From NCBI GenBank assembly GCA_913057205.1, contig CAJXNO010000002.1, forward strand, positions 62,001 to 126,000: 64,000 nucleotides of DNA, written 5' to 3'. The translations under genes were made by a program, and so were the position numbers. This stretch comes from an uncultured Flavobacteriales bacterium. GTDB lineage: Bacteria > Bacteroidota > Bacteroidia > Flavobacteriales_G > Salibacteraceae. Every line of letters begins with the position of its first letter. Positions within the stretch are counted from its first letter, which is position 1. The notes beneath the pieces were generated by a model. It worked only from the letters and a program-made list of their open reading frames with translations. It was not told the origin of the DNA and ran no database searches. Below are positions 1 to 64,000 of the stretch, in pieces.

Positions 1-489
1 AATGTCGAAGGTTTCATAGATCGGCCATACGTACTTACCATCTTCACGTTTCTCAGGCTTGGCCGGACAGTTTGAATCTGCGAGGTGGGTTGAAGCGTAA
101 ACGATGGTTGTATCGCCCGGCAAGAAGTAGGAACACGTTGTTCTTCCCCAACCGGTGCTCACCATATCCGCTTGCTTTTCACCAAGCTGATCTTCTTTCC
201 AACGGGTCACGTAGATCTGATCGCATTCTACATCCCATGCAGGATTGGTCGCTTGGAAGACAAGCATCTCATCATTGGTACTCCAATACGCTTCCGCATT
301 ATCGCCGCCGTAGGTCAACTGACGGATGTTGGTCAAATGCTTCTCGTCTGGATAGTGGATGATGTCTGTGACCGTTTCACCCGACCAGCCATCTTCGGCG
401 CTCGCTTCGTTCTCTGCATTCCCTTTGCTGTTGGAATCACAGGCGGTGAGGAGGACCACCAAGCCAAGCGGAAAAAGTTTCTTCAACAT
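1..489 (-). CDS. Lipoprotein with TolB/PD40-type beta-propeller (partial, C-terminus outside window)
   Basis: The reading frame is open from an ATG at 489 to the window edge, about 163 codons with no stop. It begins MLKKLFPLGLVVLLTAC, a lipoprotein signal with the lipobox LTAC, so the protein should be lipid-anchored in the envelope. After a short Ser/Glu/Asn-rich linker comes IRQLTYGGDNAEAYWS followed by DEMLVFQ, the start of a PD40 (WD40-like, TolB-type) propeller blade. It is divergent from the M28 peptidase gene, sharing the 80-base region between them. The exact role is unknown, and the missing C-terminus prevents a firm family call. Confidence 0.7.
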   Translation of the reverse strand, partial: MLKKLFPLGLVVLLTACDSNSKGNAENEASAEDGWSGETVTDIIHYPDEKHLTNIRQLTYGGDNAEAYWSTNDEMLVFQATNPAWDVECDQIYVTRWKEDQLGEKQADMVSTGWGRTTCSYFLPGDTTIVYASTHLADSNCPAKPEKREDGKYVWPIYETFDI

Positions 490-569
490 TGCATCAATTT
501 TGGAGCTGCAATGTTAATGTACAGCGATAAGAATCTGCGAAGTAGTTTCGCGACAAATTGAAGAAGACG

Positions 570-1817
570 ATGAGAAAGTTCTTGGGCCTCGTTCTAGTGG
601 TGATGATATCGCTTCCTGCAGATGCGCAGCCAGCCGGAGAAGCCTACGGCGAAAAGAAAGCGGTCAAAAGCATTGAGAAGGATGTGAAGACGCTGGCAGA
701 CGACAAGATGGAAGGTAGAGAAACCGGTACCCAAGGTGAGGCATTGGCTGCCGAGTACATCGCCAAGCGGATGGAAAAACTAGGACTGAAGCCGTACGGC
801 ATTGGTGGTTATTTTCAAACCTTCACCTTTACTCCCAGAGCAAATCCCCATGCACAAGAACCACCATCTTCCTCTGGACCGATCATGGGAAAGAACGTGA
901 TCGGCTATTGGGATAACGGAGCTGCGTACACCGTAGTTATTGGAGCACATTACGATCACCTGGGCAAAGGCGGTGAAGGCTCCCTGCACGCGGGTGAAGC
1001 CGCCATCCATAATGGTGCAGATGATAACGCAAGCGGTGTGGCAGCGATGCTCGAATTGGCGCGTATGCTATCGAAATCTGAAGACTTGAAGCAGAGCAAC
1101 TACCTCTTCATCGCCTTCAGTGGCGAGGAGAAGGGCTTGTGGGGCAGCAAGAGTTTTGTTGCCAACCCAACCATACCACTGAATTCCGTGAACTACATGA
1201 TCAACATGGACATGGTAGGCCGGCTGGACAGCAATAAACTAGCGATCAATGCCACGGGTACCTCCACGAAGTGGGAAGAAGCCCTGAAGGCCGCGAATAC
1301 AGATGATCTGGAATTGGTACAAGGTGAGTCAGGCATAGGTCCATCGGATCACACCAGCTTCTACCTCGAGGACATCCCCGTGCTGCATTTTTTCACCGGC
1401 CAACACAGCGACTACCACAAACCCAGCGATGACACGGAGAAGGTCAACATGGAAGGCATAAAGGTCGTCAGTGATTTCATCTATCGCGTAATGGAGCACG
1501 TGCAGCTACATGGCAAGCTGGATCACCAAGCAACCAAAAGCAATGAGCAGGATACGCCACGCTTCAAGGTAACGCTCGGCGTGATGCCCGACTACATGTT
1601 TCAAGGAAACGGCATGCGCATCGACGGCATCATCCCTGATCGTCCGGCCGAAAAAGCCGGCCTGAAACGCGGCGATATCGTGATCAAAATGGGCGATGTA
1701 GAAATCAAAGACATGCAGACCTACATGCAAGGCCTAGGTCAGTTTGAAACGGGAGATAAAGCCACCGTGGTGGTGAAGCGAGGAAGCGAGGAGCTTGAGG
1801 TAGTTGTGGAGTTTTGA
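570..1817 (+). CDS. Secreted M28-family metallopeptidase with C-terminal PDZ domain
   Basis: Predicted zinc aminopeptidase of family M28 with an N-terminal signal peptide (MRKFLGLVLVVMISLPADAQ). Expected dizinc ligands and catalytic residues are visible in order: His in GAHYDHLG (about residue 127), Asp in NGADDNASG (about 151), the Glu pair in SGEEKGLWG (about 185), Asp in MDMVGR (about 213) and His in SDHTSFY (about 260). Residues about 335-415 form a PDZ domain (PAEKAGLKRGDIVIKMGD). An in-frame TTG at 558 is an alternative start; I prefer the ATG at 570 because it gives a cleaner signal peptide and lies 19 bases after a TAGTTTCG -7-like box (543-550). It likely digests peptides in the periplasm or outside the cell. 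Confidence 0.9.
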   Translation: MRKFLGLVLVVMISLPADAQPAGEAYGEKKAVKSIEKDVKTLADDKMEGRETGTQGEALAAEYIAKRMEKLGLKPYGIGGYFQTFTFTPRANPHAQEPPSSSGPIMGKNVIGYWDNGAAYTVVIGAHYDHLGKGGEGSLHAGEAAIHNGADDNASGVAAMLELARMLSKSEDLKQSNYLFIAFSGEEKGLWGSKSFVANPTIPLNSVNYMINMDMVGRLDSNKLAINATGTSTKWEEALKAANTDDLELVQGESGIGPSDHTSFYLEDIPVLHFFTGQHSDYHKPSDDTEKVNMEGIKVVSDFIYRVMEHVQLHGKLDHQATKSNEQDTPRFKVTLGVMPDYMFQGNGMRIDGIIPDRPAEKAGLKRGDIVIKMGDVEIKDMQTYMQGLGQFETGDKATVVVKRGSEELEVVVEF

Positions 1818-2024
1818 TTGTGCAGGTATTTGGAACTAGGTATTAGGAACCGAGCGGAGCGAGCTCAACGATCACGCCTTAGCATGAGCGTTGGTTAGGT
1901 ACAAGGTATTAGGAACCAATCCACGCCGCCAACGTGGACGATTCTAGCTCCTAGCCCCTCTTAAGACTTACGACTTAAGACTCCCCCTGATAGCCGATAG
2001 CCGACAGCCGACAGTCGATAGCTC
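1818..2024. repeat. Mosaic intergenic repeat with heptamer arrays
   Basis: No gene is visible. The stretch holds degenerate 7-base tandem repeats: GGTATTAGGAAC-like units near 1845 and 1907, CTTAAGA/CTTACGA units at about 1960-1983, and TAGCCGA/CAGCCGA units at about 1989-2023. The order CTTACGA array, then GACTCCCCCTGA, then TAGCCGA array recurs at 35165-35220. In reverse complement, the same heptamers recur at 62950-63030. Confidence 0.75.
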
Positions 2025-2810
2025 CTATTCACACCCCCCTTCCTCGTCCAAACAGGCACGCTCAATCTCAATATCGCCTTCCTCTTCAGGTTTGCAGGCG
2101 AAATCGATCTGGGTAACGTTCAAGCGGATGTAACTGGACGCAATGGTCCGTATGGGCCAATCGCAAAATGACGTGTCATCCAATTGCTTCTCTAGTGCCC
2201 TGCCTTGGCATGCATCGTCTTCCAGATCCAATTGCTCGATGGCTTTGATCAAACAAGGCTTGCTGCTGGCTCCGCCAAGCGAGCCCAGAGTCAGTGCTTC
2301 TCCATTTGACCAGTCTACGGCTTGATCGTGTTGGTTTTGCTTAAAGCGTTTCATGCCATTGCTTCGCGTGGCGTGCAGGTGTTGATGATTGAAAAACGGC
2401 TCCCGATCATCAGGAAAGCCTACGCTGTGAATGTGCATGTCAACCTCGTGCGGGGTTGCAGCAAAATTGGCTTTGCTCATTCCTAGTCTGTTCCGGAGCA
2501 GCTCTAATAAGGCATCAGGACCTAAGAATGCATCATCGCTTATCGCTGGTAGCGCAGTCAGTGCTTCAAAACGGTTGGTGTCTTGGAATGCCTTGAGCCG
2601 ATAGCCCTCACGAAACCTTGTCTCCAACAATATGGCGGCCGTATCGTTGGGGTGTGCCTCAAATACAGGGTATTCATGCACAATGAAATAGGTCAATGAA
2701 TCGTCGCGAAAAACGCCCGCCTCAATAACGTATCGATAATTGAGGTGGCTTTGCGTAAAGGCCGATCCAGCCCAGAGAAAGATCAGCACAAACAAGTAGT
2801 TCTTAAGCAT
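2025..2810 (-). CDS. Secreted protein of unknown function
   Basis: Encodes 261 residues with a clear signal peptide (MLKNYLFVLIFLWAGSAFTQ), so it is exported. I do not recognise the family. The body is hydrophilic and His-rich around the middle (HEVDMHIHSVG, then FFNHQHLHATRSNG). It has several cysteines in the C-terminal third (CLIKA, DDACQG, SFCDW, FACKPEEE) and ends with an acidic, Cys-containing tail (ACLDEEGGCE). It is monocistronic between a repeat region and a divergently transcribed gene. The start is the only ATG before the signal peptide. Confidence 0.7.
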   Translation of the reverse strand: MLKNYLFVLIFLWAGSAFTQSHLNYRYVIEAGVFRDDSLTYFIVHEYPVFEAHPNDTAAILLETRFREGYRLKAFQDTNRFEALTALPAISDDAFLGPDALLELLRNRLGMSKANFAATPHEVDMHIHSVGFPDDREPFFNHQHLHATRSNGMKRFKQNQHDQAVDWSNGEALTLGSLGGASSKPCLIKAIEQLDLEDDACQGRALEKQLDDTSFCDWPIRTIASSYIRLNVTQIDFACKPEEEGDIEIERACLDEEGGCE

Positions 2811-2872
2811 GAAACAAATCTACGGGGAACTTCGTATTTGCATCCAGTACCGTCAACTACTTATTTTTCAAC

Positions 2873-3403
2873 GTGTTTAAGCACCTGACCCTACCCTGCT
2901 TCCTTATGCTGCTTTGCTGCGGAGCCGTGCCTTCATTGCACGCCCAAGACATGAGCAACTCCTTTGACTTTGCAGAGCGTCTAAGTCCGCTTGAAGTGGT
3001 GCACAACATGGATGACCTCCTACTCCCTACGCGCCTCGAGGCCATGGAGTCTGGTCGACTCAACGACTACCTTGCCTACCTCAACGTTGCCAAAAGCTTT
3101 GTGCATGCGGAGCGTTACCATGAAGCTCAGAAAGCCTACATCGAAACCGTGGGTGTGATCTGGAAGGATAAGGATCAAAGCAAACTGATCGCACAACTCG
3201 AGCGGGAGCTGACCAAGGCCGATGCGCAGATGATGACCGATCAGCGTCCCTCTGGACTGGATGAAAACTACCAACCGGTCCGTTCCAGCGATCGAAGGCA
3301 AGAACAATTTGCTTCGAGCTACTCACCGCAGAGCGCAGGCAACAAGATCGATGAGATGATGCAGTTCTTGATCGATGCGGTGTACCGTGATAAAGCTGCA
3401 TAG
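2873..3403 (+). CDS. Secreted repeat protein, N-terminal part of a gene interrupted by an in-frame TAG
   Basis: Encodes 176 residues from a GTG start with a signal peptide (FKHLTLPCFLMLLCCGAVPS, cleavage near LHAQ). The mature part has a helical TPR-like segment (YLAYLNVAKSFVHAERYHEA). The reading frame ends at a TAG at 3401-3403 and continues open in the same frame for 242 more codons. The segment after the stop lacks any signal peptide and repeats the same helical motif (LKYCRHLVEMEEYEAARKAY), so the two halves almost certainly formed one protein of about 419 residues. No ATG fits the signal peptide, so the GTG start is accepted. Function unknown. Confidence 0.65.
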   Translation: MFKHLTLPCFLMLLCCGAVPSLHAQDMSNSFDFAERLSPLEVVHNMDDLLLPTRLEAMESGRLNDYLAYLNVAKSFVHAERYHEAQKAYIETVGVIWKDKDQSKLIAQLERELTKADAQMMTDQRPSGLDENYQPVRSSDRRQEQFASSYSPQSAGNKIDEMMQFLIDAVYRDKAA

Positions 3404-4132
3404 TTGACCCTCGTGGGGGAATTGAAGTACTGCCGACACTTGGTTGAGATGGAGGAGTATGAAGCGGCACGAAAGGCCTATCACACAGCCATCCTTGCGC
3501 ACCTTTATCCCAAGTGGACCGGTAGCCTGTTGGAAGACATCAACAAAGTAATCGCGCGAACGGAACCCTTCACCACACCTTCAGAAGCCAATCCTGGTAT
3601 GTCATTGAGTCAAGCACAAGCCCTGGCTGAGGTGCGTAGCTTACTGATTCCGGTGATGGACTACTACGAAGGAAACATTCCACTAGAAGATGGCATCCGA
3701 AGGTTCATGGAACGCTTGGCGGAAGGCGACCTTAACGGTTCGTTCGAGTTGCTGGAACGCACCTTAGAACCCTTTGCTACGAACGACTGGATCGAAGGAC
3801 GCAGTGAGCGTATGCGTATGATCCTGAACAGAGCCCAGCCAGAAAAGCCAAATGAAACCGTAGCTCCAATGGCTGAGCTAGCTATAAAGGCAGAAGACAT
3901 CCGCTACAGTAAAGAAGAAATGGAAGGTAGAACCGTTGAACGCCTTCAACTCGAAGAGGCGCATGAAAACATGACCTACAAAAAAGTAAAGCACCGGTGG
4001 GGTGGTGTTTATTACTTCATCAATGATGAGCCTACGAAGGATACGGAATGGTTACGGGGGTGGAGGAGCTATCAGAACCAAGAAGGAATCTTGGATCCCG
4101 GTTTGGGATCTCCTACGGTCAAGCAGTACTGA
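3404..4132 (+). CDS. C-terminal part of the same interrupted secreted repeat protein
   Basis: This is the in-frame continuation after the TAG at 3401-3403. It starts directly with TTG (3404) and the first ATG is at 3449, inside a predicted helix. Translated alone it would give a cytoplasmic protein, since no export signal is present, whereas the upstream half carries the signal peptide. It contains TPR-like helices (LVEMEEYEAARKAYHTAILA, then LIPVMDYYEGNIPLEDGIRR). The last third is basic and aromatic-rich (KVKHRWGGVYYFINDEP). Recoding, readthrough and recent nonsense mutation are all possible. A separately initiated protein is least likely. Confidence 0.6.
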   Translation: MTLVGELKYCRHLVEMEEYEAARKAYHTAILAHLYPKWTGSLLEDINKVIARTEPFTTPSEANPGMSLSQAQALAEVRSLLIPVMDYYEGNIPLEDGIRRFMERLAEGDLNGSFELLERTLEPFATNDWIEGRSERMRMILNRAQPEKPNETVAPMAELAIKAEDIRYSKEEMEGRTVERLQLEEAHENMTYKKVKHRWGGVYYFINDEPTKDTEWLRGWRSYQNQEGILDPGLGSPTVKQY

Positions 4133-4183
4133 GAATCACTTTTTCTTCGCTCTTGCGAGTTCCCCGTCGATGAGTGCCGCTTC

Positions 4184-4555
4184 CTAGAGGTAAGATCGTA
4201 GTGAATCAAAAGGGACATCCTTGAGACGCGCATAACGCACATAGTAAACGAACTTCCGCTCCCCTTTTTGTAGAAGCTGATCCGGGTCTATGAGCAGGTG
4301 TCCCTGCTGAAAACCAAACTCCACCCCTTCGTAACTTCTTTGCTTTCCCCAATACACGCCTCCCGGCCAGAGGTAGCAAATCCCTTTATGCTTACGGAAG
4401 AAGGGCACATTGTAAGATAGTTTCTCTGAGACTTCAGGGATACAATCAAAAACCAACTGCCGAGGCGCTTCCGTGATCTCACGTTCGTGCTCCGGCAGAT
4501 GATCTAAACAGTCTTCAACGTTCCTGAATCGAACGTTCTGCATGGGCTTCCCCAT
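4184..4555 (-). CDS. DUF1801 (YdhG-like) domain protein
   Basis: Encodes 123 residues, the usual length of the small DUF1801 family. Typical features are VFDCIPEVSEKLSYNVPFFR (the conserved region with Pro-x-Phe), followed by YLWPGGVYWGK and a C-terminal VYYVRYARLKDVP segment. The family resembles frataxin-like folds and is cytoplasmic; its biochemical role is not established. It sits 5 bases downstream of the DUF2911 gene on the same strand, so the two are probably cotranscribed. Confidence 0.8.
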   Translation of the reverse strand: MGKPMQNVRFRNVEDCLDHLPEHEREITEAPRQLVFDCIPEVSEKLSYNVPFFRKHKGICYLWPGGVYWGKQRSYEGVEFGFQQGHLLIDPDQLLQKGERKFVYYVRYARLKDVPFDSLRSYL

Positions 4556-4560
4556 AGGTG

Positions 4561-5070
4561 CTATGGCATGGGTTGCACGTTAAAGCTAACGGCTACCTTC
4601 TCCCATTTGAGGTTTACTTTATCCTTTCCTACTTCAAACATCATCTGTTCTTGGTGCTTGCCTGTTGTTGGCTTCACCTCTACGCGTAAGGCGTCCATGT
4701 CTGCATTGTACTTGTACGCTCCCCACTGCTTCGGATCCTTATTGAAGATGATGGTCCAGGTTTCCTCACCAGGGATGGTGAACAAAGCATAGGTTCCAGC
4801 TTCCAAAGCGTTATCACCTTCGATCATGATGTTCTTGTCTGTCGTAAAGCGGGTAGCTTCGTTTGCTCCGGTTCTCCATACTTTATCGTAAGGCACCAAA
4901 TCTCCCCATACCGCCCGATCACGAACGGATGGTGCGTTGTACTCAATGGTGATCTTGGTATCGCCGATCATTCCCTCTGCGGTTTGTGGAGGACTCAATG
5001 GCTTGTCTTGTGCAAAAGCGGCACTTGAAAGGAGCAGTGCACTTGCGATGAAAATGTTCTTAAAGGTCAT
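4561..5070 (-). CDS. DUF2911 domain secreted protein
   Basis: Encodes 169 residues with a signal peptide (MTFKNIFIASALLLSSAAFA, then Q). The core matches the Bacteroidota-enriched DUF2911 family: ITIEYNAPSVRDRAVWGDLV, PYDKVWRTGANEATRFTT, and GTYALFTIPGEETWTIIFNK. The length is typical for a single-domain member. It is predicted to be periplasmic or surface-exposed, and no activity is established for the family. It is first in a probable two-gene unit with the DUF1801 gene. Confidence 0.88.
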   Translation of the reverse strand: MTFKNIFIASALLLSSAAFAQDKPLSPPQTAEGMIGDTKITIEYNAPSVRDRAVWGDLVPYDKVWRTGANEATRFTTDKNIMIEGDNALEAGTYALFTIPGEETWTIIFNKDPKQWGAYKYNADMDALRVEVKPTTGKHQEQMMFEVGKDKVNLKWEKVAVSFNVQPMP

Positions 5071-5122
5071 GTGATTTGAATTTTGAGCAAATTACGATTT
5101 ATGTGATTAGGATGATGAAACC

Positions 5123-6718
5123 TCATCGCATGGCCGTTTGTTCGCTCGCCTCCATGTTGGCCTTATCCGCTAGGTATTGCTCCACGCGGTGGTCAGCCCA
5201 ATTCCATTCTTTCCAAGAGCGTTCATCCTGGTATTCAGCAAATGCCGCCATCCGTTCCTGAAGACGTGCATGAAACTGTTCTGCGGATATGTATTGCGCT
5301 TCGTCTGGAAAGCGCTCGTTCCGCTTTTCCTCGATCTCCTTTAACCGCTCCAACGGTAGGTCTAAGTAAGGAAAGCTCTCAAAGTTCATCCGGATCAGGA
5401 AGTCGAAATGAACAAAAGCGGTATCGGCGTGGGCCATGTTGTAGCGTGCGATGAAGGGATCCCAGCTGATGCTTGCACTCAAGAGGAAGACCAACAATAC
5501 CGCCATGGAATTGGTACGCAACAGGTAGTACAACCGCTTTCGATGCAGCACCTTCCAGAGCACCGTGAAGAGTCCAAAGAGCACCAAGGCTAAAAAGAAC
5601 ATCACCGCTATGCGCTTGTAGGCCAGGTTGAAGTATTCAATGTAATACAGGTTTCTCCGCACCACCGATAGCGCCAAAAACCCATTCTGAGCGATCCAGA
5701 TGATGGTGAGCTTGCGCAGCAATGGACTGTGAAGAAAGTTGAGGTTACCCCGATAATAGTAAAGGGTAATGGCAATGGATATGAAGATGCTCAACACCAG
5801 CAACCAGGTGCCTTCATGTACAAATTGCTTGAGGTAGTCGCCGTTCCACTCAAATCCGATCCATACGTACCAAAGGTCAAACGCATTCAAGATCAGAAGC
5901 AATAGGTTCAATCCAAGGAGGAGGAAAATAGCAGATCGCCATTCGTGCTTAAGTCCCATGAGTGAAATCCCCTGCAGCACGGGTTGGCGTTGGCGCAACA
6001 TGGTTTCCTGTTGTTTAGACTCCCATTGCTGCAATTGTTCCCAAGCAGCGGGCGTAAGGGCGTAAACGCTCATCACTAAGCCCAGCACAAACAAGGCCAG
6101 CCATTGCATGTTAACCATCCCTTTCACCCAAACGAAGAAAGAATGCATGTATGCACTGAAGTTCCCCAAATAGCTTTCAAACCATGGATTAGCGGCGCTG
6201 TAGATCCAAACGAAAAGCAAGATGATAAGAACCGGAGCCATGAAATAGTAGTACCGAAGGTATTTCCCGAGTTTGCTACTGGAATCCTTTTGAAAAAGGA
6301 ACAGGTCTCTCAAGGTATTGATCGCAGCGAGCAGTGCCTGGGCAGCGGTTTGAAGCATCAAGGTGAAGGCCGAACGCAATTGCGGTGAACTGCTTGCAGA
6401 AACAAAGAAGCCACACCAAATGAGGCTCACAACAAAGGTCCAGCCACTAGGGTGTAACACTACAGAAACAGCCGAAAGCAAGACACCAGCTGCTCCCACA
6501 TAGGTCAAGCGTTGAAATCGATCGCGGTACAAGAAGAACATGGAAACAACGGTAGCCAATACGAAGAGCAACCAGTTCAAGCCGGGATAGGCATCGAAGA
6601 ACAAATAACTAAAGAGCAGGGCGAGCGAGAGGATGAAGACGAAACGCATACGGACAAGTTTGGGGTTGTATGCGCTCAATAACGTCATGCTGATCAGCTT
6701 AGTACATCGGTTTATCAC
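5123..6718 (-). CDS. DUF4173-type integral membrane protein
   Basis: Encodes 531 residues with about a dozen hydrophobic segments in the first 420 residues (for example FVFILSLALLFSYLFF and WLLVLSIFISIAITLYYYRG). These are followed by a soluble, charged C-terminal domain of about 110 residues (LERLKEIEEKRNERFPDEAQ). The motif RRNLYYIEYFNLAYKRIAVM after the transmembrane core fits the DUF4153/DUF4173 family common in Bacteroidota. The start overlaps the stop of the upstream TRIC-channel gene by 4 bases, implying coupled translation. An internal ATG at 6688 is also possible. The function is unknown. Confidence 0.75.
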   Translation of the reverse strand: MINRCTKLISMTLLSAYNPKLVRMRFVFILSLALLFSYLFFDAYPGLNWLLFVLATVVSMFFLYRDRFQRLTYVGAAGVLLSAVSVVLHPSGWTFVVSLIWCGFFVSASSSPQLRSAFTLMLQTAAQALLAAINTLRDLFLFQKDSSSKLGKYLRYYYFMAPVLIILLFVWIYSAANPWFESYLGNFSAYMHSFFVWVKGMVNMQWLALFVLGLVMSVYALTPAAWEQLQQWESKQQETMLRQRQPVLQGISLMGLKHEWRSAIFLLLGLNLLLLILNAFDLWYVWIGFEWNGDYLKQFVHEGTWLLVLSIFISIAITLYYYRGNLNFLHSPLLRKLTIIWIAQNGFLALSVVRRNLYYIEYFNLAYKRIAVMFFLALVLFGLFTVLWKVLHRKRLYYLLRTNSMAVLLVFLLSASISWDPFIARYNMAHADTAFVHFDFLIRMNFESFPYLDLPLERLKEIEEKRNERFPDEAQYISAEQFHARLQERMAAFAEYQDERSWKEWNWADHRVEQYLADKANMEASEQTAMR

Positions 6719-7362
6719 TCCTTAACAGTCCAACCTTCCCCTTCTGTATACGTGGGTAGTTTGATTCCGTAGCGGTAGGTCAAATGACGGATCAAGAAGA
6801 TCAAAATGATGGAGAATGGGATGTTGAACTCCTCTGGCACCTCGAACCAACGAAGGATGAAATACACCAGTCCACCGCTCGCTCCGGCCAGCGCGTAGAT
6901 TTCTTTCCGCGTGAGTAGCATCGGTTTCTCGCCGGTGATCAAGTCTCGGATCAATCCGCCAAAAGTGGCCGTGATTGTACCCAACGAAATACTTATGAAA
7001 ACGCTGTAGTTGTTCTCGATCCCCATTTGAATGCCGGCCATGGTAAAGAGTCCTAAACCGGCGGCATCAAACAGGTAGACAAAGTAGTTCAGCTTGTTCA
7101 TGTACGGATTCAAGAAAATAGCCGAAAGCGCACCGATCACAATCGTGATGATTAACGCATTGTTGGCCATCCATTCCACCGGTGTATTGCCGATGAGCAG
7201 GTCACGCACCGTACCGCCACCGATCGAAGTGACAAAGGCCAAGACGAAAACTCCGAAGAGATCGAAACGTTTCTTGATGGCCAAGGTGGCCCCCGAGATG
7301 GAAAAAGCCAGGGTTCCCAGCGTATCCAACACGTCCAGCAGGTTCAAGCCAAAGATGGTCAT
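6715..7362 (-). CDS. Trimeric intracellular cation (TRIC) channel family protein (UPF0126)
   Basis: Encodes 215 residues with seven hydrophobic segments arranged as two repeats, the architecture of bacterial TRIC/YadS-type proteins. Signature glycine-rich pieces are visible in both halves: SIGGGTVRDLLIGNTPV (first repeat) and ATFGGLIRDLITGEKPMLL (second). These Gly-Gly-x-x-Arg-Asp motifs line the kinked pore helices in the family. It is an inner-membrane cation channel candidate, possibly with a role in potassium homeostasis or amino-acid related physiology. It is cotranscribed with the downstream DUF4173 gene (4-base overlap). Confidence 0.9.
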   Translation of the reverse strand: MTIFGLNLLDVLDTLGTLAFSISGATLAIKKRFDLFGVFVLAFVTSIGGGTVRDLLIGNTPVEWMANNALIITIVIGALSAIFLNPYMNKLNYFVYLFDAAGLGLFTMAGIQMGIENNYSVFISISLGTITATFGGLIRDLITGEKPMLLTRKEIYALAGASGGLVYFILRWFEVPEEFNIPFSIILIFLIRHLTYRYGIKLPTYTEGEGWTVKE

Positions 7363-7390
7363 GCCGCGAAGGTAGGTCTTTACCCCTTCC

Positions 7391-8959
7391 TTAATCGATG
7401 ATTACCCGCTTCGTGGTGACGCCTTCAGCACTCCGAACCTGAAGGAAGTAATGCCCTGCATCCAAAGCCGCTACTTGAACGAGCGCTCGATTTCCTGAAA
7501 GCTGCACTTCCGTAGGATGTAAACGTCCAACCAAATCCAGCAATTGAACCGATTCAATCGCTTCTTGCGCCACTACGTTCAATTGATCTGTAGCAGGATT
7601 GGGGAATACGTTAACTTGATTGGCGCGCGGACCTTCATCTACGCCAAGGGGCCAGTTGCTCAATTGCACGTCTAATTGGGTCAACTTACCCAGCTCCAAG
7701 GTGACGTTCTCGATCACTTTATCGTAGTAACCTTCGGCGGATACACGCACGGTGTAGTTGCCACCGTTCAAGGTTCCCATGGCGTACTTCCCTACAATAC
7801 TGCCCTCCACTTGCTGACTGTCTTCCACCAACTCGATCTCAGGGAAGAAGATGACATTACCGGTATGCTGATCGGTGACTTGACCTTCTAAATAGCATGC
7901 GCGCTGATAATCTGCCTCCAGCACATATAAACCCTTCTCAATATCCGTTGCGATGATTCGCCCAGAAGGCAACCAAGGATACGCCCCCCAACAGCCGTGA
8001 AAGCCTTGGTAATGGTAATCTGGAGAGGTGTCATAGCGACCAACCTCCACCATGTTGTTCGGTCGAGTTACATCAAGAATGCTCAGTCCGATCGTGTAAT
8101 ACGATGTGATCAAGAACTGATCCATGTAGTGCGTGTTGTGCGGGATGATACCGGTGTCGTTGGGCATCCACGTGTCTACTAAGGTTGGGTTCAGGGGTTC
8201 AGAAATGTCATAGGCTGCGATCTTTGCGTTGCGCACCTCATCCGTTGTGAATAGGTAGCGCGCATCGTCTGAATACCACATGTTGTGGGTGAACGCGCTC
8301 GGTGTTTTCCAAGAGGTGATGATCTGTGGGTTGCTCTTGTCGCTCACATCGATGGTCTGCGCTTCACCTACGTACACGGCACCACCCCATAAGGTATCGT
8401 TCCGAACCACGCCATCGTGTAGGTAGTGGTCATCGTACACACCAACTACGGTCGGATCCATCGGATCTTGGTTCAGGTCCAAAATGATCGCGCCGCCATT
8501 GCCATAGTTCGCACCGAAGATGTAGGCGTAGCCTTGGTCATCAATGTAAAGATTATGGGCGCTGTAGAAGGTAGCTGTGTCGCCCACCCAATAGGTGTAG
8601 GTGAGGTTGTTGTCTTCCGGTAACGGACTCATATCTACGATCAAGAGGCCATTGAAACACTCACAGGTAACGTAAGCATGGTCTCCCCACGTCTTGATGT
8701 CGCGCCAAGTGGTCGTTAATCCAGGTGCACCGAATACATTCTCCATGTCAGAAGGATCGGTAACATCGATGATGGAGAAGCCATTTTCACGTCCCACCAA
8801 GGCGTACTCATTGCCTTGTTCATCTACATAGCCCCAAATGTCATTTAACTCTGCGCCAAACTGCATGTATCCGACATAGTCGATGTTGAAGTTGGGAATG
8901 GGCTGTGAAAAAAGCGCTGTACAGGTAAGCACGAGCGCGCTAAGCGTAATAAATCTCAA
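7391..8959 (-). CDS. Choice-of-anchor B family secreted protein with T9SS type A sorting domain
   Basis: Exported beta-propeller (LVIVD-type repeats) protein. Repeats such as ISIIDVTDPSDMENVF-like blades (GFSIIDVTDPSDMENVFGAP, LSILDVTRPNNMVEVGRYD) typify choice-of-anchor B proteins. They are followed by a carboxypeptidase-regulatory-like segment (about residues 400-450 of the mature chain). The last 75 residues are a T9SS sorting domain (NVFPNPATDQLNVVAQ and YFLQVRSAEGVTTKRVIID). I place the start at a TTG (8959), which gives the signal peptide MRFITLSALVLTCTALFSQ only 10 bases after the parC stop. A longer open frame exists but its first 87 codons overlap parC and give a non-protein-like Arg/Lys run. 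No ATG is available. Confidence 0.8.
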   Translation of the reverse strand: MRFITLSALVLTCTALFSQPIPNFNIDYVGYMQFGAELNDIWGYVDEQGNEYALVGRENGFSIIDVTDPSDMENVFGAPGLTTTWRDIKTWGDHAYVTCECFNGLLIVDMSPLPEDNNLTYTYWVGDTATFYSAHNLYIDDQGYAYIFGANYGNGGAIILDLNQDPMDPTVVGVYDDHYLHDGVVRNDTLWGGAVYVGEAQTIDVSDKSNPQIITSWKTPSAFTHNMWYSDDARYLFTTDEVRNAKIAAYDISEPLNPTLVDTWMPNDTGIIPHNTHYMDQFLITSYYTIGLSILDVTRPNNMVEVGRYDTSPDYHYQGFHGCWGAYPWLPSGRIIATDIEKGLYVLEADYQRACYLEGQVTDQHTGNVIFFPEIELVEDSQQVEGSIVGKYAMGTLNGGNYTVRVSAEGYYDKVIENVTLELGKLTQLDVQLSNWPLGVDEGPRANQVNVFPNPATDQLNVVAQEAIESVQLLDLVGRLHPTEVQLSGNRALVQVAALDAGHYFLQVRSAEGVTTKRVIID

Positions 8960-8969
8960 TAGCTTGTGT

Positions 8970-11900
8970 TTAAAGTTCCAAGGTGATCTGACTTCCTGCT
9001 CCGAAACCGCCGGAACCTTTGTCGTCATCATCCTTCTTCTTATCATCTTTCTTCTCTTCGTTCTTCGGCGTATCCTTCTCCTTTCCCGCGTCAGATGCCT
9101 TTGGTGCGGCCTTCTCTTCTGCCGCTTCAGGCTCGGGGTCGTCGTTCTGATCATCGCCGTCCTTATCAGACGCTTCTGACTGCTTTTTGGTTGAAGCCTC
9201 CTTTGGAGAGGATTCACCACTGGTCGTCGCCGCTGATTCCTTAGATGCGGAAGTCTCCTCCTGCGGCTTCGTTTGTTCCGGTTGCGTTGGAGCCGGCGCC
9301 TTCACCTCGGTGTTTGAATCGGCAGAACCTTCTCCTTGCTCTTGAGCTTCGATCTCTTCTGCAGTATCTTCCTCATGGGGCAGTGGATCTTGATCTTCCA
9401 GCGACTTCACCTTGTATTTCGTCAATCGATTACCCAGGGCTTTTTGACCTTTCACGGCGATGAATTCTTCCACGTTGATCAATTCATCATCCCGCTGGGT
9501 ACTGCGCTGATCAAACTTGATGAGGAACTGCGGACGCCAAGCTGTTGATACATACTCCAACTTAGACTCCTCATGATCTGCGATAAAACTGACCGGCTTA
9601 TCTGTTTCCTCTGCTAGGAATCGCTTGATGTAGAGGTTGTCTTTCTCAGGTTCGTAATAGACCGCACTGATCGGCTTTTCTGGATTCCACTTTTCGATGA
9701 TCAGCATATCGTCATCAAACTTCGTGGTCTCTTCAATACCCGTCATGCGATAAGTACCCGACTGCATGATCGTTAGGATCCGGTCTTCCCCGGTGAAGGA
9801 ACCGAGTAATCTTCCGCGCTCTTCGTAGTTCAATCGTTTCACCGCCTCATCGAACCAAACCTTACGTGCACCTAGGGTAGACACTCCCTTCTCCTTCATT
9901 TCAATCCGGTTCACTGCATGCTTGGTGAGGATGTTACCTTTCGCGCCGCGCCCTTTAACGGCGACTTCTGCAAAGTCAAAATCGAACTTCAGTCGCTTCA
10001 ACTTGGCTTTTTGGCGATGGATAACGGTTACCACCTCCGCTTCCCCATTGGGATTAGCGGTCAGGTGCAAAACCTTTGACTTTGGTGTACCTGCGGTAAG
10101 GTCGTATTCCTTGTCGCGAATGATGCTGGTAACGTTGAAACGCTTCACCATGATGTTACCGCCTGCGCCATCTTGGTAGATCAGGTTGTAAATGGTGCGT
10201 GGATCGTTCTTCTTCCAGACATCCACGTGCAAGATGTTCTTCCCAACATAGGTCTTATCGGCCATTTTGGTTACCACCAACACCCCGTCTTGACGGATGA
10301 CGATGACATCGTCCAGATCACTTGCATCCTTGACCAACTCCGAGGTGGATCGTTTCAGACCATGACCCACAAAACCCTCGTCACGATCTACGTAAAGCTT
10401 CACGTTGCTCGCTGCTACCATGGCCGTGTTGATCTGCTCGAATTGACGGATCTCCGTCTTTCTTTCGCGGCCTTCGGCGTATTTCTTCTTGAGGTTCTTA
10501 TAGTAGTCTACCGCATACTCCACCAAGTGATTCAAATGGTGCTTTACCTCAGCAATGCCTTCTTCCAGCTTGCTGATGTGCTCATCCGCCTTGAAGCTAT
10601 CAAACTTCGAGATCCGCTTGATCTTGATCTCTGTTAAGCGGGCCACATCATCATCCGTCACCTCCCGCAGCAAGTGCTTGGTAAATGGCTTCAAGCCTTT
10701 ATGGATCGTCTCGATGATCTCTTCCCAGGTCTCACATTCTTCAATGTCGCGGTAGATGCGGTTTTCAATGAATATCTTTTCCAAGGAAGCAAAATGCCAT
10801 TGTTCTTCGAGTTCGGCTTGACGGATCTCCAGCTCCAGCTTAAGCAACTGCTTGGTCTGCTCGGCCACCTCACTGAGCATCTGACTCACGCCCATGAAGC
10901 GCGGCTTATCGTCTTCAATGACCACCGCATTCGGACTGATAGAAACTTCACAATCGGTGAAGGCATACAAGGCATCAATGGTCTTGTCGGGCGAAACGTT
11001 GCCGTTCAAGTGCACCATGATCTCTACTACTTCAGCCGTATTGTCTTCTACCTTCTTGATTTTAATCTTCCCCTTATCGTTCGCCTTGAGGATGGAATCA
11101 ATGAGCGATGATGTGGTGGTAGTAAAGGGGATCTCGGATATCCTGAGCAGCTTGTTGCTCTCGATATGGATGCGTGCGCGAACCTTGACCCGTCCACCGC
11201 GCAAGCCGTCGTTGTATTCTGTAAAGTCGGCAATACCACCAGTAGGGAAGTCTGGGTAGATCTTCTTCTTGGTTCCTTTGAGGTTGGCGATGGCACCATC
11301 GATCAGCTCCACGAAATTGTGTGGAAGGATCTTACATGCCAATCCAACGGCAATACCCTCCGCTCCGGATGCAAGCAACATCGGAAACTTCACGGGAAGG
11401 GTAACCGGCTCCTTGTTCCTTCCATCGTAGCTCAGCTGCCATGTTGTGGTCTTCGGGTTGAAAAGCACCTCCAAGGCGAACTTGGTCAAGCGAGCTTCAA
11501 TGTATCGGGGCGCCGCAGCGCTATCGCCGGTCATGATATTCCCCCAGTTTCCCTGGCAGTCGATCAGCAGGTCTTTCTGTCCGATCTGCACCAAGGCATC
11601 TCCAATGGACGCATCACCATGTGGGTGATACTTCATGGTGCTACCGATGATGTTGGCTACCTTGTGATAACGACCATCATCCATCTCCCGCATCGCGTGG
11701 AGGATACGGCGCTGTACGGGTTTGAACCCATCATTGATGTGCGGAACCGCTCGTTCGAGGATCACATAGGACGCGTAATCCAAGAACCACTCCTTGTACA
11801 TACCGCTTACATGAATGACCTGCTCGAGGCCTTCCTGCTCATGTTCCTGGTCTGAAAACTCTTCGTCGCGCTCTTCTATGTTGTCGTTTTCGTCGCTCAT
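8970..11900 (-). CDS. parC: DNA topoisomerase IV subunit A
   Basis: Type IIA topoisomerase breakage-reunion subunit, partner of ParE encoded upstream. N-terminal winged-helix elements (YASYVILERAVPHINDGFKP, QRRIL) precede the active-site Tyr at about residue 132 in SAAAPRYIEARL. The coiled-coil tower follows (about 350-480), then the C-terminal domain with repeated blades. From about residue 855 there is a roughly 120-residue low-complexity tail very rich in Glu, Lys, Ser and Asp, ending GSGGFGAGSQITLEL. It lies in one operon after parE and the MORN/TonB gene, whose upstream part overlaps parE by 4 bases. A GyrA identity is less likely because its partner is adjacent and no GyrA-box is seen. 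Confidence 0.92.
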   Translation of the reverse strand: MSDENDNIEERDEEFSDQEHEQEGLEQVIHVSGMYKEWFLDYASYVILERAVPHINDGFKPVQRRILHAMREMDDGRYHKVANIIGSTMKYHPHGDASIGDALVQIGQKDLLIDCQGNWGNIMTGDSAAAPRYIEARLTKFALEVLFNPKTTTWQLSYDGRNKEPVTLPVKFPMLLASGAEGIAVGLACKILPHNFVELIDGAIANLKGTKKKIYPDFPTGGIADFTEYNDGLRGGRVKVRARIHIESNKLLRISEIPFTTTTSSLIDSILKANDKGKIKIKKVEDNTAEVVEIMVHLNGNVSPDKTIDALYAFTDCEVSISPNAVVIEDDKPRFMGVSQMLSEVAEQTKQLLKLELEIRQAELEEQWHFASLEKIFIENRIYRDIEECETWEEIIETIHKGLKPFTKHLLREVTDDDVARLTEIKIKRISKFDSFKADEHISKLEEGIAEVKHHLNHLVEYAVDYYKNLKKKYAEGRERKTEIRQFEQINTAMVAASNVKLYVDRDEGFVGHGLKRSTSELVKDASDLDDVIVIRQDGVLVVTKMADKTYVGKNILHVDVWKKNDPRTIYNLIYQDGAGGNIMVKRFNVTSIIRDKEYDLTAGTPKSKVLHLTANPNGEAEVVTVIHRQKAKLKRLKFDFDFAEVAVKGRGAKGNILTKHAVNRIEMKEKGVSTLGARKVWFDEAVKRLNYEERGRLLGSFTGEDRILTIMQSGTYRMTGIEETTKFDDDMLIIEKWNPEKPISAVYYEPEKDNLYIKRFLAEETDKPVSFIADHEESKLEYVSTAWRPQFLIKFDQRSTQRDDELINVEEFIAVKGQKALGNRLTKYKVKSLEDQDPLPHEEDTAEEIEAQEQGEGSADSNTEVKAPAPTQPEQTKPQEETSASKESAATTSGESSPKEASTKKQSEASDKDGDDQNDDPEPEAAEEKAAPKASDAGKEKDTPKNEEKKDDKKKDDDDKGSGGFGAGSQITLEL

Positions 11901-13256
11901 TTATCGGAGTGTAAATCTATACGGCAATTTGTTAACTGTGCGGACTTCTTTTCCTTGTTTTTCACCCGATTTCCACAATGGCATCCTGCGGGTAGCACGA
12001 AGCGCCTCATAATCCAAGACGGGCGAAGCATTGGTAGCAATAGCGATGCCTGAGAGCACCCCCGACGGCTCTACCACAAACTGCACGATGCTTTCACCAC
12101 TGATCTGATGCTCCAATGCAAACTCAGGGTAACGCTGTTGGCTGCTGAGCCACTGCCTAAGGGCCTGTTCACCTCCATAAAAACTCGGAAGCACTTCAGC
12201 TGCATGCGCGTGATTCTCCTGAACAGGAACATGAGATTGCTGAAACAAGACCTTATCATCTACATAAGGCTCACCCAAAAGGAGGTCGATTTCACCATCA
12301 ACCAATCTCACCACGCATTCAACAGAGAATCGGGCGGGATAGGCATAGTAGTTTCCTGGTTGGAATACTTGACTTTGCAAGAGTCCGATGACCTGATCGT
12401 CAACCATCGGTCCCGCCGCCTCCAGCACCATGGGATCCACTACGCGACCACGTCGGTTGATGGAAATCTTGTAGACACCATAAACATCGTTCCCAGGCAT
12501 CTGAATCATAGGCAAATTCGCTGCGAATAAGGTCTTTAGGTCCAATTCAGTCGTTGGAGGCAAGCATATCCCCCAATTTTCAATCAGGCTTTGGTCATTG
12601 CAAGACAGCAGGTTGGGGTCGTCTCCCTTCGCCATGGCCATACAAGCACCAGTGGCATCAAAAAGGGTGGTGGTTTCAACACTCCCTTCGTTGTATTGCT
12701 TGCGATATACAAGTAGATCCTTGGCGCTGAAGCCTTGTTCCATTCCGGTAAATCCTTGGTTGGTGTACTCACCATTCAACAAGGTGTCGCCGCTGGAATG
12801 CAGGATCAACCATGCTCCGATGCGCTCTCCTGCATTGAAGCCGCCCTGATAATGCAGCTTTCCGTTGGCATAGTTCGCCGTCCATACTCCTTCTTTAGCT
12901 CCATTTCGGTAGTCGCCACGTTCTGCTATGCTGCCGTTCTCATGATAGCGCACATAAACCCCAGATCTATTCTGTTCTTGATATGTGAAGCGCTGTTCTA
13001 CCGCTCCGTTTTCAAGGTAATAGGTCTCCACACCAATGGGCAAGCCATTGATGAAGGCCAACTGCCAACGTAGCGCACCGCTGGGGTAAAACTCTTCCCA
13101 CATGCCATAAGGGCGATTCTCTTTGTAGCGCTCGACCTTGGTCACTCGACCAGCCTCATCAAAATACTTCCATTCCCCCACCCGGTCACCCTTTTCATGT
13201 TGTCCTATGCGCTTCGCTTTGCCGTTCGGGTAGAATTCAAGATAGGCGCCGTGCAA
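11901..13256 (-). CDS. MORN-repeat/TonB C-terminal protein, downstream part of gene interrupted by in-frame TGA
   Basis: Encodes 451 residues from a TTG directly after the TGA that ends the upstream ORF, in the same frame. The first 200 residues are consecutive MORN/YwqK-type repeats (HGAYLEFYPNGKAKRIGQHE, GEWKYFDEAGRVTKVERY). Two TonB C-terminal-like modules follow: INRRGRVVDPMVLEAAG near residue 270 and a final one (GESIVQFVVEPSGVLSGIAI). The MORN array begins without an export signal, which sits in the upstream ORF, so the two are halves of one envelope protein of about 570 residues. It directly precedes parC. Topoisomerase genes on both sides do not suggest an obvious functional link. Confidence 0.7.
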   Translation of the reverse strand: MHGAYLEFYPNGKAKRIGQHEKGDRVGEWKYFDEAGRVTKVERYKENRPYGMWEEFYPSGALRWQLAFINGLPIGVETYYLENGAVEQRFTYQEQNRSGVYVRYHENGSIAERGDYRNGAKEGVWTANYANGKLHYQGGFNAGERIGAWLILHSSGDTLLNGEYTNQGFTGMEQGFSAKDLLVYRKQYNEGSVETTTLFDATGACMAMAKGDDPNLLSCNDQSLIENWGICLPPTTELDLKTLFAANLPMIQMPGNDVYGVYKISINRRGRVVDPMVLEAAGPMVDDQVIGLLQSQVFQPGNYYAYPARFSVECVVRLVDGEIDLLLGEPYVDDKVLFQQSHVPVQENHAHAAEVLPSFYGGEQALRQWLSSQQRYPEFALEHQISGESIVQFVVEPSGVLSGIAIATNASPVLDYEALRATRRMPLWKSGEKQGKEVRTVNKLPYRFTLR

Positions 13257-13613
13257 TCAACCTTTTTTGTAAGCGTAAAACGCTGCAGTATCACTGTTGG
13301 GATGAAATGATACATAGGTGTCTTCATAGCGTTTGTAGACCGGGTCTGCTTCTGAAGAAGCCCCACGCTCTACCAACTTACCACCTCGGTCACGTGTCTC
13401 AAACACGATGGGACCTTTCCGTTTCAATCGCTGGGCTGTGCGCACATAGCTGTACAGATCGCTCTTCGAAGTCACCTTGCCTGCCGCGTCTAAGTAATAG
13501 GTATAACGTCCATCCTCGTTCAGCTCTGCCAGCGGATGCAAATAGGTCTGTGCAATCCCTCCGCTGATCCAAAGAACCAGTGTTACTATGGTTAACAGGT
13601 ATGGCCGGATCAT
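13257..13613 (-). CDS. N-terminal, signal-peptide-bearing part of the interrupted MORN/TonB protein
   Basis: Encodes 118 residues starting with a signal peptide ([20 protein letters not shown], then AQ) and continuing with MORN-like beta-hairpin sequence ([20 protein letters not shown]). It ends YAYKKG followed by TGA (13257-13259), and the same frame continues HGAYLEFYPNGK. A normal MORN linker would read KKG-x-LHGAY with Arg or Trp at x, so CGA or TGG changed to TGA explains the break. The start overlaps the parE stop by 4 bases (ATGA), indicating coupling with parE. Confidence 0.7.
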
Positions 13614-15463
13614 GCGGCTTCGTCGATTACATCTTTTTCAACCTTCAGGTTGTCGATGATGAAGTTTTGACGGTCAGGTGTATTCTTGCCCATGTAGAAA
13701 GAGAGCAACTCTTTCAGCGCCGCGTCTTGACCGATCACCACAGGATCCAATCGAATGTCTTTCCCGATGAAGTGCTTAAACTCGTCCGGCGAGATTTCAC
13801 CGAGTCCCTTGAATCGAGTGATCTCGGGATTCTTACCCAGTTTCTCCAATGCCGCTTTCCGCTCTTCTTCCGAGTAACAGTAGATCGTCTCCTTCTTGTT
13901 TCGAACCCGGAACAATGGGGTTTGGAGCACGAATACATGTCCTTGCTTCACCAACTCTGGGAAGAACTGTAAAAAGAAGGTGATCAACAACAAACGAATG
14001 TGCATGCCATCCACATCGGCATCTGTAGCGATGATCACATTGTTGTAGCGCAGGTTCTCGATGCCATCTTCAATGTTCAGTGCGGCTTGCAAAAGATTGA
14101 ATTCCTCGTTCGTGTACACCACCTTTTTCGTCAAACCGTAAGTATTCAGTGGCTTACCTTTCAATGAGAAGACAGCTTGTGTATTCACATCGCGGATCTT
14201 GGTGATGGAACCTGATGCCGAATCCCCCTCACAAATGAAGATGGAGGTTTCCAAGCTGCGATCGCTCTTATCGCCCAAGTGCACCTTGCAATCCCTCAGC
14301 TTCTTGTTGTGCAAGCTCGCTGATTTGGCACGTTCTCGGGCGATCTTCTTCACCCCAGCCATTTCCTTGCGTTCACGCTCGCTTTGTTGAATCTTCTTCA
14401 GTAGGCGCTCGGCCACCTCCGGATGCTTGTGCAGGTAGTTATCGAGTTCTCTTGACAGGAAGTCATTCACAAACGATCGCATCGATGGTCCACCCGGAGC
14501 AACATCCTGAGACCCCAGCTTGGTTTTGGTTTGCGACTCAAACACCGGCTCCATCACCTTCACAGCACACGCCGCAGTAATAGAGGTACGGATGTCCTGC
14601 GAATCGAAATTCTTTCCGTAGTGATCCTTGATCACCCGTGCCAAACTCTCCCGGAAAGCGGCCTGGTGTGTACCCCCTTGAGGCGTATACTGACCGTTCA
14701 CAAAAGAATAGTAGTCTTCTCCGTAGCTGTGGGTATGCGTGATCGCTACTTCAATGTCATCTCCTTCCAAGTGAATGATCGGATAAAGGGGCTCCTCATC
14801 GATGTTGCGCTTCAAGAGGTCCTTCAATCCATCCTTCGACTCGTATCGATTACCATTGAAATTAATGACGAGTCCACGGTTCAAGTAAGCGTAATTCCAA
14901 AGCATGCGATCCACGTACTCATGCTTGTAGTTGTAGGTAGGGAAGACTGAATCGTCTGGGACAAAGGTGATCCGCGTGCCTTTTCGGGTGGATGTCTCTA
15001 CAATCTCGCCATCGTTGGTGATATCGCCCTTGCTGAACTCCGCCGCCTTCATCATTCCATCGCGAACGGATTCGACCTTGAAGTAAGACGATAGCGCATT
15101 CACTGCCTTGGTACCAACACCGTTCAGTCCGACAGACTTCTTGAACGCCTTTGAATCGTATTTACCTCCCGTGTTGATTTTGGAGACACAGTCCACCACT
15201 TTCTTCAAGGGTATACCTCGACCATAATCGCGCACCCGCACCTCGTTTCCTTTGATGCTGATGTCGATTGTCTTTCCATTCCCCATCACAAATTCATCGA
15301 TCGAGTTATCGATGATCTCTTTCAATAAGATATAAATGCCGTCGTCTGCAGAACTGCCATCCCCCAACTTCCCGATGTACATTCCGGGACGCATCCGGAT
15401 GTGCTCCGACCAATCGAGGGTTCTGATATTCTCTTCGGTATAATTCGATTGTTCTTCCGCCAT
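13610..15463 (-). CDS. parE: DNA topoisomerase IV subunit B
   Basis: ATPase subunit of topoisomerase IV. GHKL ATP-binding motifs appear in order: [10 protein letters not shown] (about residue 50), RDYGRGIPL and [15 protein letters not shown] (about 110-125). The transducer Lys loop is [10 protein letters not shown] (about 310). The TOPRIM domain has [10 protein letters not shown] (about 410) with the acidic [15 protein letters not shown] (about 475), and the family motif [13 protein letters not shown] lies near 570. The length of 617 residues is normal for Bacteroidota ParE. It is first in the operon with the MORN/TonB gene and parC. A TAAATTCG -7-like box lies upstream at 15487-15494. Confidence 0.95.
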
Positions 15464-15486
15464 GATGGTTTTACTTGGGATCGTTG

Positions 15487-15494
15487 CGAATTTA
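15487..15494 (-). promoter_or_regulatory. Candidate -7 box of parE
   Basis: TAAATTCG on the minus strand fits TAnnTTYG, 23 bases before the parE start. No good TTG is seen at the -33 position, so confidence is low. Confidence 0.35.
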
Positions 15495-15657
15495 ATCAGA
15501 GTTGACGCGGCTTCCGCGAAGCAGCATGGGTCGTTTTTAACAGGGTTTTTAACAGCGCTTCGTTCATATCACCATTTCAATTTAACGCAGGCGTAATGTT
15601 CAGCCCCTAAAAGCACCTTTTCTTTAACTGTTCAAACAGCCACTCACTATTACAACA

Positions 15658-16167
15658 ATGAAAACGCTCTACCTCGTTCGTCACGGAAAAAGCGACTGGG
15701 ACCAAATGGATTCCAACGACTTGGAGCGTCCGCTTAAGAAGCGTGGGATCGACAACAGCGTTGAAATGGCTGATCGGATGAAGGAAGATGGACAAATACC
15801 CGATGTATTGATCTGTAGTCCGGCTGTGCGCGCGTTTGAAACCGCCAAACTCTTTAGTGAAGGACTGGGACTGCGAAGCGACCAATTCAAGGTGAATGAA
15901 CGTCTTTACCTCCCTGACTTCTCAACGATCCTTAAGGTGATCCTCTACCTTGACAATGCGCACCAGTCAGCTATGCTGGTAGGGCATGAACCTTCGCTAT
16001 CCACCTGCATTAACTACATCATCAACGACCCGATTGAAAAAGTGGTGACCGGTTCGGTGACCCGCTTGGAATTCGATACCAATGACTGGCGGGATGTAAG
16101 CCCATCCAACTTCCACCGAGGGTTGCATAGAAGTAGGCATGACTGGGATGGATTCCCTTTGAAATAG
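15658..16167 (+). CDS. SixA-like histidine phosphatase
   Basis: Encodes 169 residues of the phosphoglycerate-mutase-like superfamily. The catalytic Arg-His-Gly motif lies at the N-terminus (LYLVRHGKSDWD, His8), with the second conserved His in MLVGHEPSLS (about residue 110). The short length and absence of an insertion match the SixA group, which dephosphorylates phospho-histidine on HPt domains. In Bacteroidota, however, substrates are untested. The protein is cytoplasmic with no signal peptide. The LuxC-type gene follows 35 bases downstream on the same strand. Confidence 0.9.
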   Translation: MKTLYLVRHGKSDWDQMDSNDLERPLKKRGIDNSVEMADRMKEDGQIPDVLICSPAVRAFETAKLFSEGLGLRSDQFKVNERLYLPDFSTILKVILYLDNAHQSAMLVGHEPSLSTCINYIINDPIEKVVTGSVTRLEFDTNDWRDVSPSNFHRGLHRSRHDWDGFPLK

Positions 16168-16202
16168 CATGCGTTAGCCTAAAGGCTTCGTAGCTTTGCA
16201 GC

Positions 16203-17225
16203 ATGACTGAACTTTCGCAACGCATTGAAGCGCTTGATAGACTGGCTCAATGGCTATCCGATACGCTCAATAACCCCAATCACTCCGATCGCGCAAGCCT
16301 CGACCAGCAGATAACACTCGCCTTTCACAAAAACGGCTGGTTTGCCCGTCCGGAGGTAGAGCATGCCTTGAACTATTGGTCGAACCACCTGCAGCGCCAA
16401 GTATTGGAGGCTTGGACCAACGAATACGCCATCACAACAAGCCAACCGAAGCGCGTTATGCTCGTGCTTGCTGGTAACATTCCGATGGTGGGTATGCATG
16501 ATGTGGTAAGCACCTTCATCAGCGGACACCAGGCCTTGATCAAGTGTTCAGCGAGCGATGCCGTCCTCATCCCCTTCCTGATGAACAAACTCAAGCAGAT
16601 CGATCCATCGATCGCTGATCGCATTCAGGTTATTGAAGGGATACAAAAGGAATTTGACGCGGTGCTGGCCACGGGAAGCAACAACAGCAGCAGACACTTT
16701 GAAGAATACTTCAGTCGGGTACCCAACGTCATCCGCAAGAACAGAACCGGGGTGGCGATCCTCGATGGGAGTGAAAGCAAGGAAGCGCTAGACGGACTGA
16801 TGAAGGACGCGTTCACTTACTACGGACTGGGCTGCAGAAATGTGACCAAACTCTACCTTCCAAAGGGATTCGACCTCGATCGCATCTTCGAAGCGTCGTT
16901 GAATTTCCAGCATTTGATGGATAATAAAAAATACGCGAACAACTACACCTATCACAAGGCCCTGATGATGCTGGAGCGCCAAACCTTCTTAGAGAACGAC
17001 CTGATCGTAATGCGAGAGGAGCGTTCCCTCTTGTCACCCGTGAGCATCCTGAACTACGAGTATTACAGCAATCCTGAGCAGCTCAGCGAAGCCATTGAAC
17101 GCAATTTAGACGACATCCAATGCGTTCTTGGTAAGGAGCATACACCCTTAGGAATGGCTCAACAGCCTGGCTTGAAGGATTATGCAGATGGCGTTGATAC
17201 GCTTGATTTTTTGGTAAATTTATAG
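16203..17225 (+). CDS. LuxC-type acyl-CoA reductase (stand-alone)
   Basis: Encodes 340 residues of the LuxC/aldehyde-dehydrogenase-like family that reduces acyl-CoA to aldehyde with NADPH. Family features are the N-terminal VMLVLAGNIPMVGMHDVVST nucleotide-binding region (about residue 90), TGSNNSSRHFEEYF (about 155) and the likely catalytic Cys in YYGLGCRNVTKLYL (about 210). No luxD, luxE or luciferase genes are nearby. Isolated copies of this kind are common in Bacteroidota, where their role is unclear. It may be cotranscribed with the SixA-like gene. Confidence 0.88.
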   Translation: MTELSQRIEALDRLAQWLSDTLNNPNHSDRASLDQQITLAFHKNGWFARPEVEHALNYWSNHLQRQVLEAWTNEYAITTSQPKRVMLVLAGNIPMVGMHDVVSTFISGHQALIKCSASDAVLIPFLMNKLKQIDPSIADRIQVIEGIQKEFDAVLATGSNNSSRHFEEYFSRVPNVIRKNRTGVAILDGSESKEALDGLMKDAFTYYGLGCRNVTKLYLPKGFDLDRIFEASLNFQHLMDNKKYANNYTYHKALMMLERQTFLENDLIVMREERSLLSPVSILNYEYYSNPEQLSEAIERNLDDIQCVLGKEHTPLGMAQQPGLKDYADGVDTLDFLVNL

Positions 17226-17249
17226 GCCCCAAAGGCTTCCAAATAATTT

Positions 17250-17280
17250 TTTGTTCGTATTAATTATTAGAGTTTCTTTG
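17250..17280 (+). promoter_or_regulatory. Candidate promoter of the T9SS block
   Basis: TTTG at 17250-17253 and TTTCTTTG at 17273-17280 with 19 bases between them approximate the Bacteroidota TTG / TAnnTTTG promoter. One mismatch is present in the -7 box. It lies 24 bases before the PKD-protein start. Confidence 0.35.
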
Positions 17281-17304
17281 CGGGTTAATACCTTAAAACG
17301 CTAG

Positions 17305-20040
17305 ATGAATAAGGGAAAAACTTCTATGAGAGTACAGGGGCGTTGGATAGCGATTGTGTTGCTGATGCTGTTCTTTGGAAAGGCTGAGGCACAGGTGATT
17401 TGGGAAGAAGATTTCGCCACCACTACTGTATGTACCACCTTTGATTCAGCCTTTAATTACACCAATGCCAACGGCAACTGGAGCATCACTTACCCATCCG
17501 TAGGTATCAATGACTCCGTTGGCAGCTTTTGGTTTGTTAGCAACAGAGAGAGTTTCACCGGACAAGGAAACTGCGGTGATGGTTGCCAAACCACGGCGGC
17601 ACTGCAAGACAACACCCTTCACGTCTCAACCAACGGCGTTGGAACAGAAGATCAAGGGGCGATTTACAACGACAATATTGAATCAGACATCATAGCATGG
17701 ATCCCAGCCATCAATACGGTTGGCGCCAGTCAAATGCTCCTCGAATTCGACTACATTGAAGGAGGTGATACGGCAGATAACGGTGGTGTCTATATTTCTG
17801 TTGGTTCAACTGCCGCTCCGGTTTTGATTGAAGACCTAGCAAAAACCACAGGAGCCTGTGGTGTGAATGGTGAGTGGACCCATGTTGAGATTTTCCTTGA
17901 TTCTACCTACAACAACCTCTTCAATTTCTTCATCGGTTTCAGGTGGGAGAGCAATGGCGATGGCAACGGCATCAATCCTTCCTTCGCGGTAGACAATATT
18001 GTGATTACAGACACGGTTCCGGTTCCCGCGTTTGCAACCAGCGCTGACACGATCTGCTCTGGAGGTAACATCGATTTCACCAACCAAACCATCGGAAGCA
18101 ACAACACCTACATCTGGAGCTTCGCTGGAGGTGTGCCAGCTACGAGTACGGCGAAGAACCCTCAGAACATCACCTATCCAAATCCAGGAACATACAACGT
18201 AACCCTCACCGTTACGAACGGAACAGGTTTGTTCGAAACCTTCATCGACTCAATTCGCGTTGATAGTTGCGTTCCTCCCGTGCCAAACTACACGGCAAGC
18301 GCTACCAACATTTGTCGAGGACAGTGCATTGACTTCATGGATGCTTCCCTGCCAGGTACGTTTGGAACTGGACAGTGGCAGTGGCTATTCCAGGGCGGAA
18401 CTCCGAATACTTCTACCGCAGAGAATCCGACAGGGATCTGCTATCCAACAGAGGGAACCTATAATATCACACTAACGGTGGTGGATACCGTGACCGGACT
18501 TTCAATGGATAGCGTCTTTGTGGATGCCATTACGGTTGGCGATTGTGAAGTACCGACCATCTCGTTTGAAAGCGATACCACACGCATCTGTAACAACGAC
18601 TTCATCGAGTTCTACGCCCAGCATTCAGGAGAGCCTGATAGCTTAACTTGGATCTTCGAAGGCGGCAACCCAGCGTCTATCACAGCCTCTCTGGATAGCG
18701 TTGATACGATTCAGGTCTTCTACCCTACTCCGGGCGTGTACGACGTGACCATCATCGCGAGCAACCCCGCCGGTACGGCTAGTGATACCGTAAGAAACTT
18801 CGTACGTGTAGATACCTGCCCCATCCCGACAACAGTGATCGATGCCAACCGAACTACGATCTGTCCGAGCACAGAAGTGCAGTTTATTGATAATTCCATC
18901 GCGGCAACAACGTGGTACTGGGAGTTCCCAGGAGGACAACCGAGCAGTTCTACCGATCAGTTCCCTCCACCCGTTACGTATACCACACCTGGCGAGTACA
19001 CGGTTGTGCTGATCGTGACCAATGTGAATGGAGCAGATACGCTCATCTCAGAAGGTTACATCACGGTTGATAGCTGCAACGTTCCTGAACCACGGTTTGA
19101 ATTGGAGCGTGATAGCATCTGTCGCGGTACCTGTGTTCAACTGTTCAACACATCCAAGTATTTAGATATCCGAGATACCACGGATTCCTTTGCATGGGTT
19201 TTTTGGTCCCATCCCTTCCCTGACCGCATTACGGGCACTGCTGCCGATACCATTGATCCAACCACTCCTGGTTATGAATGGATGGCCGAAGACAGTAACT
19301 TGATCGCATTCAACGATACCTTCTTTGTGGTATGGCGCGATTACTTCCCGATCATGGCACCGGTTTGGAACGAGAATGATCCGATATATTGCTTCGATGA
19401 TAGCATGACCATCGGTATTCAAATGTTCGCCTACAACCAGCATGGCGTTGGCGTATTGAATGATCAAGACATTCCTGTGCTCAATATTGGTGGCGAATAC
19501 CCTGAGATCACGGTTGGACCAGACATCACCCTACGTATCGATAATCCAGAAAGCAGGTTCTTCTTGGAGGATACTACCCGCTTCCAGACCAGAGGCACCG
19601 GTCCATATTGGAAATGGTTCCCAGAAGAAGGCTTGTCTTGCTATGACTGCCCTCGTCCGATCATTTATCCTTCAGAAACGAAGAAATACTTCGTAACGAA
19701 CTTCGATGATTATGGCTGTCAAGCCTATGATTCCGTCATCGTCTTCGTGGAGGAGGCATTCTACGCAGGTATTCCGAACATCTTTAGTCCGAATGGCGAT
19801 AACAACAACGACATCCTTTGGGTACGTGGAAATGGTATTTCCAGCGAAGGTTTTGTGTTCCGCATTTGGGACCGCTATGGTGAGATAGTTTTTGAATCCT
19901 TCAGTCAGAATGATGGTTGGGATGGAACAGTAAAAGGTGTGCCTGGACCATCAGGCAGCTACAAGTACTATGTGAAATTGGTATTTGAGGACGGAAATGT
20001 CCAAGAATTGACGGGTAATGTAACGCTAGTCAGGTACTGA
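17305..20040 (+). CDS. PKD-repeat surface protein with T9SS type B (gliding-type) C-terminal domain
   Basis: Encodes 911 residues exported by the type IX system. The signal peptide is best read from the internal Met (17326): MRVQGRWIAIVLLMLFFGKA. Residues about 25-235 form a beta-rich N-terminal domain. At least four PKD repeats follow (about 240-600), each with the pattern ICxG..DFTN, WSFAGG and YPNPGTYNVTLTV. The C-terminus is the type B sorting domain: IPNIFSPNGDNNNDILWVRG, FRIWDRYGEIVF, DGWDGTVKG and YYVKLVFEDG. The stop overlaps the start of the PorP/SprF gene (TGATG), the usual pairing in which SprF-like proteins support export of their neighbour. Confidence 0.93.
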   Translation: MNKGKTSMRVQGRWIAIVLLMLFFGKAEAQVIWEEDFATTTVCTTFDSAFNYTNANGNWSITYPSVGINDSVGSFWFVSNRESFTGQGNCGDGCQTTAALQDNTLHVSTNGVGTEDQGAIYNDNIESDIIAWIPAINTVGASQMLLEFDYIEGGDTADNGGVYISVGSTAAPVLIEDLAKTTGACGVNGEWTHVEIFLDSTYNNLFNFFIGFRWESNGDGNGINPSFAVDNIVITDTVPVPAFATSADTICSGGNIDFTNQTIGSNNTYIWSFAGGVPATSTAKNPQNITYPNPGTYNVTLTVTNGTGLFETFIDSIRVDSCVPPVPNYTASATNICRGQCIDFMDASLPGTFGTGQWQWLFQGGTPNTSTAENPTGICYPTEGTYNITLTVVDTVTGLSMDSVFVDAITVGDCEVPTISFESDTTRICNNDFIEFYAQHSGEPDSLTWIFEGGNPASITASLDSVDTIQVFYPTPGVYDVTIIASNPAGTASDTVRNFVRVDTCPIPTTVIDANRTTICPSTEVQFIDNSIAATTWYWEFPGGQPSSSTDQFPPPVTYTTPGEYTVVLIVTNVNGADTLISEGYITVDSCNVPEPRFELERDSICRGTCVQLFNTSKYLDIRDTTDSFAWVFWSHPFPDRITGTAADTIDPTTPGYEWMAEDSNLIAFNDTFFVVWRDYFPIMAPVWNENDPIYCFDDSMTIGIQMFAYNQHGVGVLNDQDIPVLNIGGEYPEITVGPDITLRIDNPESRFFLEDTTRFQTRGTGPYWKWFPEEGLSCYDCPRPIIYPSETKKYFVTNFDDYGCQAYDSVIVFVEEAFYAGIPNIFSPNGDNNNDILWVRGNGISSEGFVFRIWDRYGEIVFESFSQNDGWDGTVKGVPGPSGSYKYYVKLVFEDGNVQELTGNVTLVRY

Positions 20041-21086
20041 TGAAGAAGATTTTATACATAGTGAGCATTCTGCTGTTTGCGCAGTCCTCTTTCGCGCAAG
20101 GCATCGACCCACAGTTCTCTGGTTACTATGCGCAACCGCTTCAGATGAACCCTGCCCTAACGGGTAACATGGAGTCGAAGTGGCGCGTTACTGCCAGCTT
20201 CCGCGAGCAAGATTATGTCATCTCTCAACCGTACATATCTGGTGCGGGATCATTTGACATCAACCTACCCATCAACGCATGGTCAGGAAATATTTGGGGC
20301 TTAGGCATCAATTATGTGTACGACGACCAAGGTGATGCGCGCATCCGTAATCACCGAATGAACGTAAGTGCATCTGTTGGACAATACCTCGATCCCAGAG
20401 AAGAGCATAGCATCAGTGTCGGTTTCATGGGAGGTATCGGTTCACGTTCGATCAACTATGACAATGTATACTGGGACAGCCAATGGTTCGGAACAGGTTT
20501 TGCGCTGTTCATTGATCCAGGAGAGACGCTGCCTGCTGAAGCTCGGAGCTACATTGATTTGAATACAGGAGTTCAATACAGGTATCAAGGTGAGATCACC
20601 CAAGCCAACGTGGGTTATGCGATGTTCCACGCGAATACACCTGACAATTCACTCTACATCGATACGAATGGATTTCAACTGGAACGGCGCCACACCGTAC
20701 ACGGTATGCTAGAAAGCCGCTTCACAGACAACAACATGTTTGCTCTTCGGCCATCGTTCATGTTCACACGACAAGGAAAGATCAACAACCTGATCTTTGG
20801 TAGTGACTTTGTGTTCTACTTCAATGAGCCTACGCGTACTACAGGTAAGCGCAGCCAGTACAGCATGTCGCTTGGTGTGCATCACCGCCTATTAAAGGAT
20901 GTGGTAGGTAGCATCTCCTTCAACTTAGCAGGTTTCTATTTGGGTACGCTGTATGACATCTCCGTTAGCCCATTGAGCGAACTCAATGGTTATCAAGGTG
21001 CCTATGAAGTGTTCGTCGGATATCGGGCGGGCTTCCGTTCGGGTAGCAACTCACGCTACATGCCCCACAGAAAAGGTAAGCTCTAA
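20040..21086 (+). CDS. PorP/SprF family T9SS outer-membrane protein
   Basis: Encodes 348 residues with a signal peptide (MKKILYIVSILLFAQSSFAQ) and the hallmark start of the mature protein, GIDPQFSGYYAQPLQMNPAL. These are typical of PorP/SprF 14-stranded barrels. Alternating hydrophobic strands and the late segment FRSGSNSRYMPH fit an outer-membrane location. In F. johnsoniae, SprF is required for delivery of the adhesin SprB. Here the gene directly overlaps the stop of a type B substrate, so this copy probably handles that protein. Translation is likely coupled through the TGATG overlap. Confidence 0.93.
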   Translation: MKKILYIVSILLFAQSSFAQGIDPQFSGYYAQPLQMNPALTGNMESKWRVTASFREQDYVISQPYISGAGSFDINLPINAWSGNIWGLGINYVYDDQGDARIRNHRMNVSASVGQYLDPREEHSISVGFMGGIGSRSINYDNVYWDSQWFGTGFALFIDPGETLPAEARSYIDLNTGVQYRYQGEITQANVGYAMFHANTPDNSLYIDTNGFQLERRHTVHGMLESRFTDNNMFALRPSFMFTRQGKINNLIFGSDFVFYFNEPTRTTGKRSQYSMSLGVHHRLLKDVVGSISFNLAGFYLGTLYDISVSPLSELNGYQGAYEVFVGYRAGFRSGSNSRYMPHRKGKL

Positions 21087-21092
21087 GCTTCC

Positions 21093-21836
21093 ATGCCGAA
21101 CAAACTTTCCCTTCTCCTCCCCTTCTTGCTGATCAGCTTTTGCCTGATGAACACTGGTATTCATGCACAAAAGGTTAAGATCCAAGGACAAGTAGTGCAT
21201 GCTGAAGACCCTACATTCAATCTCCTGATCGTAAACAAGAATACCGCGAAAGGCAGTTTTGGAAACAAGGATGGATCCTTTGAGGTGACAGCAGACAAGA
21301 ACGATACCATCTTGGTGGGTGCCTTGGGTTACAAAACTTACAAGCTCACCTTGGCAGACAGTGCACTCAAAGATTCCTATAAGGTGCGCATTTACCTCGA
21401 ACGTATCCAAGTAGAGCTCCAGACCGTCCGCGTGTTTCCAAAACGAGAATTGGATTCCATCCAGCGTGATATCCGAAGCCTCGGATACGATGAACGCGAC
21501 TACATGCTCTCAGGTATCGATGCGATGCAGAGTCCGCTAACCTTCCTCTATCAGCAGATCAGCAGACATGAGCGGATGAAACGCCGCGCTTATGAGATCA
21601 TCAATGAAGATCGAAAGCGTGCACTCTTGAAAGAACTCTTCACCCAATATGTGGATCACGATATCATCGATCTGGATGAGTCAGAGTTTGAGGACTTCAT
21701 CAGCTTCATGAACGTATCAGACGTACTCTTGCGCAGTATGACGCAATATGAGTTCGTGATCTACACCAAACGCAGGTTTCAAGACTTCCGCAGCATTCCT
21801 CAGCGGCCACTGCAAGACATCAATACCCACGACTAG
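21093..21836 (+). CDS. Carboxypeptidase-regulatory-like (CarboxypepD_reg) secreted protein
   Basis: Encodes 247 residues with a signal peptide (MPNKLSLLLPFLLISFCLMN, cleavage near IHAQ). The N-terminal domain (about 25-110) is a carboxypeptidase-regulatory beta sandwich: VKIQGQVVHAEDPTFNLLIV, GSFGNKDGSFEVTADKNDTI and GALGYKTYKLTL. The C-terminal half is helical and charged (YQQISRHERMKRRAYEIINE). Proteins of this layout recur near T9SS genes in Bacteroidota and probably act in the envelope, but no activity is known. It lies 6 bases after the PorP/SprF gene, in the same operon. Confidence 0.8.
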   Translation: MPNKLSLLLPFLLISFCLMNTGIHAQKVKIQGQVVHAEDPTFNLLIVNKNTAKGSFGNKDGSFEVTADKNDTILVGALGYKTYKLTLADSALKDSYKVRIYLERIQVELQTVRVFPKRELDSIQRDIRSLGYDERDYMLSGIDAMQSPLTFLYQQISRHERMKRRAYEIINEDRKRALLKELFTQYVDHDIIDLDESEFEDFISFMNVSDVLLRSMTQYEFVIYTKRRFQDFRSIPQRPLQDINTHD

Positions 21837-21930
21837 GACAGTTTTCCACACTGCTTCGTTTCTAGATTCTGTTGGAGGCTACAGATTTACATTTTCGAAT
21901 GGCAGAAATTCGCAGGAAACAGTAGCATCC

Positions 21931-22467
21931 ATGAGTCGATTTGTATTCCTGACCCTAGCTTTTTTTGGTTTCACGGGGCTATCCCAAGCACAACACAGCG
22001 TGGTGCTGAAAACAGGTGAAAAAATCCAAGGCGTTGTCATGGCCTTGAACGATGACGTACTTACGATGTATGTGAATCGACAACCTAAGGAGATCATGCT
22101 CCGCGACGTGAGTTCGATCTTTTTTGATGAGTACGTGCCCTATGATGGAAAGCTCTTGGATGAAACGCCGACGCAAAAGATGAAGAGCGCAGATGGCAAC
22201 TACATCGTAGAATATAAGATCAAGGACCGTGAAATGATCCAAGCTCCTCGCCTATCCAATGCGACTCAAAAACAAGGTACCGTAGTGGTGGAGATCGTGG
22301 TGAACCGCGCTGGAACGGTAATGAAAGCGAATGCTGGAGTTACAGGTAGTACTACGAGCGATGAATACTTGCTCACCAAGGCTCAATTTGCTTGTCAAGG
22401 TGCCAAGTTCAATGAACATCCCACAGGTCCACTAGAAACCACAGGAACCATCACCATTCACTATTGA
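21931..22467 (+). CDS. Secreted protein with TonB-C-like domain
   Basis: Encodes 178 residues with a signal peptide (MSRFVFLTLAFFGFTGLSQA). The first mature part is a short beta domain (VVLKTGEKIQGVVMALNDDV). The C-terminal 80 residues resemble the TonB C-terminal fold as used in periplasmic scaffolds (GTVVVEIVVNRAGTVMKANA, then AQFACQGAKFNEHPTGP). No transmembrane anchor or Pro-rich spacer is present, so it is not a classical TonB. It is last before a strong terminator at 22493. Function unknown. Confidence 0.7.
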   Translation: MSRFVFLTLAFFGFTGLSQAQHSVVLKTGEKIQGVVMALNDDVLTMYVNRQPKEIMLRDVSSIFFDEYVPYDGKLLDETPTQKMKSADGNYIVEYKIKDREMIQAPRLSNATQKQGTVVVEIVVNRAGTVMKANAGVTGSTTSDEYLLTKAQFACQGAKFNEHPTGPLETTGTITIHY

Positions 22468-22492
22468 TCTTCGTTCAGAACCCCTAACAACA

Positions 22493-22519
22493 AAAAGAGC
22501 GGCCTTGAGCCGCTCTTTT
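22493..22519. terminator. Bidirectional intrinsic terminator
   Basis: An 11-base perfect stem AAAAGAGCGGC / GCCGCTCTTTT with a 5-base loop lies between the convergent ends of the TonB-C-like gene and the M49 peptidase gene. The A and T tracts at both ends let it work in either direction. Confidence 0.85.
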
Positions 22520-22542
22520 CATTTCATTTATGGTATTCGTAA

Positions 22543-24591
22543 CTAAAGGAAGGAATACTTCTCTCCGTACTCCATCATCTGCTCCAAGAAATCGTCTGGA
22601 TACTCCACCTTCACATCGGTGATCTTCGTGCCTTCCATCACAGGGACCAAACGTGGATTGATGAATCCGCCGTAAGGAGCACTGTTCAGTTTTTCAGCAC
22701 GCTCCAACACCTCTGCATGGAGTTCCTGATCTACTTTCACACCATAGTTCTCTACCAAGGCGCGTCCAGCTTCATAATCACCTTCGCTCTTGATGCGTTG
22801 GATCTCACGCAGCAGCTCTCCGAAGATTGTGCGGAGCTTCTCGTAATCGTTCACTTCAAAGTAGGTCTTTCCATCCACCACCTTCTTCTCGATCACGTTG
22901 TCTGCAATGCCTTTTTCATAGGCCCAAGAAGCTACAAGTTGGCGGTTGCGCATGTGCGCCTCCTCGATGTTCTCTCCCGGCTCGATGCGACGTAACTGAA
23001 GCATCATGCCATTACGGATGTAAGAATCGTACTCAGACTTGCCCACCTCCAGAGATGGCATCAAGCCCAACTCAACGAGCTTCGGGTCTAAAAGGAAATA
23101 CAGCGCCACCAAATCAGCGCGACCTTCTTCCAAGGTTGAAGCATAGCTCTTAAGCGTTTCCTTCGGTGTTCCTACACCCGGATTCAACTTACCGGATGCG
23201 TGTCCAACCACCTCGTGGAGCGCCGTGTGCAACTTGCTGGCCAATGTGCCATGTTCCTTGCTGCGGTTGCGCAGTTCTTCGGTGCGGATGAACTCCTCTG
23301 AAAAGCCTTCCCCTGAAGCATTCTCGTATGCATTCACGATGTTGCCTAGGCTGACAGACTTAGAACCGTGATTGGCACGGATCCAGTTCGCATTCGGAAG
23401 GTTAACCCCGATCGGTGTGGACGGGGATGCATCGCCTGCTTCGCCGGCCACGTTTACCACCTTATAAGTTACCCCTACTACATTCTCTTTCTTATGCTCA
23501 TCCATGATGGACGAGTTGTCTTCAAACCATTGCACGTTATCCATCAAGACCTTCATGCGCTCAGATGCATCAAAATCCTTGATTTCAACGATGCTCTCAT
23601 AGGAGCCAGTATAACCCTTTGGATCGTTGTAAACCTCCACAAAACCTTGGATGTAGTCGATATCGCCCTCGGTAGCCTCTACCCAAGCGATGTTGTAATC
23701 ATCCCAGATCTTCAGGTCTCCCGTTTTGAAGTATTCGACCAAGAGTCCAAGCGCATCTGCCTGCTTTTGGTTCTCAGCAACGCCTTGCGCTTTTTCGAGC
23801 CAGTAGACCACCTTCTCAATCGCAGGACCGTAGAGTCCACCCACCTTGTAGACCTCCTCAACGATGGTACCATCCTCTTTCTTTACCAGTTTGCTGTTCA
23901 AACCGTAAGAAATAGGTGTTTCATCGCTCTTATCGATCTTTTTTGCGTAGTAGGCGTCCACGTCTGCTTCTGTCATGTTCGGACTGTAGAAATTGACGGC
24001 AGATCCCTTCACCAATCCTTTGTCTGGATCGAGGTTTACTTTTTTCGCATCGAACTCAGGATCGAAGATGGCTTCTTGTGCTGCTCCATTCAAAACAGCG
24101 CCGCTTTCCGCGAGCAAGCTCGCGAAGTAGTCTTGTGAGAAACCTGGCTTGAGTTTGCTCATGCTGTAGTGGTGGTGGATTCCATTGGAAAAGAACACCC
24201 GCTTCGCGTAGGTCATGAAGGCTTCCCAATCAGATCCACTGCGCTCTCCTTGATAATCGCTGATGATCGCTTCCAGTGCTTTTCTGATCTCGAGGTTATG
24301 ACGATAGTTTTGATACCAGATGATATCGCGTCCGCTCAATCCTGCTTCATAGAGGTAATAGACGTACTCTTTCTGCTGTGGAGTGAGTTTATCCCATCCA
24401 GGAATGCGGTAACGAATGATTTTGAGGTCAGCAAATTGCTCCGCCATGTATTCAAAATTCTCTTCGCTTTCTACTTCCGTTGCCTCTTCCGTTGTTGCTT
24501 GCTCTGCCGGTTTTTCACCGCCGCCGCCACAAGACTGCATCAGCATTGCGGAAACGACCATCGGATAAAACAGTAGGTTGATCTTCTTCAT
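22543..24591 (-). CDS. M49-family metallopeptidase (dipeptidyl-peptidase III type), lipoprotein
   Basis: Encodes 682 residues. The N-terminus MKKINLLFYPMVVSAMLMQSC has a lipobox-like MQSC before a Gly/Glu-rich linker, so it is likely anchored in the envelope. The M49 zinc site is visible as HEVVGH (about residue 459, equivalent to the HELLGH of DPP III). The third ligand and helper motif is EEGRAD (about 488, equivalent to EECRAE). The total length is normal for bacterial members, which release dipeptides. It is transcribed toward the terminator at 22493. Automatic annotations sometimes miscall this family as dihydrofolate reductase; nothing here supports that. Confidence 0.88.
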   Translation of the reverse strand: MKKINLLFYPMVVSAMLMQSCGGGGEKPAEQATTEEATEVESEENFEYMAEQFADLKIIRYRIPGWDKLTPQQKEYVYYLYEAGLSGRDIIWYQNYRHNLEIRKALEAIISDYQGERSGSDWEAFMTYAKRVFFSNGIHHHYSMSKLKPGFSQDYFASLLAESGAVLNGAAQEAIFDPEFDAKKVNLDPDKGLVKGSAVNFYSPNMTEADVDAYYAKKIDKSDETPISYGLNSKLVKKEDGTIVEEVYKVGGLYGPAIEKVVYWLEKAQGVAENQKQADALGLLVEYFKTGDLKIWDDYNIAWVEATEGDIDYIQGFVEVYNDPKGYTGSYESIVEIKDFDASERMKVLMDNVQWFEDNSSIMDEHKKENVVGVTYKVVNVAGEAGDASPSTPIGVNLPNANWIRANHGSKSVSLGNIVNAYENASGEGFSEEFIRTEELRNRSKEHGTLASKLHTALHEVVGHASGKLNPGVGTPKETLKSYASTLEEGRADLVALYFLLDPKLVELGLMPSLEVGKSEYDSYIRNGMMLQLRRIEPGENIEEAHMRNRQLVASWAYEKGIADNVIEKKVVDGKTYFEVNDYEKLRTIFGELLREIQRIKSEGDYEAGRALVENYGVKVDQELHAEVLERAEKLNSAPYGGFINPRLVPVMEGTKITDVKVEYPDDFLEQMMEYGEKYSFL

Positions 24592-24633
24592 CTGTTATTT
24601 CTTTCGTTATCGGGTTTATGAACCGGCTAAAAT

Positions 24634-24663
24634 AAAAAGAAGCGCCGAAGAGCGCTCCTTTTC
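24634..24663. terminator. Putative intrinsic terminator downstream of trxB
   Basis: AAAAAGAAGCGC pairs with GCGCTCCTTTTC with one mismatch around a short loop. It sits between trxB and the M49 gene on the same strand, followed by a T-rich run on the minus strand. Confidence 0.55.
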
Positions 24664-24690
24664 TTGTGATATATCCTATGTAGGTCCTGC

Positions 24691-25641
24691 TTAGTGCAAG
24701 CCCTTCTCTCCGAGGTAGCGTTCTGCATCCAAAGCAGCCATACACCCCGTTCCTGCCGCAGTAACGGCTTGACGGTAAACTTTATCGCCTGCATCCCCTG
24801 AAATGAAGACGCCTTCAATATTCGAATGCGTTGTATCAGGTTTGTGCTTCAAATAGCCGGTATCATCCATATCCAACCACCCCTTGAAGATGTCTGTATT
24901 TGGTTTGTGACCAATGGCCACGAAGAAACCAGTAACCTTCAGCACCGATTCTTCATTGGTTTCGTTATTGATGACTTTAACCCCCTCAACGGTTTGATCG
25001 CCAAGCACTTCAACAGTCTCGGTATTCCAAAGCACCTCGATGTTTGGCGTATCGAATACCCGTTGCTGCATGATCTTAGAAGCACGCATCTCATCGCGAC
25101 GCACAAGCATTTTTACGTTCTTACAAACCTTAGATAGGTAAAGTGCTTCTTCACAAGCCGTATCTCCAGCCCCTACGATCGCAACGTCTTGTCCGCGGTA
25201 GAAGAAACCATCACAAACGGCGCATGCCGAAACCCCACCGCCTAGGTCGCGCAAGCGAAGCTCGCTCTCCAACCCTAACCACTTGGCCGAAGCTCCGGTG
25301 GAAATGATGATCGAGTGTGCATGGATTTCTTCTTTATCATCCACCCACACCTTATGTACAGGTCCGCTGAAATCCACTTTCGTTACGAATCCTGAGCGGA
25401 TATCCGTTTCAAAGCGCTCGGCTTGTGCTCGGAATTCCATCATCATTTGCGGACCATTCACCCCATCAGGGTAACCTGGATAGTTTTCTACGTCTGTGGT
25501 GTCCATCAACTGTCCACCGGGCTGCATACCTTCGATCATCACCGGCTTCAGCTCTGCACGTGCTGCGTAGATCGCTGCGGTATAACCTGCAGGTCCTGAC
25601 CCGATGATCAGGCATTTTTTGATATCTGATTGCTCACTCAT
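24691..25641 (-). CDS. trxB: Thioredoxin-disulfide reductase
   Basis: NADPH-dependent flavoenzyme that reduces thioredoxin. The FAD site is IIGSGPAGYTAAIYAARAEL (about residues 12-30). The redox pair is the CxxC in SACAVCDGFF (about 140-143). The NADPH motif is GAGDTACEEALYL (about 165), and the C-terminal FAD contact is GVFISGDAGDKVYRQAVTA (about 280). Length (316) is standard and the protein is cytoplasmic. An exact TAnnTTTG box (TACTTTTG, 25662-25669) lies 20 bases upstream of the start. A 16-base palindrome at 25681-25696 overlaps where the -33 element would fall. Confidence 0.95.
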   Translation of the reverse strand: MSEQSDIKKCLIIGSGPAGYTAAIYAARAELKPVMIEGMQPGGQLMDTTDVENYPGYPDGVNGPQMMMEFRAQAERFETDIRSGFVTKVDFSGPVHKVWVDDKEEIHAHSIIISTGASAKWLGLESELRLRDLGGGVSACAVCDGFFYRGQDVAIVGAGDTACEEALYLSKVCKNVKMLVRRDEMRASKIMQQRVFDTPNIEVLWNTETVEVLGDQTVEGVKVINNETNEESVLKVTGFFVAIGHKPNTDIFKGWLDMDDTGYLKHKPDTTHSNIEGVFISGDAGDKVYRQAVTAAGTGCMAALDAERYLGEKGLH

Positions 25642-25661
25642 TTCTTGCTCATTTTGCGCGC

Positions 25662-25696
25662 CAAAAGTAGAACTTCTAGCCTAGGATTTCTCCTAG
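25662..25696 (-). promoter_or_regulatory. trxB promoter region with palindrome
   Basis: The -7 box TACTTTTG occupies 25662-25669 on the minus strand. The inverted repeat CTAGGA-TTTC-TCCTAG at 25681-25696 lies 12 to 27 bases further upstream, over the -33 region, where no TTG is found. It is placed like an operator, but that is inference. Confidence 0.4.
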
Positions 25697-25823
25697 ATTT
25701 CATTGATAGGACGATAGAGCTACTCAATCCTTACGATTTGTTTTCTCATGCAGGTTGTGCGCATAAACGAATCATCATATCATCGAAGCCTTTATGTTTG
25801 CCTACAACATCTTGATCAAAACC

Positions 25824-26387
25824 ATGCCACGAATCCTCACCCTTTCACTCGTGCTCGCGAGTCTTATGCTTAGCAGCTGTGCAACTTTATTTACCGGTGT
25901 TCGACAGAAAGTTACGATCGAATCGAATCCTCCTGGGGCACAGATCTTTATCGATGGTAGAAATGAGGGTGTGACGCCCAACACCATACGTATGCACCGT
26001 GATTTTGATCTTGTGACAGACAATGGGAAGGACATTCGTTTGGTGATGGAAGGCTATCATGATCAGTACTTTATGGATACCAAGTTCAATCCGATCGCTA
26101 TCCTGAATATCACGAACATTCTCTTTTGGGGCATTGACATCATGACCGGAGCAGTGATGCGCTATGAAAACCACTACTTGTTTGAGATGCGCTTAGCGGA
26201 ACCCGCACCTTCTCCTCCCGCAACCGTTCCGAGCACCACAACCAACGCCACAGCACCGAGCACCACCAGCAGAAGTGGCGGATCCGACAAATACGACAAG
26301 CTGAGAAAGCTCAAAGAACTTCTGGATGAAGGCATCATCAATGAAGATGAATACGAGTCTGAAAAGGCCAAGATTCTAGCAGAATAG
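25824..26387 (+). CDS. PEGA-domain lipoprotein with C-terminal SHOCT motif
   Basis: Encodes 187 residues from the ATG at 25824, chosen over 25794 because it directly precedes a lipoprotein signal (MPRILTLSLVLASLMLSSC). A PEGA domain follows (VTIESNPPGAQIFIDGRNEG, about 28-55). A hydrophobic stretch (AILNITNILFWGIDIMTGAV) is in mid-protein. A Ser/Thr/Pro/Ala-rich linker comes next, and the last 30 residues are a SHOCT motif (KLRKLKELLDEGIINEDEYE). It is likely an envelope lipoprotein that binds the cell surface or wall; the specific role is unknown. Confidence 0.8.
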   Translation: MPRILTLSLVLASLMLSSCATLFTGVRQKVTIESNPPGAQIFIDGRNEGVTPNTIRMHRDFDLVTDNGKDIRLVMEGYHDQYFMDTKFNPIAILNITNILFWGIDIMTGAVMRYENHYLFEMRLAEPAPSPPATVPSTTTNATAPSTTSRSGGSDKYDKLRKLKELLDEGIINEDEYESEKAKILAE

Positions 26388-26402
26388 ATGGCACCGAAGG
26401 TT

Positions 26403-27620
26403 CTATAAGCGACGTGCACGTAGGGCGGCAACTGCACCGATAAGTGCTGCTAGCGCTACCAAGAGAAAGACCAAAACATGTGCATGCCTTGCGGGGTATG
26501 TATCCAGTATCCAGCCCATGAGCGGACTGAAGAACACATCCGGTAGGTAACCGATCACGGACATGATGCCTACCGCCGTTCCTGTGAGCGCACTCGGTAT
26601 TTGAGCTTCGGCCATGCCCGCAAAGTAAACCCCGCGCAGCCCATAGATTCCAAGCAGGGAAACCAGCAACGGAAAGAGGAACAAAAGAACCAGGGAAGTT
26701 TCGATTCCTGTTGCGGCAGCGATGCCGATACCTCCGACGAGCATGGATGCAAAGAGCGTGGTCATCGTCTTGAACGCGCTCCCCCATCGATCAGCAAGAA
26801 AGCCGGCCAAAAGAGGAAAAACGGGTCTCAGCCACAATGCAAATCCACCGAGCCGTGCCGATGCCAGCTCCGAAAAACCCATCACCTCAGAGGCCATCAA
26901 GCTGAGGTCATCCGTGGCCTTATAACCCACATATGCACAAAAGATAATCGTCGCCTGAAGCCGAATGCTGGGTTGGCGCATCAAGGAAACCACGGTCTTC
27001 CAAGAAAGCGACTTGCTCGATTGGCCTACTTCATCCCTTGCTGGAAAAACGAACCACGATAAGACACCGATGCTGATCACTACGGCAGAAACAACCGATA
27101 CCACCCGTGCAAAGGAATTTACGCTGCCATCTACAGAAGGTGCAAACACGGAAAGTCCGACCAGTCCGATCAACGCAGCAGCAAGACCACGTCCGCCCTC
27201 TAACCATCCAAAGGCCTTCCCTTGATCCGTTTCAGCAGCCCAAAAACGTGTAGCCTTGATCATTGCAGCCCATAGCAAGAAGATCGTAGTAAAACCCCAG
27301 TAGGCATACAACACAAGCAACCCAGTGAAGGATGGGCCTGTAGCGAAATAGACGCCCCCCAGTCCGGTCAGAACCAGTGCTCCTGCGATCAAGCTCCGCG
27401 CCGGTAGTCGGTCGGCTAGCGGTCCGCCGAAGAAGTAGGATACCGCAGCAACAATACCATATGCAGAAAATGCCGAACCAATCTCGGTATTGGTATAATT
27501 GAAGGCTTCGAGTAAGCTCGGACGAAAGATGCGTGGAATAACAAAGGGAAGAAAGAACACGCCCTCGCCGGCTAAGATGAGCATCAGCATTTGAAGCGTA
27601 TGAGCGATGGGCGAACGCAC
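26403..27620 (-). CDS. Major facilitator superfamily transporter
   Basis: Encodes 405 residues with 12 predicted membrane helices in two sets of six. The loop 2-3 signature region reads YFFGGPLADRLPARSLIAGA, close to the MFS G-x-L-a-D-R pattern, and a second copy appears after helix 8 (AGFLADRWGSAFKTM). The substrate cannot be inferred. Organisation resembles sugar-phosphate or nitrate-type MFS carriers, but no diagnostic residues were seen. It lies downstream of the 55-residue CxxC gene on the same strand, separated from it by a terminator-like hairpin. Confidence 0.88.
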   Translation of the reverse strand: MRSPIAHTLQMLMLILAGEGVFFLPFVIPRIFRPSLLEAFNYTNTEIGSAFSAYGIVAAVSYFFGGPLADRLPARSLIAGALVLTGLGGVYFATGPSFTGLLVLYAYWGFTTIFLLWAAMIKATRFWAAETDQGKAFGWLEGGRGLAAALIGLVGLSVFAPSVDGSVNSFARVVSVVSAVVISIGVLSWFVFPARDEVGQSSKSLSWKTVVSLMRQPSIRLQATIIFCAYVGYKATDDLSLMASEVMGFSELASARLGGFALWLRPVFPLLAGFLADRWGSAFKTMTTLFASMLVGGIGIAAATGIETSLVLLFLFPLLVSLLGIYGLRGVYFAGMAEAQIPSALTGTAVGIMSVIGYLPDVFFSPLMGWILDTYPARHAHVLVFLLVALAALIGAVAALRARRL

Positions 27621-27636
27621 GCTGAAAGGTGGAAAT

Positions 27637-27686
27637 AAAAAACCGACTGAGCAACAGTTGAGCCATCAACTGCCGATCAATCGGTC
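27637..27686 (-). terminator. Intrinsic terminator of the 55-residue CxxC gene
   Basis: On the minus strand, ACCGA and TCGGT bracket an inner perfect hairpin CAGTTGA-TGGC-TCAACTG and are followed by a T6 run. It begins about 22 bases after the stop codon of the small gene. Confidence 0.7.
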
Positions 27687-27708
27687 GACCTTAAAATACA
27701 GAGAAGTC

Positions 27709-27876
27709 TTAGCTACCGCAACCCACGCACTCGAATTCTGAGCTGCTCGGACGTACGCCGTTCAAGGTCATTTCGAGGTTATGGATCTTATCTCGGATCT
27801 CCATGTCTTGCATCATATTTCCGGTGAGGGAAGCTTTCAACGCTTCGATCTCGTTTTGCAATGCTGCTTTTTCCAT
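27709..27876 (-). CDS. 55-residue microprotein with coiled coil and C-terminal CxxC
   Basis: A short gene of 55 codons. The protein begins MEKAALQNEIEALKASLTGN, a heptad-like amphipathic helix, continues with a second helix (MQDMEIRDKIHNLEMTLNGV) and ends SSSEFECVGCGS, a Cys-Val-Gly-Cys pair three residues from the end. It has its own promoter (27901-27930), an A-rich leader (CTAAAAAACAAAATCA) typical of well-expressed Bacteroidota genes, and its own terminator (27637-27686). The Cys pair could bind metal or undergo redox chemistry. I do not recognise a named family. Confidence 0.75.
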   Translation of the reverse strand: MEKAALQNEIEALKASLTGNMMQDMEIRDKIHNLEMTLNGVRPSSSEFECVGCGS

Positions 27877-27900
27877 TGATTTTGTTTTTTAGTTCGATAC

Positions 27901-27930
27901 CGAATCTAGCGCAGGAATGGAGCGGATCAA
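27901..27930 (-). promoter_or_regulatory. Promoter of the 55-residue CxxC gene
   Basis: On the minus strand, TTG (27928-27930), 19 bases, then TAGATTCG (27901-27908), 24 bases before the start codon. This fits TTG-N(17-23)-TAnnTTYG. Confidence 0.6.
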
Positions 27931-28001
27931 CACGAATCGCTTAGAGGTTTTCCAAAAGTTCTTGTGAACTATTCCGCTGATAATGTGGTAGTATTACAGC
28001 A

Positions 28002-29450
28002 ATGAAGGTCTTATTAACAGGTGCAACAGGTTATATCGGCAAGCGATTGCTTCCTGTTTTGGTGCAAGCAGGTCATCAAGTGGTCTGCACCGTGCGGGAT
28101 GAACGCAGGTTCAATGTACCTGAATCCATCCGCGAGCGGATCGAAGTGATCGAGCTGGATCTTCTGGTGGCGGAAACGCTAGAACGCATTCCAGGTGACA
28201 TCGATGCGGCCTACTACCTCGTGCATTCCATGTCCTCTACCGGCGACTACCGTGAGCTGGAAGCACAGAGCGCGCATAACTTCAGGGCGCGCATGAATGA
28301 CACGGAAGTGCAGCAAGTGATCTACTTGAGCGGAATGGTAAACCAAGATGAGCTCTCCAAGCACTTAGCGTCACGCAAGCAGGTTGAAGGTATTCTAGGA
28401 GAAGGTGATTATCACCTCACCACGCTTCGAGCAGGCATCATCATCGGTTCAGGCAGCGCCTCCTTCGAGATCATCCGCGATCTGGTGGAGAAGCTCCCGA
28501 TCATGGTTGCCCCGAAGTGGTTGAACACCCGATGCCAGCCCATCGGAGTGCGGGATGTGTTGCAATGCTTGGAGAAAAGTCTGCATTGCAAGGAGACCTA
28601 TGATCAAAACTTCGACATCGGTGGACCAGATGTGCTGACCTACCGAGAGATGCTCTTGGGATTTGCACGTGTACGGGGTTTGCGCCGATCGATCTTGACC
28701 GTCCCCGTAATGACACCGCGGTTAAGTTCGTATTGGCTGTACTTCGTGACTTCTACCAGTTACAACTTGGCCACCTCCTTGGTGAACAGCATGAAGGTAG
28801 AAGTGGTGTGCCGGGATCGCCGGATCAATGGCATACTGCACATAGAGCCGGCGGGATATGAAGCATCCTTGCGACGCGCCTTCAAAAAGATCGAGAACAA
28901 CGGGATCGTCTCGAGCTGGAAGGATGCCTACATCAGCAGCGGTATCAACATCAACATTGCCGATTTCATCAAGGTACCGGAGTATGGCTGCTTGATCGAC
29001 AAACGGTCGGCAGAGATGCAAGACAGAACTAAAACAATCAACAGGGTCTGGAGCATCGGCGGTGAGAACGGCTGGTATTACGGCGACTGGCTATGGCAAA
29101 TCAGGGGCTACCTAGACAAACTGGTGGGAGGCATCGGCCTGCGCAGGGGGCGGACCCTACCCAACGAGATCAACGCGGGTGATTCACTGGACTTCTGGCG
29201 GGTTTTGTATGCCGACAAAAAACGCGGACACTTATTGCTCTACGCAGAGATGAAGCTCCCCGGAGAGGCATGGCTGGAGTTTAAGGTTCAAGACGATCGC
29301 TTGGTGCAAACCGCCACGTTCCGTCCGCTGGGCCTATGGGGGCGCCTGTATTGGTACGGGGTGTTGCCCTTTCATGGTTTCATTTTCAAGGGAATGTTGA
29401 AGGCGATCACCGGTGGTGAACCGGAGGTGCTGCGGGAGAAGGGGGTGTAA
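28002..29450 (+). CDS. NAD(P)-binding SDR protein with C-terminal DUF2867
   Basis: Encodes 482 residues. The N-terminal Rossmann fold starts at once (MKVLLTGATGYIGKRLLPVL) and is of the atypical, NmrA/complex-I-chaperone-like SDR type: AYYLVHSMSS replaces the usual Tyr-x-x-x-Lys region. The C-terminal 170 residues (from about RVWSIGGENGWYYGDWLWQI) are a DUF2867 domain. Fused SDR-DUF2867 proteins are widespread in Bacteroidota; a redox or lipid-related role is assumed but unproven. The gene stands alone between a repeat region and the CxxC microprotein gene. Confidence 0.85.
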   Translation: MKVLLTGATGYIGKRLLPVLVQAGHQVVCTVRDERRFNVPESIRERIEVIELDLLVAETLERIPGDIDAAYYLVHSMSSTGDYRELEAQSAHNFRARMNDTEVQQVIYLSGMVNQDELSKHLASRKQVEGILGEGDYHLTTLRAGIIIGSGSASFEIIRDLVEKLPIMVAPKWLNTRCQPIGVRDVLQCLEKSLHCKETYDQNFDIGGPDVLTYREMLLGFARVRGLRRSILTVPVMTPRLSSYWLYFVTSTSYNLATSLVNSMKVEVVCRDRRINGILHIEPAGYEASLRRAFKKIENNGIVSSWKDAYISSGININIADFIKVPEYGCLIDKRSAEMQDRTKTINRVWSIGGENGWYYGDWLWQIRGYLDKLVGGIGLRRGRTLPNEINAGDSLDFWRVLYADKKRGHLLLYAEMKLPGEAWLEFKVQDDRLVQTATFRPLGLWGRLYWYGVLPFHGFIFKGMLKAITGGEPEVLREKGV

Positions 29451-30006
29451 GCGATGCTCTCCTATGCATGTGTATGTGTCTATCGTTCATCACTCTTGAC
29501 GCTCTCCCGATAGCCAACGGGACTCATTCTCTAAATGCTGCCGTGCTGAGTTCTCACAGCCGCGCAATTGCTCGGGACATGTTCATGATGAAACCTCCAA
29601 TCAAAGTCGGCTATCAATCCCACACATCCCGATGCAAATCGGGATCTGTGGACGTTTACAGGAAATGCTCTTAGGATTGACTCCTAACTATCCTCCGATT
29701 CTCAGCCAGCTAGGCTTCATTCCTGTCCAATACTTTTTTAGAAAAAGTATCCAAAAATCGGAGAACTCAATCCCTTCGGTGTTTTGCCCGCAAGGCCACA
29801 TCGCTGCTCGGCTAAACACCACCACCCGCAACGCTGCCGCGCTGAGTTTTCCAAGCCTGCGCTCATTAACGGAATAATTTGACCTGATAGCTTCTAAGGG
29901 ATTAAGGGAATTCATCAACGAAAACCTCGATAGCACGACCGTGCAATCTGTGGGTAAAGCAAATGAAAAAAGCCTCCAATTTCTTGAAAGCCTTTGTATC
30001 ATTAAG
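29451..30006. other. Gene-free 556-base repeat-rich region
   Basis: No supportable gene. It contains REP-like palindromes (TCCCGATAGCC-AACGGGA at 29506-29523 and ATCCCGAT-GCAA-ATCGGGAT at 29626-29645) and a 9-base AT-rich hairpin ATACTTTTT-TAG-AAAAAGTAT at 29730-29750. It also has a degenerate direct repeat of about 22 bases (AATGCTGCCGTGCTGAGTT at 29534 and AACGCTGCCGCGCTGAGTT at 29830). Short open frames here show no protein-like composition. Confidence 0.65.
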
Positions 30007-30079
30007 TCGGGATGACAGGACTTGAACCTGCGGCCTCACGCCCCCCAGACGTGCACTCTACCAACTGAGCTACATCCCG
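30007..30079 (-). tRNA. tRNA-Pro (anticodon GGG)
   Basis: Folds by eye into a 73-base cloverleaf on the minus strand. The acceptor is CGGGATG with CATCCCG; the D stem is GCTC with GAGT; the anticodon stem is CACGT with GCGTG around the loop CTGGGGG; the T stem is GCAGG with CCTGT around TTCAAGT; the discriminator is A. The anticodon is GGG, reading CCC and CCU. CCA is not encoded. The sequence just upstream of its 5' end carries a duplicated fragment of the acceptor and D region (30126-30139). Confidence 0.95.
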
Positions 30080-30139
30080 AATACTTGTTCGGGATGTGGC
30101 GAAGTGCTTGTCCGCCTGAGGCGGAAGCTACATCCCGAA
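30068..30139. repeat. tRNA 5'-end duplication flanking a REP-like palindrome
   Basis: The 14-mer AGCTACATCCCGAA, the tRNA-Pro 5' region read on the plus strand, occurs at 30068-30081 and again at 30126-30139. The 44 bases between hold its inverted copy TTCGGGATGT (30088-30097) and the palindrome GTCCGCCTGAGGCGGA (30110-30125). A relative of that palindrome lies at 63289-63305. Confidence 0.75.
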
Positions 30140-30180
30140 AAGAGGTGTGCGAAAGTAAAAATCTAATGGTAATCTTTTGC

Positions 30181-30213
30181 TTTGATATTAGTTGATCTGG
30201 CAATGTACCTTCG
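30181..30213 (+). promoter_or_regulatory. Promoter of the YitT-family gene
   Basis: TTTG (30181-30184), 21 bases, TACCTTCG (30206-30213), 25 bases before the start codon. It fits the Bacteroidota pattern with C in place of the second-last T. Confidence 0.55.
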
Positions 30214-30238
30214 TCGCTAGAGTTAAGCCTGAAGTTCC

Positions 30239-31219
30239 ATGAACCACTTCCTCCATAACCTCATCACCCGTACGCTTAAGCGTTACTATCGGCGGCATCC
30301 AGAGCAGATGGGGAAGGGTTTCCGGCTCATCAAAAAAGTGCGGGAAGTGGAAGTGGAATTGGTCAATGAGGTCTATGGTTTCACCTTTTTATTGGTGGGT
30401 GTACTTTCTGCCTCCTTCGGTATCTCAGGGTTCTTGATCCCTAGTGGGTTCATCGATGGTGGGGTGATGGGTATTTCCTTGCTTCTGCATGAGATCACGC
30501 GCTTGGAGGTGCCCTTGCTTGTTGTGTTGCTCAACCTTCCTTTCGTGATCTTGGGCTACCGGGCCATCGGACGTAAATTCGCCTTAAAGAGCATCGGTGC
30601 CATTGCCTTGCTTGCCCTGGCCTTGTATGCCATCCCCTTCCCTTCTGTGACCACGGATCCCTTGCTGGTGGCAGTGTTTGGGGGATTCTTTCTCGGACTC
30701 GGCATTGGAACCGCCATCCGTGGTGGAGCCATCATTGATGGTACGGAGGTACTCGCGATATTCATCAGTCGAAAGTCAAGCCTAACGGTCGGTAACGTGA
30801 TCTTGATCTTCAACCTCTTCATCTTTTCTGCGGCAGCCTACATCCTTTCCATTGAGATTGCCTTGTATGCGATCTTGACCTACTTCGCCGCATCGAGAAC
30901 GGTGGATTTCATCATCGATGGTATTGAGGAGTTCATGGAGGTAACCATTGTATCGGATCACAGCGAGGAAATCCGACACAGCATCACGAACAAGCTCGGT
31001 CGGGGCTGTACGATCCTGCAAGGCAAGAAAGGATTTGCAAAGCCCGGTGAGCCACTTGCCATGACCGATGTGGTCTACACGGTGATTACCCGTTTAGAAA
31101 TGGCCGAACTGCGGACCGAGGTAGACAAGATTGACCCCAAGGCCTTCATGGTGATGAGCTCCGTAAAAGATGCCCGCGGGGGCATGGTGAAGAAGAAGCC
31201 GATCAAGATAATCCATTGA
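30239..31219 (+). CDS. YitT family membrane protein (DUF161 + DUF2179)
   Basis: Encodes 326 residues. A cytoplasmic N-terminal helix is followed by five or six membrane segments (for example VGVLSASFGISGFLIPSGFI, and GGFFLGLGIGTAIRGGAIID). The latter matches the glycine-rich signature of the YitT/DUF161 family. The last 85 residues are a DUF2179 domain (CTILQGKKGFAKPGEPLAMT, VVYTVITRLEMAELRTEVDK), a ligand-binding-like fold. It is probably an inner-membrane transporter-like protein of unknown substrate. Convergent with the HMA gene, leaving only 4 bases between stops. Confidence 0.9.
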   Translation: MNHFLHNLITRTLKRYYRRHPEQMGKGFRLIKKVREVEVELVNEVYGFTFLLVGVLSASFGISGFLIPSGFIDGGVMGISLLLHEITRLEVPLLVVLLNLPFVILGYRAIGRKFALKSIGAIALLALALYAIPFPSVTTDPLLVAVFGGFFLGLGIGTAIRGGAIIDGTEVLAIFISRKSSLTVGNVILIFNLFIFSAAAYILSIEIALYAILTYFAASRTVDFIIDGIEEFMEVTIVSDHSEEIRHSITNKLGRGCTILQGKKGFAKPGEPLAMTDVVYTVITRLEMAELRTEVDKIDPKAFMVMSSVKDARGGMVKKKPIKIIH

Positions 31220-31223
31220 TCAA

Positions 31224-31589
31224 TCATTCAACATTATATTTCGGTCGACAACACTGATCCAATCCCGCTACCTGCGCTGGTGATGCAGCTTGGTCATCGG
31301 CGTCAAAGCCAGCCTTGTTGATGGCATCTCGAATGGCCTCCGGTGTTTGCTTATCGCTCATGTAGGTTACGCGGATCACTTCAGCCTCATCATCCACCCG
31401 CACCTTTCTAATTCCTGGTAGATCGATCAAATGGTTATAGATGCGCGTACCACAACTTTCGCAACGCTGGCAGTGGTCGCAATAGATGTTGGTCTTCACT
31501 TCGAGTTCAATCTTCTCGCTGTTCTGTGCGGATGCGGACAGACTAAACAGTAATCCGACCATCAAAACGTTATGCTTGATCCAATTCAT
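31224..31589 (-). CDS. Exported heavy-metal-associated (HMA) domain protein
   Basis: Encodes 121 residues with a signal peptide (MNWIKHNVLMVGLLFSLSAS, then AQ). The HMA ferredoxin-like fold follows: IELEVKTNIYCDHCQRCESC, IRKVRVDDEAEVIRVTYMSD, and EAIRDAINKAGFDAD. The metal loop is expanded: CDHCQRCESC has four Cys in ten residues instead of the single CxxC of copper chaperones. A further Cys pair lies at the C-terminus (DQCCRPKY). It is likely periplasmic metal-binding. It is 18 bases downstream of the DASS transporter gene, in the same operon. Confidence 0.85.
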   Translation of the reverse strand: MNWIKHNVLMVGLLFSLSASAQNSEKIELEVKTNIYCDHCQRCESCGTRIYNHLIDLPGIRKVRVDDEAEVIRVTYMSDKQTPEAIRDAINKAGFDADDQAASPAQVAGLDQCCRPKYNVE

Positions 31590-31607
31590 CCGGCAAATAT
31601 CAAAAAG

Positions 31608-33026
31608 CTACGCATAGAACAAATAGATCACTGCAACGATCACCAAGATGGAGAGGATGTTCATCCAAATCCCGGCACGCATCATCTGCTTCACGTTCAC
31701 CAATCCACTCGAATAGACCACCGCGTTGGGCGGCGTAGAGATCGGCATCATGAAAGCACAGCTGGCAGCCAGGGTAACAGGAATGGTGAGCAGCAGTGTG
31801 TTTACCTCCATCGCTTCAGCAATGCCAAAGACCACCGGGAGCAATACCGTTACCAAGGCCACATTGCTCATTACCTCGGTCATGAAGAGCGCGGCAACAG
31901 TTAAGGCGATCAAGAGTCCCAACACATCCTGAAAGCCCAAGGATGTGATCCATGCCACGATCTGATCGATAAAGCCGGCGGCTTCCAACCCACTGGCTAG
32001 CGACAATCCACCCCCAAAGAGGATCAATATCCCCCACGGAAGCTTAGCCGCATCTGACCATTGCAGGATGAACTTCCCCTCTTTCCAATCCAGCGGTACC
32101 GTAAAAAGCAGCAATCCTCCGAGCATCGCAATGCTGGTGTTGTTTAAGAAGCGGGTTTCGAATAGATCGTTCCAGAACGAAGCGCTGATCCACAAGAACA
32201 CCGTAAAGCCGAAGATGATCATCACGAGTGCCTCTCCCCGCTTCACCTTGCCCAGGGCTTTCCAACGCGCTTCGAGCAATTCATCTACCCCGTCGATGTT
32301 GCCGGATCTGATCGGATACACCACCTTGGTGAGCAACAGGAATCCTGCGAGCAATAATCCTACACCCACGGGCACTCCGATCTTCAACCATTCTAAGAAG
32401 GAAAAGTCGACGCCGAAATGCTCGTAGTAATAACCGGCAAAGACAAGGTTGGGCGGTGTACCGATCAAGGTGATCATTCCACCGATGTTCGCTGCGTATG
32501 CAATGCCCAACATCATCAGCAGCGCGAAGCGACCCAAGATAGGTTGTGTGCGCTCATCGGATCCGACCAACTCGATAACCGACAGTCCAATGGGCAGCAG
32601 CATAACCGCCGTAGCTGTATTCGAGATCCACATCGCCACACTGGCCGTTGCGAGCATGAAGCCAAAGATGATCCCCGCGGGTCGTGAACCGGTCAGGCGC
32701 AGCAGTCCGAAGGCAATGCGTTCGTGCAAACGATGCGTTTCCATGCCCAAAGCGAGGATGAAGCCACCGAGGAAGAGGAATATGATCGGGTTGGCGTAAG
32801 GAATAAAGGTGGCGGAAACCGACAGAATGCCGAGCATGGGAAAGAGCACCATGGGCAGCATGGCCGTTATGTAGAGCTCCACTGCCTCCAGCATCCACCA
32901 GATCAGCATCCACGCCGCTACGGCAAAGACCTTATTCTCCAGCGCCAGCTCAAAAGGTGCGATCAACAGCACCAGCAAAAAAGCCAAAGGACCGGCGGCC
33001 CAAGCCAACCATCGGAGGTAGTTCAT
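31608..33026 (-). CDS. SLC13/DASS-family sodium-coupled anion symporter
   Basis: Integral membrane transporter of about 472 residues from the ATG at 33026. The longer TTG start at 33050 would overlap the divergent gene start, so I reject it. The two repeated Ser-Asn-Thr-type motifs of the family are seen as AMWISNTATAVMLLPIG (about 140) and SCAFMMPISTPPNAVVYSSG (about 430). A further TLIGTPPNLVFAGYYY lies near 190. Typical substrates are di- or tricarboxylates, sulfate or phosphate; which one is not decidable here. It is cotranscribed with the exported HMA protein gene. Confidence 0.9.
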   Translation of the reverse strand: MNYLRWLAWAAGPLAFLLVLLIAPFELALENKVFAVAAWMLIWWMLEAVELYITAMLPMVLFPMLGILSVSATFIPYANPIIFLFLGGFILALGMETHRLHERIAFGLLRLTGSRPAGIIFGFMLATASVAMWISNTATAVMLLPIGLSVIELVGSDERTQPILGRFALLMMLGIAYAANIGGMITLIGTPPNLVFAGYYYEHFGVDFSFLEWLKIGVPVGVGLLLAGFLLLTKVVYPIRSGNIDGVDELLEARWKALGKVKRGEALVMIIFGFTVFLWISASFWNDLFETRFLNNTSIAMLGGLLLFTVPLDWKEGKFILQWSDAAKLPWGILILFGGGLSLASGLEAAGFIDQIVAWITSLGFQDVLGLLIALTVAALFMTEVMSNVALVTVLLPVVFGIAEAMEVNTLLLTIPVTLAASCAFMMPISTPPNAVVYSSGLVNVKQMMRAGIWMNILSILVIVAVIYLFYA

Positions 33027-33049
33027 GGCGCCAAAGTAAATGGAAGACA

Positions 33050-33553
33050 ATGATTATCTTTCCTCCCAAGATGGTTTTTGAGGAATATCAGCGCTTTAAG
33101 CAATGGTGGTTGTGGATGATCTTGATCGGCACAACGCTAATTCCGGTTTACGGATTGTTCCAACAGGTTTATTTGGGTATTCCCTTCGGAAACAACCCCG
33201 CATCGGATGAAGGATTGGTCGTCTTTCTCCTGCTCATGATGGCCATCTTGGCGCTCTTTGCTTTCAGCGCTCTACGCACCCGAATCGACGATACTGGCAT
33301 CAAGATGGTCTTCATCCCCTTCAAGAAAAAGTCCGTGGCTTGGGATCAAATAGAACAACTCAGGGTGGTGAATTACGGTTTTGTAGGTGGATGGGGCGTT
33401 CGACTGTGGACCTCCTTCGGAACGGTCTACAACATATCTGGCAATAAAGGATTGTCCATCCAACTGAAAAATGGCAAGCAATTCTTGATCGGCACCGCCA
33501 AACCGGATGAACTGCAAGCTTATCTACAAAAACACAGAAGCAATTTTCTATGA
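33050..33553 (+). CDS. Small membrane protein with two helices and a PH-like C-terminal domain
   Basis: About 167 residues from the ATG at 33050; an ATG at 33071 is an alternative. Two hydrophobic segments (WWLWMILIGTTLIPVYGLF and LVVFLLLMMAILALFAFSAL) are followed by a soluble domain. That domain (RIDDTGIKMVFIPFKKKSVA, WDQIEQLRVVNYG, LSIQLKNGKQFLIGTAKPDE) resembles bacterial PH-like domains. No enzyme motif is seen. The stop overlaps the start of the secreted esterase by 4 bases. The upstream open frame extension lies antisense to the DASS gene and is not counted. Confidence 0.7.
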   Translation: MIIFPPKMVFEEYQRFKQWWLWMILIGTTLIPVYGLFQQVYLGIPFGNNPASDEGLVVFLLLMMAILALFAFSALRTRIDDTGIKMVFIPFKKKSVAWDQIEQLRVVNYGFVGGWGVRLWTSFGTVYNISGNKGLSIQLKNGKQFLIGTAKPDELQAYLQKHRSNFL

Positions 33554-34761
33554 AACACCTTCTACTCACCCTCTCCTTTTTAGTGTTCACGATGGCTGTT
33601 CAGGCTCAAGAACATTGTGATGGAACGCGCTACATCGAGCCCGTATTCTCGGAGATCGATTCTACGACCGGTATCTCTTTCGGACAGAACACCACTGTTG
33701 GCGGTGCCCTCAAGAACCTTCGTATGGATGTCTATTATCCAGCGCAGGAGTTCTTCTTCCGACGTCCACTTGTGGTACTGGCCCATGGTGGAAGCTTCAT
33801 CAGCGGTAACAGAAAGCAGCTTCGACTGCTCTGTCACACCCTTGCCCATCATGGCTTTGTAGCAGCAACCATCGACTACCGATTGTACGACGATCTCAAC
33901 CAGCAAGTGGATTCCATCATTGTATACGACGTGGTGGTGAAAGCTGCCTCAGACATGAAAGCGGCGGTGCGCTGGTTCAAAGAATCAGCAGCCACCTCCA
34001 ATGAATTTGGTATCGATAGTAGTTTGATTATCGTGGGAGGTGTTTCTGCAGGTGCCATTACCGCTTTGCAATATGCCTATTTGGATACCAACGACTATGC
34101 AGCCGGTTCAGCCTTGGACTCGGTGATCCAGGCCAATGGTGGCATCCGAGGAACATCCAACAACCTGTTCGATTTTTCTGACGACATCATCGGTGTGCTG
34201 AACTATTCCGGTGCATTGAAAGAAGCGAAATGGGTAGACCCTTATGAACCAACGGTATTCAGCGTACACGATGAATTCGATCCTGTTGTGCCGTATGGCC
34301 AGGACGTCACCACAGAGCTCGGCACCCCGGTAGAAGTTTCAGGAAGTGCCGCTGTGCACGAAGCCGCTCAGGAAGATGGCATACGCAGTCAACTCATCAC
34401 AATCGAAGGCAGCAATGGCCACGTAAGCTACTTCCTGAATGGTCCCAACACGGCGGATTACGCCAATGTGATCGACAGCAGCATGCGTTTTCTAGAATAC
34501 ACCGTCTGCGACCGCATCAGCGGTTCGTATGCACCAAGCATCAAAAGCTTCACGGTCTTCCCCAACCCAGCAACGGAAAGCCTCCAAGTGAATGCTGCAT
34601 TCCCCGTTCAAACCCTGAAGCTGTTTAACCTTCAAGGCAATTTGGTAAGAACAGCTGAAGCGAACGAACTGGAAGTTTTGGGTTTACCCAAAGGAAACTA
34701 CATACTCGAGGTCCACGGAAAACAAGGAGAACTGGAGCGTGAGCGGGTGGTGGTTTTTTAG
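33550..34761 (+). CDS. Secreted alpha/beta hydrolase (esterase-like) with T9SS type A sorting domain
   Basis: Encodes 403 residues with a signal peptide (MKHLLLTLSFLVFTMAVQAQ). The hydrolase core has an oxyanion region PLVVLAHGGSFISGNRKQLR (about 75) and the nucleophile elbow GGVSAGAITALQ (Ser at about 166). Later candidates for the acid and His are DEFDPVVPYG and NGHVSYFLNGP. The last 70 residues are a T9SS sorting tail (FPNPATESLQVNAAF, LPKGNYILEVHGKQGELERE). It is probably exported to the surface; substrate unknown, esterase or feruloyl-esterase-like. The preceding membrane protein overlaps it by 4 bases. Confidence 0.85.
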   Translation: MKHLLLTLSFLVFTMAVQAQEHCDGTRYIEPVFSEIDSTTGISFGQNTTVGGALKNLRMDVYYPAQEFFFRRPLVVLAHGGSFISGNRKQLRLLCHTLAHHGFVAATIDYRLYDDLNQQVDSIIVYDVVVKAASDMKAAVRWFKESAATSNEFGIDSSLIIVGGVSAGAITALQYAYLDTNDYAAGSALDSVIQANGGIRGTSNNLFDFSDDIIGVLNYSGALKEAKWVDPYEPTVFSVHDEFDPVVPYGQDVTTELGTPVEVSGSAAVHEAAQEDGIRSQLITIEGSNGHVSYFLNGPNTADYANVIDSSMRFLEYTVCDRISGSYAPSIKSFTVFPNPATESLQVNAAFPVQTLKLFNLQGNLVRTAEANELEVLGLPKGNYILEVHGKQGELERERVVVF

Positions 34762-35227
34762 TTTAGACGAAAGAGGAAGGAGGAAAGACGAAAGACTTTA
34801 TGAGCTTGCCTGAAAACGGTTGACAACTTCTAATGTGCTGCTTGCTGCTAGCTTCTAGCTGTTGGCACTTCTTGTAGCTGTCATGCTGGCTTGTGCGCTT
34901 CAGGCGTAGGGTTATCCGCCTGGAGGTGGAGAACGTCTCGAAGCGCGACAGCGGAATCATTCCTTTATCCCCTCTCCTTTTGGCTTGACCCAAAAGGAGC
35001 AAAAAGTCAAGGCTGTGTTAAAAATAAGAACCTGCTCTTCCCAAAGCCTAAGTTCGGCCGGATGATCTCCTCACCTACGTTCGGAGCTTTCCGGTCTCAC
35101 TAAGGCTTCATTTTGATCAGAACCTCATTTTTCCCAAGGCCGATCTATTCGTTCTAAACAAGTACCCTCTTAAAACTTACGACTTGAGACTCAAGACTCC
35201 CCCTGACAGCCGATAGCTGACAGCTAA
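34762..35227. repeat. Gene-free mosaic repeat element
   Basis: No gene seen. It begins with GAAAGAC-type heptamers (about 34766-34797). About 200 bases follow that, in reverse complement, match the module order at 63131-63260 (GGAATGATTCCGCTG, CGCCTG, GACAGCTAC, CAACAGCTA, TAAAGTCTTT). It also contains the hairpin CTCCTTTTGG-CTTGACC-CAAAAGGAG near 34974-35001. It ends in CTTACGA and AGCCGATAG heptamers (35165-35220), which also occur at 1960-2023. Confidence 0.7.
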
Positions 35228-35258
35228 AAAAAAGGCCCCGCAAAGCGGAGCCTTTTTT
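35228..35258. terminator. Intrinsic terminator downstream of the peroxiredoxin gene
   Basis: Stem AAAAAAGGC(C)CCGC / GCGG(A)GCCTTTTTT with an AAA loop and one mismatch, ending in T6 on either strand. It starts 19 bases beyond the peroxiredoxin stop. Confidence 0.85.
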
Positions 35259-35276
35259 GCACCTAAAATCAAAATC

Positions 35277-35906
35277 TTAGTTACGCGACAAGTAGTCTGC
35301 AACACCATCGTGGGTGTCTTTTAGGCCTTCTGCGCCTTTGCTCCAGTTTGCTGGACATACTTCGCCTTTCTCTTCGAAGAACTGAAGTGCGTCTACCATG
35401 CGGAGTGCTTCATCTACGTTACGTCCGAGTGGAAGGTCGTTCACCAATTGGTGACGAACTACTCCTTCTTTGTCGATCAAGAACAAGCCACGGTAAGCTA
35501 CCAACTCGCCTTCTGCTTGCAACATGCCTTCTTCATCATAGTAGAAGTCACCTGCCAACACATCGTAGTTGTGTGAGATGGTCTTGTTGGTATCGGCAAC
35601 GATCGGGTATGTGATGCCTTCAATACCGCCTTTGTCCTTAGACAATTGCAACCAACCCCAGTGGCTCTGCTCTGTATCGGTTGATACGGCTACCACTTCT
35701 ACGTTGCGCGACTTGAACTCATCCAATTTTGCTTGGAAAGCATGCAACTCGGTTGGACACACAAAAGTGAAGTCCTTTGGGTAGAAAAACAGTACAACGT
35801 ACTTACCCTTGAATTGCTCTAGTGTAAAACCTTCTACGATCTCGTCACCATTGATCACTGCTGCTGCATTGAAACCTGGTGCTTCCTTTCCTACTAATAC
35901 TGCCAT
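35277..35906 (-). CDS. Typical 2-Cys peroxiredoxin (AhpC/Prx1 type)
   Basis: Encodes 209 residues. The peroxidatic Cys lies in FYPKDFTFVCPTELHAFQ (about residue 49) with the Pro-x-x-x-Thr-x-x-Cys active-site pattern. The conserved Arg is in the AYRGLFLIDKEG region, and the resolving Cys is in GEVCPANWSKG (about residue 184). The protein is cytoplasmic with no signal. It reduces hydrogen peroxide and organic peroxides, probably recycled by thioredoxin and the trxB product in this window. The A-rich leader and a good promoter suggest strong expression. Confidence 0.95.
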   Translation of the reverse strand: MAVLVGKEAPGFNAAAVINGDEIVEGFTLEQFKGKYVVLFFYPKDFTFVCPTELHAFQAKLDEFKSRNVEVVAVSTDTEQSHWGWLQLSKDKGGIEGITYPIVADTNKTISHNYDVLAGDFYYDEEGMLQAEGELVAYRGLFLIDKEGVVRHQLVNDLPLGRNVDEALRMVDALQFFEEKGEVCPANWSKGAEGLKDTHDGVADYLSRN

Positions 35907-35940
35907 TTTCTTTTGTTTTAGTTGATTTCCAATTCGGGTG

Positions 35941-35971
35941 CGAAGCTACTATAGATTGCGGCTTTAGACAA
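35941..35971 (-). promoter_or_regulatory. Promoter of the peroxiredoxin gene
   Basis: On the minus strand, TTG (35969-35971), 20 bases, TAGCTTCG (35941-35948). A leader of about 30 bases ending in TAAAACAAAAGAAA precedes the ATG. Confidence 0.6.
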
Positions 35972-36066
35972 GGTTTACGCTATTAGTAATATCTATGTGA
36001 TATTGCCGTCATCTATGCACAAGGATTTTCATGCAGTACTGCAGAATTGACCTTATTATTGTAGCG

Positions 36067-36867
36067 ATGGGAAGCATTGACCTTTTTGGATTCTTGCCGT
36101 TTGGTGTGCTGGACCTGATCGACATCTTGCTGGTGTCTTTCTTGCTCTTCAAGCTCTACGAGTTGGTGCGGGGCACCATCGCGATCCGCATCTTCTTTGG
36201 TGTGCTGAGCATCTACTTGGTGTGGTTAACCGTAACGGCGCTTGACATGGCCTTGATGAGCCAGATCTTCCGTCAGTTCATCAACGTGGGTGTGATCGCC
36301 TTGATCATTGTGTTTCAACAAGAGATCCGACGTTTCCTGCTGGCCATCGGCAACTCTGCCTTCTTCCGCAACATCGGAGCGCGGGGTGGATTGTGGACCT
36401 ACCTCGGTAAATCTAACGTGAAGATCAGCACCAACCTCCACGCAATCGCTGAAGCGGTCTATCACATGTCGGCCAACAAGACGGGTGCTTTGATCGTGAT
36501 CGAACGACAGGCAGACCTGCAGTCGATCATGGACAGTGGGCGTAAGTTGAATGCCGATCTGAATGGCGCACTCTTGGAGAGCATCTTTTTCAAGAACAGT
36601 CCGTTGCATGATGGTGCATTGATCATCCGTGGGAACAAGATCGTTGCTGCCGGCTGCATGCTGCCCATGACCTTGAAGAACAACCTGCCGAAGACCTACG
36701 GCATGCGCCACAAAGCCGCCATTGGGGTAACCGAAGAATATGACGTTGTGGCTGTACTTGTCAGTGAAGAGAATGGGAAGATCGCCATTGTACACTCTGG
36801 ATTGGTAGACCAACCCAAAGACAAGAACGGTTTCCGCGACCGCTTACAAGAATTGCTTTCGCTCTAG
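36067..36867 (+). CDS. cdaA: Diadenylate cyclase (CdaA type), membrane-bound
   Basis: About 266 residues from the ATG at 36067; an upstream in-frame ATG at 36031 adds 12 unlikely residues. Three N-terminal membrane helices (about 1-80) precede a DAC catalytic domain. The DGA motif is visible in FFKNSPLHDGALIIRGNKIV and the Arg-His motif in MRHKAAIGVTEEYD, where family members have RHR. It makes cyclic di-AMP from ATP, a signal for potassium and cell-wall homeostasis. It is convergent with the TPR lipoprotein gene, with 3 bases between stops. The usual partner cdaR is not adjacent. Confidence 0.92.
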   Translation: MGSIDLFGFLPFGVLDLIDILLVSFLLFKLYELVRGTIAIRIFFGVLSIYLVWLTVTALDMALMSQIFRQFINVGVIALIIVFQQEIRRFLLAIGNSAFFRNIGARGGLWTYLGKSNVKISTNLHAIAEAVYHMSANKTGALIVIERQADLQSIMDSGRKLNADLNGALLESIFFKNSPLHDGALIIRGNKIVAAGCMLPMTLKNNLPKTYGMRHKAAIGVTEEYDVVAVLVSEENGKIAIVHSGLVDQPKDKNGFRDRLQELLSL

Positions 36868-36870
36868 CAA

Positions 36871-37476
36871 TCAGCTCGCCTTCTCTCCTGCTGCGTTCTG
36901 CTGCTTGAACTTTTCGATCAACTCTTCCTCACTCATGGTAAGGTTGGCGATGGAAGCCTTGGCGTCTTCTGCCAAGCGATGGTTCGGATAACGCTTGATC
37001 ATGGCCTCGTATGCTTTCACCGCTTCTGCATGTTGATTCAGGTGTGCCTCATAAATGAATCCACGGAAAAGCATCATCTCAGGTCCCTTTCTGAAATCCG
37101 GAAAGTCTTGGATCAAGCGATCCAGGTAAGCGATGGATGCCTTTGGCTTATTCACGCCCAAACTCAAATCGGCCGCCTTGAACAAGTACTCGGCCGTCAT
37201 CGAATCGCGTGGATTCACCGTAATGTAATCGCGGTAGCGCAACAAGAGGATCTCCGCCTTGCGATCTAGGGTCGGATTCTTGTCCTTGTTCGCCAACCTG
37301 CCGATCTCCTGCTCCATTTGCATGATCTCCGCTTGACGGTCTTCTTTCCTCTGCACGCCGTTGCTTTGCTCTTGTTGCTCCGTTGACGTCTCTTTTGCCG
37401 TACTGCCATCGCCACAGGCATTTACACTCCATAGAACGACTGCTGCCGTTACTCCCATCCAAATAATCCGCTTCAT
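36871..37476 (-). CDS. TPR-containing lipoprotein
   Basis: Encodes 201 residues with a lipoprotein-like signal (MKRIIWMGVTAAVVLWSVNA, Cys21) and a Glu/Gln/Ser-rich linker. Three tetratricopeptide-like repeats follow: LLLRYRDYITVNPRDSMTAE, ASIAYLDRLIQDFPDFRKGP, and AVKAYEAMIKRYPNHRLAED. The arrangement recalls BamD/YbgF-type periplasmic scaffolds, but length and spacing do not prove that identity. It is 3 bases downstream of the def gene on the same strand and likely belongs to the ruvX-def operon. Confidence 0.8.
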   Translation of the reverse strand: MKRIIWMGVTAAVVLWSVNACGDGSTAKETSTEQQEQSNGVQRKEDRQAEIMQMEQEIGRLANKDKNPTLDRKAEILLLRYRDYITVNPRDSMTAEYLFKAADLSLGVNKPKASIAYLDRLIQDFPDFRKGPEMMLFRGFIYEAHLNQHAEAVKAYEAMIKRYPNHRLAEDAKASIANLTMSEEELIEKFKQQNAAGEKAS

Positions 37477-37479
37477 TGT

Positions 37480-38061
37480 CTATCGTTTTGCTTTAGGAAA
37501 TTTCATGCGATAATCCACATCCACCAAACCTTTGGAGATGTTGTCAAGTTTCTTGCGAAGGAACTGCTTGCGCAATGGATTCAATCGATCCGTAAACAGG
37601 ATCCCATCCACGTGATCGTACTCATGCTGTATCACACGAGCACGCAAGCCTTCGTAGGTTTCTTCTTTCAGTTCAAAATTTTCATCGTAGTACTCAATGG
37701 TGATCTTCGGCTGCCGGCTGACATCCTCGCGAATGCCTGGAATGCTCAAACAACCCTCGTTGAAGTTCCATTTGTCGCCCGACTCTTCTAAGATGATCGG
37801 GTTAATGAATACTCTGCGAAAGTCTTTGAGGTCTTCCACTTCTGGATCATCATCATCCTCATCCACAAACGGTGTGGTATCCACCACAAACAAGCGGATC
37901 GATAGTCCCACCTGTGGTGCCGCTAAGCCTACGCCCTGCGCATGTTCCATGGTCTCGAACATGTTGGCAATCAACTCATCCAACTTCGGATAATCCTTCG
38001 TAATCTCTTCGGCTTCTTTCTTCAGTACGGGGTCTCCATATGCTACGATCGGTAATACCAT
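37480..38061 (-). CDS. def: Peptide deformylase
   Basis: Encodes 193 residues. All three family motifs are present: motif 1 GVGLAAPQVG (about residue 43), motif 2 EGCLSIPG with the metal-ligand Cys (about 105), and motif 3 QHEYDHVDG with two His ligands and the catalytic Glu (about 147). It removes the formyl group from nascent proteins in the cytoplasm. The insertion VDEDDDDPEVEDLKDFRR between motifs 1 and 2 is unusually acidic. It lies 5 bases downstream of ruvX. Confidence 0.97.
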   Translation of the reverse strand: MVLPIVAYGDPVLKKEAEEITKDYPKLDELIANMFETMEHAQGVGLAAPQVGLSIRLFVVDTTPFVDEDDDDPEVEDLKDFRRVFINPIILEESGDKWNFNEGCLSIPGIREDVSRQPKITIEYYDENFELKEETYEGLRARVIQHEYDHVDGILFTDRLNPLRKQFLRKKLDNISKGLVDVDYRMKFPKAKR

Positions 38062-38066
38062 GTCAT

Positions 38067-38480
38067 CTAGTTTCTTGCATTCAAGTATTCCTGCAAAATT
38101 AATGTTGCGCTTATCTTATCCACTGTAGCCTTATCGCGTCGTTGCTTTTTCCTTGCCCCTGCTGCGATCATCGTATCCATGGCCATCTTGCTGGTGAAGC
38201 GTTCGTCCATGCGTTCCATACGCACCTCCGGAAAGCGCTCGCCGATACGAACAATCGCTTCTTGGATATGGTTCTCCAATGTCGACATTTCGCCGCCTAG
38301 GCGCATGGGCTCTCCGATCACAATGGTATCGAAGCCGTGGCTTTCATGGATGGCCTGCAAGACCTTCATCAACTGAGGGGCATCCACGGTATCTAAACCA
38401 TTGGCGATCATCCCCAAGGGATCAGAGATCGCCATGCCACAACGTTTAAGACCATAATCGATCGCAAGCACTCGAGCCAT
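38067..38480 (-). CDS. ruvX: Holliday junction resolvase-like RuvX (YqgF)
   Basis: Encodes 137 residues from the ATG at 38480, which directly precedes the RNase H-like start ARVLAIDYGLKRCGMAISDP. An upstream in-frame start (38525) adds an unlikely 15 residues. Conserved later motifs are IVIGEPMRLGGEMS and VRMERMDERFTSKMAMDTMI, followed by a C-terminal KQRRDKATVDKISATLILQ with the catalytic Asp region. The family processes 16S rRNA ends. The exact TAnnTTTG box 4 bases before the ATG points to a leaderless message. Confidence 0.92.
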   Translation of the reverse strand: MARVLAIDYGLKRCGMAISDPLGMIANGLDTVDAPQLMKVLQAIHESHGFDTIVIGEPMRLGGEMSTLENHIQEAIVRIGERFPEVRMERMDERFTSKMAMDTMIAAGARKKQRRDKATVDKISATLILQEYLNARN

Positions 38481-38484
38481 GAAG

Positions 38485-38492
38485 CAAAGGTA
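38485..38492 (-). promoter_or_regulatory. -7 box of ruvX adjoining the start codon
   Basis: TACCTTTG on the minus strand, exact TAnnTTTG, ending 4 bases before the ruvX ATG. The expected transcription start coincides with the A of ATG. No TTG is seen at the best -33 spacing. Confidence 0.45.
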
Positions 38493-38508
38493 TGGCTTCG
38501 CAACAGGC

Positions 38509-38537
38509 TTGTAGGCATCCTGCAAAGCTTACTTTTG
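38509..38537 (+). promoter_or_regulatory. dapD promoter
   Basis: TTG (38509-38511), 18 bases, TACTTTTG (38530-38537), an exact match to the Bacteroidota consensus, with a short A-rich leader before the ATG at 38561. Confidence 0.7.
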
Positions 38538-38560
38538 CCACGATTCAAAAAACTTATGGA

Positions 38561-39388
38561 ATGGCATTGAACATTGAAGCAGCGGAACGAACGATCGAAG
38601 CAGCGTGGGAAGACCGCTCTCTATTGAAGGAATCATCAACCGTTTCTACCATCGAGGAGGTGATCGAAGCGATCGATAACGGCCTATTGCGTACCGCAGA
38701 GCCGGTCAACGGCGATTGGAAGGTGAACGACTGGGTGAAGAAAGCAGTGATCCTCTACTTCCCTATTCGGAAGATGGAACAGATCGAAGTGGGACCGTTT
38801 GAGTTTCATGATAAGATGGCCTTGAAAAAGGACTATGCTCAGAAAGGTATTCGTGTGGTCCCTCATGCGATTGCACGCTACGGTGCGTACATCTCAAAAG
38901 GTGTGGTGATGATGCCATCGTATGTGAACATCGGAGCATACGTGGATGAAGGCACCATGGTGGATACCTGGGCTACCGTAGGCAGTTGTGCGCAGATCGG
39001 AAAGAACGTTCACCTCAGCGGCGGCGTGGGCATCGGCGGTGTACTGGAACCTGTTCAGGCAGCACCGGTCATCATTGAAGACAATGCCTTCATCGGTTCG
39101 CGATGCATCGTTGTAGAAGGCGTGCGCGTAGAGCGTGAAGCCGTTTTGGGCGCCAATGTGGTGCTGACACAATCCACCAAGATCATCGATGTTACCGGCG
39201 ATGAACCTGTTGAGATGAAGGGACGCATTCCGGCCCGATCGGTGGTGATCCCAGGAAGCTATGAAAAGACCTTCCCCGCAGGAAAATACAATGTGTCTTG
39301 TGCCCTTATCATCGGAAAGCGCAAGGAGAGCACGGATAAGAAGACCTCCCTCAACGATGTCTTGCGCGACTTCCAAGTAGCTGTTTGA
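38561..39388 (+). CDS. dapD: 2,3,4,5-tetrahydropyridine-2,6-dicarboxylate N-succinyltransferase
   Basis: Encodes 275 residues from the ATG at 38561. A helical N-terminal domain is followed by a left-handed beta-helix of hexapeptide repeats (GAYISKGVVMMPSYVNIGAY, GTMVDTWATVGSCAQIGKNV, LSGGVGIGGVLEPVQAAPVI). The DapD signature region around RCIVVEGVRVEREAVLGANV and GRIPARSVVIPGSYEK is intact. It catalyses the succinylation step of meso-diaminopimelate and lysine synthesis. It is cytoplasmic, trimeric in the family, and overlaps the glycosyltransferase gene by 4 bases. Confidence 0.96.
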   Translation: MALNIEAAERTIEAAWEDRSLLKESSTVSTIEEVIEAIDNGLLRTAEPVNGDWKVNDWVKKAVILYFPIRKMEQIEVGPFEFHDKMALKKDYAQKGIRVVPHAIARYGAYISKGVVMMPSYVNIGAYVDEGTMVDTWATVGSCAQIGKNVHLSGGVGIGGVLEPVQAAPVIIEDNAFIGSRCIVVEGVRVEREAVLGANVVLTQSTKIIDVTGDEPVEMKGRIPARSVVIPGSYEKTFPAGKYNVSCALIIGKRKESTDKKTSLNDVLRDFQVAV

Positions 39389-40371
39389 TCCAAGCTAGCA
39401 ACATACTGCTCATTCAAACTTCGTTCATCGGAGACGTGATCCTAGCCACCTCGGCGTTGGAGTTGCTGCATGAAAGCCAGCCCGATGCAACGATCGATGT
39501 GGTGGTGAAGAAAGGCAACGAAGCCCTCTTCAAAGGGCATCCCTTCTTGAGGCAAGTATATGTTTGGGATAAGCAGAACGGAAAGTACAGCGGACTGCTC
39601 CAAATGGGCGTCACGCTGAGAAAACAGCGTTACGACTTGGTCATCAACCTCCATCGCTTTGCGAGTTCAGGCTTGCTTACCGTTTTCAGCGGTGCAGCAC
39701 ACAAGGCGGGATTCGATAAAAACCCACTGCGCTCCTTTTACCAGCACAGCGTAGCCCATCAAATGAATGGCATGCACGAGATCGAACGGAACTTTGAGGT
39801 AGTGAAGCCATACGTCAAGGCCCTCACCCCTGCTGCACCAAAGCTCTACCCTTCCCCGTCGGATGAAGCATCGGTGGCAGCGTTCAAACAAGTTCCATAC
39901 CGATGCATCGCGCCCAGTTCGGTGTGGTTTACCAAGCAATGGCCAGCGGAACACTGGATCGCACTCATCGATCGCTTTTCAGCCGATGAACAGATCTACT
40001 TGCTCGGTGCACCCGGAGATTTCAAACACAATGAAGGCATCCAAGGTGCCACCAAGCATCCACGGGTAACCAACCTTGCTGGCAAACTCAGCCTATTGGA
40101 AAGCGCTGCCTTGATGAGGGATGCTGCAATGAACTATGTAAACGATTCTGCTCCCTTGCATTTATGCAGCGCAACTGATGCACCAGTACGCGTGATCTTC
40201 TGCAGCACGGTTCCTTCCTTTGGTTTCGGACCACTCTCTAGCGATGCACAGGTGATCGAAACAGCCGAAGCGCTCGACTGCAGGCCTTGTGGATTGCACG
40301 GACATGCTGCATGCCCAAAAGGTCACTTCAAATGTGCGCATGGCATTTCCGTTGAACAATTGCTTGTGTAA
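39385..40371 (+). CDS. Glycosyltransferase family 9 (heptosyltransferase-like)
   Basis: Encodes 328 residues from a TTG that overlaps the dapD stop by 4 bases; no ATG precedes the core sequence ILLIQTSFIGDVILATSALE. The GT-B fold marks of family 9 are visible: the N-terminal phosphate-binding loop QTSFIGDV, the mid SSVWFTKQWPAEHWIALIDR, and the C-terminal NYVNDSAPLHLCSATDAPVR. It probably adds heptose or a related sugar to lipopolysaccharide core from the cytoplasmic side. The C-terminus has a Cys-rich end (CRPCGLHGHAACPKGHFKCA). Confidence 0.9.
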   Translation: MIQASNILLIQTSFIGDVILATSALELLHESQPDATIDVVVKKGNEALFKGHPFLRQVYVWDKQNGKYSGLLQMGVTLRKQRYDLVINLHRFASSGLLTVFSGAAHKAGFDKNPLRSFYQHSVAHQMNGMHEIERNFEVVKPYVKALTPAAPKLYPSPSDEASVAAFKQVPYRCIAPSSVWFTKQWPAEHWIALIDRFSADEQIYLLGAPGDFKHNEGIQGATKHPRVTNLAGKLSLLESAALMRDAAMNYVNDSAPLHLCSATDAPVRVIFCSTVPSFGFGPLSSDAQVIETAEALDCRPCGLHGHAACPKGHFKCAHGISVEQLLV

Positions 40372-40372
40372 C

Positions 40373-40816
40373 ATGAAACCCTTCAGCCATAAAGCCTTAC
40401 GCGATACAGGAAGAGCCTATGGAAAGCGATACTTGGTGCGAACCACCGACCCTGACCACAACGCCGATCATGTGGTCTGCTCCAGCGATGCGATGTTGCA
40501 GCGCCTATTGCCGGAACTCAGTCATCCCACCATGCAATGGATCGACGCATCCAGTGAAAACATCCTGCTTCACCATCCTGACTTATGGAATGCCATGCTC
40601 ATCGTGAGCTATGAAGGAGAGGTCAGCGATTTCGTACAACGACTCGGCATGCCGATCTACATCAGCGATACCCACCTGAAGGAAGAAGCTCGGCAAGCGG
40701 CTGCGAGTGAAGTCGTACCTTTGCCGCCCGAATTCGAAGCGCGCTTGAAACAATTGACCGACCGCAAGCGTAAGGTGGTTCAGTTGTTTGCAGATGGCAG
40801 CTTCAAAATTGGCTAA
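40373..40816 (+). CDS. Conserved-looking cytoplasmic protein of unknown function
   Basis: About 147 residues from the ATG at 40373, one base after the glycosyltransferase stop. No signal peptide or membrane segment is visible. Features are the N-terminal RDTGRAYGKRYLVRTTDPDH, a middle LWNAMLIVSYEGEVSDFVQR, and a C-terminal basic helix (KQLTDRKRKVVQLFADGSFK). I do not recognise the family. It lies between glycosyltransferase and cca genes in one tight plus-strand run, so it is cotranscribed with them. Confidence 0.65.
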   Translation: MKPFSHKALRDTGRAYGKRYLVRTTDPDHNADHVVCSSDAMLQRLLPELSHPTMQWIDASSENILLHHPDLWNAMLIVSYEGEVSDFVQRLGMPIYISDTHLKEEARQAAASEVVPLPPEFEARLKQLTDRKRKVVQLFADGSFKIG

Positions 40817-40821
40817 GGCGC

Positions 40822-42249
40822 ATGACACCTGATGAGATCAAGGCACACGTAAACCAACCCATTTTCAAGGAGATCGCCGCCACGGTGAAGGACTTTGGTA
40901 AGCCGGCCTATGTGGTGGGAGGGTATGTGCGCGACCTCTTATTGGACCGTCCGTGTAAAGACCTCGACATTGTGGTGGAGGGCAGCGGAATTGAATTTGC
41001 CAAAGCTTTATCTGACCGATTGAACGGCACGAAGGTTAGTTTCTTCAAGAATTTCGGCACGGCCATGTTCATGCACAACGACCTTGAGTTTGAGGTGGTA
41101 GGTGCACGCAAGGAATCATACCGCGACCATTCACGCAAGCCACTGGTTGAAGATGGCACCTTGCAAGAAGACCGGGAGCGCCGAGATTTCACCATCAACG
41201 CCCTGTCCATCAGCCTCAACCCTGAGGACTTCGGCACCATTGTAGACCCCTTCGATGGCTTGAGCGATTTGCGCGATGGTAGGCTCATCACGCCCTTAGA
41301 CCCGGTACAGACCTACTCCGATGACCCACTGCGCATGATGCGTGCGATCCGTTTTGCGTCGCAGCTCGGATTTCACATTGAGGACCGAAGCTACCAAGCC
41401 ATCAAGGATCACGCAGAACGCTTGAAGATCGTATCGCAAGAACGGATCACCGATGAATTGAACAAGATCATCTTGAGTCCGAAGCCCAGCGTCGGCTTTA
41501 AGCTGCTTTTCAAAACCGGACTCCTTCACCAATTCTTTCCCAAGATGGTGGCCTTGCATGGGGTGGATGTGAAGAACGGCATCGGACACAAAGACAATTT
41601 CTATCATACGCTACAAGTCTTAGACAACGTAGCAGACCGAAGCGATGACCTCTGGTTGCGCTGGTCGGCCATCTTACATGACATTGCGAAGCCCGCCACG
41701 AAGCGCTTCGATACCCAGGCCGGTTGGACCTTTCATGGCCACGAAGACCTCGGTGCGCGATGGACACCCAAGATCTTCAGGGAATTGAAACTGCCGCTGG
41801 ACCATAAAATGAAGTTCGTGCAGAAGATGGTGCGCTTACACTTGCGTCCGATCGCACTCAGCAAGAAAGAAGTGAGTGATTCCGGCATTCGTAGACTGTT
41901 GTTTGATGCCGGCGAAGACCTGGAGTCATTGATGACCCTGTGTGAGTCAGACATCACCTCGAAGAATGAATACAAGGTGAAACGCTTCTTGGATAATTTC
42001 CAGCGGGTGCGGGAGAAGTGCAAGGAAGTGGAGGAAAGCGATCGCCTGCGCAACTGGCAGCCACCGATCGGTGGTCAGGAGATCATGGATATCTTTGGAT
42101 TGGGACCGAGCCGTGAGGTAGGTGAATTGAAAACCGCCATCCGGGAAGCGATTTTGGAAGGCGAGATCAAGAACGATTACGAGGAGGCCCTCGCCTATTT
42201 ATTGAACAAAGGACGGGCCTTGGGCCTTACACCTAAAACCGTGAATTAA
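40822..42249 (+). CDS. cca: CCA-adding tRNA nucleotidyltransferase with HD domain
   Basis: Encodes 475 residues of the class II nucleotidyltransferase family. The head has YVVGGYVRDLLLDRPCKDLD with the metal-binding Asp pair, then the DFTINALSISL region and the ERRDF segment. Residues about 170-240 contain the neck and body RNA-binding helices. The HD domain lies at about 250-370 (GIGHKDNFYHTLQVLDNV, AILHDIAKPATKR). It restores CCA ends of tRNAs; the tRNA gene in this window lacks an encoded CCA, so it would depend on this enzyme. It sits in a run with the PF07929 protein and miaA. Confidence 0.92.
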   Translation: MTPDEIKAHVNQPIFKEIAATVKDFGKPAYVVGGYVRDLLLDRPCKDLDIVVEGSGIEFAKALSDRLNGTKVSFFKNFGTAMFMHNDLEFEVVGARKESYRDHSRKPLVEDGTLQEDRERRDFTINALSISLNPEDFGTIVDPFDGLSDLRDGRLITPLDPVQTYSDDPLRMMRAIRFASQLGFHIEDRSYQAIKDHAERLKIVSQERITDELNKIILSPKPSVGFKLLFKTGLLHQFFPKMVALHGVDVKNGIGHKDNFYHTLQVLDNVADRSDDLWLRWSAILHDIAKPATKRFDTQAGWTFHGHEDLGARWTPKIFRELKLPLDHKMKFVQKMVRLHLRPIALSKKEVSDSGIRRLLFDAGEDLESLMTLCESDITSKNEYKVKRFLDNFQRVREKCKEVEESDRLRNWQPPIGGQEIMDIFGLGPSREVGELKTAIREAILEGEIKNDYEEALAYLLNKGRALGLTPKTVN

Positions 42250-42258
42250 CAGAACAGC

Positions 42259-42813
42259 ATGAGTATGAAAAAAGTAATTCGACTGCGTGTCTTGTTGGAT
42301 TTTGAAGAGAACGTTTTCCGCGACCTTGAACTCTCCTGTACGGATACCTTTCAGGACCTTCATAACCTGATCCAGGAGGCTTTTGGTTTTGATAATGGAC
42401 AGATGGCATCGTTCTACGTGAGCAATGAGGATTGGGAGAAAGGACAGGAGATCACCCTGATGGACATGGGCGAGCGCTCGGAGACCGGTGAGCCGATTTT
42501 GATGATGAACGAAACGGCTTTGAAGGACATCGTATTTGACGAAGGTCAAAAGCTGTTGTACGTCTTTGATTTCTTCTTGATGTGGTGCTTCTACATCGAT
42601 GTAATCAGCATCAAAGCATTGGACGAAACCGTGATCACCCCACGGATCATTCAAAGCTTTGGCGATGCACCGGAGCAATACAGCAAATCGCCGGAGTTCA
42701 ATATGGACATTGAGGATGTTTCTGAGAATCGGGAGGATGACCTGGATGAATTTAAAGACATGTTCGACCTTTTAGGTTCGAATGAAGCCTATTCTGACGA
42801 CCGCGAGTACTAG
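42259..42813 (+). CDS. Plasmid pRiA4b ORF-3-like (PF07929) protein
   Basis: Encodes 184 residues of the pRiA4b ORF-3 family. Key features are the N-terminal KKVIRLRVLLDFEENVFRDL, TFQDLHNLIQEAFGFDNGQM and the acidic C-terminus (NMDIEDVSENREDDLDEFKD). Despite the plasmid/IS name of the family, no mobile element lies nearby. The gene is sandwiched between cca (10 bases upstream) and miaA (2 bases downstream), both tRNA-processing genes. A chromosomal housekeeping role is therefore more likely than mobility. Cytoplasmic; function unknown. Confidence 0.85.
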   Translation: MSMKKVIRLRVLLDFEENVFRDLELSCTDTFQDLHNLIQEAFGFDNGQMASFYVSNEDWEKGQEITLMDMGERSETGEPILMMNETALKDIVFDEGQKLLYVFDFFLMWCFYIDVISIKALDETVITPRIIQSFGDAPEQYSKSPEFNMDIEDVSENREDDLDEFKDMFDLLGSNEAYSDDREY

Positions 42814-42815
42814 GC

Positions 42816-43703
42816 ATGACGCCACAACTGATCGTGATCGCGGGTCCGACGGCCTCTGGTAAGACCGCCCTCTCCATTGACTTAGCAAAGTATTTGGACG
42901 CGGAGATCTTCAGCGCCGATGCGCGTCAGTTCTTTCGAGGCATGGACATCGGCACCGCGAAAGCAACGGCAGCAGAACAGGCAGAAGTCACCCATCATTT
43001 CATTGACATCTTGGATCCTGAGGAAGCGTACAGTGCGGGACAGTATGCAGAGGACCTTCAGGATGCCCTCAAAGCATACTTCCAACACAAGGAAACCGCC
43101 ATTGTGGTGGGTGGCTCTGGCTTCTACATCAAGGCAGCCGTGGAGGGATTGGATGAACTTCCGAAGGCAGAAGCAAGCATCCGAGCGAAGTGGAATGCGC
43201 GCTACGAAGAGGAAGGCATTGAAGCGCTACAGGAACGATTACAAAAAGTGGACCCTGCCTACTACAAGGAAGTCGACATCCACAATCGGCAGCGGGTGCA
43301 ACGTGCTTTGGAGGCCTTCGATGCAACAGGAAGACCCTTCTCTGAATTAAGAAAAGGTAAGCAACAACGCCTTCCGTGGGAGGTGAAGTTGATCGTAGTA
43401 GAATGGGAACGAGAACACCTCTATGCCCGCATCAATGAACGGGTAGATCACATGATGGATGAAGGATTGCTGGAGGAGGCAAAGGCCCTACTCCCCCTTC
43501 GTGCTTGCAACGCATTGCAAACGGTAGGCTACAAAGAGCTGTTCGCGTATTTCGATGGCACCTGTTCGTTGGATGAGGCAGTAGCCAAGGTCAAACAGCA
43601 CACCCGCAACTATGCAAAGCGGCAAGTAACCTGGTTCAAGAAGCAGCCGGCCAACATTCGATTAAAAGAAGCATCTTTTAAAAGCCTACTGAGGCAGCTT
43701 TAG
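42816..43703 (+). CDS. miaA: tRNA dimethylallyltransferase
   Basis: Encodes 295 residues. The P-loop AGPTASGKTALSIDLA lies at the N-terminus, then the family motif DARQFFRGMDIGTAKAT, VGGSGFYIKAAVEGLDELP and IHNRQRVQRALEAFDATG. The C-terminal QTVGYKELFAYFDG and TRNYAKRQVTWFKK complete the set. It attaches dimethylallyl to A37 of tRNAs reading U-starting codons. Cotranscribed with cca and the PF07929 gene (2 bases apart). Confidence 0.96.
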   Translation: MTPQLIVIAGPTASGKTALSIDLAKYLDAEIFSADARQFFRGMDIGTAKATAAEQAEVTHHFIDILDPEEAYSAGQYAEDLQDALKAYFQHKETAIVVGGSGFYIKAAVEGLDELPKAEASIRAKWNARYEEEGIEALQERLQKVDPAYYKEVDIHNRQRVQRALEAFDATGRPFSELRKGKQQRLPWEVKLIVVEWEREHLYARINERVDHMMDEGLLEEAKALLPLRACNALQTVGYKELFAYFDGTCSLDEAVAKVKQHTRNYAKRQVTWFKKQPANIRLKEASFKSLLRQL

Positions 43704-43718
43704 GATGAATGGAACGTC

Positions 43719-43726
43719 TACATTTG
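43719..43726 (+). promoter_or_regulatory. -7 box of the YwqK-like gene
   Basis: TACATTTG, an exact TAnnTTTG, ending one base before the ATG at 43728. The expected transcription start falls after that ATG, which favours ATG 43734. Confidence 0.45.
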
Positions 43727-43733
43727 TATGAAC

Positions 43734-44270
43734 ATGAAAGTGATGCACATGAAATGGATCGGAATGGTAGCTGTTATGGCACTGAGCCTGCAGCTGAATG
43801 CCCAAGGATTAGAAGAAAGTTTTGACGCATCCTGCGCATGCTGGACGGTCACCAATCATTTTGACAACGGTCAAATTTCGAGCGTTCACCATGAAAATGA
43901 GCAACGCATCAAAGATGGAGAAGCCATCACCTACAGTCCAGAAGGCAAAAAACTCCGCGTAGAGCAATGGTCGAACGGCAAGCTTGATGGAACCACCGTT
44001 CATTACCACCCCACGGGTGAGATCTACTTGGAGGCACATTACGAGAAAGGCAGAAAGAAAGGCACCTGGACTTTCTTAGACGTAGATGGCACCCCATCTC
44101 AAGAGATCACGTACACCGGCAATGGAGCTGATGGCGTTTACGGGCTGTATTCAGCTGGCGTGAAATACGTTGAGCAAACCGTTGAAGGTGGTAAAGTCGT
44201 GGATACCCGTGTTATTCATAAAGAACTTTACGACGCAGTTCGTGAAGAAGCTTCCCAGACGTCAAAGTAA
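43734..44270 (+). CDS. Exported MORN/YwqK-type repeat protein
   Basis: About 178 residues. Candidate starts are ATG 43728, 43734, 43743 and 43749. I choose 43734 because the exact -7 box at 43719-43726 would place the transcript start past 43728. The signal peptide is KWIGMVAVMALSLQLNAQ. MORN-like beta-hairpins follow: TYSPEGKKLRVEQWSNGKLD, TTVHYHPTGEIYLEAHYEKG and RKKGTWTFLDVDG. It is envelope-located. Such proteins are often labelled YwqK-family antitoxins from sequence alone, but no toxin is visible here. Its operon partner is uncertain. Confidence 0.75.
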   Translation: MKVMHMKWIGMVAVMALSLQLNAQGLEESFDASCACWTVTNHFDNGQISSVHHENEQRIKDGEAITYSPEGKKLRVEQWSNGKLDGTTVHYHPTGEIYLEAHYEKGRKKGTWTFLDVDGTPSQEITYTGNGADGVYGLYSAGVKYVEQTVEGGKVVDTRVIHKELYDAVREEASQTSK

Positions 44271-44273
44271 TAC

Positions 44274-44915
44274 CTAGAACGAGCAGCTCTGCTGGTAACT
44301 TCCTTCTGTAACTTCCAATACGCCGCTCTCTTCCGCTGCGGCACCCTGTCCGATCCGAGTTATCGTGAATGGAATCTGCTGGTTTCCATAAACGCGACAT
44401 GTGATGGTTGTATCTGCATTCACGAAGTATGACTGCTGATCCAGGCAGCAAGAACTGCATCCAACGCTATGCCGGCCCAATTGGAACAAGGCACTGCCAT
44501 CAAACGAAGCCTTTGTGAAGATTAACTCTAATTCCACGTCTAAGTAAACATTGAAGTCCTCGGTATTATCTTGATCCGAACTCCATTCCGTTGCTGCTAC
44601 GGTGCGTACCTCATCCACGTATCCGTCCCGCTTGGTGACGAGTCGATACGATGCTGTACTGGGCTCTTCGAATTCTAGCATGTAATCGCCGTTGGCATCG
44701 GTAACCGTTGAAGTGATGCTCTCGAAACCGGTGGATACACTTCCGTAGCTCACCGGAGAGTATGACAGCCTGATATTCACACCCTCCACAGATGAGCCGG
44801 TATAAAACTCACTTACGTTTCCTTGCACCACAAATACTGGGATTTTCCGACACCCATCAAAAGGTACCATCAACAACAACAAACTGATATTGAGCAGCGC
44901 TCGATATGATTTCAT
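44274..44915 (-). CDS. Lipoprotein with carboxypeptidase-regulatory-like domain
   Basis: About 213 residues from the ATG at 44915; the longer frame from 44978 would overlap the divergent gene. The signal MKSYRALLNISLLLLMVPFD precedes GCRK, an unusual lipobox, so lipidation is probable rather than certain. A beta-sandwich domain follows: VFVVQGNVSEFYTGSSVEGV, ESITSTVTDANGDYMLEFEE, and YRLVTKRDGYVDEV. The C-terminal part has Cys clusters (SVGCSSCCLDQQS) that could form disulfides. Function unknown. Confidence 0.65.
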   Translation of the reverse strand: MKSYRALLNISLLLLMVPFDGCRKIPVFVVQGNVSEFYTGSSVEGVNIRLSYSPVSYGSVSTGFESITSTVTDANGDYMLEFEEPSTASYRLVTKRDGYVDEVRTVAATEWSSDQDNTEDFNVYLDVELELIFTKASFDGSALFQLGRHSVGCSSCCLDQQSYFVNADTTITCRVYGNQQIPFTITRIGQGAAAEESGVLEVTEGSYQQSCSF

Positions 44916-44969
44916 TCTGATTTGTATTTCCAACTCATCACGGTACAAAATAAGGCCTATTTTAGTCGC

Positions 44970-45662
44970 ATGATCCATCGATACCTCCTCATTCTAACCA
45001 TGGCGAGTGCCTTCTTGTTTTCGGCGTGTTCAGAAGAAGTTGAACAAATCGTTGCATTGGAAGGAGTTCCCTTCGTTCGCGAAGGGATCATTGATACCAC
45101 CTTAGTGGTGATCCATGAAAGTACAGACTTCTGCGATTGGAAATCGGCCTACAAGACCGTTTCAGCTGATTTTAAAGCAAATGGACTCACGAAGATTGCG
45201 CACTACAAGGGTTTTTTAGACACCAACTTGGTGGTCAGCGTTTACGGTGTGGATGACTTGGAAAAAGCCAACGCCTACATCGATTCTGACAAGGCATGGA
45301 AAACAATGCAACAAGTGGCCAAAGAGGATGGTATCCGCTTCTTGTTGCTCGATCAATCACTGGCATATACGGAACCTGCAGATGATAGCATCTTTCACTT
45401 GATGAGCTTCAAGACCTTAAAATATGATCGCTGGGAGGAGGCTTTTCTTAAGGACTATCAAGACGATCCAGAGCATGAATTTGCCGTCACCAATGTCTTC
45501 AGAGGGGTTGAGAACGACAACCACATCTACATGTTCTTCCGTGTGAACGACCCCATGTACGTAGAAAAAATGGAGAAGAACAATGCCCTCAAAATGAAAA
45601 TGTTAGCTGCTGGGGTCATCTCCTATCCAGAGACCTATAATCTGATGGACGTTTCACTTTGA
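44970..45662 (+). CDS. Lipoprotein with ferredoxin-like (ABM/Dabb-type) repeats
   Basis: About 230 residues from the ATG at 44970, which directly precedes a lipoprotein signal (MIHRYLLILTMASAFLFSAC). The mature part appears to hold two similar alpha+beta units: CDWKSAYKTVSADFKANGLT... DTNLVVSVYGVDDLEKANAY, and KYDRWEEAFLKDYQDDPEHE... HIYMFFRVNDPMYVEKM. Each resembles the dimeric alpha/beta barrel (antibiotic-monooxygenase-like) fold, by eye only. Upstream in-frame residues to 44922 are not protein-like. Role unknown. Confidence 0.65.
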   Translation: MIHRYLLILTMASAFLFSACSEEVEQIVALEGVPFVREGIIDTTLVVIHESTDFCDWKSAYKTVSADFKANGLTKIAHYKGFLDTNLVVSVYGVDDLEKANAYIDSDKAWKTMQQVAKEDGIRFLLLDQSLAYTEPADDSIFHLMSFKTLKYDRWEEAFLKDYQDDPEHEFAVTNVFRGVENDNHIYMFFRVNDPMYVEKMEKNNALKMKMLAAGVISYPETYNLMDVSL

Positions 45663-45741
45663 TAAGTTGTTCATTCTTTAAGCCTTCTTAGCTTTTCTTT
45701 TTGGTTCATATCGTAGTACTTTTCGGCAAACTTTTGCCATC

Positions 45742-46080
45742 ATGACCAACGAGCGACTGAAACTGATCAAAGAGATGCTGGAGACCAATCCAGACGATTC
45801 CTTCTTGAAATACGCGGCCGCTTTGGAATACGAAAAGGATGGCAAGATCAAAAAGGCCATCACGATCATCAAGGACCTCCTAGCCAATGACGCAAATTAC
45901 CTCGGCGCCTACTATAAGTTGGGTAAGCTTCTAGAAAGCGAAGGCAAGGAACAAGAAGCGATCAAGATCTATCGCCGAGGTCTAGAAGTGTCAAAGAAGA
46001 ATTCAGACCTGAAGACAGAAGGGGAATTGACCGAAGCCCTGATGCTGCTCGGTGCGGATGACGATATCAGTTGGTCGTAG
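45742..46080 (+). CDS. Small TPR protein
   Basis: Encodes 112 residues, all helical, with a typical tetratricopeptide pair: FLKYAAALEYEKDGKIKKAI and YYKLGKLLESEGKEQEAIKI. No signal peptide, so cytoplasmic. It ends 14 bases past the stop of the convergent response-regulator gene, giving antisense-overlapping 3' ends. It probably serves as a protein-protein adaptor; partner unknown. Confidence 0.85.
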   Translation: MTNERLKLIKEMLETNPDDSFLKYAAALEYEKDGKIKKAITIIKDLLANDANYLGAYYKLGKLLESEGKEQEAIKIYRRGLEVSKKNSDLKTEGELTEALMLLGADDDISWS

Positions 46081-46747
46081 TATCTGAACTGAACAGGAAT
46101 CTATTCGGACTGATCAGGTTCTCTTTCACCGCGTAAACGATCAATCCGGCAGTATTCTTCAATCCCAATTTGCCCATCATGTTCTTTCGGTGCGTCATCA
46201 CCGTGTGAAAACTCAAGTGCAGTCGCTCTGCAATCTGCTTGGTGGTGAGACCTTCGGCGATCAGTTGTAGGATCTCCAATTCCCGCTCGCTAATGTTCAC
46301 GGGTTCGCATCCGTGGTCTGTTTCTTCGCCTTCACTGGCGTTCAAACGATCGAGCACCTTGCCGCAGAAGAAGCGTTCCCCCTTCGCGCAAGCCTTTACG
46401 GAATCCACCACCTCATCTCGATCACAGTCGTTCATCAAATGACCATTGATGCCTGTTGCCATAAGTTGCTTCAGCTGGTCCACATTGCATTCGCCAACGA
46501 TCCCGATCACCCTCAATGATGGCATGCGCTTCATCGCCATGAGTACATCACTCACCACAATATCATCGCAAGAATAATCGACTAAGAGGACCTCCGGACG
46601 TGAACGCACAATGTCAGCTAGCATCTGCTCTCCGTTGGTCGCGGTACCTACGATGTCTACCAAACCCGTATCATTCAAGATGTTCTTAAGTCCTTCTAGG
46701 ATGAGCACATTGCCGTCTGCGATGTATGTTCTGATCTGGGATTGCAC
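46067..46747 (-). CDS. NarL/LuxR-type response regulator with atypical receiver
   Basis: Encodes 226 residues from a GTG start. The receiver keeps the phospho-acceptor Asp in PEVLLVDYSCDD (about residue 56) but has only one acidic residue at the metal site (IADGNV). The conserved Lys is replaced by Asn (GHLMNDCDRDE). The C-terminal GerE-type helix-turn-helix is intact: ISERELEILQLIAEGLTTKQ and HLSFHTVMTHRKNMMGKLG. It likely binds DNA and may work without normal phosphorylation. No histidine kinase is adjacent. A -7 box lies 5 bases upstream, so the message is probably leaderless. It follows rnz on the same strand. Confidence 0.88.
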   Translation of the reverse strand: MQSQIRTYIADGNVLILEGLKNILNDTGLVDIVGTATNGEQMLADIVRSRPEVLLVDYSCDDIVVSDVLMAMKRMPSLRVIGIVGECNVDQLKQLMATGINGHLMNDCDRDEVVDSVKACAKGERFFCGKVLDRLNASEGEETDHGCEPVNISERELEILQLIAEGLTTKQIAERLHLSFHTVMTHRKNMMGKLGLKNTAGLIVYAVKENLISPNRFLFSSDTTTN

Positions 46748-46752
46748 GACAG

Positions 46753-46760
46753 CAAAACTA
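46753..46760 (-). promoter_or_regulatory. -7 box of the response-regulator gene
   Basis: TAGTTTTG on the minus strand, an exact TAnnTTTG, ends 5 bases before the GTG start (46747). No TTG at -33 was found. Confidence 0.4.
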
Positions 46761-46792
46761 TTAAGAAGGATTCTAAATAAGCGGCGAGCCCC

Positions 46793-47728
46793 TTACTTTA
46801 TTTCAAACTCTGCTCCCTCTTCGGTGAGGTAGGTCTTTGGGAAGATCGAGCGGGCTTCCGTGAGGTGCACTTCTAATTCGGAATAGCGCGCGGAGTAATG
46901 TCCGATCAGCAATTCCTTCACCTCCGCTTTCTGTGCTACTTCCGCGGCTTGTTGGGCGGTGCTATGGAAGGTTTCTTTGGCTCTCTTTCTTTCTGCCTCT
47001 ATGAAGGTGGCCTCGTGGTAGAGGCAATTAGCCCCGGCTACCATTTCACTCGTTACCTCAAGCGGTAAGGTATCTGTGCAATAGGCATAAGTCCGTGGGG
47101 GCGCAGGAGCTTCTGTGTAGTCCTTAGACCGAAACACCGTTCCGTCTGGTCGTTGAACATCTTCTCCAGCCTTTAGCTTAGGAATCTCCTGAAGCTTTAC
47201 ACCTGCGGGTCCACCCTTATCAGGCAAGTAGCTGCGTTCGCGCTCTTGTTCCGTGAAAAGAAAGCCATGACAAGGAATCCGGTGCTTCAGTAAAAAGGCG
47301 TTGACCTTGATCTGTGCATCTTCATACACGCGTTGTTTCTCCTGCGGAGCGATATCGAGCACCACGAATTCGATCGGATACTGGATCCGCCCACCAGCTG
47401 CGTCCAGTTGGATTCTGACGATTTCTTCCAAAGCAGCTGGAGCAATGATCTTGAGTGGCCGCGTGCGTCCAAGTAAATGCATGGAGTTGAGCAGTCCGAC
47501 CAGTCCGAAGTAATGGTCGCCATGCATATGAGAAATGAACACCACTTCAATGCGCTGCATCTTCATGCCATAGCGTCGAAGTTGCATCTGGGTACCTTCC
47601 CCACAATCAATGAGGTAGTAATGGTTATTTACATTGAGTAGCTGTGCGGTAGGATGCCTTCCATTTGCCGGTAAGGCAGAGTTGGAACCGAGAATCGTTG
47701 TACTGAATTTCGGAAAGTGTGCGCTCAT
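46793..47728 (-). CDS. rnz: Ribonuclease Z
   Basis: About 311 residues from the ATG at 47728, which overlaps the upstream stop (TGATG); a GTG one codon earlier is also possible. It is a metallo-beta-lactamase fold with the zinc motif FISHMHGDHYFGL and further ligands in AYCTDTL, NCLYHEATF and LIGHYSARYSEL. The tRNase Z signature PTAQLLNVNNHYYLIDCGEG opens the domain. It matures tRNA 3' ends, which is relevant as the tRNA-Pro here lacks an encoded CCA. Length is normal. Confidence 0.94.
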   Translation of the reverse strand: MSAHFPKFSTTILGSNSALPANGRHPTAQLLNVNNHYYLIDCGEGTQMQLRRYGMKMQRIEVVFISHMHGDHYFGLVGLLNSMHLLGRTRPLKIIAPAALEEIVRIQLDAAGGRIQYPIEFVVLDIAPQEKQRVYEDAQIKVNAFLLKHRIPCHGFLFTEQERERSYLPDKGGPAGVKLQEIPKLKAGEDVQRPDGTVFRSKDYTEAPAPPRTYAYCTDTLPLEVTSEMVAGANCLYHEATFIEAERKRAKETFHSTAQQAAEVAQKAEVKELLIGHYSARYSELEVHLTEARSIFPKTYLTEEGAEFEIK

Positions 47729-48477
47729 CACCTTACGATGAAACGCATGGAGCGCTGGTATTGTTGTTGTTTCAAGGTGATGAAGTAAACCCCAGGTTGG
47801 TTGCTCAAAGCAACCAGCGGATACTTCTGAAGGCCGGAGCGACCCATGCCTTCGTTGTGTGCCACCTTGCTTCCAAGCAGGCTGTACACCTCGAGCGTGT
47901 AGCGTCCCGAGCTTGGCAGTTCAAAGAACAACTGCGATGTCTCCATGATCGGGTTGGGCTCCACAGAGAAGCGCAGTGAAGCATGGTCAACCGTACGAAC
48001 GCCGACTGCCACGCTGTCTAGGACGATGGTGTAGTCTGTAATCTCATAGGGCAAGCTGACTGCTGGAGCGGCGAGGTAGAAGTTGAAGTCTGCCACCAGA
48101 TCGTAGCTACCCGCATCCTCATTATCGTTTGTAAAACCTGTAACCAGGATGCAGCCGTACTCACCACCCTCGAAAACGCAGTTGGAATCCGGATAGCAAG
48201 CATAATCAAAGCCATTTGGGAGCCCTGTGATCTCATTTAACTCTAAGCGATCAATCGCCGCAGTGAACGTCAGGTATGAGGTGTCTGCAGGAACGTTAAG
48301 GGTGATCACCGCGTCATAGGGCATGAAGACCTTACCTTCAGGAAGTCCTTCATTCTCATCAGGGGCATATAAACTCGTAATGGTAGTATCGGGAACACAT
48401 TGTGCGTAGCTGCGCTGTGCTAGATCCCCCAATCCTAACATCAATAGTAAAAATGCGATCGTAGTTTTTACTCTCAT
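47728..48477 (-). CDS. Secreted protein with T9SS type A sorting domain
   Basis: Encodes 249 residues with a signal peptide (MRVKTTIAFLLLMLGLGDLA, cleavage near SYAQ). The middle is beta-rich and unidentified, with Cys residues that may form disulfides (DYACYPDSNCVFEGGEYGC). The last 75 residues are a T9SS tail: SVEPNPIMETSQLFFELPSS, YTLEVYSLLGSKVA and VYFITLKQQQYQRSMRFIVR. It is expected on the surface or released. Cotranscribed with the STAS gene (3 bases) and rnz (overlap). Confidence 0.82.
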   Translation of the reverse strand: MRVKTTIAFLLLMLGLGDLAQRSYAQCVPDTTITSLYAPDENEGLPEGKVFMPYDAVITLNVPADTSYLTFTAAIDRLELNEITGLPNGFDYACYPDSNCVFEGGEYGCILVTGFTNDNEDAGSYDLVADFNFYLAAPAVSLPYEITDYTIVLDSVAVGVRTVDHASLRFSVEPNPIMETSQLFFELPSSGRYTLEVYSLLGSKVAHNEGMGRSGLQKYPLVALSNQPGVYFITLKQQQYQRSMRFIVR

Positions 48478-48480
48478 TCG

Positions 48481-48858
48481 CTACTCGTTTTCAACTTCTC
48501 TGTTCACCTCCTCCATCAAGATGTAGTCTACTGCTTCTTGTTCCGTTGGCGTGATGTTCAAAATCGATTCTAATTGTGATATCTGCACTAGTTTGCTCAC
48601 CATTTCACTCATGTGGCATACCACAAAGGTTCCATCGGCATTCTTGCACAAGCGGTTTCCAACCAAGATGGCACTCAATCCAGACGAGTCGCAATACTTC
48701 ACCTTGGCCATATTGAATACGATGTTGCGTATGCCTTGAGCATTGAGTTCAACGAACTTAGCCTTGAGTTTTGGTGAGATAACCCCTCCAACCTTCTCAG
48801 CTTCTACACGAACGACGGTACACTTTTCTGCTTCTTCGATGGTAAAATTCATGGCCAA
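48481..48858 (-). CDS. STAS-domain protein (anti-sigma antagonist-like)
   Basis: Encodes 125 residues forming a single STAS domain. The phosphorylatable Ser motif is present as YCDSSGLSAILVGNRL (about residue 58), preceded by IRNIVFNMAKVK. The family binds switch kinases or anti-sigma factors; a partner is not encoded nearby. A -7 box TATATTTG (48876-48883) lies 17 bases upstream. It is first in a probable unit with the T9SS protein gene and rnz. Confidence 0.9.
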   Translation of the reverse strand: MAMNFTIEEAEKCTVVRVEAEKVGGVISPKLKAKFVELNAQGIRNIVFNMAKVKYCDSSGLSAILVGNRLCKNADGTFVVCHMSEMVSKLVQISQLESILNITPTEQEAVDYILMEEVNREVENE

Positions 48859-48875
48859 TGGTTTTGGTCTTGAAG

Positions 48876-48883
48876 CAAATATA
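48876..48883 (-). promoter_or_regulatory. -7 box of the STAS gene
   Basis: TATATTTG on the minus strand, an exact TAnnTTTG. It lies 17 bases before the start codon and just after the pyrB stop. Confidence 0.4.
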
Positions 48884-48891
48884 GGAAAGAA

Positions 48892-49827
48892 TCATGCGGT
48901 TTTCGCCTGCCCAGCTAAGAGGTATAAAACAGCCATTCGAATGGCTACTCCATTCTCTACTTGGTTCAGAATAATGCTGTATTCACTGTCTGCGAGATCG
49001 CTCGTAATTTCTACCCCTCGGTTGATCGGACCAGGGTGCATAATCACGAGGTCTTTCTTCCCCACCTCTTCCAGTAAAGCACGTGTAAGGCCGTATTGCA
49101 TGCTGTATTCGCGCAGCGAAGGGAAGTATTCAATGTCTTGCCGCTCCAACTGGATGCGGAGCATATTGGCCACGTCTGCCCAGCGCAATGCCTCTTTGAG
49201 GTCGAGCAGCACTTTAACGCCCAAGGATGCCAAGTGGCGTGGGATCAAGGTCGCAGGCCCACAGACCGCTACCTCCGCTCCGAGTTTCTGCAAGCAGAAG
49301 ATATTGGAAAGCGCCACGCGAGAGTGTAAGATGTCACCCACGATCAAGACCTTTTTACCTTTGAGCTCGCCGAGTTTCTCACGCAAGCTGTAGGCATCCA
49401 GTAAGGCCTGGGTCGGATGCTCATGGGCTCCATCACCTGCATTCACGATGCTGCAATCTACGTGTCGAGCCAAGTGCACGTGTGCACCTGGATTGGGGTG
49501 ACGCATCACCACCATATCGACCTTCATCGCAAGGATGTTGTTGACGGTATCTACCAGGGTCTCCCCTTTCTTTACGCTGGATGAGGATGCGGAGAAATTC
49601 ACCACATCGGCAGAGAGGCGCTTCTCTGCAAGTTCAAAGGAGAGCTTGGTTCGGGTAGAGTTCTCAAAGAAGATGTTCGCGATGGTCACATCGCGCAGAG
49701 AGGGTACTTTCTTGATCGGACGGTTGATGACCTCTTTGAAATTATCGGCTGTCTGGAAGATCAATTGGATGTCTTCCGGTGTAATATTCTTGATTCCCAA
49801 CAGGTGTTTGGTACTCAGTTTACTCAT
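48892..49827 (-). CDS. pyrB: Aspartate carbamoyltransferase catalytic subunit
   Basis: Encodes 311 residues. Carbamoyl-phosphate-binding motif FFENSTRTKLSFELAEKRL (about residue 53), the 80s-loop region ASSSSVKKGETL, GAHEHPTQALLDAY (about 130) and the aspartate-side MHPGPINRGVEI (about 262) are all present. It performs the committed step of pyrimidine synthesis. No pyrI regulatory subunit is nearby. It overlaps the pyrR stop by 4 bases, so the two are translationally coupled. Confidence 0.97.
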   Translation of the reverse strand: MSKLSTKHLLGIKNITPEDIQLIFQTADNFKEVINRPIKKVPSLRDVTIANIFFENSTRTKLSFELAEKRLSADVVNFSASSSSVKKGETLVDTVNNILAMKVDMVVMRHPNPGAHVHLARHVDCSIVNAGDGAHEHPTQALLDAYSLREKLGELKGKKVLIVGDILHSRVALSNIFCLQKLGAEVAVCGPATLIPRHLASLGVKVLLDLKEALRWADVANMLRIQLERQDIEYFPSLREYSMQYGLTRALLEEVGKKDLVIMHPGPINRGVEITSDLADSEYSIILNQVENGVAIRMAVLYLLAGQAKTA

Positions 49828-50369
49828 TGATCAGCGCTGTAAAGGGTCACACGGTTGTTCGAATTATCCTCACTCCACTCCACTTTCACACGTTCATCGC
49901 TTACCACATCAACCATTCTTCCGGTGTAATCGGGTTGAACCGGCAATTCTCTGCTGAAGCGACGATCGATCAGCACCAGCAGCTCTACATGTTTTGGTCG
50001 ACCAAAATCGAGCAGTGCATCCAAACCGCTGCGTACGGTTCTCCCGGTGTACAATACATCGTCTACCAAGATGATCTCCTTCCCTTCCACAGAAAACTCC
50101 ATGTCGGTTGATGAAGGCACCAGAACCTCTTCTCTTCTTCTGAAATCGTCGCGGTAGAAGGTGACATCCAGTTTTCCGTGCAAGATCTTTTCTCCGTCGG
50201 TAAGCTCAGCGAGTTTCTTCACGATGTGTTCGCCTACGGCAACGCCACGGGGTTGGAGGGAAACAATGGCCAGGTTACTGAAATCAAGGTGTTGCTCATA
50301 TACTTCGTATGCGAGGCGGTCGAGCGTATAAGACAACGCGGTGTGATCGAGCAGTGTTCTTCCTTTCAT
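49824..50369 (-). CDS. pyrR: PyrR-type bifunctional regulator / uracil phosphoribosyltransferase
   Basis: About 181 residues from the ATG at 50369; the longer frame to 50381 is possible but unsupported. The phosphoribosyltransferase fold shows the PRPP loop EIILVDDVLYTGRTVRSGLD (about 95-115). It also has the N-terminal RLAYEVYEQHLDFSNLAIVS and the family GVAVGEHIVKKL. In other phyla PyrR attenuates pyr mRNA. Whether it binds RNA here is untested, though its overlap with pyrB supports a pyrimidine role. A -7 box (50379-50386) lies 9 bases upstream. Confidence 0.93.
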   Translation of the reverse strand: MKGRTLLDHTALSYTLDRLAYEVYEQHLDFSNLAIVSLQPRGVAVGEHIVKKLAELTDGEKILHGKLDVTFYRDDFRRREEVLVPSSTDMEFSVEGKEIILVDDVLYTGRTVRSGLDALLDFGRPKHVELLVLIDRRFSRELPVQPDYTGRMVDVVSDERVKVEWSEDNSNNRVTLYSADQ

Positions 50370-50378
50370 TGAACAGTG

Positions 50379-50386
50379 CAAATATA
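50379..50386 (-). promoter_or_regulatory. -7 box of pyrR
   Basis: TATATTTG on the minus strand, an exact TAnnTTTG. Only 9 bases separate it from the pyrR ATG, leaving a leader of about 4 bases. There is therefore no room for a PyrR attenuator upstream of pyrR. Confidence 0.45.
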
Positions 50387-50464
50387 GTGAGTAGGGCGCA
50401 GTGAGTGGTGCGTGTTGATGAGTTAAGCATGTCTAAATATGACGGACAGTTTTAGGTGTACTCA

Positions 50465-50552
50465 GTGCAAGGAATTAGGAATTAGGAATTAGGAATTAGT
50501 TACAAGGTACAAGGAGCTAGGAGCTAGGAGCTAGGAGCTAGAAGCCAGCCGC
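50465..50552. repeat. Heptamer array intergenic repeat
   Basis: Successive 7-base tandem units: GGAATTA about four times (near 50471-50497), then GTACAAG-like, then GGAGCTA about four times (near 50517-50541). It sits directly against the IS256-like terminal sequence. Confidence 0.75.
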
Positions 50553-50909
50553 CGAGACTGTTCAGAAAAGTGTGTCATGATGAAGAGAAGTAAATACTAC
50601 ATTATGAACACAATGAAAGAAGAGAAAAAAGACGCAAACGCTTTGTTTTCTGATGCACTTAAAGCGCTTCAATCAGGTGAGCCGTTAGAAGGATCCGATG
50701 GTGCCTTGACACCTTTAATCAAGAGATTGGTTGAGGCTAGTCTTGAAGGAGAGATGGATGCTCATTTGGGTGCTGAACGACCTCACCAGTCCTTGGAATA
50801 CAGAACTCCAAAGCAAGACTTTGAGGCCATGAAAAAGGCAGCATGAAAAGAGTAAAATAATCTAACTTAACTTTGACTGATTCTTGTCCTAGGATTGGGG
50901 GGTATTACA
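50553..50909 (+). mobile_element. Chimeric remnant: IS256-like left end joined to IS3-like right end
   Basis: The left terminus CTGTTCAGAAAAGTGTGTCA (50557-50576) resembles an IS256-family inverted repeat. The right terminus, read inward, TGTAATACCCCCCAATCCTA (50890-50909 reversed), resembles an IS3-family end of the TGTA...CCCC kind. The open frame between joins an IS256 transposase start to an IS3 orfB end. Neither element has its second terminus, so it cannot move by itself. Confidence 0.6.
50577..50846 (+). pseudogene. Fused transposase fragment, IS256 N-terminus to IS3 C-terminus
   Basis: An 89-residue open frame. Residues about 20-64 match the N-terminus of IS256/mutator transposases (GALTPLIKRLVEASLEGEMD, AHLG). 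The remaining 22 residues are the end of an IS3-family orfB integrase: ERPHQSLEYRTPKQDFEAMK. In whole enzymes these pieces belong to unrelated families, so a deletion or recombination joined two insertion sequences in frame. All catalytic DDE residues are missing. Likely starts are the ATGs at 50577, 50580 or 50604. Confidence 0.75.
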
Positions 50910-50973
50910 ATGGTCAGCTCTTTTCTTCATAAAACTAACAGCATAAGTCTAAAGGATAGCTAACGGGACGTAC

Positions 50974-50999
50974 TCTCATTCTCATTCTCATTCTCATTC
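50974..50999. repeat. (CTCATT)n hexamer array
   Basis: Four tandem CTCATT units precede CCCCCTCCCAAGAG at the edge of the IS1595 element. A related (GAGTGT)n array lies on the other side of the IS at about 52085-52105. Confidence 0.8.
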
Positions 51000-51010
51000 T
51001 CCCCCTCCCA

Positions 51011-51979
51011 AGAGTGATTACCCAGTAAGTGGGAGATTCACTGCCATCATCCTGTTTATCAATATGTCAAAGCGATTGCTGACCTTTCTGTAGTTGAACT
51101 TAAAAGCAATTTCATCGAGGTAATCCTGCAGGTGGGTGAATGATATTTTGTGGTAGACACCGATAACCGCCCTTTTCAGCATTGCCCAAAAACCCTCGAT
51201 TGTGCTCATGGAGAACTTGCCTTTTCGATATTGCTTCTTTTCATGATTCAGTATTACATGATCATTGAAGTGCTTATCCATTCCAGCATATCCACCGAAA
51301 CCATCAGTAATGATGGTGCTGTTGGGATGAATGCACTCGGTCAAGTGTGGCTTTATTTCTTTCCCCCAGGCTTTGTTTAACACCTTTAGTATGATCTTTC
51401 ATTCACGTTCGTACATACCAAGCACAGGTGTTTTATGAAGCATTCCGGCTTTCGGGATTTTCTTGTGCTGGATCTCGGCGAGCTTCTTGTTTGACCTGCT
51501 CCCGCCCAAGTAGGTCTCATCCAACTCAACGATACCTTGTAAGTAAGACTGTTCCTTCATAGCTCTTCTGATCCGCTTTTGCATCAACCAAGCCGCATTC
51601 TTGTTCACGTTTAAGTGTCGGCACAGTTGAAGAGATGAGATGCCTTGCTTGGCATCAGCGATCAGATAAATAGCTGTAAACCAATTGGGCAGAGGTAGCT
51701 TAGTCGCCTCAAAGACCGTACCCAGCAAGACCGAAAAGCTTCGGTTACAAGACAGACACTTCTGACGATGTTCTAAAGGTAGTCTCGAACTCCTGCCGCA
51801 TCCACAATAATGACACACAGGACCTTCTGGCCAACGAAGGGCTTCTAAGTACTCTATGCAGCAGGAATGATCTGAGAACTTGGTAGTAAGCTGTACTAAA
51901 TCCATGACTTTTTTAACCAAAGCAAAACCCACAGCACTCAACCTATTTACGTCCTTCCCTTTTTCTGGGTAATCACTCT
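51011..51979 (-). mobile_element. IS1595-family insertion sequence, inactivated copy
   Basis: Terminal inverted repeats AGAGTGATTACCCAG (51011-51025) and CTGGGTAATCACTCT (51965-51979) bracket one transposase gene, giving 969 bases. Flanking bases CCCCTCCC[A] and [G]GGGAGGGG are themselves inverted copies, so the true ends may extend about 9 bases outward. No obvious 8-base target duplication is seen. The transposase stop codon lies within the left repeat. Confidence 0.8.
51018..51905 (-). pseudogene. IS1595-family transposase with one in-frame TGA
   Basis: From the ATG at 51905 the protein has an N-terminal zinc-finger pair (CHYCGCG... QKCLSC, about residues 29-55). DDE-type catalytic motifs follow: GIVELDETYLGGSRSNKKLA (first Asp) and TIITDGFGGYAGMDKHF (second Asp), then STIEGFWAMLKRAVIG in the third position. 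After GMYERE a TGA (51399-51401) interrupts the frame, which continues KIILKVLNKAWGKEIKPHL without other lesions. The element is therefore probably dead, or needs suppression to act. Confidence 0.8.
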
Positions 51980-52160
51980 GGGGAGGGGATTGAGTTTGGT
52001 GACGAATTCAAAAGTCCCCTCTTGGGAGGGGATTAAGGGGTGGGTCAAGTTCAGAGTGAGAATTTCCCGATAGCCATCGGGAGTGAGTGTGAGTGTGAGT
52101 GTGAGATTAACCCACCCCCCGACCCCCTCCCAAGAGGGGGAGTGAGTTTGGGGGATTTCG
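51980..52160. repeat. Long imperfect inverted repeat with REP palindrome and hexamer array
   Basis: The left arm CCCCTCTTGGGAGGGGATTA (from 52016) pairs with the right arm ending CCCCCTCCCAAGAGGGG (52122-52138). The arms are about 30 bases each with a few mismatches. Between them lie TCCCGATAGCCATCGGGA (52065-52082) and (GAGTGT)n. Bases 51980-52015 hold another GGGGAGGGGATTGAG copy. Confidence 0.7.
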
Positions 52161-52180
52161 CTTATGTGTCAGGGCATAAA

Positions 52181-52204
52181 AAAAGCGCCCCGACTGGGGC
52201 GCTT
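52181..52204 (-). terminator. Intrinsic terminator of the Ala/Glu-rich lipoprotein gene
   Basis: Perfect 9-base stem AAGCGCCCC-GACT-GGGGCGCTT with a T-run on the minus strand, 28 bases beyond the stop of the lipoprotein gene. Confidence 0.85.
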
Positions 52205-52231
52205 CTCGTATCTTGAGAGAAGTATAAAGGA

Positions 52232-52609
52232 TTACTTACCCTTCATTTTTGCAGCTTTCTTATCAGCTGTAGCTTCTGCTTCAGTTGACTCTCCAGACAT
52301 CTTTGCAGCTTTCTTGTCAGCGGTTTCAGCGGTTTTCTCAGCTTCGCCTGCCATCTTAGATGCTTTCTTATCTACTTCTTCAACTACCTCTTCTGCAGCT
52401 TCCTTTGCTTCGTTCACAGCAGTTTCAGCAGCAGCTTCAGTAGCTTGAGCAGCTTCTTCAGCTTCTTCCTTAGCGGTTTCTACTGCAGCTTCTACTTGTC
52501 CAGCAGCATCTTCAGTACCTTCTTCTTTCTTTTCTTCTCCTCCTCCGCAAGCAACCGTAACTGAAGCGATCAATGCGAAAAGGAAAGCGGTTTTCATAAT
52601 TTTTTTCAT
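52232..52609 (-). CDS. Ala/Glu/Lys-rich lipoprotein with helical repeats
   Basis: Encodes 125 residues. The signal MKKIMKTAFLFALIASVTVAC has a lipobox and is followed by GGGEE, a linker rich in Glu. The rest is almost pure Ala, Glu, Lys, Thr in an 11-residue-like pattern (EEAEEAAQATEAAAETAVNE). It then shows three copies of DKKA(S/A)KM(A/S/K)G (near residues 81, 98 and 116). This is compatible with a long amphipathic surface helix or apolipoprotein-like rod. Such strongly biased composition makes homology calls unreliable. It has its own promoter box (52632-52639) and terminator. Confidence 0.75.
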   Translation of the reverse strand: MKKIMKTAFLFALIASVTVACGGGEEKKEEGTEDAAGQVEAAVETAKEEAEEAAQATEAAAETAVNEAKEAAEEVVEEVDKKASKMAGEAEKTAETADKKAAKMSGESTEAEATADKKAAKMKGK

Positions 52610-52631
52610 GATAGATGGAATTTCGTTTGCG

Positions 52632-52639
52632 CAAAAATA
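52632..52639 (-). promoter_or_regulatory. -7 box of the Ala/Glu-rich lipoprotein gene
   Basis: TATTTTTG on the minus strand, an exact TAnnTTTG, 22 bases before the ATG. No TTG at -33 was identified. Confidence 0.4.
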
Positions 52640-52767
52640 ACAGAATTACGTCACTTCACATGAGGCCCTATCTGGGAATTCAACAACATCTTGTTAACCA
52701 TGAGAAGTACAACACCGTCAAATCACCGAGCAGTGAAATTCATATATTTACGCCTCTTAATTCAAAG

Positions 52768-53427
52768 ATGTATATGATTCAACGGATCCTCTTCGCCCTC
52801 TTGTTCATTGGAGCAAGTATGAGCTTTACCGCTTGCAACCCATGTATTGGCCCATTTGGAAAAGAAAAGATCGTCTGTGACAATGGCGGAACCTGCAATG
52901 AAGGCGAATGCGACTGCCTTAAAGGCTACTCGGGCGAAACCTGCAGTGAAGTAGACTTGTGTGAATTGAACGATGTAGTATGTGCCTACGGCGATTGCGT
53001 TGAAGGAGACTGCATCTGCATCGACGGTTACGAAGGTGAATTTTGCGAAATTGAAACCCGCGTTCCATTGTTAGGTAAGTACCAAATCGGAGAAGGTTGC
53101 GTAGACGTCGATACCTTGGTAAGTACCTATGAGATGATCATCGAACGTGACAACCGAAGCGATGATCAGATTGTTATGACCAACGTGTTCAACTACAGCC
53201 AATGGGACTTGAGAGGATTCTTCTCTCCGGTGCAAGCACGCGTAAACGCGGGTACCACTTCCTTTAATATCTACAACCAAAGTCCGGATGATAACGCAAA
53301 AGTGATCAGCGGAACGGGTTCATTGGATCTATCGGATACTACCCAAATCACCATCACGATAGATTACACGGTGGTGGATGGGAATAAGACCTACAGCTGC
53401 CAGTTAACCGGCGTAAAGACGGAATAG
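52768..53427 (+). CDS. EGF-like-domain lipoprotein
   Basis: About 219 residues from the ATG at 52768 (ATG 52774 also fits). The signal YMIQRILFALLFIGASMSFT is followed by AC, a plausible lipobox. Two EGF-like modules come next, rich in Cys: CDNGGTCNEGECDCLKGYSG, ETC, and CAYGDCVEGDCICIDGYEGE. The C-terminal 140 residues are beta-rich (VSTYEMIIERDNRSDDQIVM) and unidentified. EGF repeats of this kind are found on Bacteroidota surfaces; binding partner unknown. The upstream open frame extension to 52615 overlaps the divergent promoter region and is not used. Confidence 0.75.
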   Translation: MYMIQRILFALLFIGASMSFTACNPCIGPFGKEKIVCDNGGTCNEGECDCLKGYSGETCSEVDLCELNDVVCAYGDCVEGDCICIDGYEGEFCEIETRVPLLGKYQIGEGCVDVDTLVSTYEMIIERDNRSDDQIVMTNVFNYSQWDLRGFFSPVQARVNAGTTSFNIYNQSPDDNAKVISGTGSLDLSDTTQITITIDYTVVDGNKTYSCQLTGVKTE

Positions 53428-53450
53428 TGTTGCACAAACCACATCAACAT

Positions 53451-54335
53451 ATGAAGGACCTCGAGGGAGGTCCTTTTTTGTTTATCGTTAACCCAAACAG
53501 CGGAACAGGTGGGTATGAACGTTTCCAAAAACATATCCACGCTCTTCAAGGAAGCTCTCCGTTTGAAGTAGTAACGAGTAAGAGTCCAGAGCATTCCATC
53601 GAGCTAGCTAGGTCAGCTCCTTCCAAGGGCTATAAAGCGGTTATTGCCGTTGGCGGCGATGGAAGTGTACACGAGATCGGGGTGCAGTTGATCGGAACAG
53701 AAACGGCTTTGGGCATCATTCCAACTGGATCGGGCAATGGAATCAGCAGACACTTGGGCATCAGCAATAAAGTGGAAGAAGCCGTTGATGAACTGTTTGC
53801 AGGCAAGGTTCGTAGCATAGACACCTTTGAAGTGAATTGCGCACCCAGCATTGGATTTTGCGGCAGTGGAATTGATGCACATGTGGCGAAAGCATTTGAT
53901 GAAGCCAGTGAACGCGGGTTCAGCAACTACGTGAAGCTCAGTATCGACGCTTTCAGCCACTACCAACCTCAGTTTTACACCCTCCTTTTAGACGGGAAAG
54001 AAACGATTGTTCAGCAAGCCTATACGGTGGTCGTTGCCAATATCACCCAATTCGGTAACAACGCCTACATCAACCCAGAAGGTGTAGACGATGACGGGCT
54101 CCTGGATGTGATCGTTGTGAAAGACCTCCCTCCCACCGCCTTGATGCCGCTGGCATCCCGCTTATTCTTGAACAACATTCATAAAAGTAAATGGGTGAAG
54201 ACCGCTAGAGCCAAACGGATTGAGTTGGTCACCAATCATCCAGTGGCCTATCAAATAGACGGTGAGCCCATGCCGCCCACCACGATGCTTACCTTTGAAG
54301 TGAAACCTGGATCACTGCATGTGATCACACCATAG
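53451..54335 (+). CDS. Diacylglycerol/lipid kinase family protein (YegS/DgkB type)
   Basis: Encodes about 294 residues. The nucleotide-binding N-terminus is FLFIVNPNSGTGGYERF and the catalytic loop is VIAVGGDGSVHEIGVQLIG (GGDG, about residue 70). Further motifs are ALGIIPTGSGNGISRHLGIS and the C-terminal VTNHPVAYQIDGEPMPP. It phosphorylates a lipid, probably diacylglycerol or a sphingoid base. ATG 53451 is accepted provisionally, but codons 2 to 10 lie within a strong terminator (53454-53479). The TTG at 53478 may be the true start. A GTG at 53427 is also in frame. Confidence 0.85.
   Translation: MKDLEGGPFLFIVNPNSGTGGYERFQKHIHALQGSSPFEVVTSKSPEHSIELARSAPSKGYKAVIAVGGDGSVHEIGVQLIGTETALGIIPTGSGNGISRHLGISNKVEEAVDELFAGKVRSIDTFEVNCAPSIGFCGSGIDAHVAKAFDEASERGFSNYVKLSIDAFSHYQPQFYTLLLDGKETIVQQAYTVVVANITQFGNNAYINPEGVDDDGLLDVIVVKDLPPTALMPLASRLFLNNIHKSKWVKTARAKRIELVTNHPVAYQIDGEPMPPTTMLTFEVKPGSLHVITP
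53454..53479 (+). terminator. Intrinsic terminator of the EGF-like lipoprotein gene, inside the kinase start region
   Basis: AAGGACCTC-GAGG-GAGGTCCTT, a perfect 9-base stem with a 4-base loop, followed by a T-run to 53479. It begins 27 bases after the stop of the EGF-like gene and covers the first codons of the lipid-kinase frame. Confidence 0.8.
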
Positions 54336-54339
54336 AGCT

Positions 54340-54681
54340 ATGTCAAACAAGAACAATAAAGGTGGCTTTGTCTATTCCACCAATCCTAATTTTCAAGGAG
54401 ACGAGGATGCGGATGACGCGATGGAAACCCTTGCTCCAAACGAGCAGCAGTTGAAACTTCACCGCGAGACCAAAGGTCGTGGAGGAAAAGCGGTGGTGAT
54501 TGTCAGAGGATTCATAGGAGCAGATGAAGACCTTAATGCCCTAGGAAAAGCACTGAAAGCCCATTGCGGAACCGGAGGCAGCGCAAAGGACGGTGAGGTC
54601 ATCATCCAAGGCGATCAACGCGACAAAGTGGAGGCCTTCCTCAAACAGAAAGGCTACGGCACCAAACGTGTCGGCGGATAG
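54340..54681 (+). CDS. SUI1/eIF1-family translation factor (YciH type)
   Basis: Encodes 113 residues. The N-terminal half is charged and disordered (FQGDEDADDAMETLAPNEQQ). The C-terminal half is the SUI1 domain: KGRGGKAVVIVRGFIGADED, ALKAHCGTGGSAKDGEVIIQ and KVEAFLKQKGYGTKR. Bacterial members resemble eIF1 and may affect start-codon fidelity, which is interesting given the leaderless genes here. It follows the lipid kinase gene by 4 bases. Confidence 0.9.
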   Translation: MSNKNNKGGFVYSTNPNFQGDEDADDAMETLAPNEQQLKLHRETKGRGGKAVVIVRGFIGADEDLNALGKALKAHCGTGGSAKDGEVIIQGDQRDKVEAFLKQKGYGTKRVGG

Positions 54682-54689
54682 CGTTCAAC

Positions 54690-57173
54690 CTACTTCAAGG
54701 TTCCTACAACATAGAACTCAGAACGGCGGTTTTCTTGGTGCTTGGCTTTTGGACAAGGAACCCCATCCCCACAATCGTTCACAAGTTCTTCCTCCCCAAA
54801 ACCTACAGCAGCCGCTATGCGGTCCTTTGAAATACCCTTGTATACAAGGTAATCAACGGTAGACTTGGCCCGTTGGGCAGAAAACAGCTGATTGTAAGTA
54901 CTGCTACCCCAAGAATCGCAATGGCTTACCACCTTGATCACGGCATCAGGGTTTTCCTTCAGCAAGGCAACGTTCTTCTCCATCACTGCGCGGGCATCAG
55001 AGCGGATATAGGTCTTATCGAAGTCGAAATAGATCGTCTCCAATGCCAGTTCAGGAGGTGAACGGGAATCACTACGGTTCGGATCCACGTTGTCTAACAT
55101 GGCTTCATCGCGCTGCATGTTCATCTTCGCTTTCTTGGCTTCTGAAGTTTTCTCGGAAGATGCTTCTGATGACTCATTGGCGGCTAGTACTGTTTCCGTC
55201 TCATCTGCGGTTTCATCATTAACCGCAGCAACCAAGGGTTCTTCTTGGGCACCAACGGCCACTTTCACCTTACCCTTGTAAGGCTTGCCGTTGGAAACCA
55301 CTTCATACGTGAAGACTTCCTCCCCTGTGAAGGATCTGTTCGGTGCATAGACGATGATGCCCTTTTCTCCATCATAGATGCGTGCAGCACCATTGGCTGG
55401 AGAAGTGATCGATGTAAGGCGCACTTCATCCTCTTTGTCAAAGCCATCGTTCAACAAAACATTGATCGATACCAAGCGACCAGCTGAAGTGATCGCGTAG
55501 TCCATGACCGTCTTCACATCTGGATCATTTTCCGTCATCTCCTTCAAGTAGGGATTCACCAATACGCGCACCCCAACGAAGGCTTCAGCCGTTTCACCGT
55601 TGCCCGATTGAACCTCGTAAGAAAACACATCATTCCCAACAAAGTCCTTCGCCGGATAATAGAGAACCGTACCTTTCACTGCTTGACCTATGGTAACACT
55701 TCCATAGCGCGGCTGACCGATCGCTTCTAATACTATTTGCTGTTCTTTAACCAATGGATCGTTGTCGGTGAGGTTCATCTGCAAGGGTACTCCCTGATAG
55801 GTAGATCCGACGTCATTGGCCACGATCAAGTCGCCTTTTGGTTTAGGTAAGAGGTCGAGTAATTCTTGTACCGTGAGCAGCTGATTCTCTGCAGGCACTC
55901 CCAGGTCAATGACCGAACCTTCATTGAAAGCTTCTGGCTCTACTACGTAAATGGTTTTGTCTTTGCAGCCCACTTGGTAACCGAGTCTACTCTCATCGAT
56001 CACGCCCATCATCGCTCGGAGTTGGTAGGTGCCCGCTTCTTCCATGAGCAAGGTGAGGTTTCGTCCCTTGCCTACTAAACGATCATTCAAGTACCAGTCA
56101 TAGAAATCGGGAGACTGGCCGAGCAAGGTTGATCCACCGGTGTTCGCAAGCAAATATGCGCCTACCCGCAGGCTATCCTCTGTTATGATCTTTAATGACG
56201 TGTTCTTATCGGGCTGTGCATCACAGTTTACCAATGACTCTTCGTAGAAGGCAACCTTGTACAAATCCATCCCACCGAAACCACCTAAACGATCAGAAGA
56301 GAAATAGGCATTATCCCCTTCAGGGAGTAATTTGAAGTAAATGTCTTGGCCGGATGAGTTAATTGGCTCACGCAGCTGAATGAGTTCCAATGAGTCATTC
56401 AACAAGTTCACGTAGTAAATGTCATAGCCACCTAGACCTTCTGGACGATTACTGCTGAAGAAGAGCATACTGCCATCTGCACTGATCTCCGGACTATCCT
56501 CATTGTAGAGCGAATTTACGGGTAACGGAAGCGCTTCGGGCTTTTGCCATTCACCATCCTCATCTTTCATACTGTGGTAAAGGTCAAGATGGAAGCGTCC
56601 CGTTTCTTTATCGAGCACCTCAGACGTGAAGTACATGTGCGCTCCATCTGCAGTGAGTGAAGCGTGCCGATGATAGTACTTGAAGTTGATGTTCTTTGGG
56701 TAACGCTGAGGCTCCGTGTAGCCATTTTCGGTTTTTTCACTGAACCATAGATCGTTGTCTTTGAACATGATGATGGTCTGAGCATCTTTGGAAATGTAAA
56801 CCGGCGCCTCATGATTGCTGGTATTCACCTGATTGGCGAAGGAGCCCAGCGGATTATCCTTGCTAGCCATACCCGCATAATTGCCGCCTTCTTGCTGAGC
56901 CAGGCTGATGTCTTCAAAGTACTGACGATCCTCAGAGTAGATGTTCTCCGCTGTGGTGGTATCGTTTCGAGAAGTGTAGAGTAAGTACTGTCCGTCTGGA
57001 CTGAGCACCGGGTTGTACTCACTGTACTCGGTGTTGACTCGGTCACCTAGGTTGAAAACGAAATATGGTTCGAGTCGAAGGACTTCTTCTACCCGCTCTA
57101 CTGCAAGCTCTTAGACCAATGAAAGCAAGGGAAAAGTGCCTGCAAGGAGGAGGTATAGGCTACGCTTAAGCAT
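54690..57173 (-). CDS. OmpA-family/PD40 envelope protein, interrupted by in-frame TAA after the signal peptide
   Basis: From the ATG at 57173 the frame reads MLKRSLYLLLAGTFPLLSLV, a signal peptide, then TAA (57111-57113), then ELAVERVEEVLRLEPYFVFN and NLGDRVNTEYSEYNPVLSPD. It stays open to 54690, about 805 codons after the stop. Domains are a PD40 propeller (residues about 40-300), repeated beta domains with cadherin-like VLYYPAKDFVGNDVFSYEV units (about 420-620), and a C-terminal OmpA domain. The OmpA domain has LETIYFDFDKTYIRSDARAV and VVSHCDSWGSSTYNQLFSAQ, RAKS. The only later start before the propeller is a GTG at 57008, which drops the signal peptide. It resembles the OmpA-PD40 proteins near PorE in T9SS species. 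Confidence 0.8.
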
Positions 57174-57217
57174 CACAAAGTTTTGCTAAAAATACGTCCA
57201 TGTTTGGCTTAGGATTC

Positions 57218-58879
57218 CTACATTCTTCTAACTAATGCATGGAGCATTGTGGACAACAGGAGCACTGCAACGCATCCGATCGCGTTGAACATCAGGTAGC
57301 CGATCTCTTCGCTGAAGAAAGCAAAAAGGCTCAGAACCATGACCTCGGATACAATGGCAGCGACAAATACATGCGTACCTGAAAAACGCTTGAGGAAAAC
57401 TGCACATAGAAAAACACCAAGGATGGTACCATAGAACAAGGAGCCCAACAGGTTCACCAACTCAATCAAGTTATCAAACAACCGAGCAGCCAATGCAACG
57501 CTGATGGCGATGATGCCCCAGGCTACGGTGATCCATTGGCTGATGCGTACCTCCAGCGATTCTGTACGTTGGATACCTGGTTTCAACCGCTTGAAAAAGT
57601 CATTCATTGTTGTTGTAGACAAGGCATTCAATTCGCTTGCTGTGGATGACATGCCGGCGCTGAGGATGACCGCTAAGAGCAAGCCGATGGCTCCATGAGG
57701 AAGGTAGTTCAGCACAAAGCTGATGAAAACGTAATCCGAATCCTTGGTCTCCACATCCGGCGCAACTTCAGCGGCGCGTTCCTGAAACGCCATTCGCGTT
57801 TGATCCAACTGTGCTTTTACCTCAAGCAGTGCAGGGTCATCAACTCGCCTTCCCTCCTCGATCAGGCGTACCTTCTCTTCAGTTTGGTAGCGATAGGTAT
57901 CTACCAATGCTGCAGCTTCTCCTTTCCCATCCGCAGCAAGCACTTGCTCGATCACTTGTCCGTTGAAATTGATGGGCGTCGGATTCATCTGATAGAATAC
58001 GAAGAGCATGACCCCTGTAAACAAGATGAAGAACTGCATCGGTATCTTGAGGATGGCATTGAACATCAGCCCCATCCTACTCTCTTTCACACTGCTCGCA
58101 GTGAGGTAACGCTGTACTTGACTCTGATCGGTACCGAAATAGCTCAAGGCGAGGAATAATCCACCCGTCAATCCACTCCATATCGTATAACGCGAACTTA
58201 GATCGAAGTTGAAGTCAATGATCTGCATCTTCTCTTGGCTACCCGCATACTGCAACGCCTCCATGAATGTGAGGTCTTTGGTGATGTATTGCACCAAGGT
58301 GTAAAAAGCAAACACCATCCCGGCAAGGATGACCGCCATCTGCCATCTCTGGGTCACGCTTACGGCTTTAGTACCTCCGCTCACGGTGTAGATGATGACC
58401 AACACCCCGATGATGATGTTCAAGGTATTGAGGTCCCAGCCTAATACGCTGCTTAAAACAATGGCCGGTGCATAGATGGTGATTCCGGCAGCTAAGCCTC
58501 GTTGTAACAAGAATAGAAAAGCCGTGAAAAGGCGGGTCTTTAGATCGAAGCGGTTCTCCAAGAACTCGTACGCCGTGTAGACATTCAATTTGTAGAACAA
58601 GGGAACCGCAATGGCGGAAATCAGGATCAGCGCCAGGGGCAACCCTAAGTAAAACTGCAAGAAACCCATCCCGCTTTCATAAGCTTGACCGGGTGTTGAC
58701 AAGAAGGTAATGGCAGAGGCTTGGGTGGCCATTACCGACAAGCCAACCGTTCCCCAGCCTGCTTCTCTTCCACCGCGTAAATAGCTGTTTAAGTCACGTT
58801 GTCTGCGGGTACGCCATGTTCCATAGGCTACGATGAAGCCTAAGGTAAAGATCAGTACGGTCCAGTCAATTCCATTCAT
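57218..58879 (-). CDS. Sodium:solute symporter (SSS family)
   Basis: Encodes 553 residues with about 13 hydrophobic segments. Family features are GWGTVGLSVMATQASAITFL (helix 2 region), GLTGGLFLALSYFGTDQSQV and RYLTASSVKESRMGLMFNAI. A soluble loop of about 70 residues rich in Glu (residues about 320-390) is inserted before helix 9. It is an inner-membrane transporter for an organic solute; the specific substrate cannot be told. The ATG overlaps the stop of a 46-residue membrane-peptide gene (ATGA), indicating coupled translation. The PIG-L gene upstream completes the operon. Confidence 0.9.
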   Translation of the reverse strand: MNGIDWTVLIFTLGFIVAYGTWRTRRQRDLNSYLRGGREAGWGTVGLSVMATQASAITFLSTPGQAYESGMGFLQFYLGLPLALILISAIAVPLFYKLNVYTAYEFLENRFDLKTRLFTAFLFLLQRGLAAGITIYAPAIVLSSVLGWDLNTLNIIIGVLVIIYTVSGGTKAVSVTQRWQMAVILAGMVFAFYTLVQYITKDLTFMEALQYAGSQEKMQIIDFNFDLSSRYTIWSGLTGGLFLALSYFGTDQSQVQRYLTASSVKESRMGLMFNAILKIPMQFFILFTGVMLFVFYQMNPTPINFNGQVIEQVLAADGKGEAAALVDTYRYQTEEKVRLIEEGRRVDDPALLEVKAQLDQTRMAFQERAAEVAPDVETKDSDYVFISFVLNYLPHGAIGLLLAVILSAGMSSTASELNALSTTTMNDFFKRLKPGIQRTESLEVRISQWITVAWGIIAISVALAARLFDNLIELVNLLGSLFYGTILGVFLCAVFLKRFSGTHVFVAAIVSEVMVLSLFAFFSEEIGYLMFNAIGCVAVLLLSTMLHALVRRM

Positions 58880-59016
58880 GCTACGGCCTCACTTATCCAT
58901 GCGTAGAGCAAGATCTGAAATACCAAGAATGCGATCACACTCAAGTAAAGGCGTGGCCAGTTCTCCTTGGGAGAATCTTGTGCTGTATCGCTATGCTTAC
59001 TGTTCGGATTGCTCAT
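58876..59016 (-). CDS. 46-residue single-helix membrane peptide coupled to the SSS symporter
   Basis: A short gene encoding MSNPNSKHSDTAQDSPKENW, then PRLYLSVIAFLVFQILLYAW and ISEAVA. It has a hydrophilic N-terminus of about 20 residues and one hydrophobic helix. Its stop overlaps the SSS symporter ATG (ATGA), and its start lies within the last 20 bases of the PIG-L gene. Several solute symporters have a small one- or two-helix partner gene directly upstream (for example YhdT-PanF in enterobacteria), so an accessory subunit is plausible. No named family is recognised. Confidence 0.75.
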   Translation of the reverse strand: MSNPNSKHSDTAQDSPKENWPRLYLSVIAFLVFQILLYAWISEAVA

Positions 59017-61495
59017 ACTCCATGATGTTTACCCACAATCGATACGCGCCTGGTACACCAGCAGGAAGTTGTCTGAAGAATGAAATGCCAGTATAAACGA
59101 AGCTTCCTTTGCCAAACTTAGCAAAGAGCAAGCCTCCATTCACCGGATCTTCTCCTTTGTCTGACCACGCTATCAATGGTTTATACTCCTTTTCCCACTC
59201 TCCTGCGAAGTACAGTCCGCGTTCTTGCACCCATCCCGTCCAATCTTCCGCGCCAATCTGATTGGGCGTATTGAAGATGGGGTGCTTGGGAAGCAAGACC
59301 TCCACATCAGAGGTTTCATCCGTTACCCGGTCGCGGGAAAGCGACATCGGATATGGTCCGATCTGGACTACATTGAGATCATAGGTAGTGTTATACTGCA
59401 CCACCAAATGTCCGCCTTGCATCATGTAGGCGCGCAACACATCTATGTTGGCCGCAAGCGACTCGTTTCTATTAAAGGCTCTGATGCCGGTTACAATGAC
59501 ATCATAGGTCTTCAAATCATCCAAGGTCAACCCCGTTAGGTCTTGTCGAATAACCTCGTAGCCCAGAAGCTCCAGTGCTTCATCTACCTCATCTCCACTG
59601 CCTTCAATATATAGGATCCGCTTACCGGGCGTCAACTGCAGATCGAGCGGCATCAGGCTTACATCGGCAGAGCGATGCAGTGCTATGTAAGGAAGGTGTT
59701 CATAGTCAATGGCACGGTATTGCTGGGCATGCATTGCGCCGTCATGCTGAACGCTGATTTGCAGGTTCCCTGGTTGGGCTCCGGCAATCGCCTCTACGGC
59801 TACCTCGATGGTGCGGACTTGTCTTTTCTTCAAGGAGAAGGAGGCTTCGTGGTGTGCCGCCTTCCATTGTGGAGAAGGCGCATCGACCTTCAAGCCGATG
59901 TTCTCCAGGTCTTGGTGGGCGATGACATCCACTGTGATGGTTTGACCGGCACCTTCTCTGAGCACCAGCGCATTCACAGACGGATTGATGGAAATTGGGT
60001 TCACAAATACAAGCGGATCAGAAACCTCTCCGATAGAACGGTCATTCCAACGCCTATGCACCGGCGTGCTTGCATTGACAAACTGCCCGTCAACTTTAAG
60101 CAAGTAGGGTATTTCCAATGCTTCCTTAGCGGGAACACCGATTAAGTCTTTCCGAGGAAGTCGGTAAAGCCAGCCATCGTGATCGAGGTCTAACCAAAAG
60201 GGATTGCTCGTAGTGAGCGGTGCTGTAAGGATAGCTTCAAAGGTGACCTGATCACCCGCTTTCACGCTGAACGATGTATCGATGACATCGTGCTTGAAAT
60301 CGATCTCCTGATCGAAGCTACCTGAATTATAGACCTCTACCGTTACGGGGTAAGGGGATCCTACCACTACCGGATCCTTGTCTGCATAGACCTCTACCCG
60401 CATGCCGCTGAGGTCGCGTTTAATGGCGTTCACCTTTGCATAGACATCTTGCATGTCTTGCGGTGTGGCCCACATGTTGCGCTGGGCCAGTTTAGGAAGC
60501 AAGGTTTGTTTGAAGTGCTCCAAGTTCGCTTCACGATCGGTGAATTCAAAGGCATCCAGCCAGCGTTGAATAGCCGCTGCGTGTTCTGGCGACTGCTCCC
60601 AAGTACCTGCAAGGGAGTCTAAAAAGTAAGGACTCCACTCCCCTTTCACGAACTGCAAATACTCTTCCTGTACACCTCGGCTCCTCGGGGTACCAAAGGC
60701 TTGACACCGGTGTTTACTGCGGGCGATCGAGGCGATCTCATTCATCCCCATTCCAAGCAGGTCGTTGTATACACCAATGTTTACCCGGTGCATCTGCTTT
60801 TCTGCCAGCTCCGCTTCAGAAAGCTCGATCAAGGATTTATCCCACCAGCTGGACGTATTGTGATAGAGTACGGTGGTTTTCCATGTGCTCAGTTCCTTCA
60901 GCTGCTCCGGATACGCACTTTCATCCGCTGCGAGATCAAAGGCTTCCTCTGCGAGGATGGATGAAGCTTCATGGTGTCCGTGTCCGGCCCTACGTGTAGG
61001 AGGAAAACGCGTGATGATCACATGAGGTCGGTATTTACGGATCACGTAAACCACGTCGTGAAGCACCTCATCCTTTCCCCACAGCTCAAAGCTTTCTTCG
61101 GCACTTTTTGAATATCCAAAATCAATGGCGCGTGTAAAGAACTGCTCTCCACCATCGACCTTGCGTGCCTCTAATAACTCATAAGTTCGAATTACTCCGA
61201 GGGCATCGCCCTTCTCATCACCGATGAGGTTTTGTCCGCCTTGTCCGCGTGTCAGCGACAAATACGCCGTTTCAACGTGTTCTGAATTCTCCAGCCAGCT
61301 GATCAATCGGGTATTCTCATCGTCTGGGTGGGCCGCCAAGTAGAGTACCCGCAATCCGCGCTGAAGGGATTGAATATCTCGGTAGATTTCCACCGTGCTC
61401 TTCAACTCATAAGGCTGCGACCAAGCAAGCTGGACGAAGGATAACAACAAAAGGAAAAGGCTTCCGTTTCTCATTGGGTTCGGATTATGTTTCAT
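58997..61495 (-). CDS. Secreted PIG-L family deacetylase with C-terminal ThuA-like domain
   Basis: Encodes 832 residues with a signal peptide (NGSLFLLLLSFVQLAWSQ; ATG 61495 or 61474). The PIG-L/LmbE zinc motif AAHPDDENTRLISWLE lies at about residue 55, with a second metal motif FPPTRRAGHGHHEASSILAE near 165. The middle (about 350-600) contains beta-sandwich, NPCBM-like segments. The last 200 residues look ThuA/GATase-like (YDVIVTGIRAFNRNESLAAN, GGHLVVQYNTTYDLN). It probably removes acetyl groups from N-acetyl sugars outside the inner membrane. It heads the operon with the small peptide and SSS symporter, suggesting release and uptake of one substrate. Confidence 0.88.
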   Translation of the reverse strand: MKHNPNPMRNGSLFLLLLSFVQLAWSQPYELKSTVEIYRDIQSLQRGLRVLYLAAHPDDENTRLISWLENSEHVETAYLSLTRGQGGQNLIGDEKGDALGVIRTYELLEARKVDGGEQFFTRAIDFGYSKSAEESFELWGKDEVLHDVVYVIRKYRPHVIITRFPPTRRAGHGHHEASSILAEEAFDLAADESAYPEQLKELSTWKTTVLYHNTSSWWDKSLIELSEAELAEKQMHRVNIGVYNDLLGMGMNEIASIARSKHRCQAFGTPRSRGVQEEYLQFVKGEWSPYFLDSLAGTWEQSPEHAAAIQRWLDAFEFTDREANLEHFKQTLLPKLAQRNMWATPQDMQDVYAKVNAIKRDLSGMRVEVYADKDPVVVGSPYPVTVEVYNSGSFDQEIDFKHDVIDTSFSVKAGDQVTFEAILTAPLTTSNPFWLDLDHDGWLYRLPRKDLIGVPAKEALEIPYLLKVDGQFVNASTPVHRRWNDRSIGEVSDPLVFVNPISINPSVNALVLREGAGQTITVDVIAHQDLENIGLKVDAPSPQWKAAHHEASFSLKKRQVRTIEVAVEAIAGAQPGNLQISVQHDGAMHAQQYRAIDYEHLPYIALHRSADVSLMPLDLQLTPGKRILYIEGSGDEVDEALELLGYEVIRQDLTGLTLDDLKTYDVIVTGIRAFNRNESLAANIDVLRAYMMQGGHLVVQYNTTYDLNVVQIGPYPMSLSRDRVTDETSDVEVLLPKHPIFNTPNQIGAEDWTGWVQERGLYFAGEWEKEYKPLIAWSDKGEDPVNGGLLFAKFGKGSFVYTGISFFRQLPAGVPGAYRLWVNIMEYEQSEQ

Positions 61496-61549
61496 TTTCG
61501 CACCTCAAAAGAAAGCATTTCAAAAGGCTTTGTCAGATTGAATTTGTGC

Positions 61550-62944
61550 ATGCGTTATCCTACAACCATATGGATCCTTTTTGGTTGGCTTTTATGCTCA
61601 ACGACTGGCGCTGTTGCACAATCCGATGGCGATCAGTTACAGTTCAGCAAGGAGGTGCTTGTTCACCCAGATCAGCACCGGGCATTCATCGAAGCACGAA
61701 TTCCTATTCAAGAGATCGAGGTGTTCGATCCGGTAGAAGAGAAACAAAGCGTGTTATTGGAGAATGGGTACGCACAATACAAATTCAGGAATGAAGACGA
61801 CTGGCCCTTGCAAGAAGGCAAGGTACGCGCCACTCACGTAGAGATCATCTTCACCAAGTATCCGAAAGACAAAGCGTTCTGGCTCACCGATTACCATTGG
61901 CTACTGGCCAAACGTCTGCAGGCACTTTTTGCGCTGGATCCGAAGCTGAATAACGAGGAGGTCAACTACAAGATCATCCTGCAAACTGCTTGCGATAACG
62001 AATTCGAAGCCATGCAGCTCTTTCATGGGATTCGAGTGCGGTATGAACCGATTGCAAAGCGCATTGCTGAAGAACAAACTTCACCCGGCACCACAGACGA
62101 AAGGAAAGGAGACGATGCAGAGGATAACGCTGACCTAGACGTTGAACAGCGCTCTACATCATCAGCTACAGCCAAGAAGGTGCTGCGTTTCATGGCCCAA
62201 GAACGGCACTACGTTGACTCTTCTGTTTACAAGGTCTTAGACCGTCACCCAGAATGGCGCGATGCAAGTTTGGTCTTAGACTGGACGGGCAGCATGTATG
62301 GTTATGGTGCCGAAGCCATTCTTTGGCATGTTCTGAACGAACCTACAAGTGGAATCGACCAAGTATTCTTCTTCAATGATGGCGATCGAAAGAAGAAGCG
62401 AAAGAAGGTTCCCGGCTACACCGGAGGTATTTATCAAGTGGATGCGCACCCTGCTAGCAAGTCGCTCAAGTACTTCAGAAAAGTGAAGAACAAAGGCAAC
62501 GGCGGCGATAGTCCTGAAAACGATGTTGAAGCCGTTCTGACCGCGATAAAAGCCGTACCAGAAGCCGGCAGTGTGATCTTGGTGGCCGACAACAAGAGCT
62601 GTATCCGTGATTTCATCTTGTTGCAGCACCTGAACCGGCCGATTCATATCATTCTCTGCGGTGCGGAGCAAGGGATCAACCACCAATACATCAACCTGGC
62701 ATGGCAATCGAACGGAAGTTTGCACTTAGAAGAGGAGGACTTCGACTTCAGCAACAAACAACTGAACGATGGTAAGGTGGTGATCTTAGGCTTAGAATAC
62801 CTGATGACACCGGATCGGATCCTCGTTCCGGTCAATCGTTTTCAAGATGATTTTGGCTATTGCAACCGCTATTACCGTTACCGGGTAAAGGGCAAAGGCA
62901 CCAAGAAGCGCAGGAAGGAGCCGGAGTGTTATTTTACGGAATGA
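61550..62944 (+). CDS. Secreted vWA-like (MIDAS) domain protein of unknown function
   Basis: About 464 residues from the ATG at 61550, chosen because it directly precedes the signal peptide MRYPTTIWILFGWLLCSTTG (cleavage near AVAQ). Longer in-frame ATG 61487 adds an unlikely extension. The second half has a von Willebrand-A-like fold: DASLVLDWTGSMYGYGAEAI (DxTGS, the MIDAS-type metal site), IDQVFFFNDGDRKKKRKKVP and GSVILVADNKSCIRDF. The C-terminus is basic (RYRVKGKGTKKRRKEPECYF). It is divergent from the PIG-L gene. Ligand unknown. Confidence 0.75.
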   Translation: MRYPTTIWILFGWLLCSTTGAVAQSDGDQLQFSKEVLVHPDQHRAFIEARIPIQEIEVFDPVEEKQSVLLENGYAQYKFRNEDDWPLQEGKVRATHVEIIFTKYPKDKAFWLTDYHWLLAKRLQALFALDPKLNNEEVNYKIILQTACDNEFEAMQLFHGIRVRYEPIAKRIAEEQTSPGTTDERKGDDAEDNADLDVEQRSTSSATAKKVLRFMAQERHYVDSSVYKVLDRHPEWRDASLVLDWTGSMYGYGAEAILWHVLNEPTSGIDQVFFFNDGDRKKKRKKVPGYTGGIYQVDAHPASKSLKYFRKVKNKGNGGDSPENDVEAVLTAIKAVPEAGSVILVADNKSCIRDFILLQHLNRPIHIILCGAEQGINHQYINLAWQSNGSLHLEEEDFDFSNKQLNDGKVVILGLEYLMTPDRILVPVNRFQDDFGYCNRYYRYRVKGKGTKKRRKEPECYFTE

Positions 62945-63410
62945 GGTGGATAGCTGTTAGCTGTCGGCTATCGGCTGTCGGCTATCGGCTGTCGGCTATC
63001 GGCTGTCGGCTGTCGGCTGTTAGGTATAAGACTTAAGGTGGTGATGCTCTCTGTCTTTTCGAGTGGCCATCCCGAGTCCTCGGGATGGATGTATCGAGAA
63101 GGACAGCATCCTGATGGTGAATAGAACGCATTCGGAACCATTCCGCTGCCGCTCTCTATACGTCACGCCTGCGGCGTGACACTCGAGCTGACAGCTACGA
63201 GAAGGCTCAACAGCTAAAAGCTATCTGCCAGAAGCCAGTATAAAGTCTTTTACTCATACCATGTTGTTTTCCAGCGGTATTCGTACTTGTCCGCCTAAGG
63301 CGGACAGGTGTCTTTCGTCCCTGCCTGCCGGCAGGCAGGTGTCGTCTTTCGTCTTTTGTCTTTTGTCTTTTGTCTTTCGTCTTTCGTCTTTCGTCTCAAA
63401 CCAAACTTAA
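62945..63410. repeat. Gene-free mosaic repeat region with heptamer arrays and palindromes
   Basis: No gene seen. From left to right: GCTGTCG/GCTATCG heptamers (about 62951-63022); palindrome CCATCCCGAG-TC-CTCGGGATGG (63067-63088); a module GGAACCATTCCGCTGCCGCTC (63134 on); palindrome GTCACGCC-TGC-GGCGTGAC (63163-63181). Then come palindromes TGTCCGCCT-A-AGGCGGACA (63288-63306) and TGCCTGCCGGCAGGCA (about 63322-63337), and finally GTCTTTY heptamers (about 63343-63396). The order from 63134 on matches, inverted, 34762-34960. Confidence 0.75.
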
Positions 63411-63439
63411 CCTCCCTTAACAAGGCTTTCTGGAATAAA

Positions 63440-63471
63440 TTGGACTTGCGTCTATACGTCCCTTAACTTTG
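63440..63471 (+). promoter_or_regulatory. Promoter of the terminal membrane-protein gene
   Basis: TTG (63440-63442), 21 bases, TAACTTTG (63464-63471), an exact Bacteroidota consensus. The ATG at 63478 starts 6 bases later, implying a nearly leaderless message. Confidence 0.6.
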
Positions 63472-63477
63472 ACGCAT

Positions 63478-64000
63478 ATGCTTCTTTTAGAAGTGAATAC
63501 GTGGATGCTCTTTGGGGTGCGGGTGGATGAGCCCATTGTTACCCTTACCGATCTGGTGGTGTCTGCGCTTTGTTTTGTTTTCTTCTACCGACTGCATCGC
63601 ATGCCGGGCTTATCGTCGGCTCAGGTGCTTTTTAAGTATTATTTCTTGACTATGGGTGCGGCCACCTTTTTTGGAGGAGTGTTTGGGCATGCCTTTTTGT
63701 ATGCGATGCCTTTTGCCATGAAGCTGCCGGGTTGGTTGATCAGCATGGTTTCGATCATGCTCATTGAGCGGGCGGCCATTCAGCACACGCGGATCGTCTT
63801 TCCACCGAAAGTGATCCAAGTGCTTGGAGTGATCTACGTGGTTGAATTCTTGACCTTCTTGACCCTTACGGTGACCCAATTAGACTTCTTTTTTGTGGAG
63901 TTCCATTCGGGTTACGGTTTGATGTTCGTGGTGCTCGGGTTGGAAGGCTTCCTGTATTTCAAAACCCGCAATGAGGCGAGTAAGAACCTCTTAATCGGAA
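63478..64000 (+). CDS. Multi-helix membrane protein (partial, C-terminus outside window)
   Basis: Open from ATG 63478 to the window end, 174 codons. The protein starts MLLLEVNTWMLFGVRVDEPI and contains about six hydrophobic segments, including LTDLVVSALCFVFFYRLHRM, FFGGVFGHAFLYAMPFAMKL, VIQVLGVIYVVEFLTFLTL and YGLMFVVLGLEGFLYFK. The layout suggests a seven-helix integral membrane protein with a conserved His in helix 3 (GVFGHAF). I cannot assign a family with confidence. Its promoter (63440-63471) indicates a leaderless transcript. Confidence 0.7.
   Translation, partial: MLLLEVNTWMLFGVRVDEPIVTLTDLVVSALCFVFFYRLHRMPGLSSAQVLFKYYFLTMGAATFFGGVFGHAFLYAMPFAMKLPGWLISMVSIMLIERAAIQHTRIVFPPKVIQVLGVIYVVEFLTFLTLTVTQLDFFFVEFHSGYGLMFVVLGLEGFLYFKTRNEASKNLLIG

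Follow-up and report, generated by a model that had tools for sequence, protein, structure and literature searches.

A single in-frame TAG in a secreted helical-repeat gene of a marine Flavobacteriales bacterium is probably a recent nonsense mutation

Belinky et al. (2021, PMC7918605) argue that bacteria commonly have conserved in-frame stop codons, that these are often short-lived, and that in-frame stops often lie in genes that are still under constraint. Our literature search for pseudogenes in Salibacteraceae found no reports. The stop described here comes from the genome of a marine bacterium (G000; 2.83 Mb in 68 contigs, completeness given as 99.94%). The stretch that was analysed, bases 62001–126000 of contig 2 (64,000 nucleotides), is referred to as the window, and the relatives used for comparison were metagenome-assembled Flavobacteriales.

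On the forward strand, a frame opened by a GTG at position 2873 meets a TAG at 3401–3403, its codon 177, and then runs on through 242 sense codons (3404–4129) to a TGA at 4130–4132. A sequence-only reading had pointed out this open stretch after the stop, and both frame reading and codon usage bear it out: the probability of 242 open codons arising by chance from base composition is ~7e-5, and the codon-usage signal is 0.19 log units per codon both upstream and downstream of the TAG. The five other frames at the locus score from -0.25 to 0.07, and 16 other genes of the window from 0.07 to 0.29. The upstream part (2873–3403) comprises 176 codons and has a hydrophobic, signal-like N-terminus, identified by eye; according to an AlphaFold model, it covers repeat unit 1 plus the opening helix of unit 2. 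The remainder of unit 2 lies in the downstream part (3404–4132), followed by a third helical unit and a C-terminal beta module. By itself, a lone stop separating two ORFs of one frame is not unusual: in 464 kb of the same genome, at least 30 coding-like codons follow in frame after 42 of the 362 ORFs of at least 120 codons, and most of these are presumed to be genes in tandem. The present case rests on the homologues.

When 60 genomes were searched with the downstream half, orthologues appeared in six of the 12 other genomes of the genus and nowhere else, at 37–39% identity over both halves; the remaining matches involved mainly the last 50–60 residues, a module common to other proteins. The upstream half, searched against the 13 genus genomes, recovered the identical six (eight of the 13 genomes appeared at E values of up to 1; seven were counted, and G010, at E 0.38, was dropped). 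Four of the orthologues are uninterrupted single ORFs, of 407 (G006), 408 (G007), 405 (G003) and 332 residues (G001), the last being without most of the third helical group. All four align over both halves, which upholds the earlier proposal that the two window ORFs are one split protein of about 419 residues, and no relative that corresponds to just the downstream part and has a conserved start of its own was found in the 60 genomes. A 286-residue frame (G007:C46) with 24% identity over residues 14–224 of the downstream half is read, from its length class and a paralogue in G000, as a different secreted protein that carries the same C-terminal module. Because intact and differently broken orthologues exist, the two hypothetical proteins of the window appear to be one broken, formerly single gene. 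None of the five relatives that could be aligned at the TAG column has the stop; they have K, K, K, R and Q. The earlier suggestion that the codon was CAG before the mutation is not settled by these residues.

The gene is missing from six of the 13 genus genomes and is thus dispensable. The six are 78, 94, 89, 82, 86 and 92% complete; four fall below 90%, and some of the absences may be gaps. Gene order at the locus is kept in five of the six genomes with an orthologue and in three of the four with an uninterrupted one; the neighbors differ in G001. One flank carries what we take to be a topoisomerase subunit gene and a gene for a UPF0126-type membrane protein. On the opposite flank, the conserved loci have a divergently oriented gene for a secreted protein, which is missing in G009. 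In the window, this neighbor lies at 2025–2810 on the reverse strand, encodes 261 residues with a signal-like N-terminus, and is syntenic in four other genomes. Its identity to its relatives is 23–30% (window 2025–2810, L026 5140–6008), and it is thus evolving faster than the main gene. A structure model of the neighbor protein was poor (pLDDT 54.5) and was discarded.

The neighbor is present in five of the 13 genus genomes, and every one of them also has the main gene. In G009, where the main gene is frameshifted, ~700 bases of the neighbor are deleted, a double loss that resembles the loss of a two-gene module. Surface proteins are often under changing selection. Together, the independent losses of the main gene and the loss of the neighbor in one species suggest that the two genes work together and that both are under changing selection.

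The structure of the read-through protein was modeled with AlphaFold using five relatives (mean pLDDT 72, pTM 0.46). The predicted helices fall into three groups (residues 39–120, 152–228 and 247–319), followed by five strands and one helix at 344–403. The sequence-only reading had also noticed that a helical motif of the first half recurs in the second; consistent with that observation, the best local match pairs residues 37–121 with 150–231, and 18 of 1000 shuffles of the window protein equaled it. In the same test on five other homologues, 0, 55, 119, 133 and 631 of 1000 shuffles equaled the real match. Profiles built from six homologues placed units 1 and 2 in register over 80 columns (hhalign; P ~1e-4, with a probability of only 29%). 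Support from single sequences is thus mixed, and the third group matched unit 2 by single sequence in some relatives only and did not match it by profile. The TAG, residue 177, falls within a predicted helix (174–192) after the first helix of group 2. The idea that it marks a natural domain boundary was therefore rejected. The gene family gave no Pfam or NCBIfam match above cut-off, the PDB no significant match by sequence or by Foldseek, and a plasmid search no match.

Do other copies of the gene show similar damage? Three of the seven are broken, by three different lesions. The window copy has the TAG; G011 has a TGA in frame at codon 56; and G009 (L006 961–2181) has lost one base in codon 172, as numbered in G007, which lies six codons upstream of the TAG column. 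The G011 and G009 copies come from separate assemblies. Flags of “1 TAG” or “1 TAA” in relatives, considered as possible shared internal stops, turned out to be terminal stops. In the downstream frame of G009, an ATG stands near the deletion, at the position of a threonine codon of G007. Over 13.3 kb aligned between G007 and G009, no further frameshift occurs within any ORF. Another G009 gene, within the 120 kb of G009 DNA compared, contains stops and frame changes (joined G006 ORF at 4323–6092 versus joined G009 95,211–95,520), so there may be an assembly error in G009. That the TAG and the G009 deletion, in different species, are no more than six codons apart hints weakly at a point where a break is tolerated.

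The divergence among copies bears on the age of the break. At the locus, G007 and G009 share 84% DNA identity, with differences mostly at silent sites; dN/dS is 0.07 and 0.04 for the two halves, values that are rough given a dS of ~1 and that omit a few codons around the G009 deletion. These low ratios suggest that the gene was constrained for most of the separate history of G007 and G009. The window copy is 37–39% identical to the others, and G007 and G003, whose flanking genes are at a similar distance, share 43%; its nearest relatives are saturated at synonymous sites. The age of the break was bounded from the frame itself. The window gene has 418 sense codons, in which a stop could arise by any of 178 single-base changes, and the absence of a second stop corresponds to fewer than ~0.05–0.06 neutral substitutions per site since the break (5% level, whole gene), or 0.08–0.10 for the downstream half alone, presuming that selection has not guarded the frame. 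On that presumption, there has been little neutral drift, and the break is recent.

From these data, we consider a recent nonsense mutation at codon 177, arising in this lineage in a dispensable, fast-evolving secreted gene, to be the probable explanation. Most likely, the locus reflects ordinary recent gene decay and not a new way of reading a stop. Of the three causes left open by the sequence-only reading (recent mutation, sequence error and readthrough), the first is the best supported, and readthrough is without positive support. The original gene would have encoded a secreted protein made of all-helical repeats and ending in a beta module, and a nonsense mutation at codon 177 would recently have inactivated it in this lineage. 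Release factor 1 would end translation at the TAG, leaving a 176-residue preprotein. This would keep unit 1 and little of unit 2; unit 3 and the C-terminal module would be gone. Such a product would probably be unfit for the original job, and the downstream half would be at most poorly translated. The intact protein may loosely be pictured as an exported helical scaffold that acts with the divergent neighbor, either in the envelope or extracellularly. Counting against decay, both halves are still coding-like and a second lesion is absent; selection on a read-through or a two-part product would have the same outcome.

Two of the rival explanations invoke such products. If the TAG were suppressed at a low rate, some full-length protein would be made, and the stop would lower expression without killing the gene. 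The downstream frame, open, coding-like and free of further lesions, fits such leaky readthrough, and Belinky et al. (PMC7918605) contend that conserved in-frame stops occur commonly, and often only briefly, in bacteria. We regard leaky readthrough as unlikely, and rate it no lower because, according to the same study, in-frame stops are often found in still-constrained genes. The genome itself speaks for a TAG that is an ordinary terminator. Release factor 1 is present, pyrrolysyl-tRNA synthetase (PylS) was sought and not found, and no CUA anticodon occurs among the 33 tRNAs found, a list that is incomplete in that it lacks tRNA-Asp and tRNA-His. The lack of these two in a 99.94%-complete genome is itself unusual; they were probably unassembled or missed. 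TAG terminates 118 of the 362 ORFs of at least 120 codons in 464 kb, and coding-like extensions of at least 30 codons follow 15 of these 118, 20 of 133 TAA-ended and 7 of 111 TGA-ended ORFs; there is thus no TAG-specific excess of coding-like sequence downstream over TAA or TGA. On these results, genome-wide reassignment or suppression of TAG was rejected. RNA structure around the TAG is within chance (z 0.54), with no sign of a programmed readthrough structure, and the stop is absent from its column in all five aligned relatives. A related scenario, in which several species of the genus have repeatedly switched the gene off by different lesions, two of them within six codons in the second repeat, and the TAG here serves as a leaky dimmer that passes some full-length protein, is quite unlikely. 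Alternatively, the gene could have been split, with a second chain re-initiated at the TTG directly 3' of the TAG and the two chains assembling into a working protein. The TTG is a possible start, and in G009, whose break is six codons off, the downstream frame has an ATG close to this position. However, the TTG encodes a leucine that is kept in four of the five aligned relatives, and a start function is thus not needed to explain it; no signal peptide would be present on the second chain; and the 60 genomes hold no free-standing downstream half. Moreover, a break within repeat unit 2, leaving helix 152–170 behind, is an unlikely place for a natural split. We judge this explanation very unlikely.

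The remaining alternative, a sequence or assembly error at 3401, would be confined to a single assembly, one of 68 contigs. Polished assemblies seldom carry single-base substitution errors of this sort, and the broken copies in two relatives derive from separate assemblies. The window also offers an internal control. Orthologues in syntenic DNA were found for 42 of its 63 ORFs of at least 80 residues, which represent 41 genes, as two of the ORFs are the halves of this gene. Only two in-frame stops with homology running on past them occur among the 41: the TAG at 3401–3403 and a stop at 4184–4186. In this count, flagged stops at match overruns of ORF ends or starts or in small overlapping ORFs were excluded by coordinates alone; four flags in G007, a pair close to the N-terminus of one gene and a pair where another gene begins, are read as start-site differences. 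The assembly is thus not error-ridden, and an error at 3401 has little probability. The stop at 4184–4186 is a TAG in the next gene, a DUF1801-family member on the reverse strand, and is followed by 15 in-frame codons, ~12 of which can be aligned to the C-terminal ends of the orthologous proteins in G007 and G009. It marks a further, smaller truncation at 0.8 kb from the main one. It was this second TAG that led us to examine suppression more widely, with nothing TAG-specific emerging.

The TAG truncation also takes off a C-terminal module of ~60 residues. In the window, the module region spans approximately residues 341–419 (3893–4129, forward strand; profile match at 3914–4066) and is common to other secreted proteins of the order. 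The module (consensus around YKKVxHxWGGxYYFxND) forms the end of signal-bearing proteins that are otherwise unlike one another (further loci: L028 3076–5925, L029 2735–3562 and L030 85–1872). Of 42 genomes in the order, 41 carry it, with up to eight copies each, as does one of 117 other genomes of the phylum at E 1e-8. In all 13 loci read, it ends 2–11 codons from the stop. Thirteen module sequences gave only chance matches in Pfam and NCBIfam, and matched no known model there of the type IX secretion C-terminal sorting domain; the PDB gave no match to the module. It may be an as yet unnamed domain or sorting tag that is specific to the order, and it may merit more attention than the stop codon.

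For annotation, the consequence is small: two hypothetical proteins become a single broken gene whose orthologues in the genus are defined. For biology, the same secreted gene has been lost repeatedly and independently (three of seven copies broken; absent in six of 13 genomes). Readthrough, if true, would add one more natural stop used for lowering expression.

How does the locus compare with known systems? Like tetratricopeptide repeat (TPR) proteins, the protein has consecutive predicted helices arranged in repeats. Unlike them, it reaches the cut-off of no TPR model (the best scores, 13–15 bits, were in the two relatives scanned, with none listed for the window protein; cut-offs 27 and 32.7), and Foldseek gave no significant match in the PDB. 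It resembles the stops kept in functional prokaryotic genes, as treated in PMC7918605, in that the TAG lies within a gene that is coding-like on both sides. In those cases, however, the stop can be common to several species and dN/dS is measured around it, whereas the window TAG occurs in no relative and the window copy has no relative close enough for such a measurement. Young nonsense pseudogenes differ from the locus only in the gene family itself, which is without a Pfam or NCBIfam match above cut-off. The likeness is otherwise extensive: the frame is interrupted by one stop and shows no further decay, intact copies exist in relatives, the gene is distributed patchily over the genus, and other relatives are broken in other ways. 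The finding is ordinary in kind.

Follow-up and report, generated by a model that had tools for sequence, protein, structure and literature searches.

The frame at positions 58876–59016 (minus strand) of the window, the whole 64,000-nucleotide stretch of DNA analysed, encodes a 46-aa single-helix membrane protein, predicted N-in/C-out and identified by its open reading frame, conservation in relatives, profile matches, dN/dS and topology statistics. It is probably an auxiliary single-pass subunit that packs a conserved helix face on the SSS/SLC5-type symporter encoded directly downstream. An unannotated symporter subunit, already suspected in the first-pass annotation, is the reading best supported by conservation, selection, the helix face, linkage independent of the upstream PIG-L gene, and partial mirror-tree correlation.

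Frame intact, with an ATG start and the sequence MSNPNSKHSDTAQDSPKENWPRLYLSVIAFLVFQILLYAWISEAVA. A polar N-terminus is followed by a single hydrophobic stretch at about residues 24–43, in agreement with the single helix originally described. The peptide stop and the symporter start overlap in ATGA at 58876–58879 (minus strand), and the same −4 overlap is present in most relatives. At the other end, the peptide start overlaps the 3′ end of the PIG-L gene by 20 nt (58997–59016, minus strand), as read from sequence and open reading frames. Both overlaps had been reported before and are confirmed in the sequence. The claim built on them, that of a real coupled cistron, holds by the comparative evidence; an ATGA overlap alone is no proof of a gene.

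The downstream gene (57218–58879, minus strand) encodes a 553-aa sodium:solute symporter of the SSF/SLC5 fold, matching PF00474 (E=3e-41, 142 bits, cut-off 22.8) and TIGR00813 (241.5 bits, cut-off 184). The nearest solved structure is SiaT (5nv9), by PDB sequence search and by a fold search with the orthologue at locus L178 (best match SiaT 5nv9, E=8e-19); the symporter part of L178 also matches SGLT, NIS and SMCT1. The upstream gene (58997–61495, minus strand) encodes an 832-aa PIG-L-family deacetylase with a signal-like N-terminus (PF02585, E=9e-14), which by the linkage tests is not the primary partner of the peptide. Beyond the Pfam PIG-L domain, the C-terminal 400 residues of this protein (motif GWVQERGLYF, TGISFFRQLPAGVPGAYRL) show good conservation from locus to locus and have no Pfam match. 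Short intergenic repeats are present at 62950–63400 of the window: GGCTGTCGGCTATC, GTCTTTTGTCTTT and the palindrome CCTGCCTGCCGGCAGGCAGG.

Relatives were compared by tblastn and frame analysis in 42 genomes of the order. The same small frame lies between the PIG-L and symporter genes in nearly every symporter-bearing relative; it is intact in 10/10 of those in the genus and in nearly all members of the family. The sole family member without the frame, L033, is also missing the upstream PIG-L gene. The observation named in advance as contrary to a gene, a missing frame in close relatives with the flanking genes retained, was looked for, and the frame survived this check. Five Verrucomicrobiota loci have the identical three-gene order and a recognisably similar peptide (GFR[ST]WR.VY..VF.FF). 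In the codon substitution check that had been proposed, dN/dS was 0.10–0.31 for the pairs close enough for an estimate, and synonymous changes dominate. Among all pairs pN<pS in 548/561, a description rather than a test because the pairs are non-independent. Conservation and dN/dS rule out a chance ORF. Judged by these comparisons of sequence, the peptide is a selected protein family following one clade of SSS symporters.

A 39-position profile was built from alignment A1 and applied at a threshold of E≤1e-3. Matches are present in 117/295 genomes of the class and in 31 genomes from other classes of the same phylum; the family extends through the source genome's phylum and occurs also in Verrucomicrobiota. 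The search for the same frame before orthologous symporters, also proposed earlier, finds the peptide with 116/150 of them and a divergent form with at least 8 more. These presence counts are lower bounds, because the scores of divergent copies (L113, L117, L118, L120, L124, L126, L128, L133) are close to the profile threshold or beneath it. Fifteen of the 31 genomes from other classes were inspected: the symporter is directly downstream in 13, decayed in L182 and not present at L186. At L182 (2427–2893) an intact peptide is followed by a small ORF region in which the start and a C-terminal remnant of the symporter are joined and the middle is lost. At L186 (2340–2627) the peptide is an orphan with neither PIG-L nor symporter alongside; L195, of the same genus, has peptide and symporter. 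After removal of fragments and over-long start choices, 126 distinct peptides of 31–55 aa (median 39) remained. No Pfam or NCBIfam model covers the peptide (hmmscan, 30 members, E≤1); matches are sub-threshold and inconsistent, among them a single chance-level one to the KdpF model PRK14748 (E=0.07). A plasmid search for annotated copies of the peptide gave no match. The source genome has a single copy, and the peptide is lacking from both of the further SSF paralogues that could be examined there. Size and hydrophobicity would also suit a small toxin or stress peptide with a single helix and no link to transport, and one member has a sub-threshold Hok-like match (E=0.05); the constant position ahead of one clade of symporters, together with the single copy in the source genome, makes such a role scarcely credible.

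The 126 distinct peptides have one hydrophobic segment each, with a mean KD19 of 2.44. Lys and Arg lie mainly on the N-terminal side in 120/126, and the peptide is therefore predicted to be N-in/C-out, with an outside tail of about 4 residues. Tyr24 is present in 126/126 and Trp20 in 119/126. The conservation moment is largest at 100 degrees per residue, the alpha-helical period (permutation p=0.0003), and thus one face of the helix is kept. By column conservation (n=126) this face consists of W20, Y24, V27, L31, I35, Y38, S42 and V45, encoded at 58882–58959 (minus strand), with the membrane helix at about residues 24–43. One-sided conservation is as expected of a helix packing on a partner.

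Invariant Tyr, the helical face and a dN/dS of 0.10–0.31, indicative of selection on amino acids, also bear on whether the peptide is inert, its translation serving only to bring ribosomes from the end of PIG-L to the symporter start for re-initiation. In most genomes the frame overlaps its two neighbours tightly, which would fit such a coupler. In a few genomes the peptide is nevertheless kept although about 70–196 nt separate it from the symporter, and in 4 genomes it is kept in trans; together these features render coupling as the sole function highly improbable.

In the class, 108 of the 117 strong matches lie directly upstream of the symporter. The other 9 comprise 4 at contig ends running into the first residues of the symporter, 1 at a contig break and 4 unlinked. 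In three peptide genomes a full symporter match is lacking for the sole reason that the contig stops within that gene. The deacetylase is the other possible partner, with the peptide anchoring the secreted enzyme in the membrane or acting as its chaperone. The peptide usually follows PIG-L, and in 4 genomes of 2 genera (L098, L099, L100, L105) it is linked to PIG-L with the symporter elsewhere. Set against this are 20 genomes (15 genera) in which peptide and symporter are together and PIG-L is not adjacent; direct reading of these 20 loci found no PIG-L upstream of the peptide, and the neighbours there (named by eye) are instead MutS2-like, Aat-like, metal ABC permease-like and others. Moreover, none of the 9/295 genomes with PIG-L and without the symporter has the peptide. 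It is likewise found in 0 of the 135/295 genomes without PIG-L and symporter.

Co-variation was analysed in three-gene loci by partial mirror-tree correlation. Peptide and symporter, given PIG-L, are correlated at r=0.46 (33 loci, Verrucomicrobiota included), 0.33 (28 loci) and 0.34 (22 loci), the latter two without Verrucomicrobiota; for peptide and PIG-L, given the symporter, r is about zero (−0.13, −0.06 and −0.08). The symporter correlation was reached by 0/2000 permutations, which ignore species relatedness, a partial confounder. Linkage and mirror-tree disfavour PIG-L as the partner, and service to the deacetylase is very unlikely. As far as gene linkage and co-variation can tell, the symporter, and not the deacetylase, would be the partner. 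A workable way to separate micro-subunits from chance ORFs is to combine partner swap in gene order with partial mirror-tree correlation.

PIG-L, peptide and SSF is the commonest gene order in two phyla, which would also suit a peptide that tethers the periplasmic deacetylase to the symporter and hands on the product. The outside tail of about 4 residues leaves little to hold an enzyme, and the peptide–symporter pair is kept in genomes without an adjacent PIG-L; a tether is accordingly a very doubtful role. Independently of any tether, a deacetylation product is a candidate substrate for import by the symporter, as suggested by the usual neighbour, a PIG-L-type deacetylase whose N-terminus is signal-like.

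As an auxiliary subunit of the symporter, the peptide would lie in the inner membrane, with the N-terminus cytoplasmic and the short tail outside. Its conserved helix face would bind the downstream symporter directly, and the peptide would aid symporter folding, stability, membrane insertion or the transport activity or cycle, much as MAP17 does for SGLT2. Through the ATGA overlap, both proteins would be made jointly and in fixed proportion. The MAP17 helix is required for full SGLT2 activity and, in the structure of SGLT2, lies against TM13 with the fixed bundle domain; the role of MAP17 is still debated (PMC10803289). The likeness of the peptide to MAP17 (PDZK1IP1; auxiliary subunit of human SGLT2/SGLT1) lies in the one membrane helix and the SSS/SLC5 symporter, whose fold the symporter of the peptide shares. 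MAP17 differs in being eukaryotic and larger, with regions outside the membrane, whereas the peptide is 31–55 aa and gene-linked, and its binding is putative. No homology was detected: a profile search of PDB chains, SGLT2–MAP17 entries included, gave no MAP17 chain at E≤10, and there is no Pfam match.

At L178, a single stop codon separates peptide and symporter, which share one reading frame. The locus was modelled reading through that stop (AlphaFold2, 58 rows), a device and not a natural protein. The model has a pLDDT of 85.2 and a pTM of 0.84; the peptide is one helix (residues 11–36, pLDDT about 84), and the linker is disordered. Natural peptide–symporter fusions were looked for and none was found; the in-frame cases stop before the symporter. 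A further arrangement would be that of a detached 14th helix, in which a 13-helix SiaT/NIS-like symporter (N-out, C-in) gains a separate N-in/C-out peptide in the orientation of TM13 in SGLT-type symporters. It is drawn from how the peptide is predicted to be oriented, from conservation on one side of its helix and from the lack of an extra helix in the symporter, and is considered unlikely; if true, a helix that SGLTs have in cis would be provided in trans by bacteria, and MAP17 would be a parallel.

Small membrane proteins encoded just before an SSS symporter are YhdT (DUF997) with PanF, YjcH (DUF485) with ActP, and the SSS small subunit DUF4212/TIGR03647; these are of about 75–105 aa and have two helices. 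Gene placement is alike in the peptide, which differs in its length of 31–55 aa and its one helix. None of 30 members matches the DUF997, DUF485 or DUF4212/TIGR03647 models (hmmscan, Pfam and NCBIfam, E≤1), and the comparison with YhdT/PanF drawn in the first-pass annotation is therefore retained as a likeness of gene arrangement and not of family. MetS is another small subunit of a larger membrane complex. Very small or single-helix partners of membrane complexes, such as KdpF, CydX and AcrZ, are often missed in annotation (Pro-SMP paper, PMC10903887). As a proposed single-helix partner, the peptide is comparable to KdpF, CydX, AcrZ and MetS, which are single-helix or very small; their partner families differ. 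Small helper subunits of transporters are thus a known kind. To our knowledge, no single-helix helper of a bacterial SSS symporter that is conserved phylum-wide and lacks a Pfam or NCBIfam model has previously been described. No papers on the peptide or on the PIG-L/SSS locus were found, which is weak evidence, as most subscription papers were outside the search. SSS/SLC5 symporters form a large, medically important family, and a prokaryotic one-helix subunit that accompanies one symporter clade through a phylum would be a simple, lab-tractable model for such helpers. The peptide adds a nameless family of 31–55 aa missing from both Pfam and NCBIfam.

The peptide is not universal among its symporters. 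A symporter tree (113 rows, quick method) has 12 changes of peptide state versus 19.6 in shuffles. About 19 homologous symporters of the phylum, including the whole of genus g25, are without a detectable peptide, and the absences are in scattered clades, which suggests that the peptide aids the symporter without being essential to it, or that something unrecognised takes its place. A compensating 14th helix in peptide-less symporters was not seen in the seven checked. At three loci of genus g25 (L134, L122, L123) reiterated words CATTCACCATTCGCCATTC, similar to the intergenic repeats of the window, lie between PIG-L and symporter; in this genus the peptide gene may have given way to such repeats. 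The symporter itself carries a clade insert of about 70 charged residues at window positions 57755–57967 (symporter residues about 305–375), between two SSF-matching halves. Long helices are predicted there in L178, and the insert is likely an outside loop before TM8; it might meet the periplasmic PIG-L protein. The orthologous symporter at L196 (G042:C56) is 815 aa long and extends at its C-terminus for about 230 aa past the last helix.
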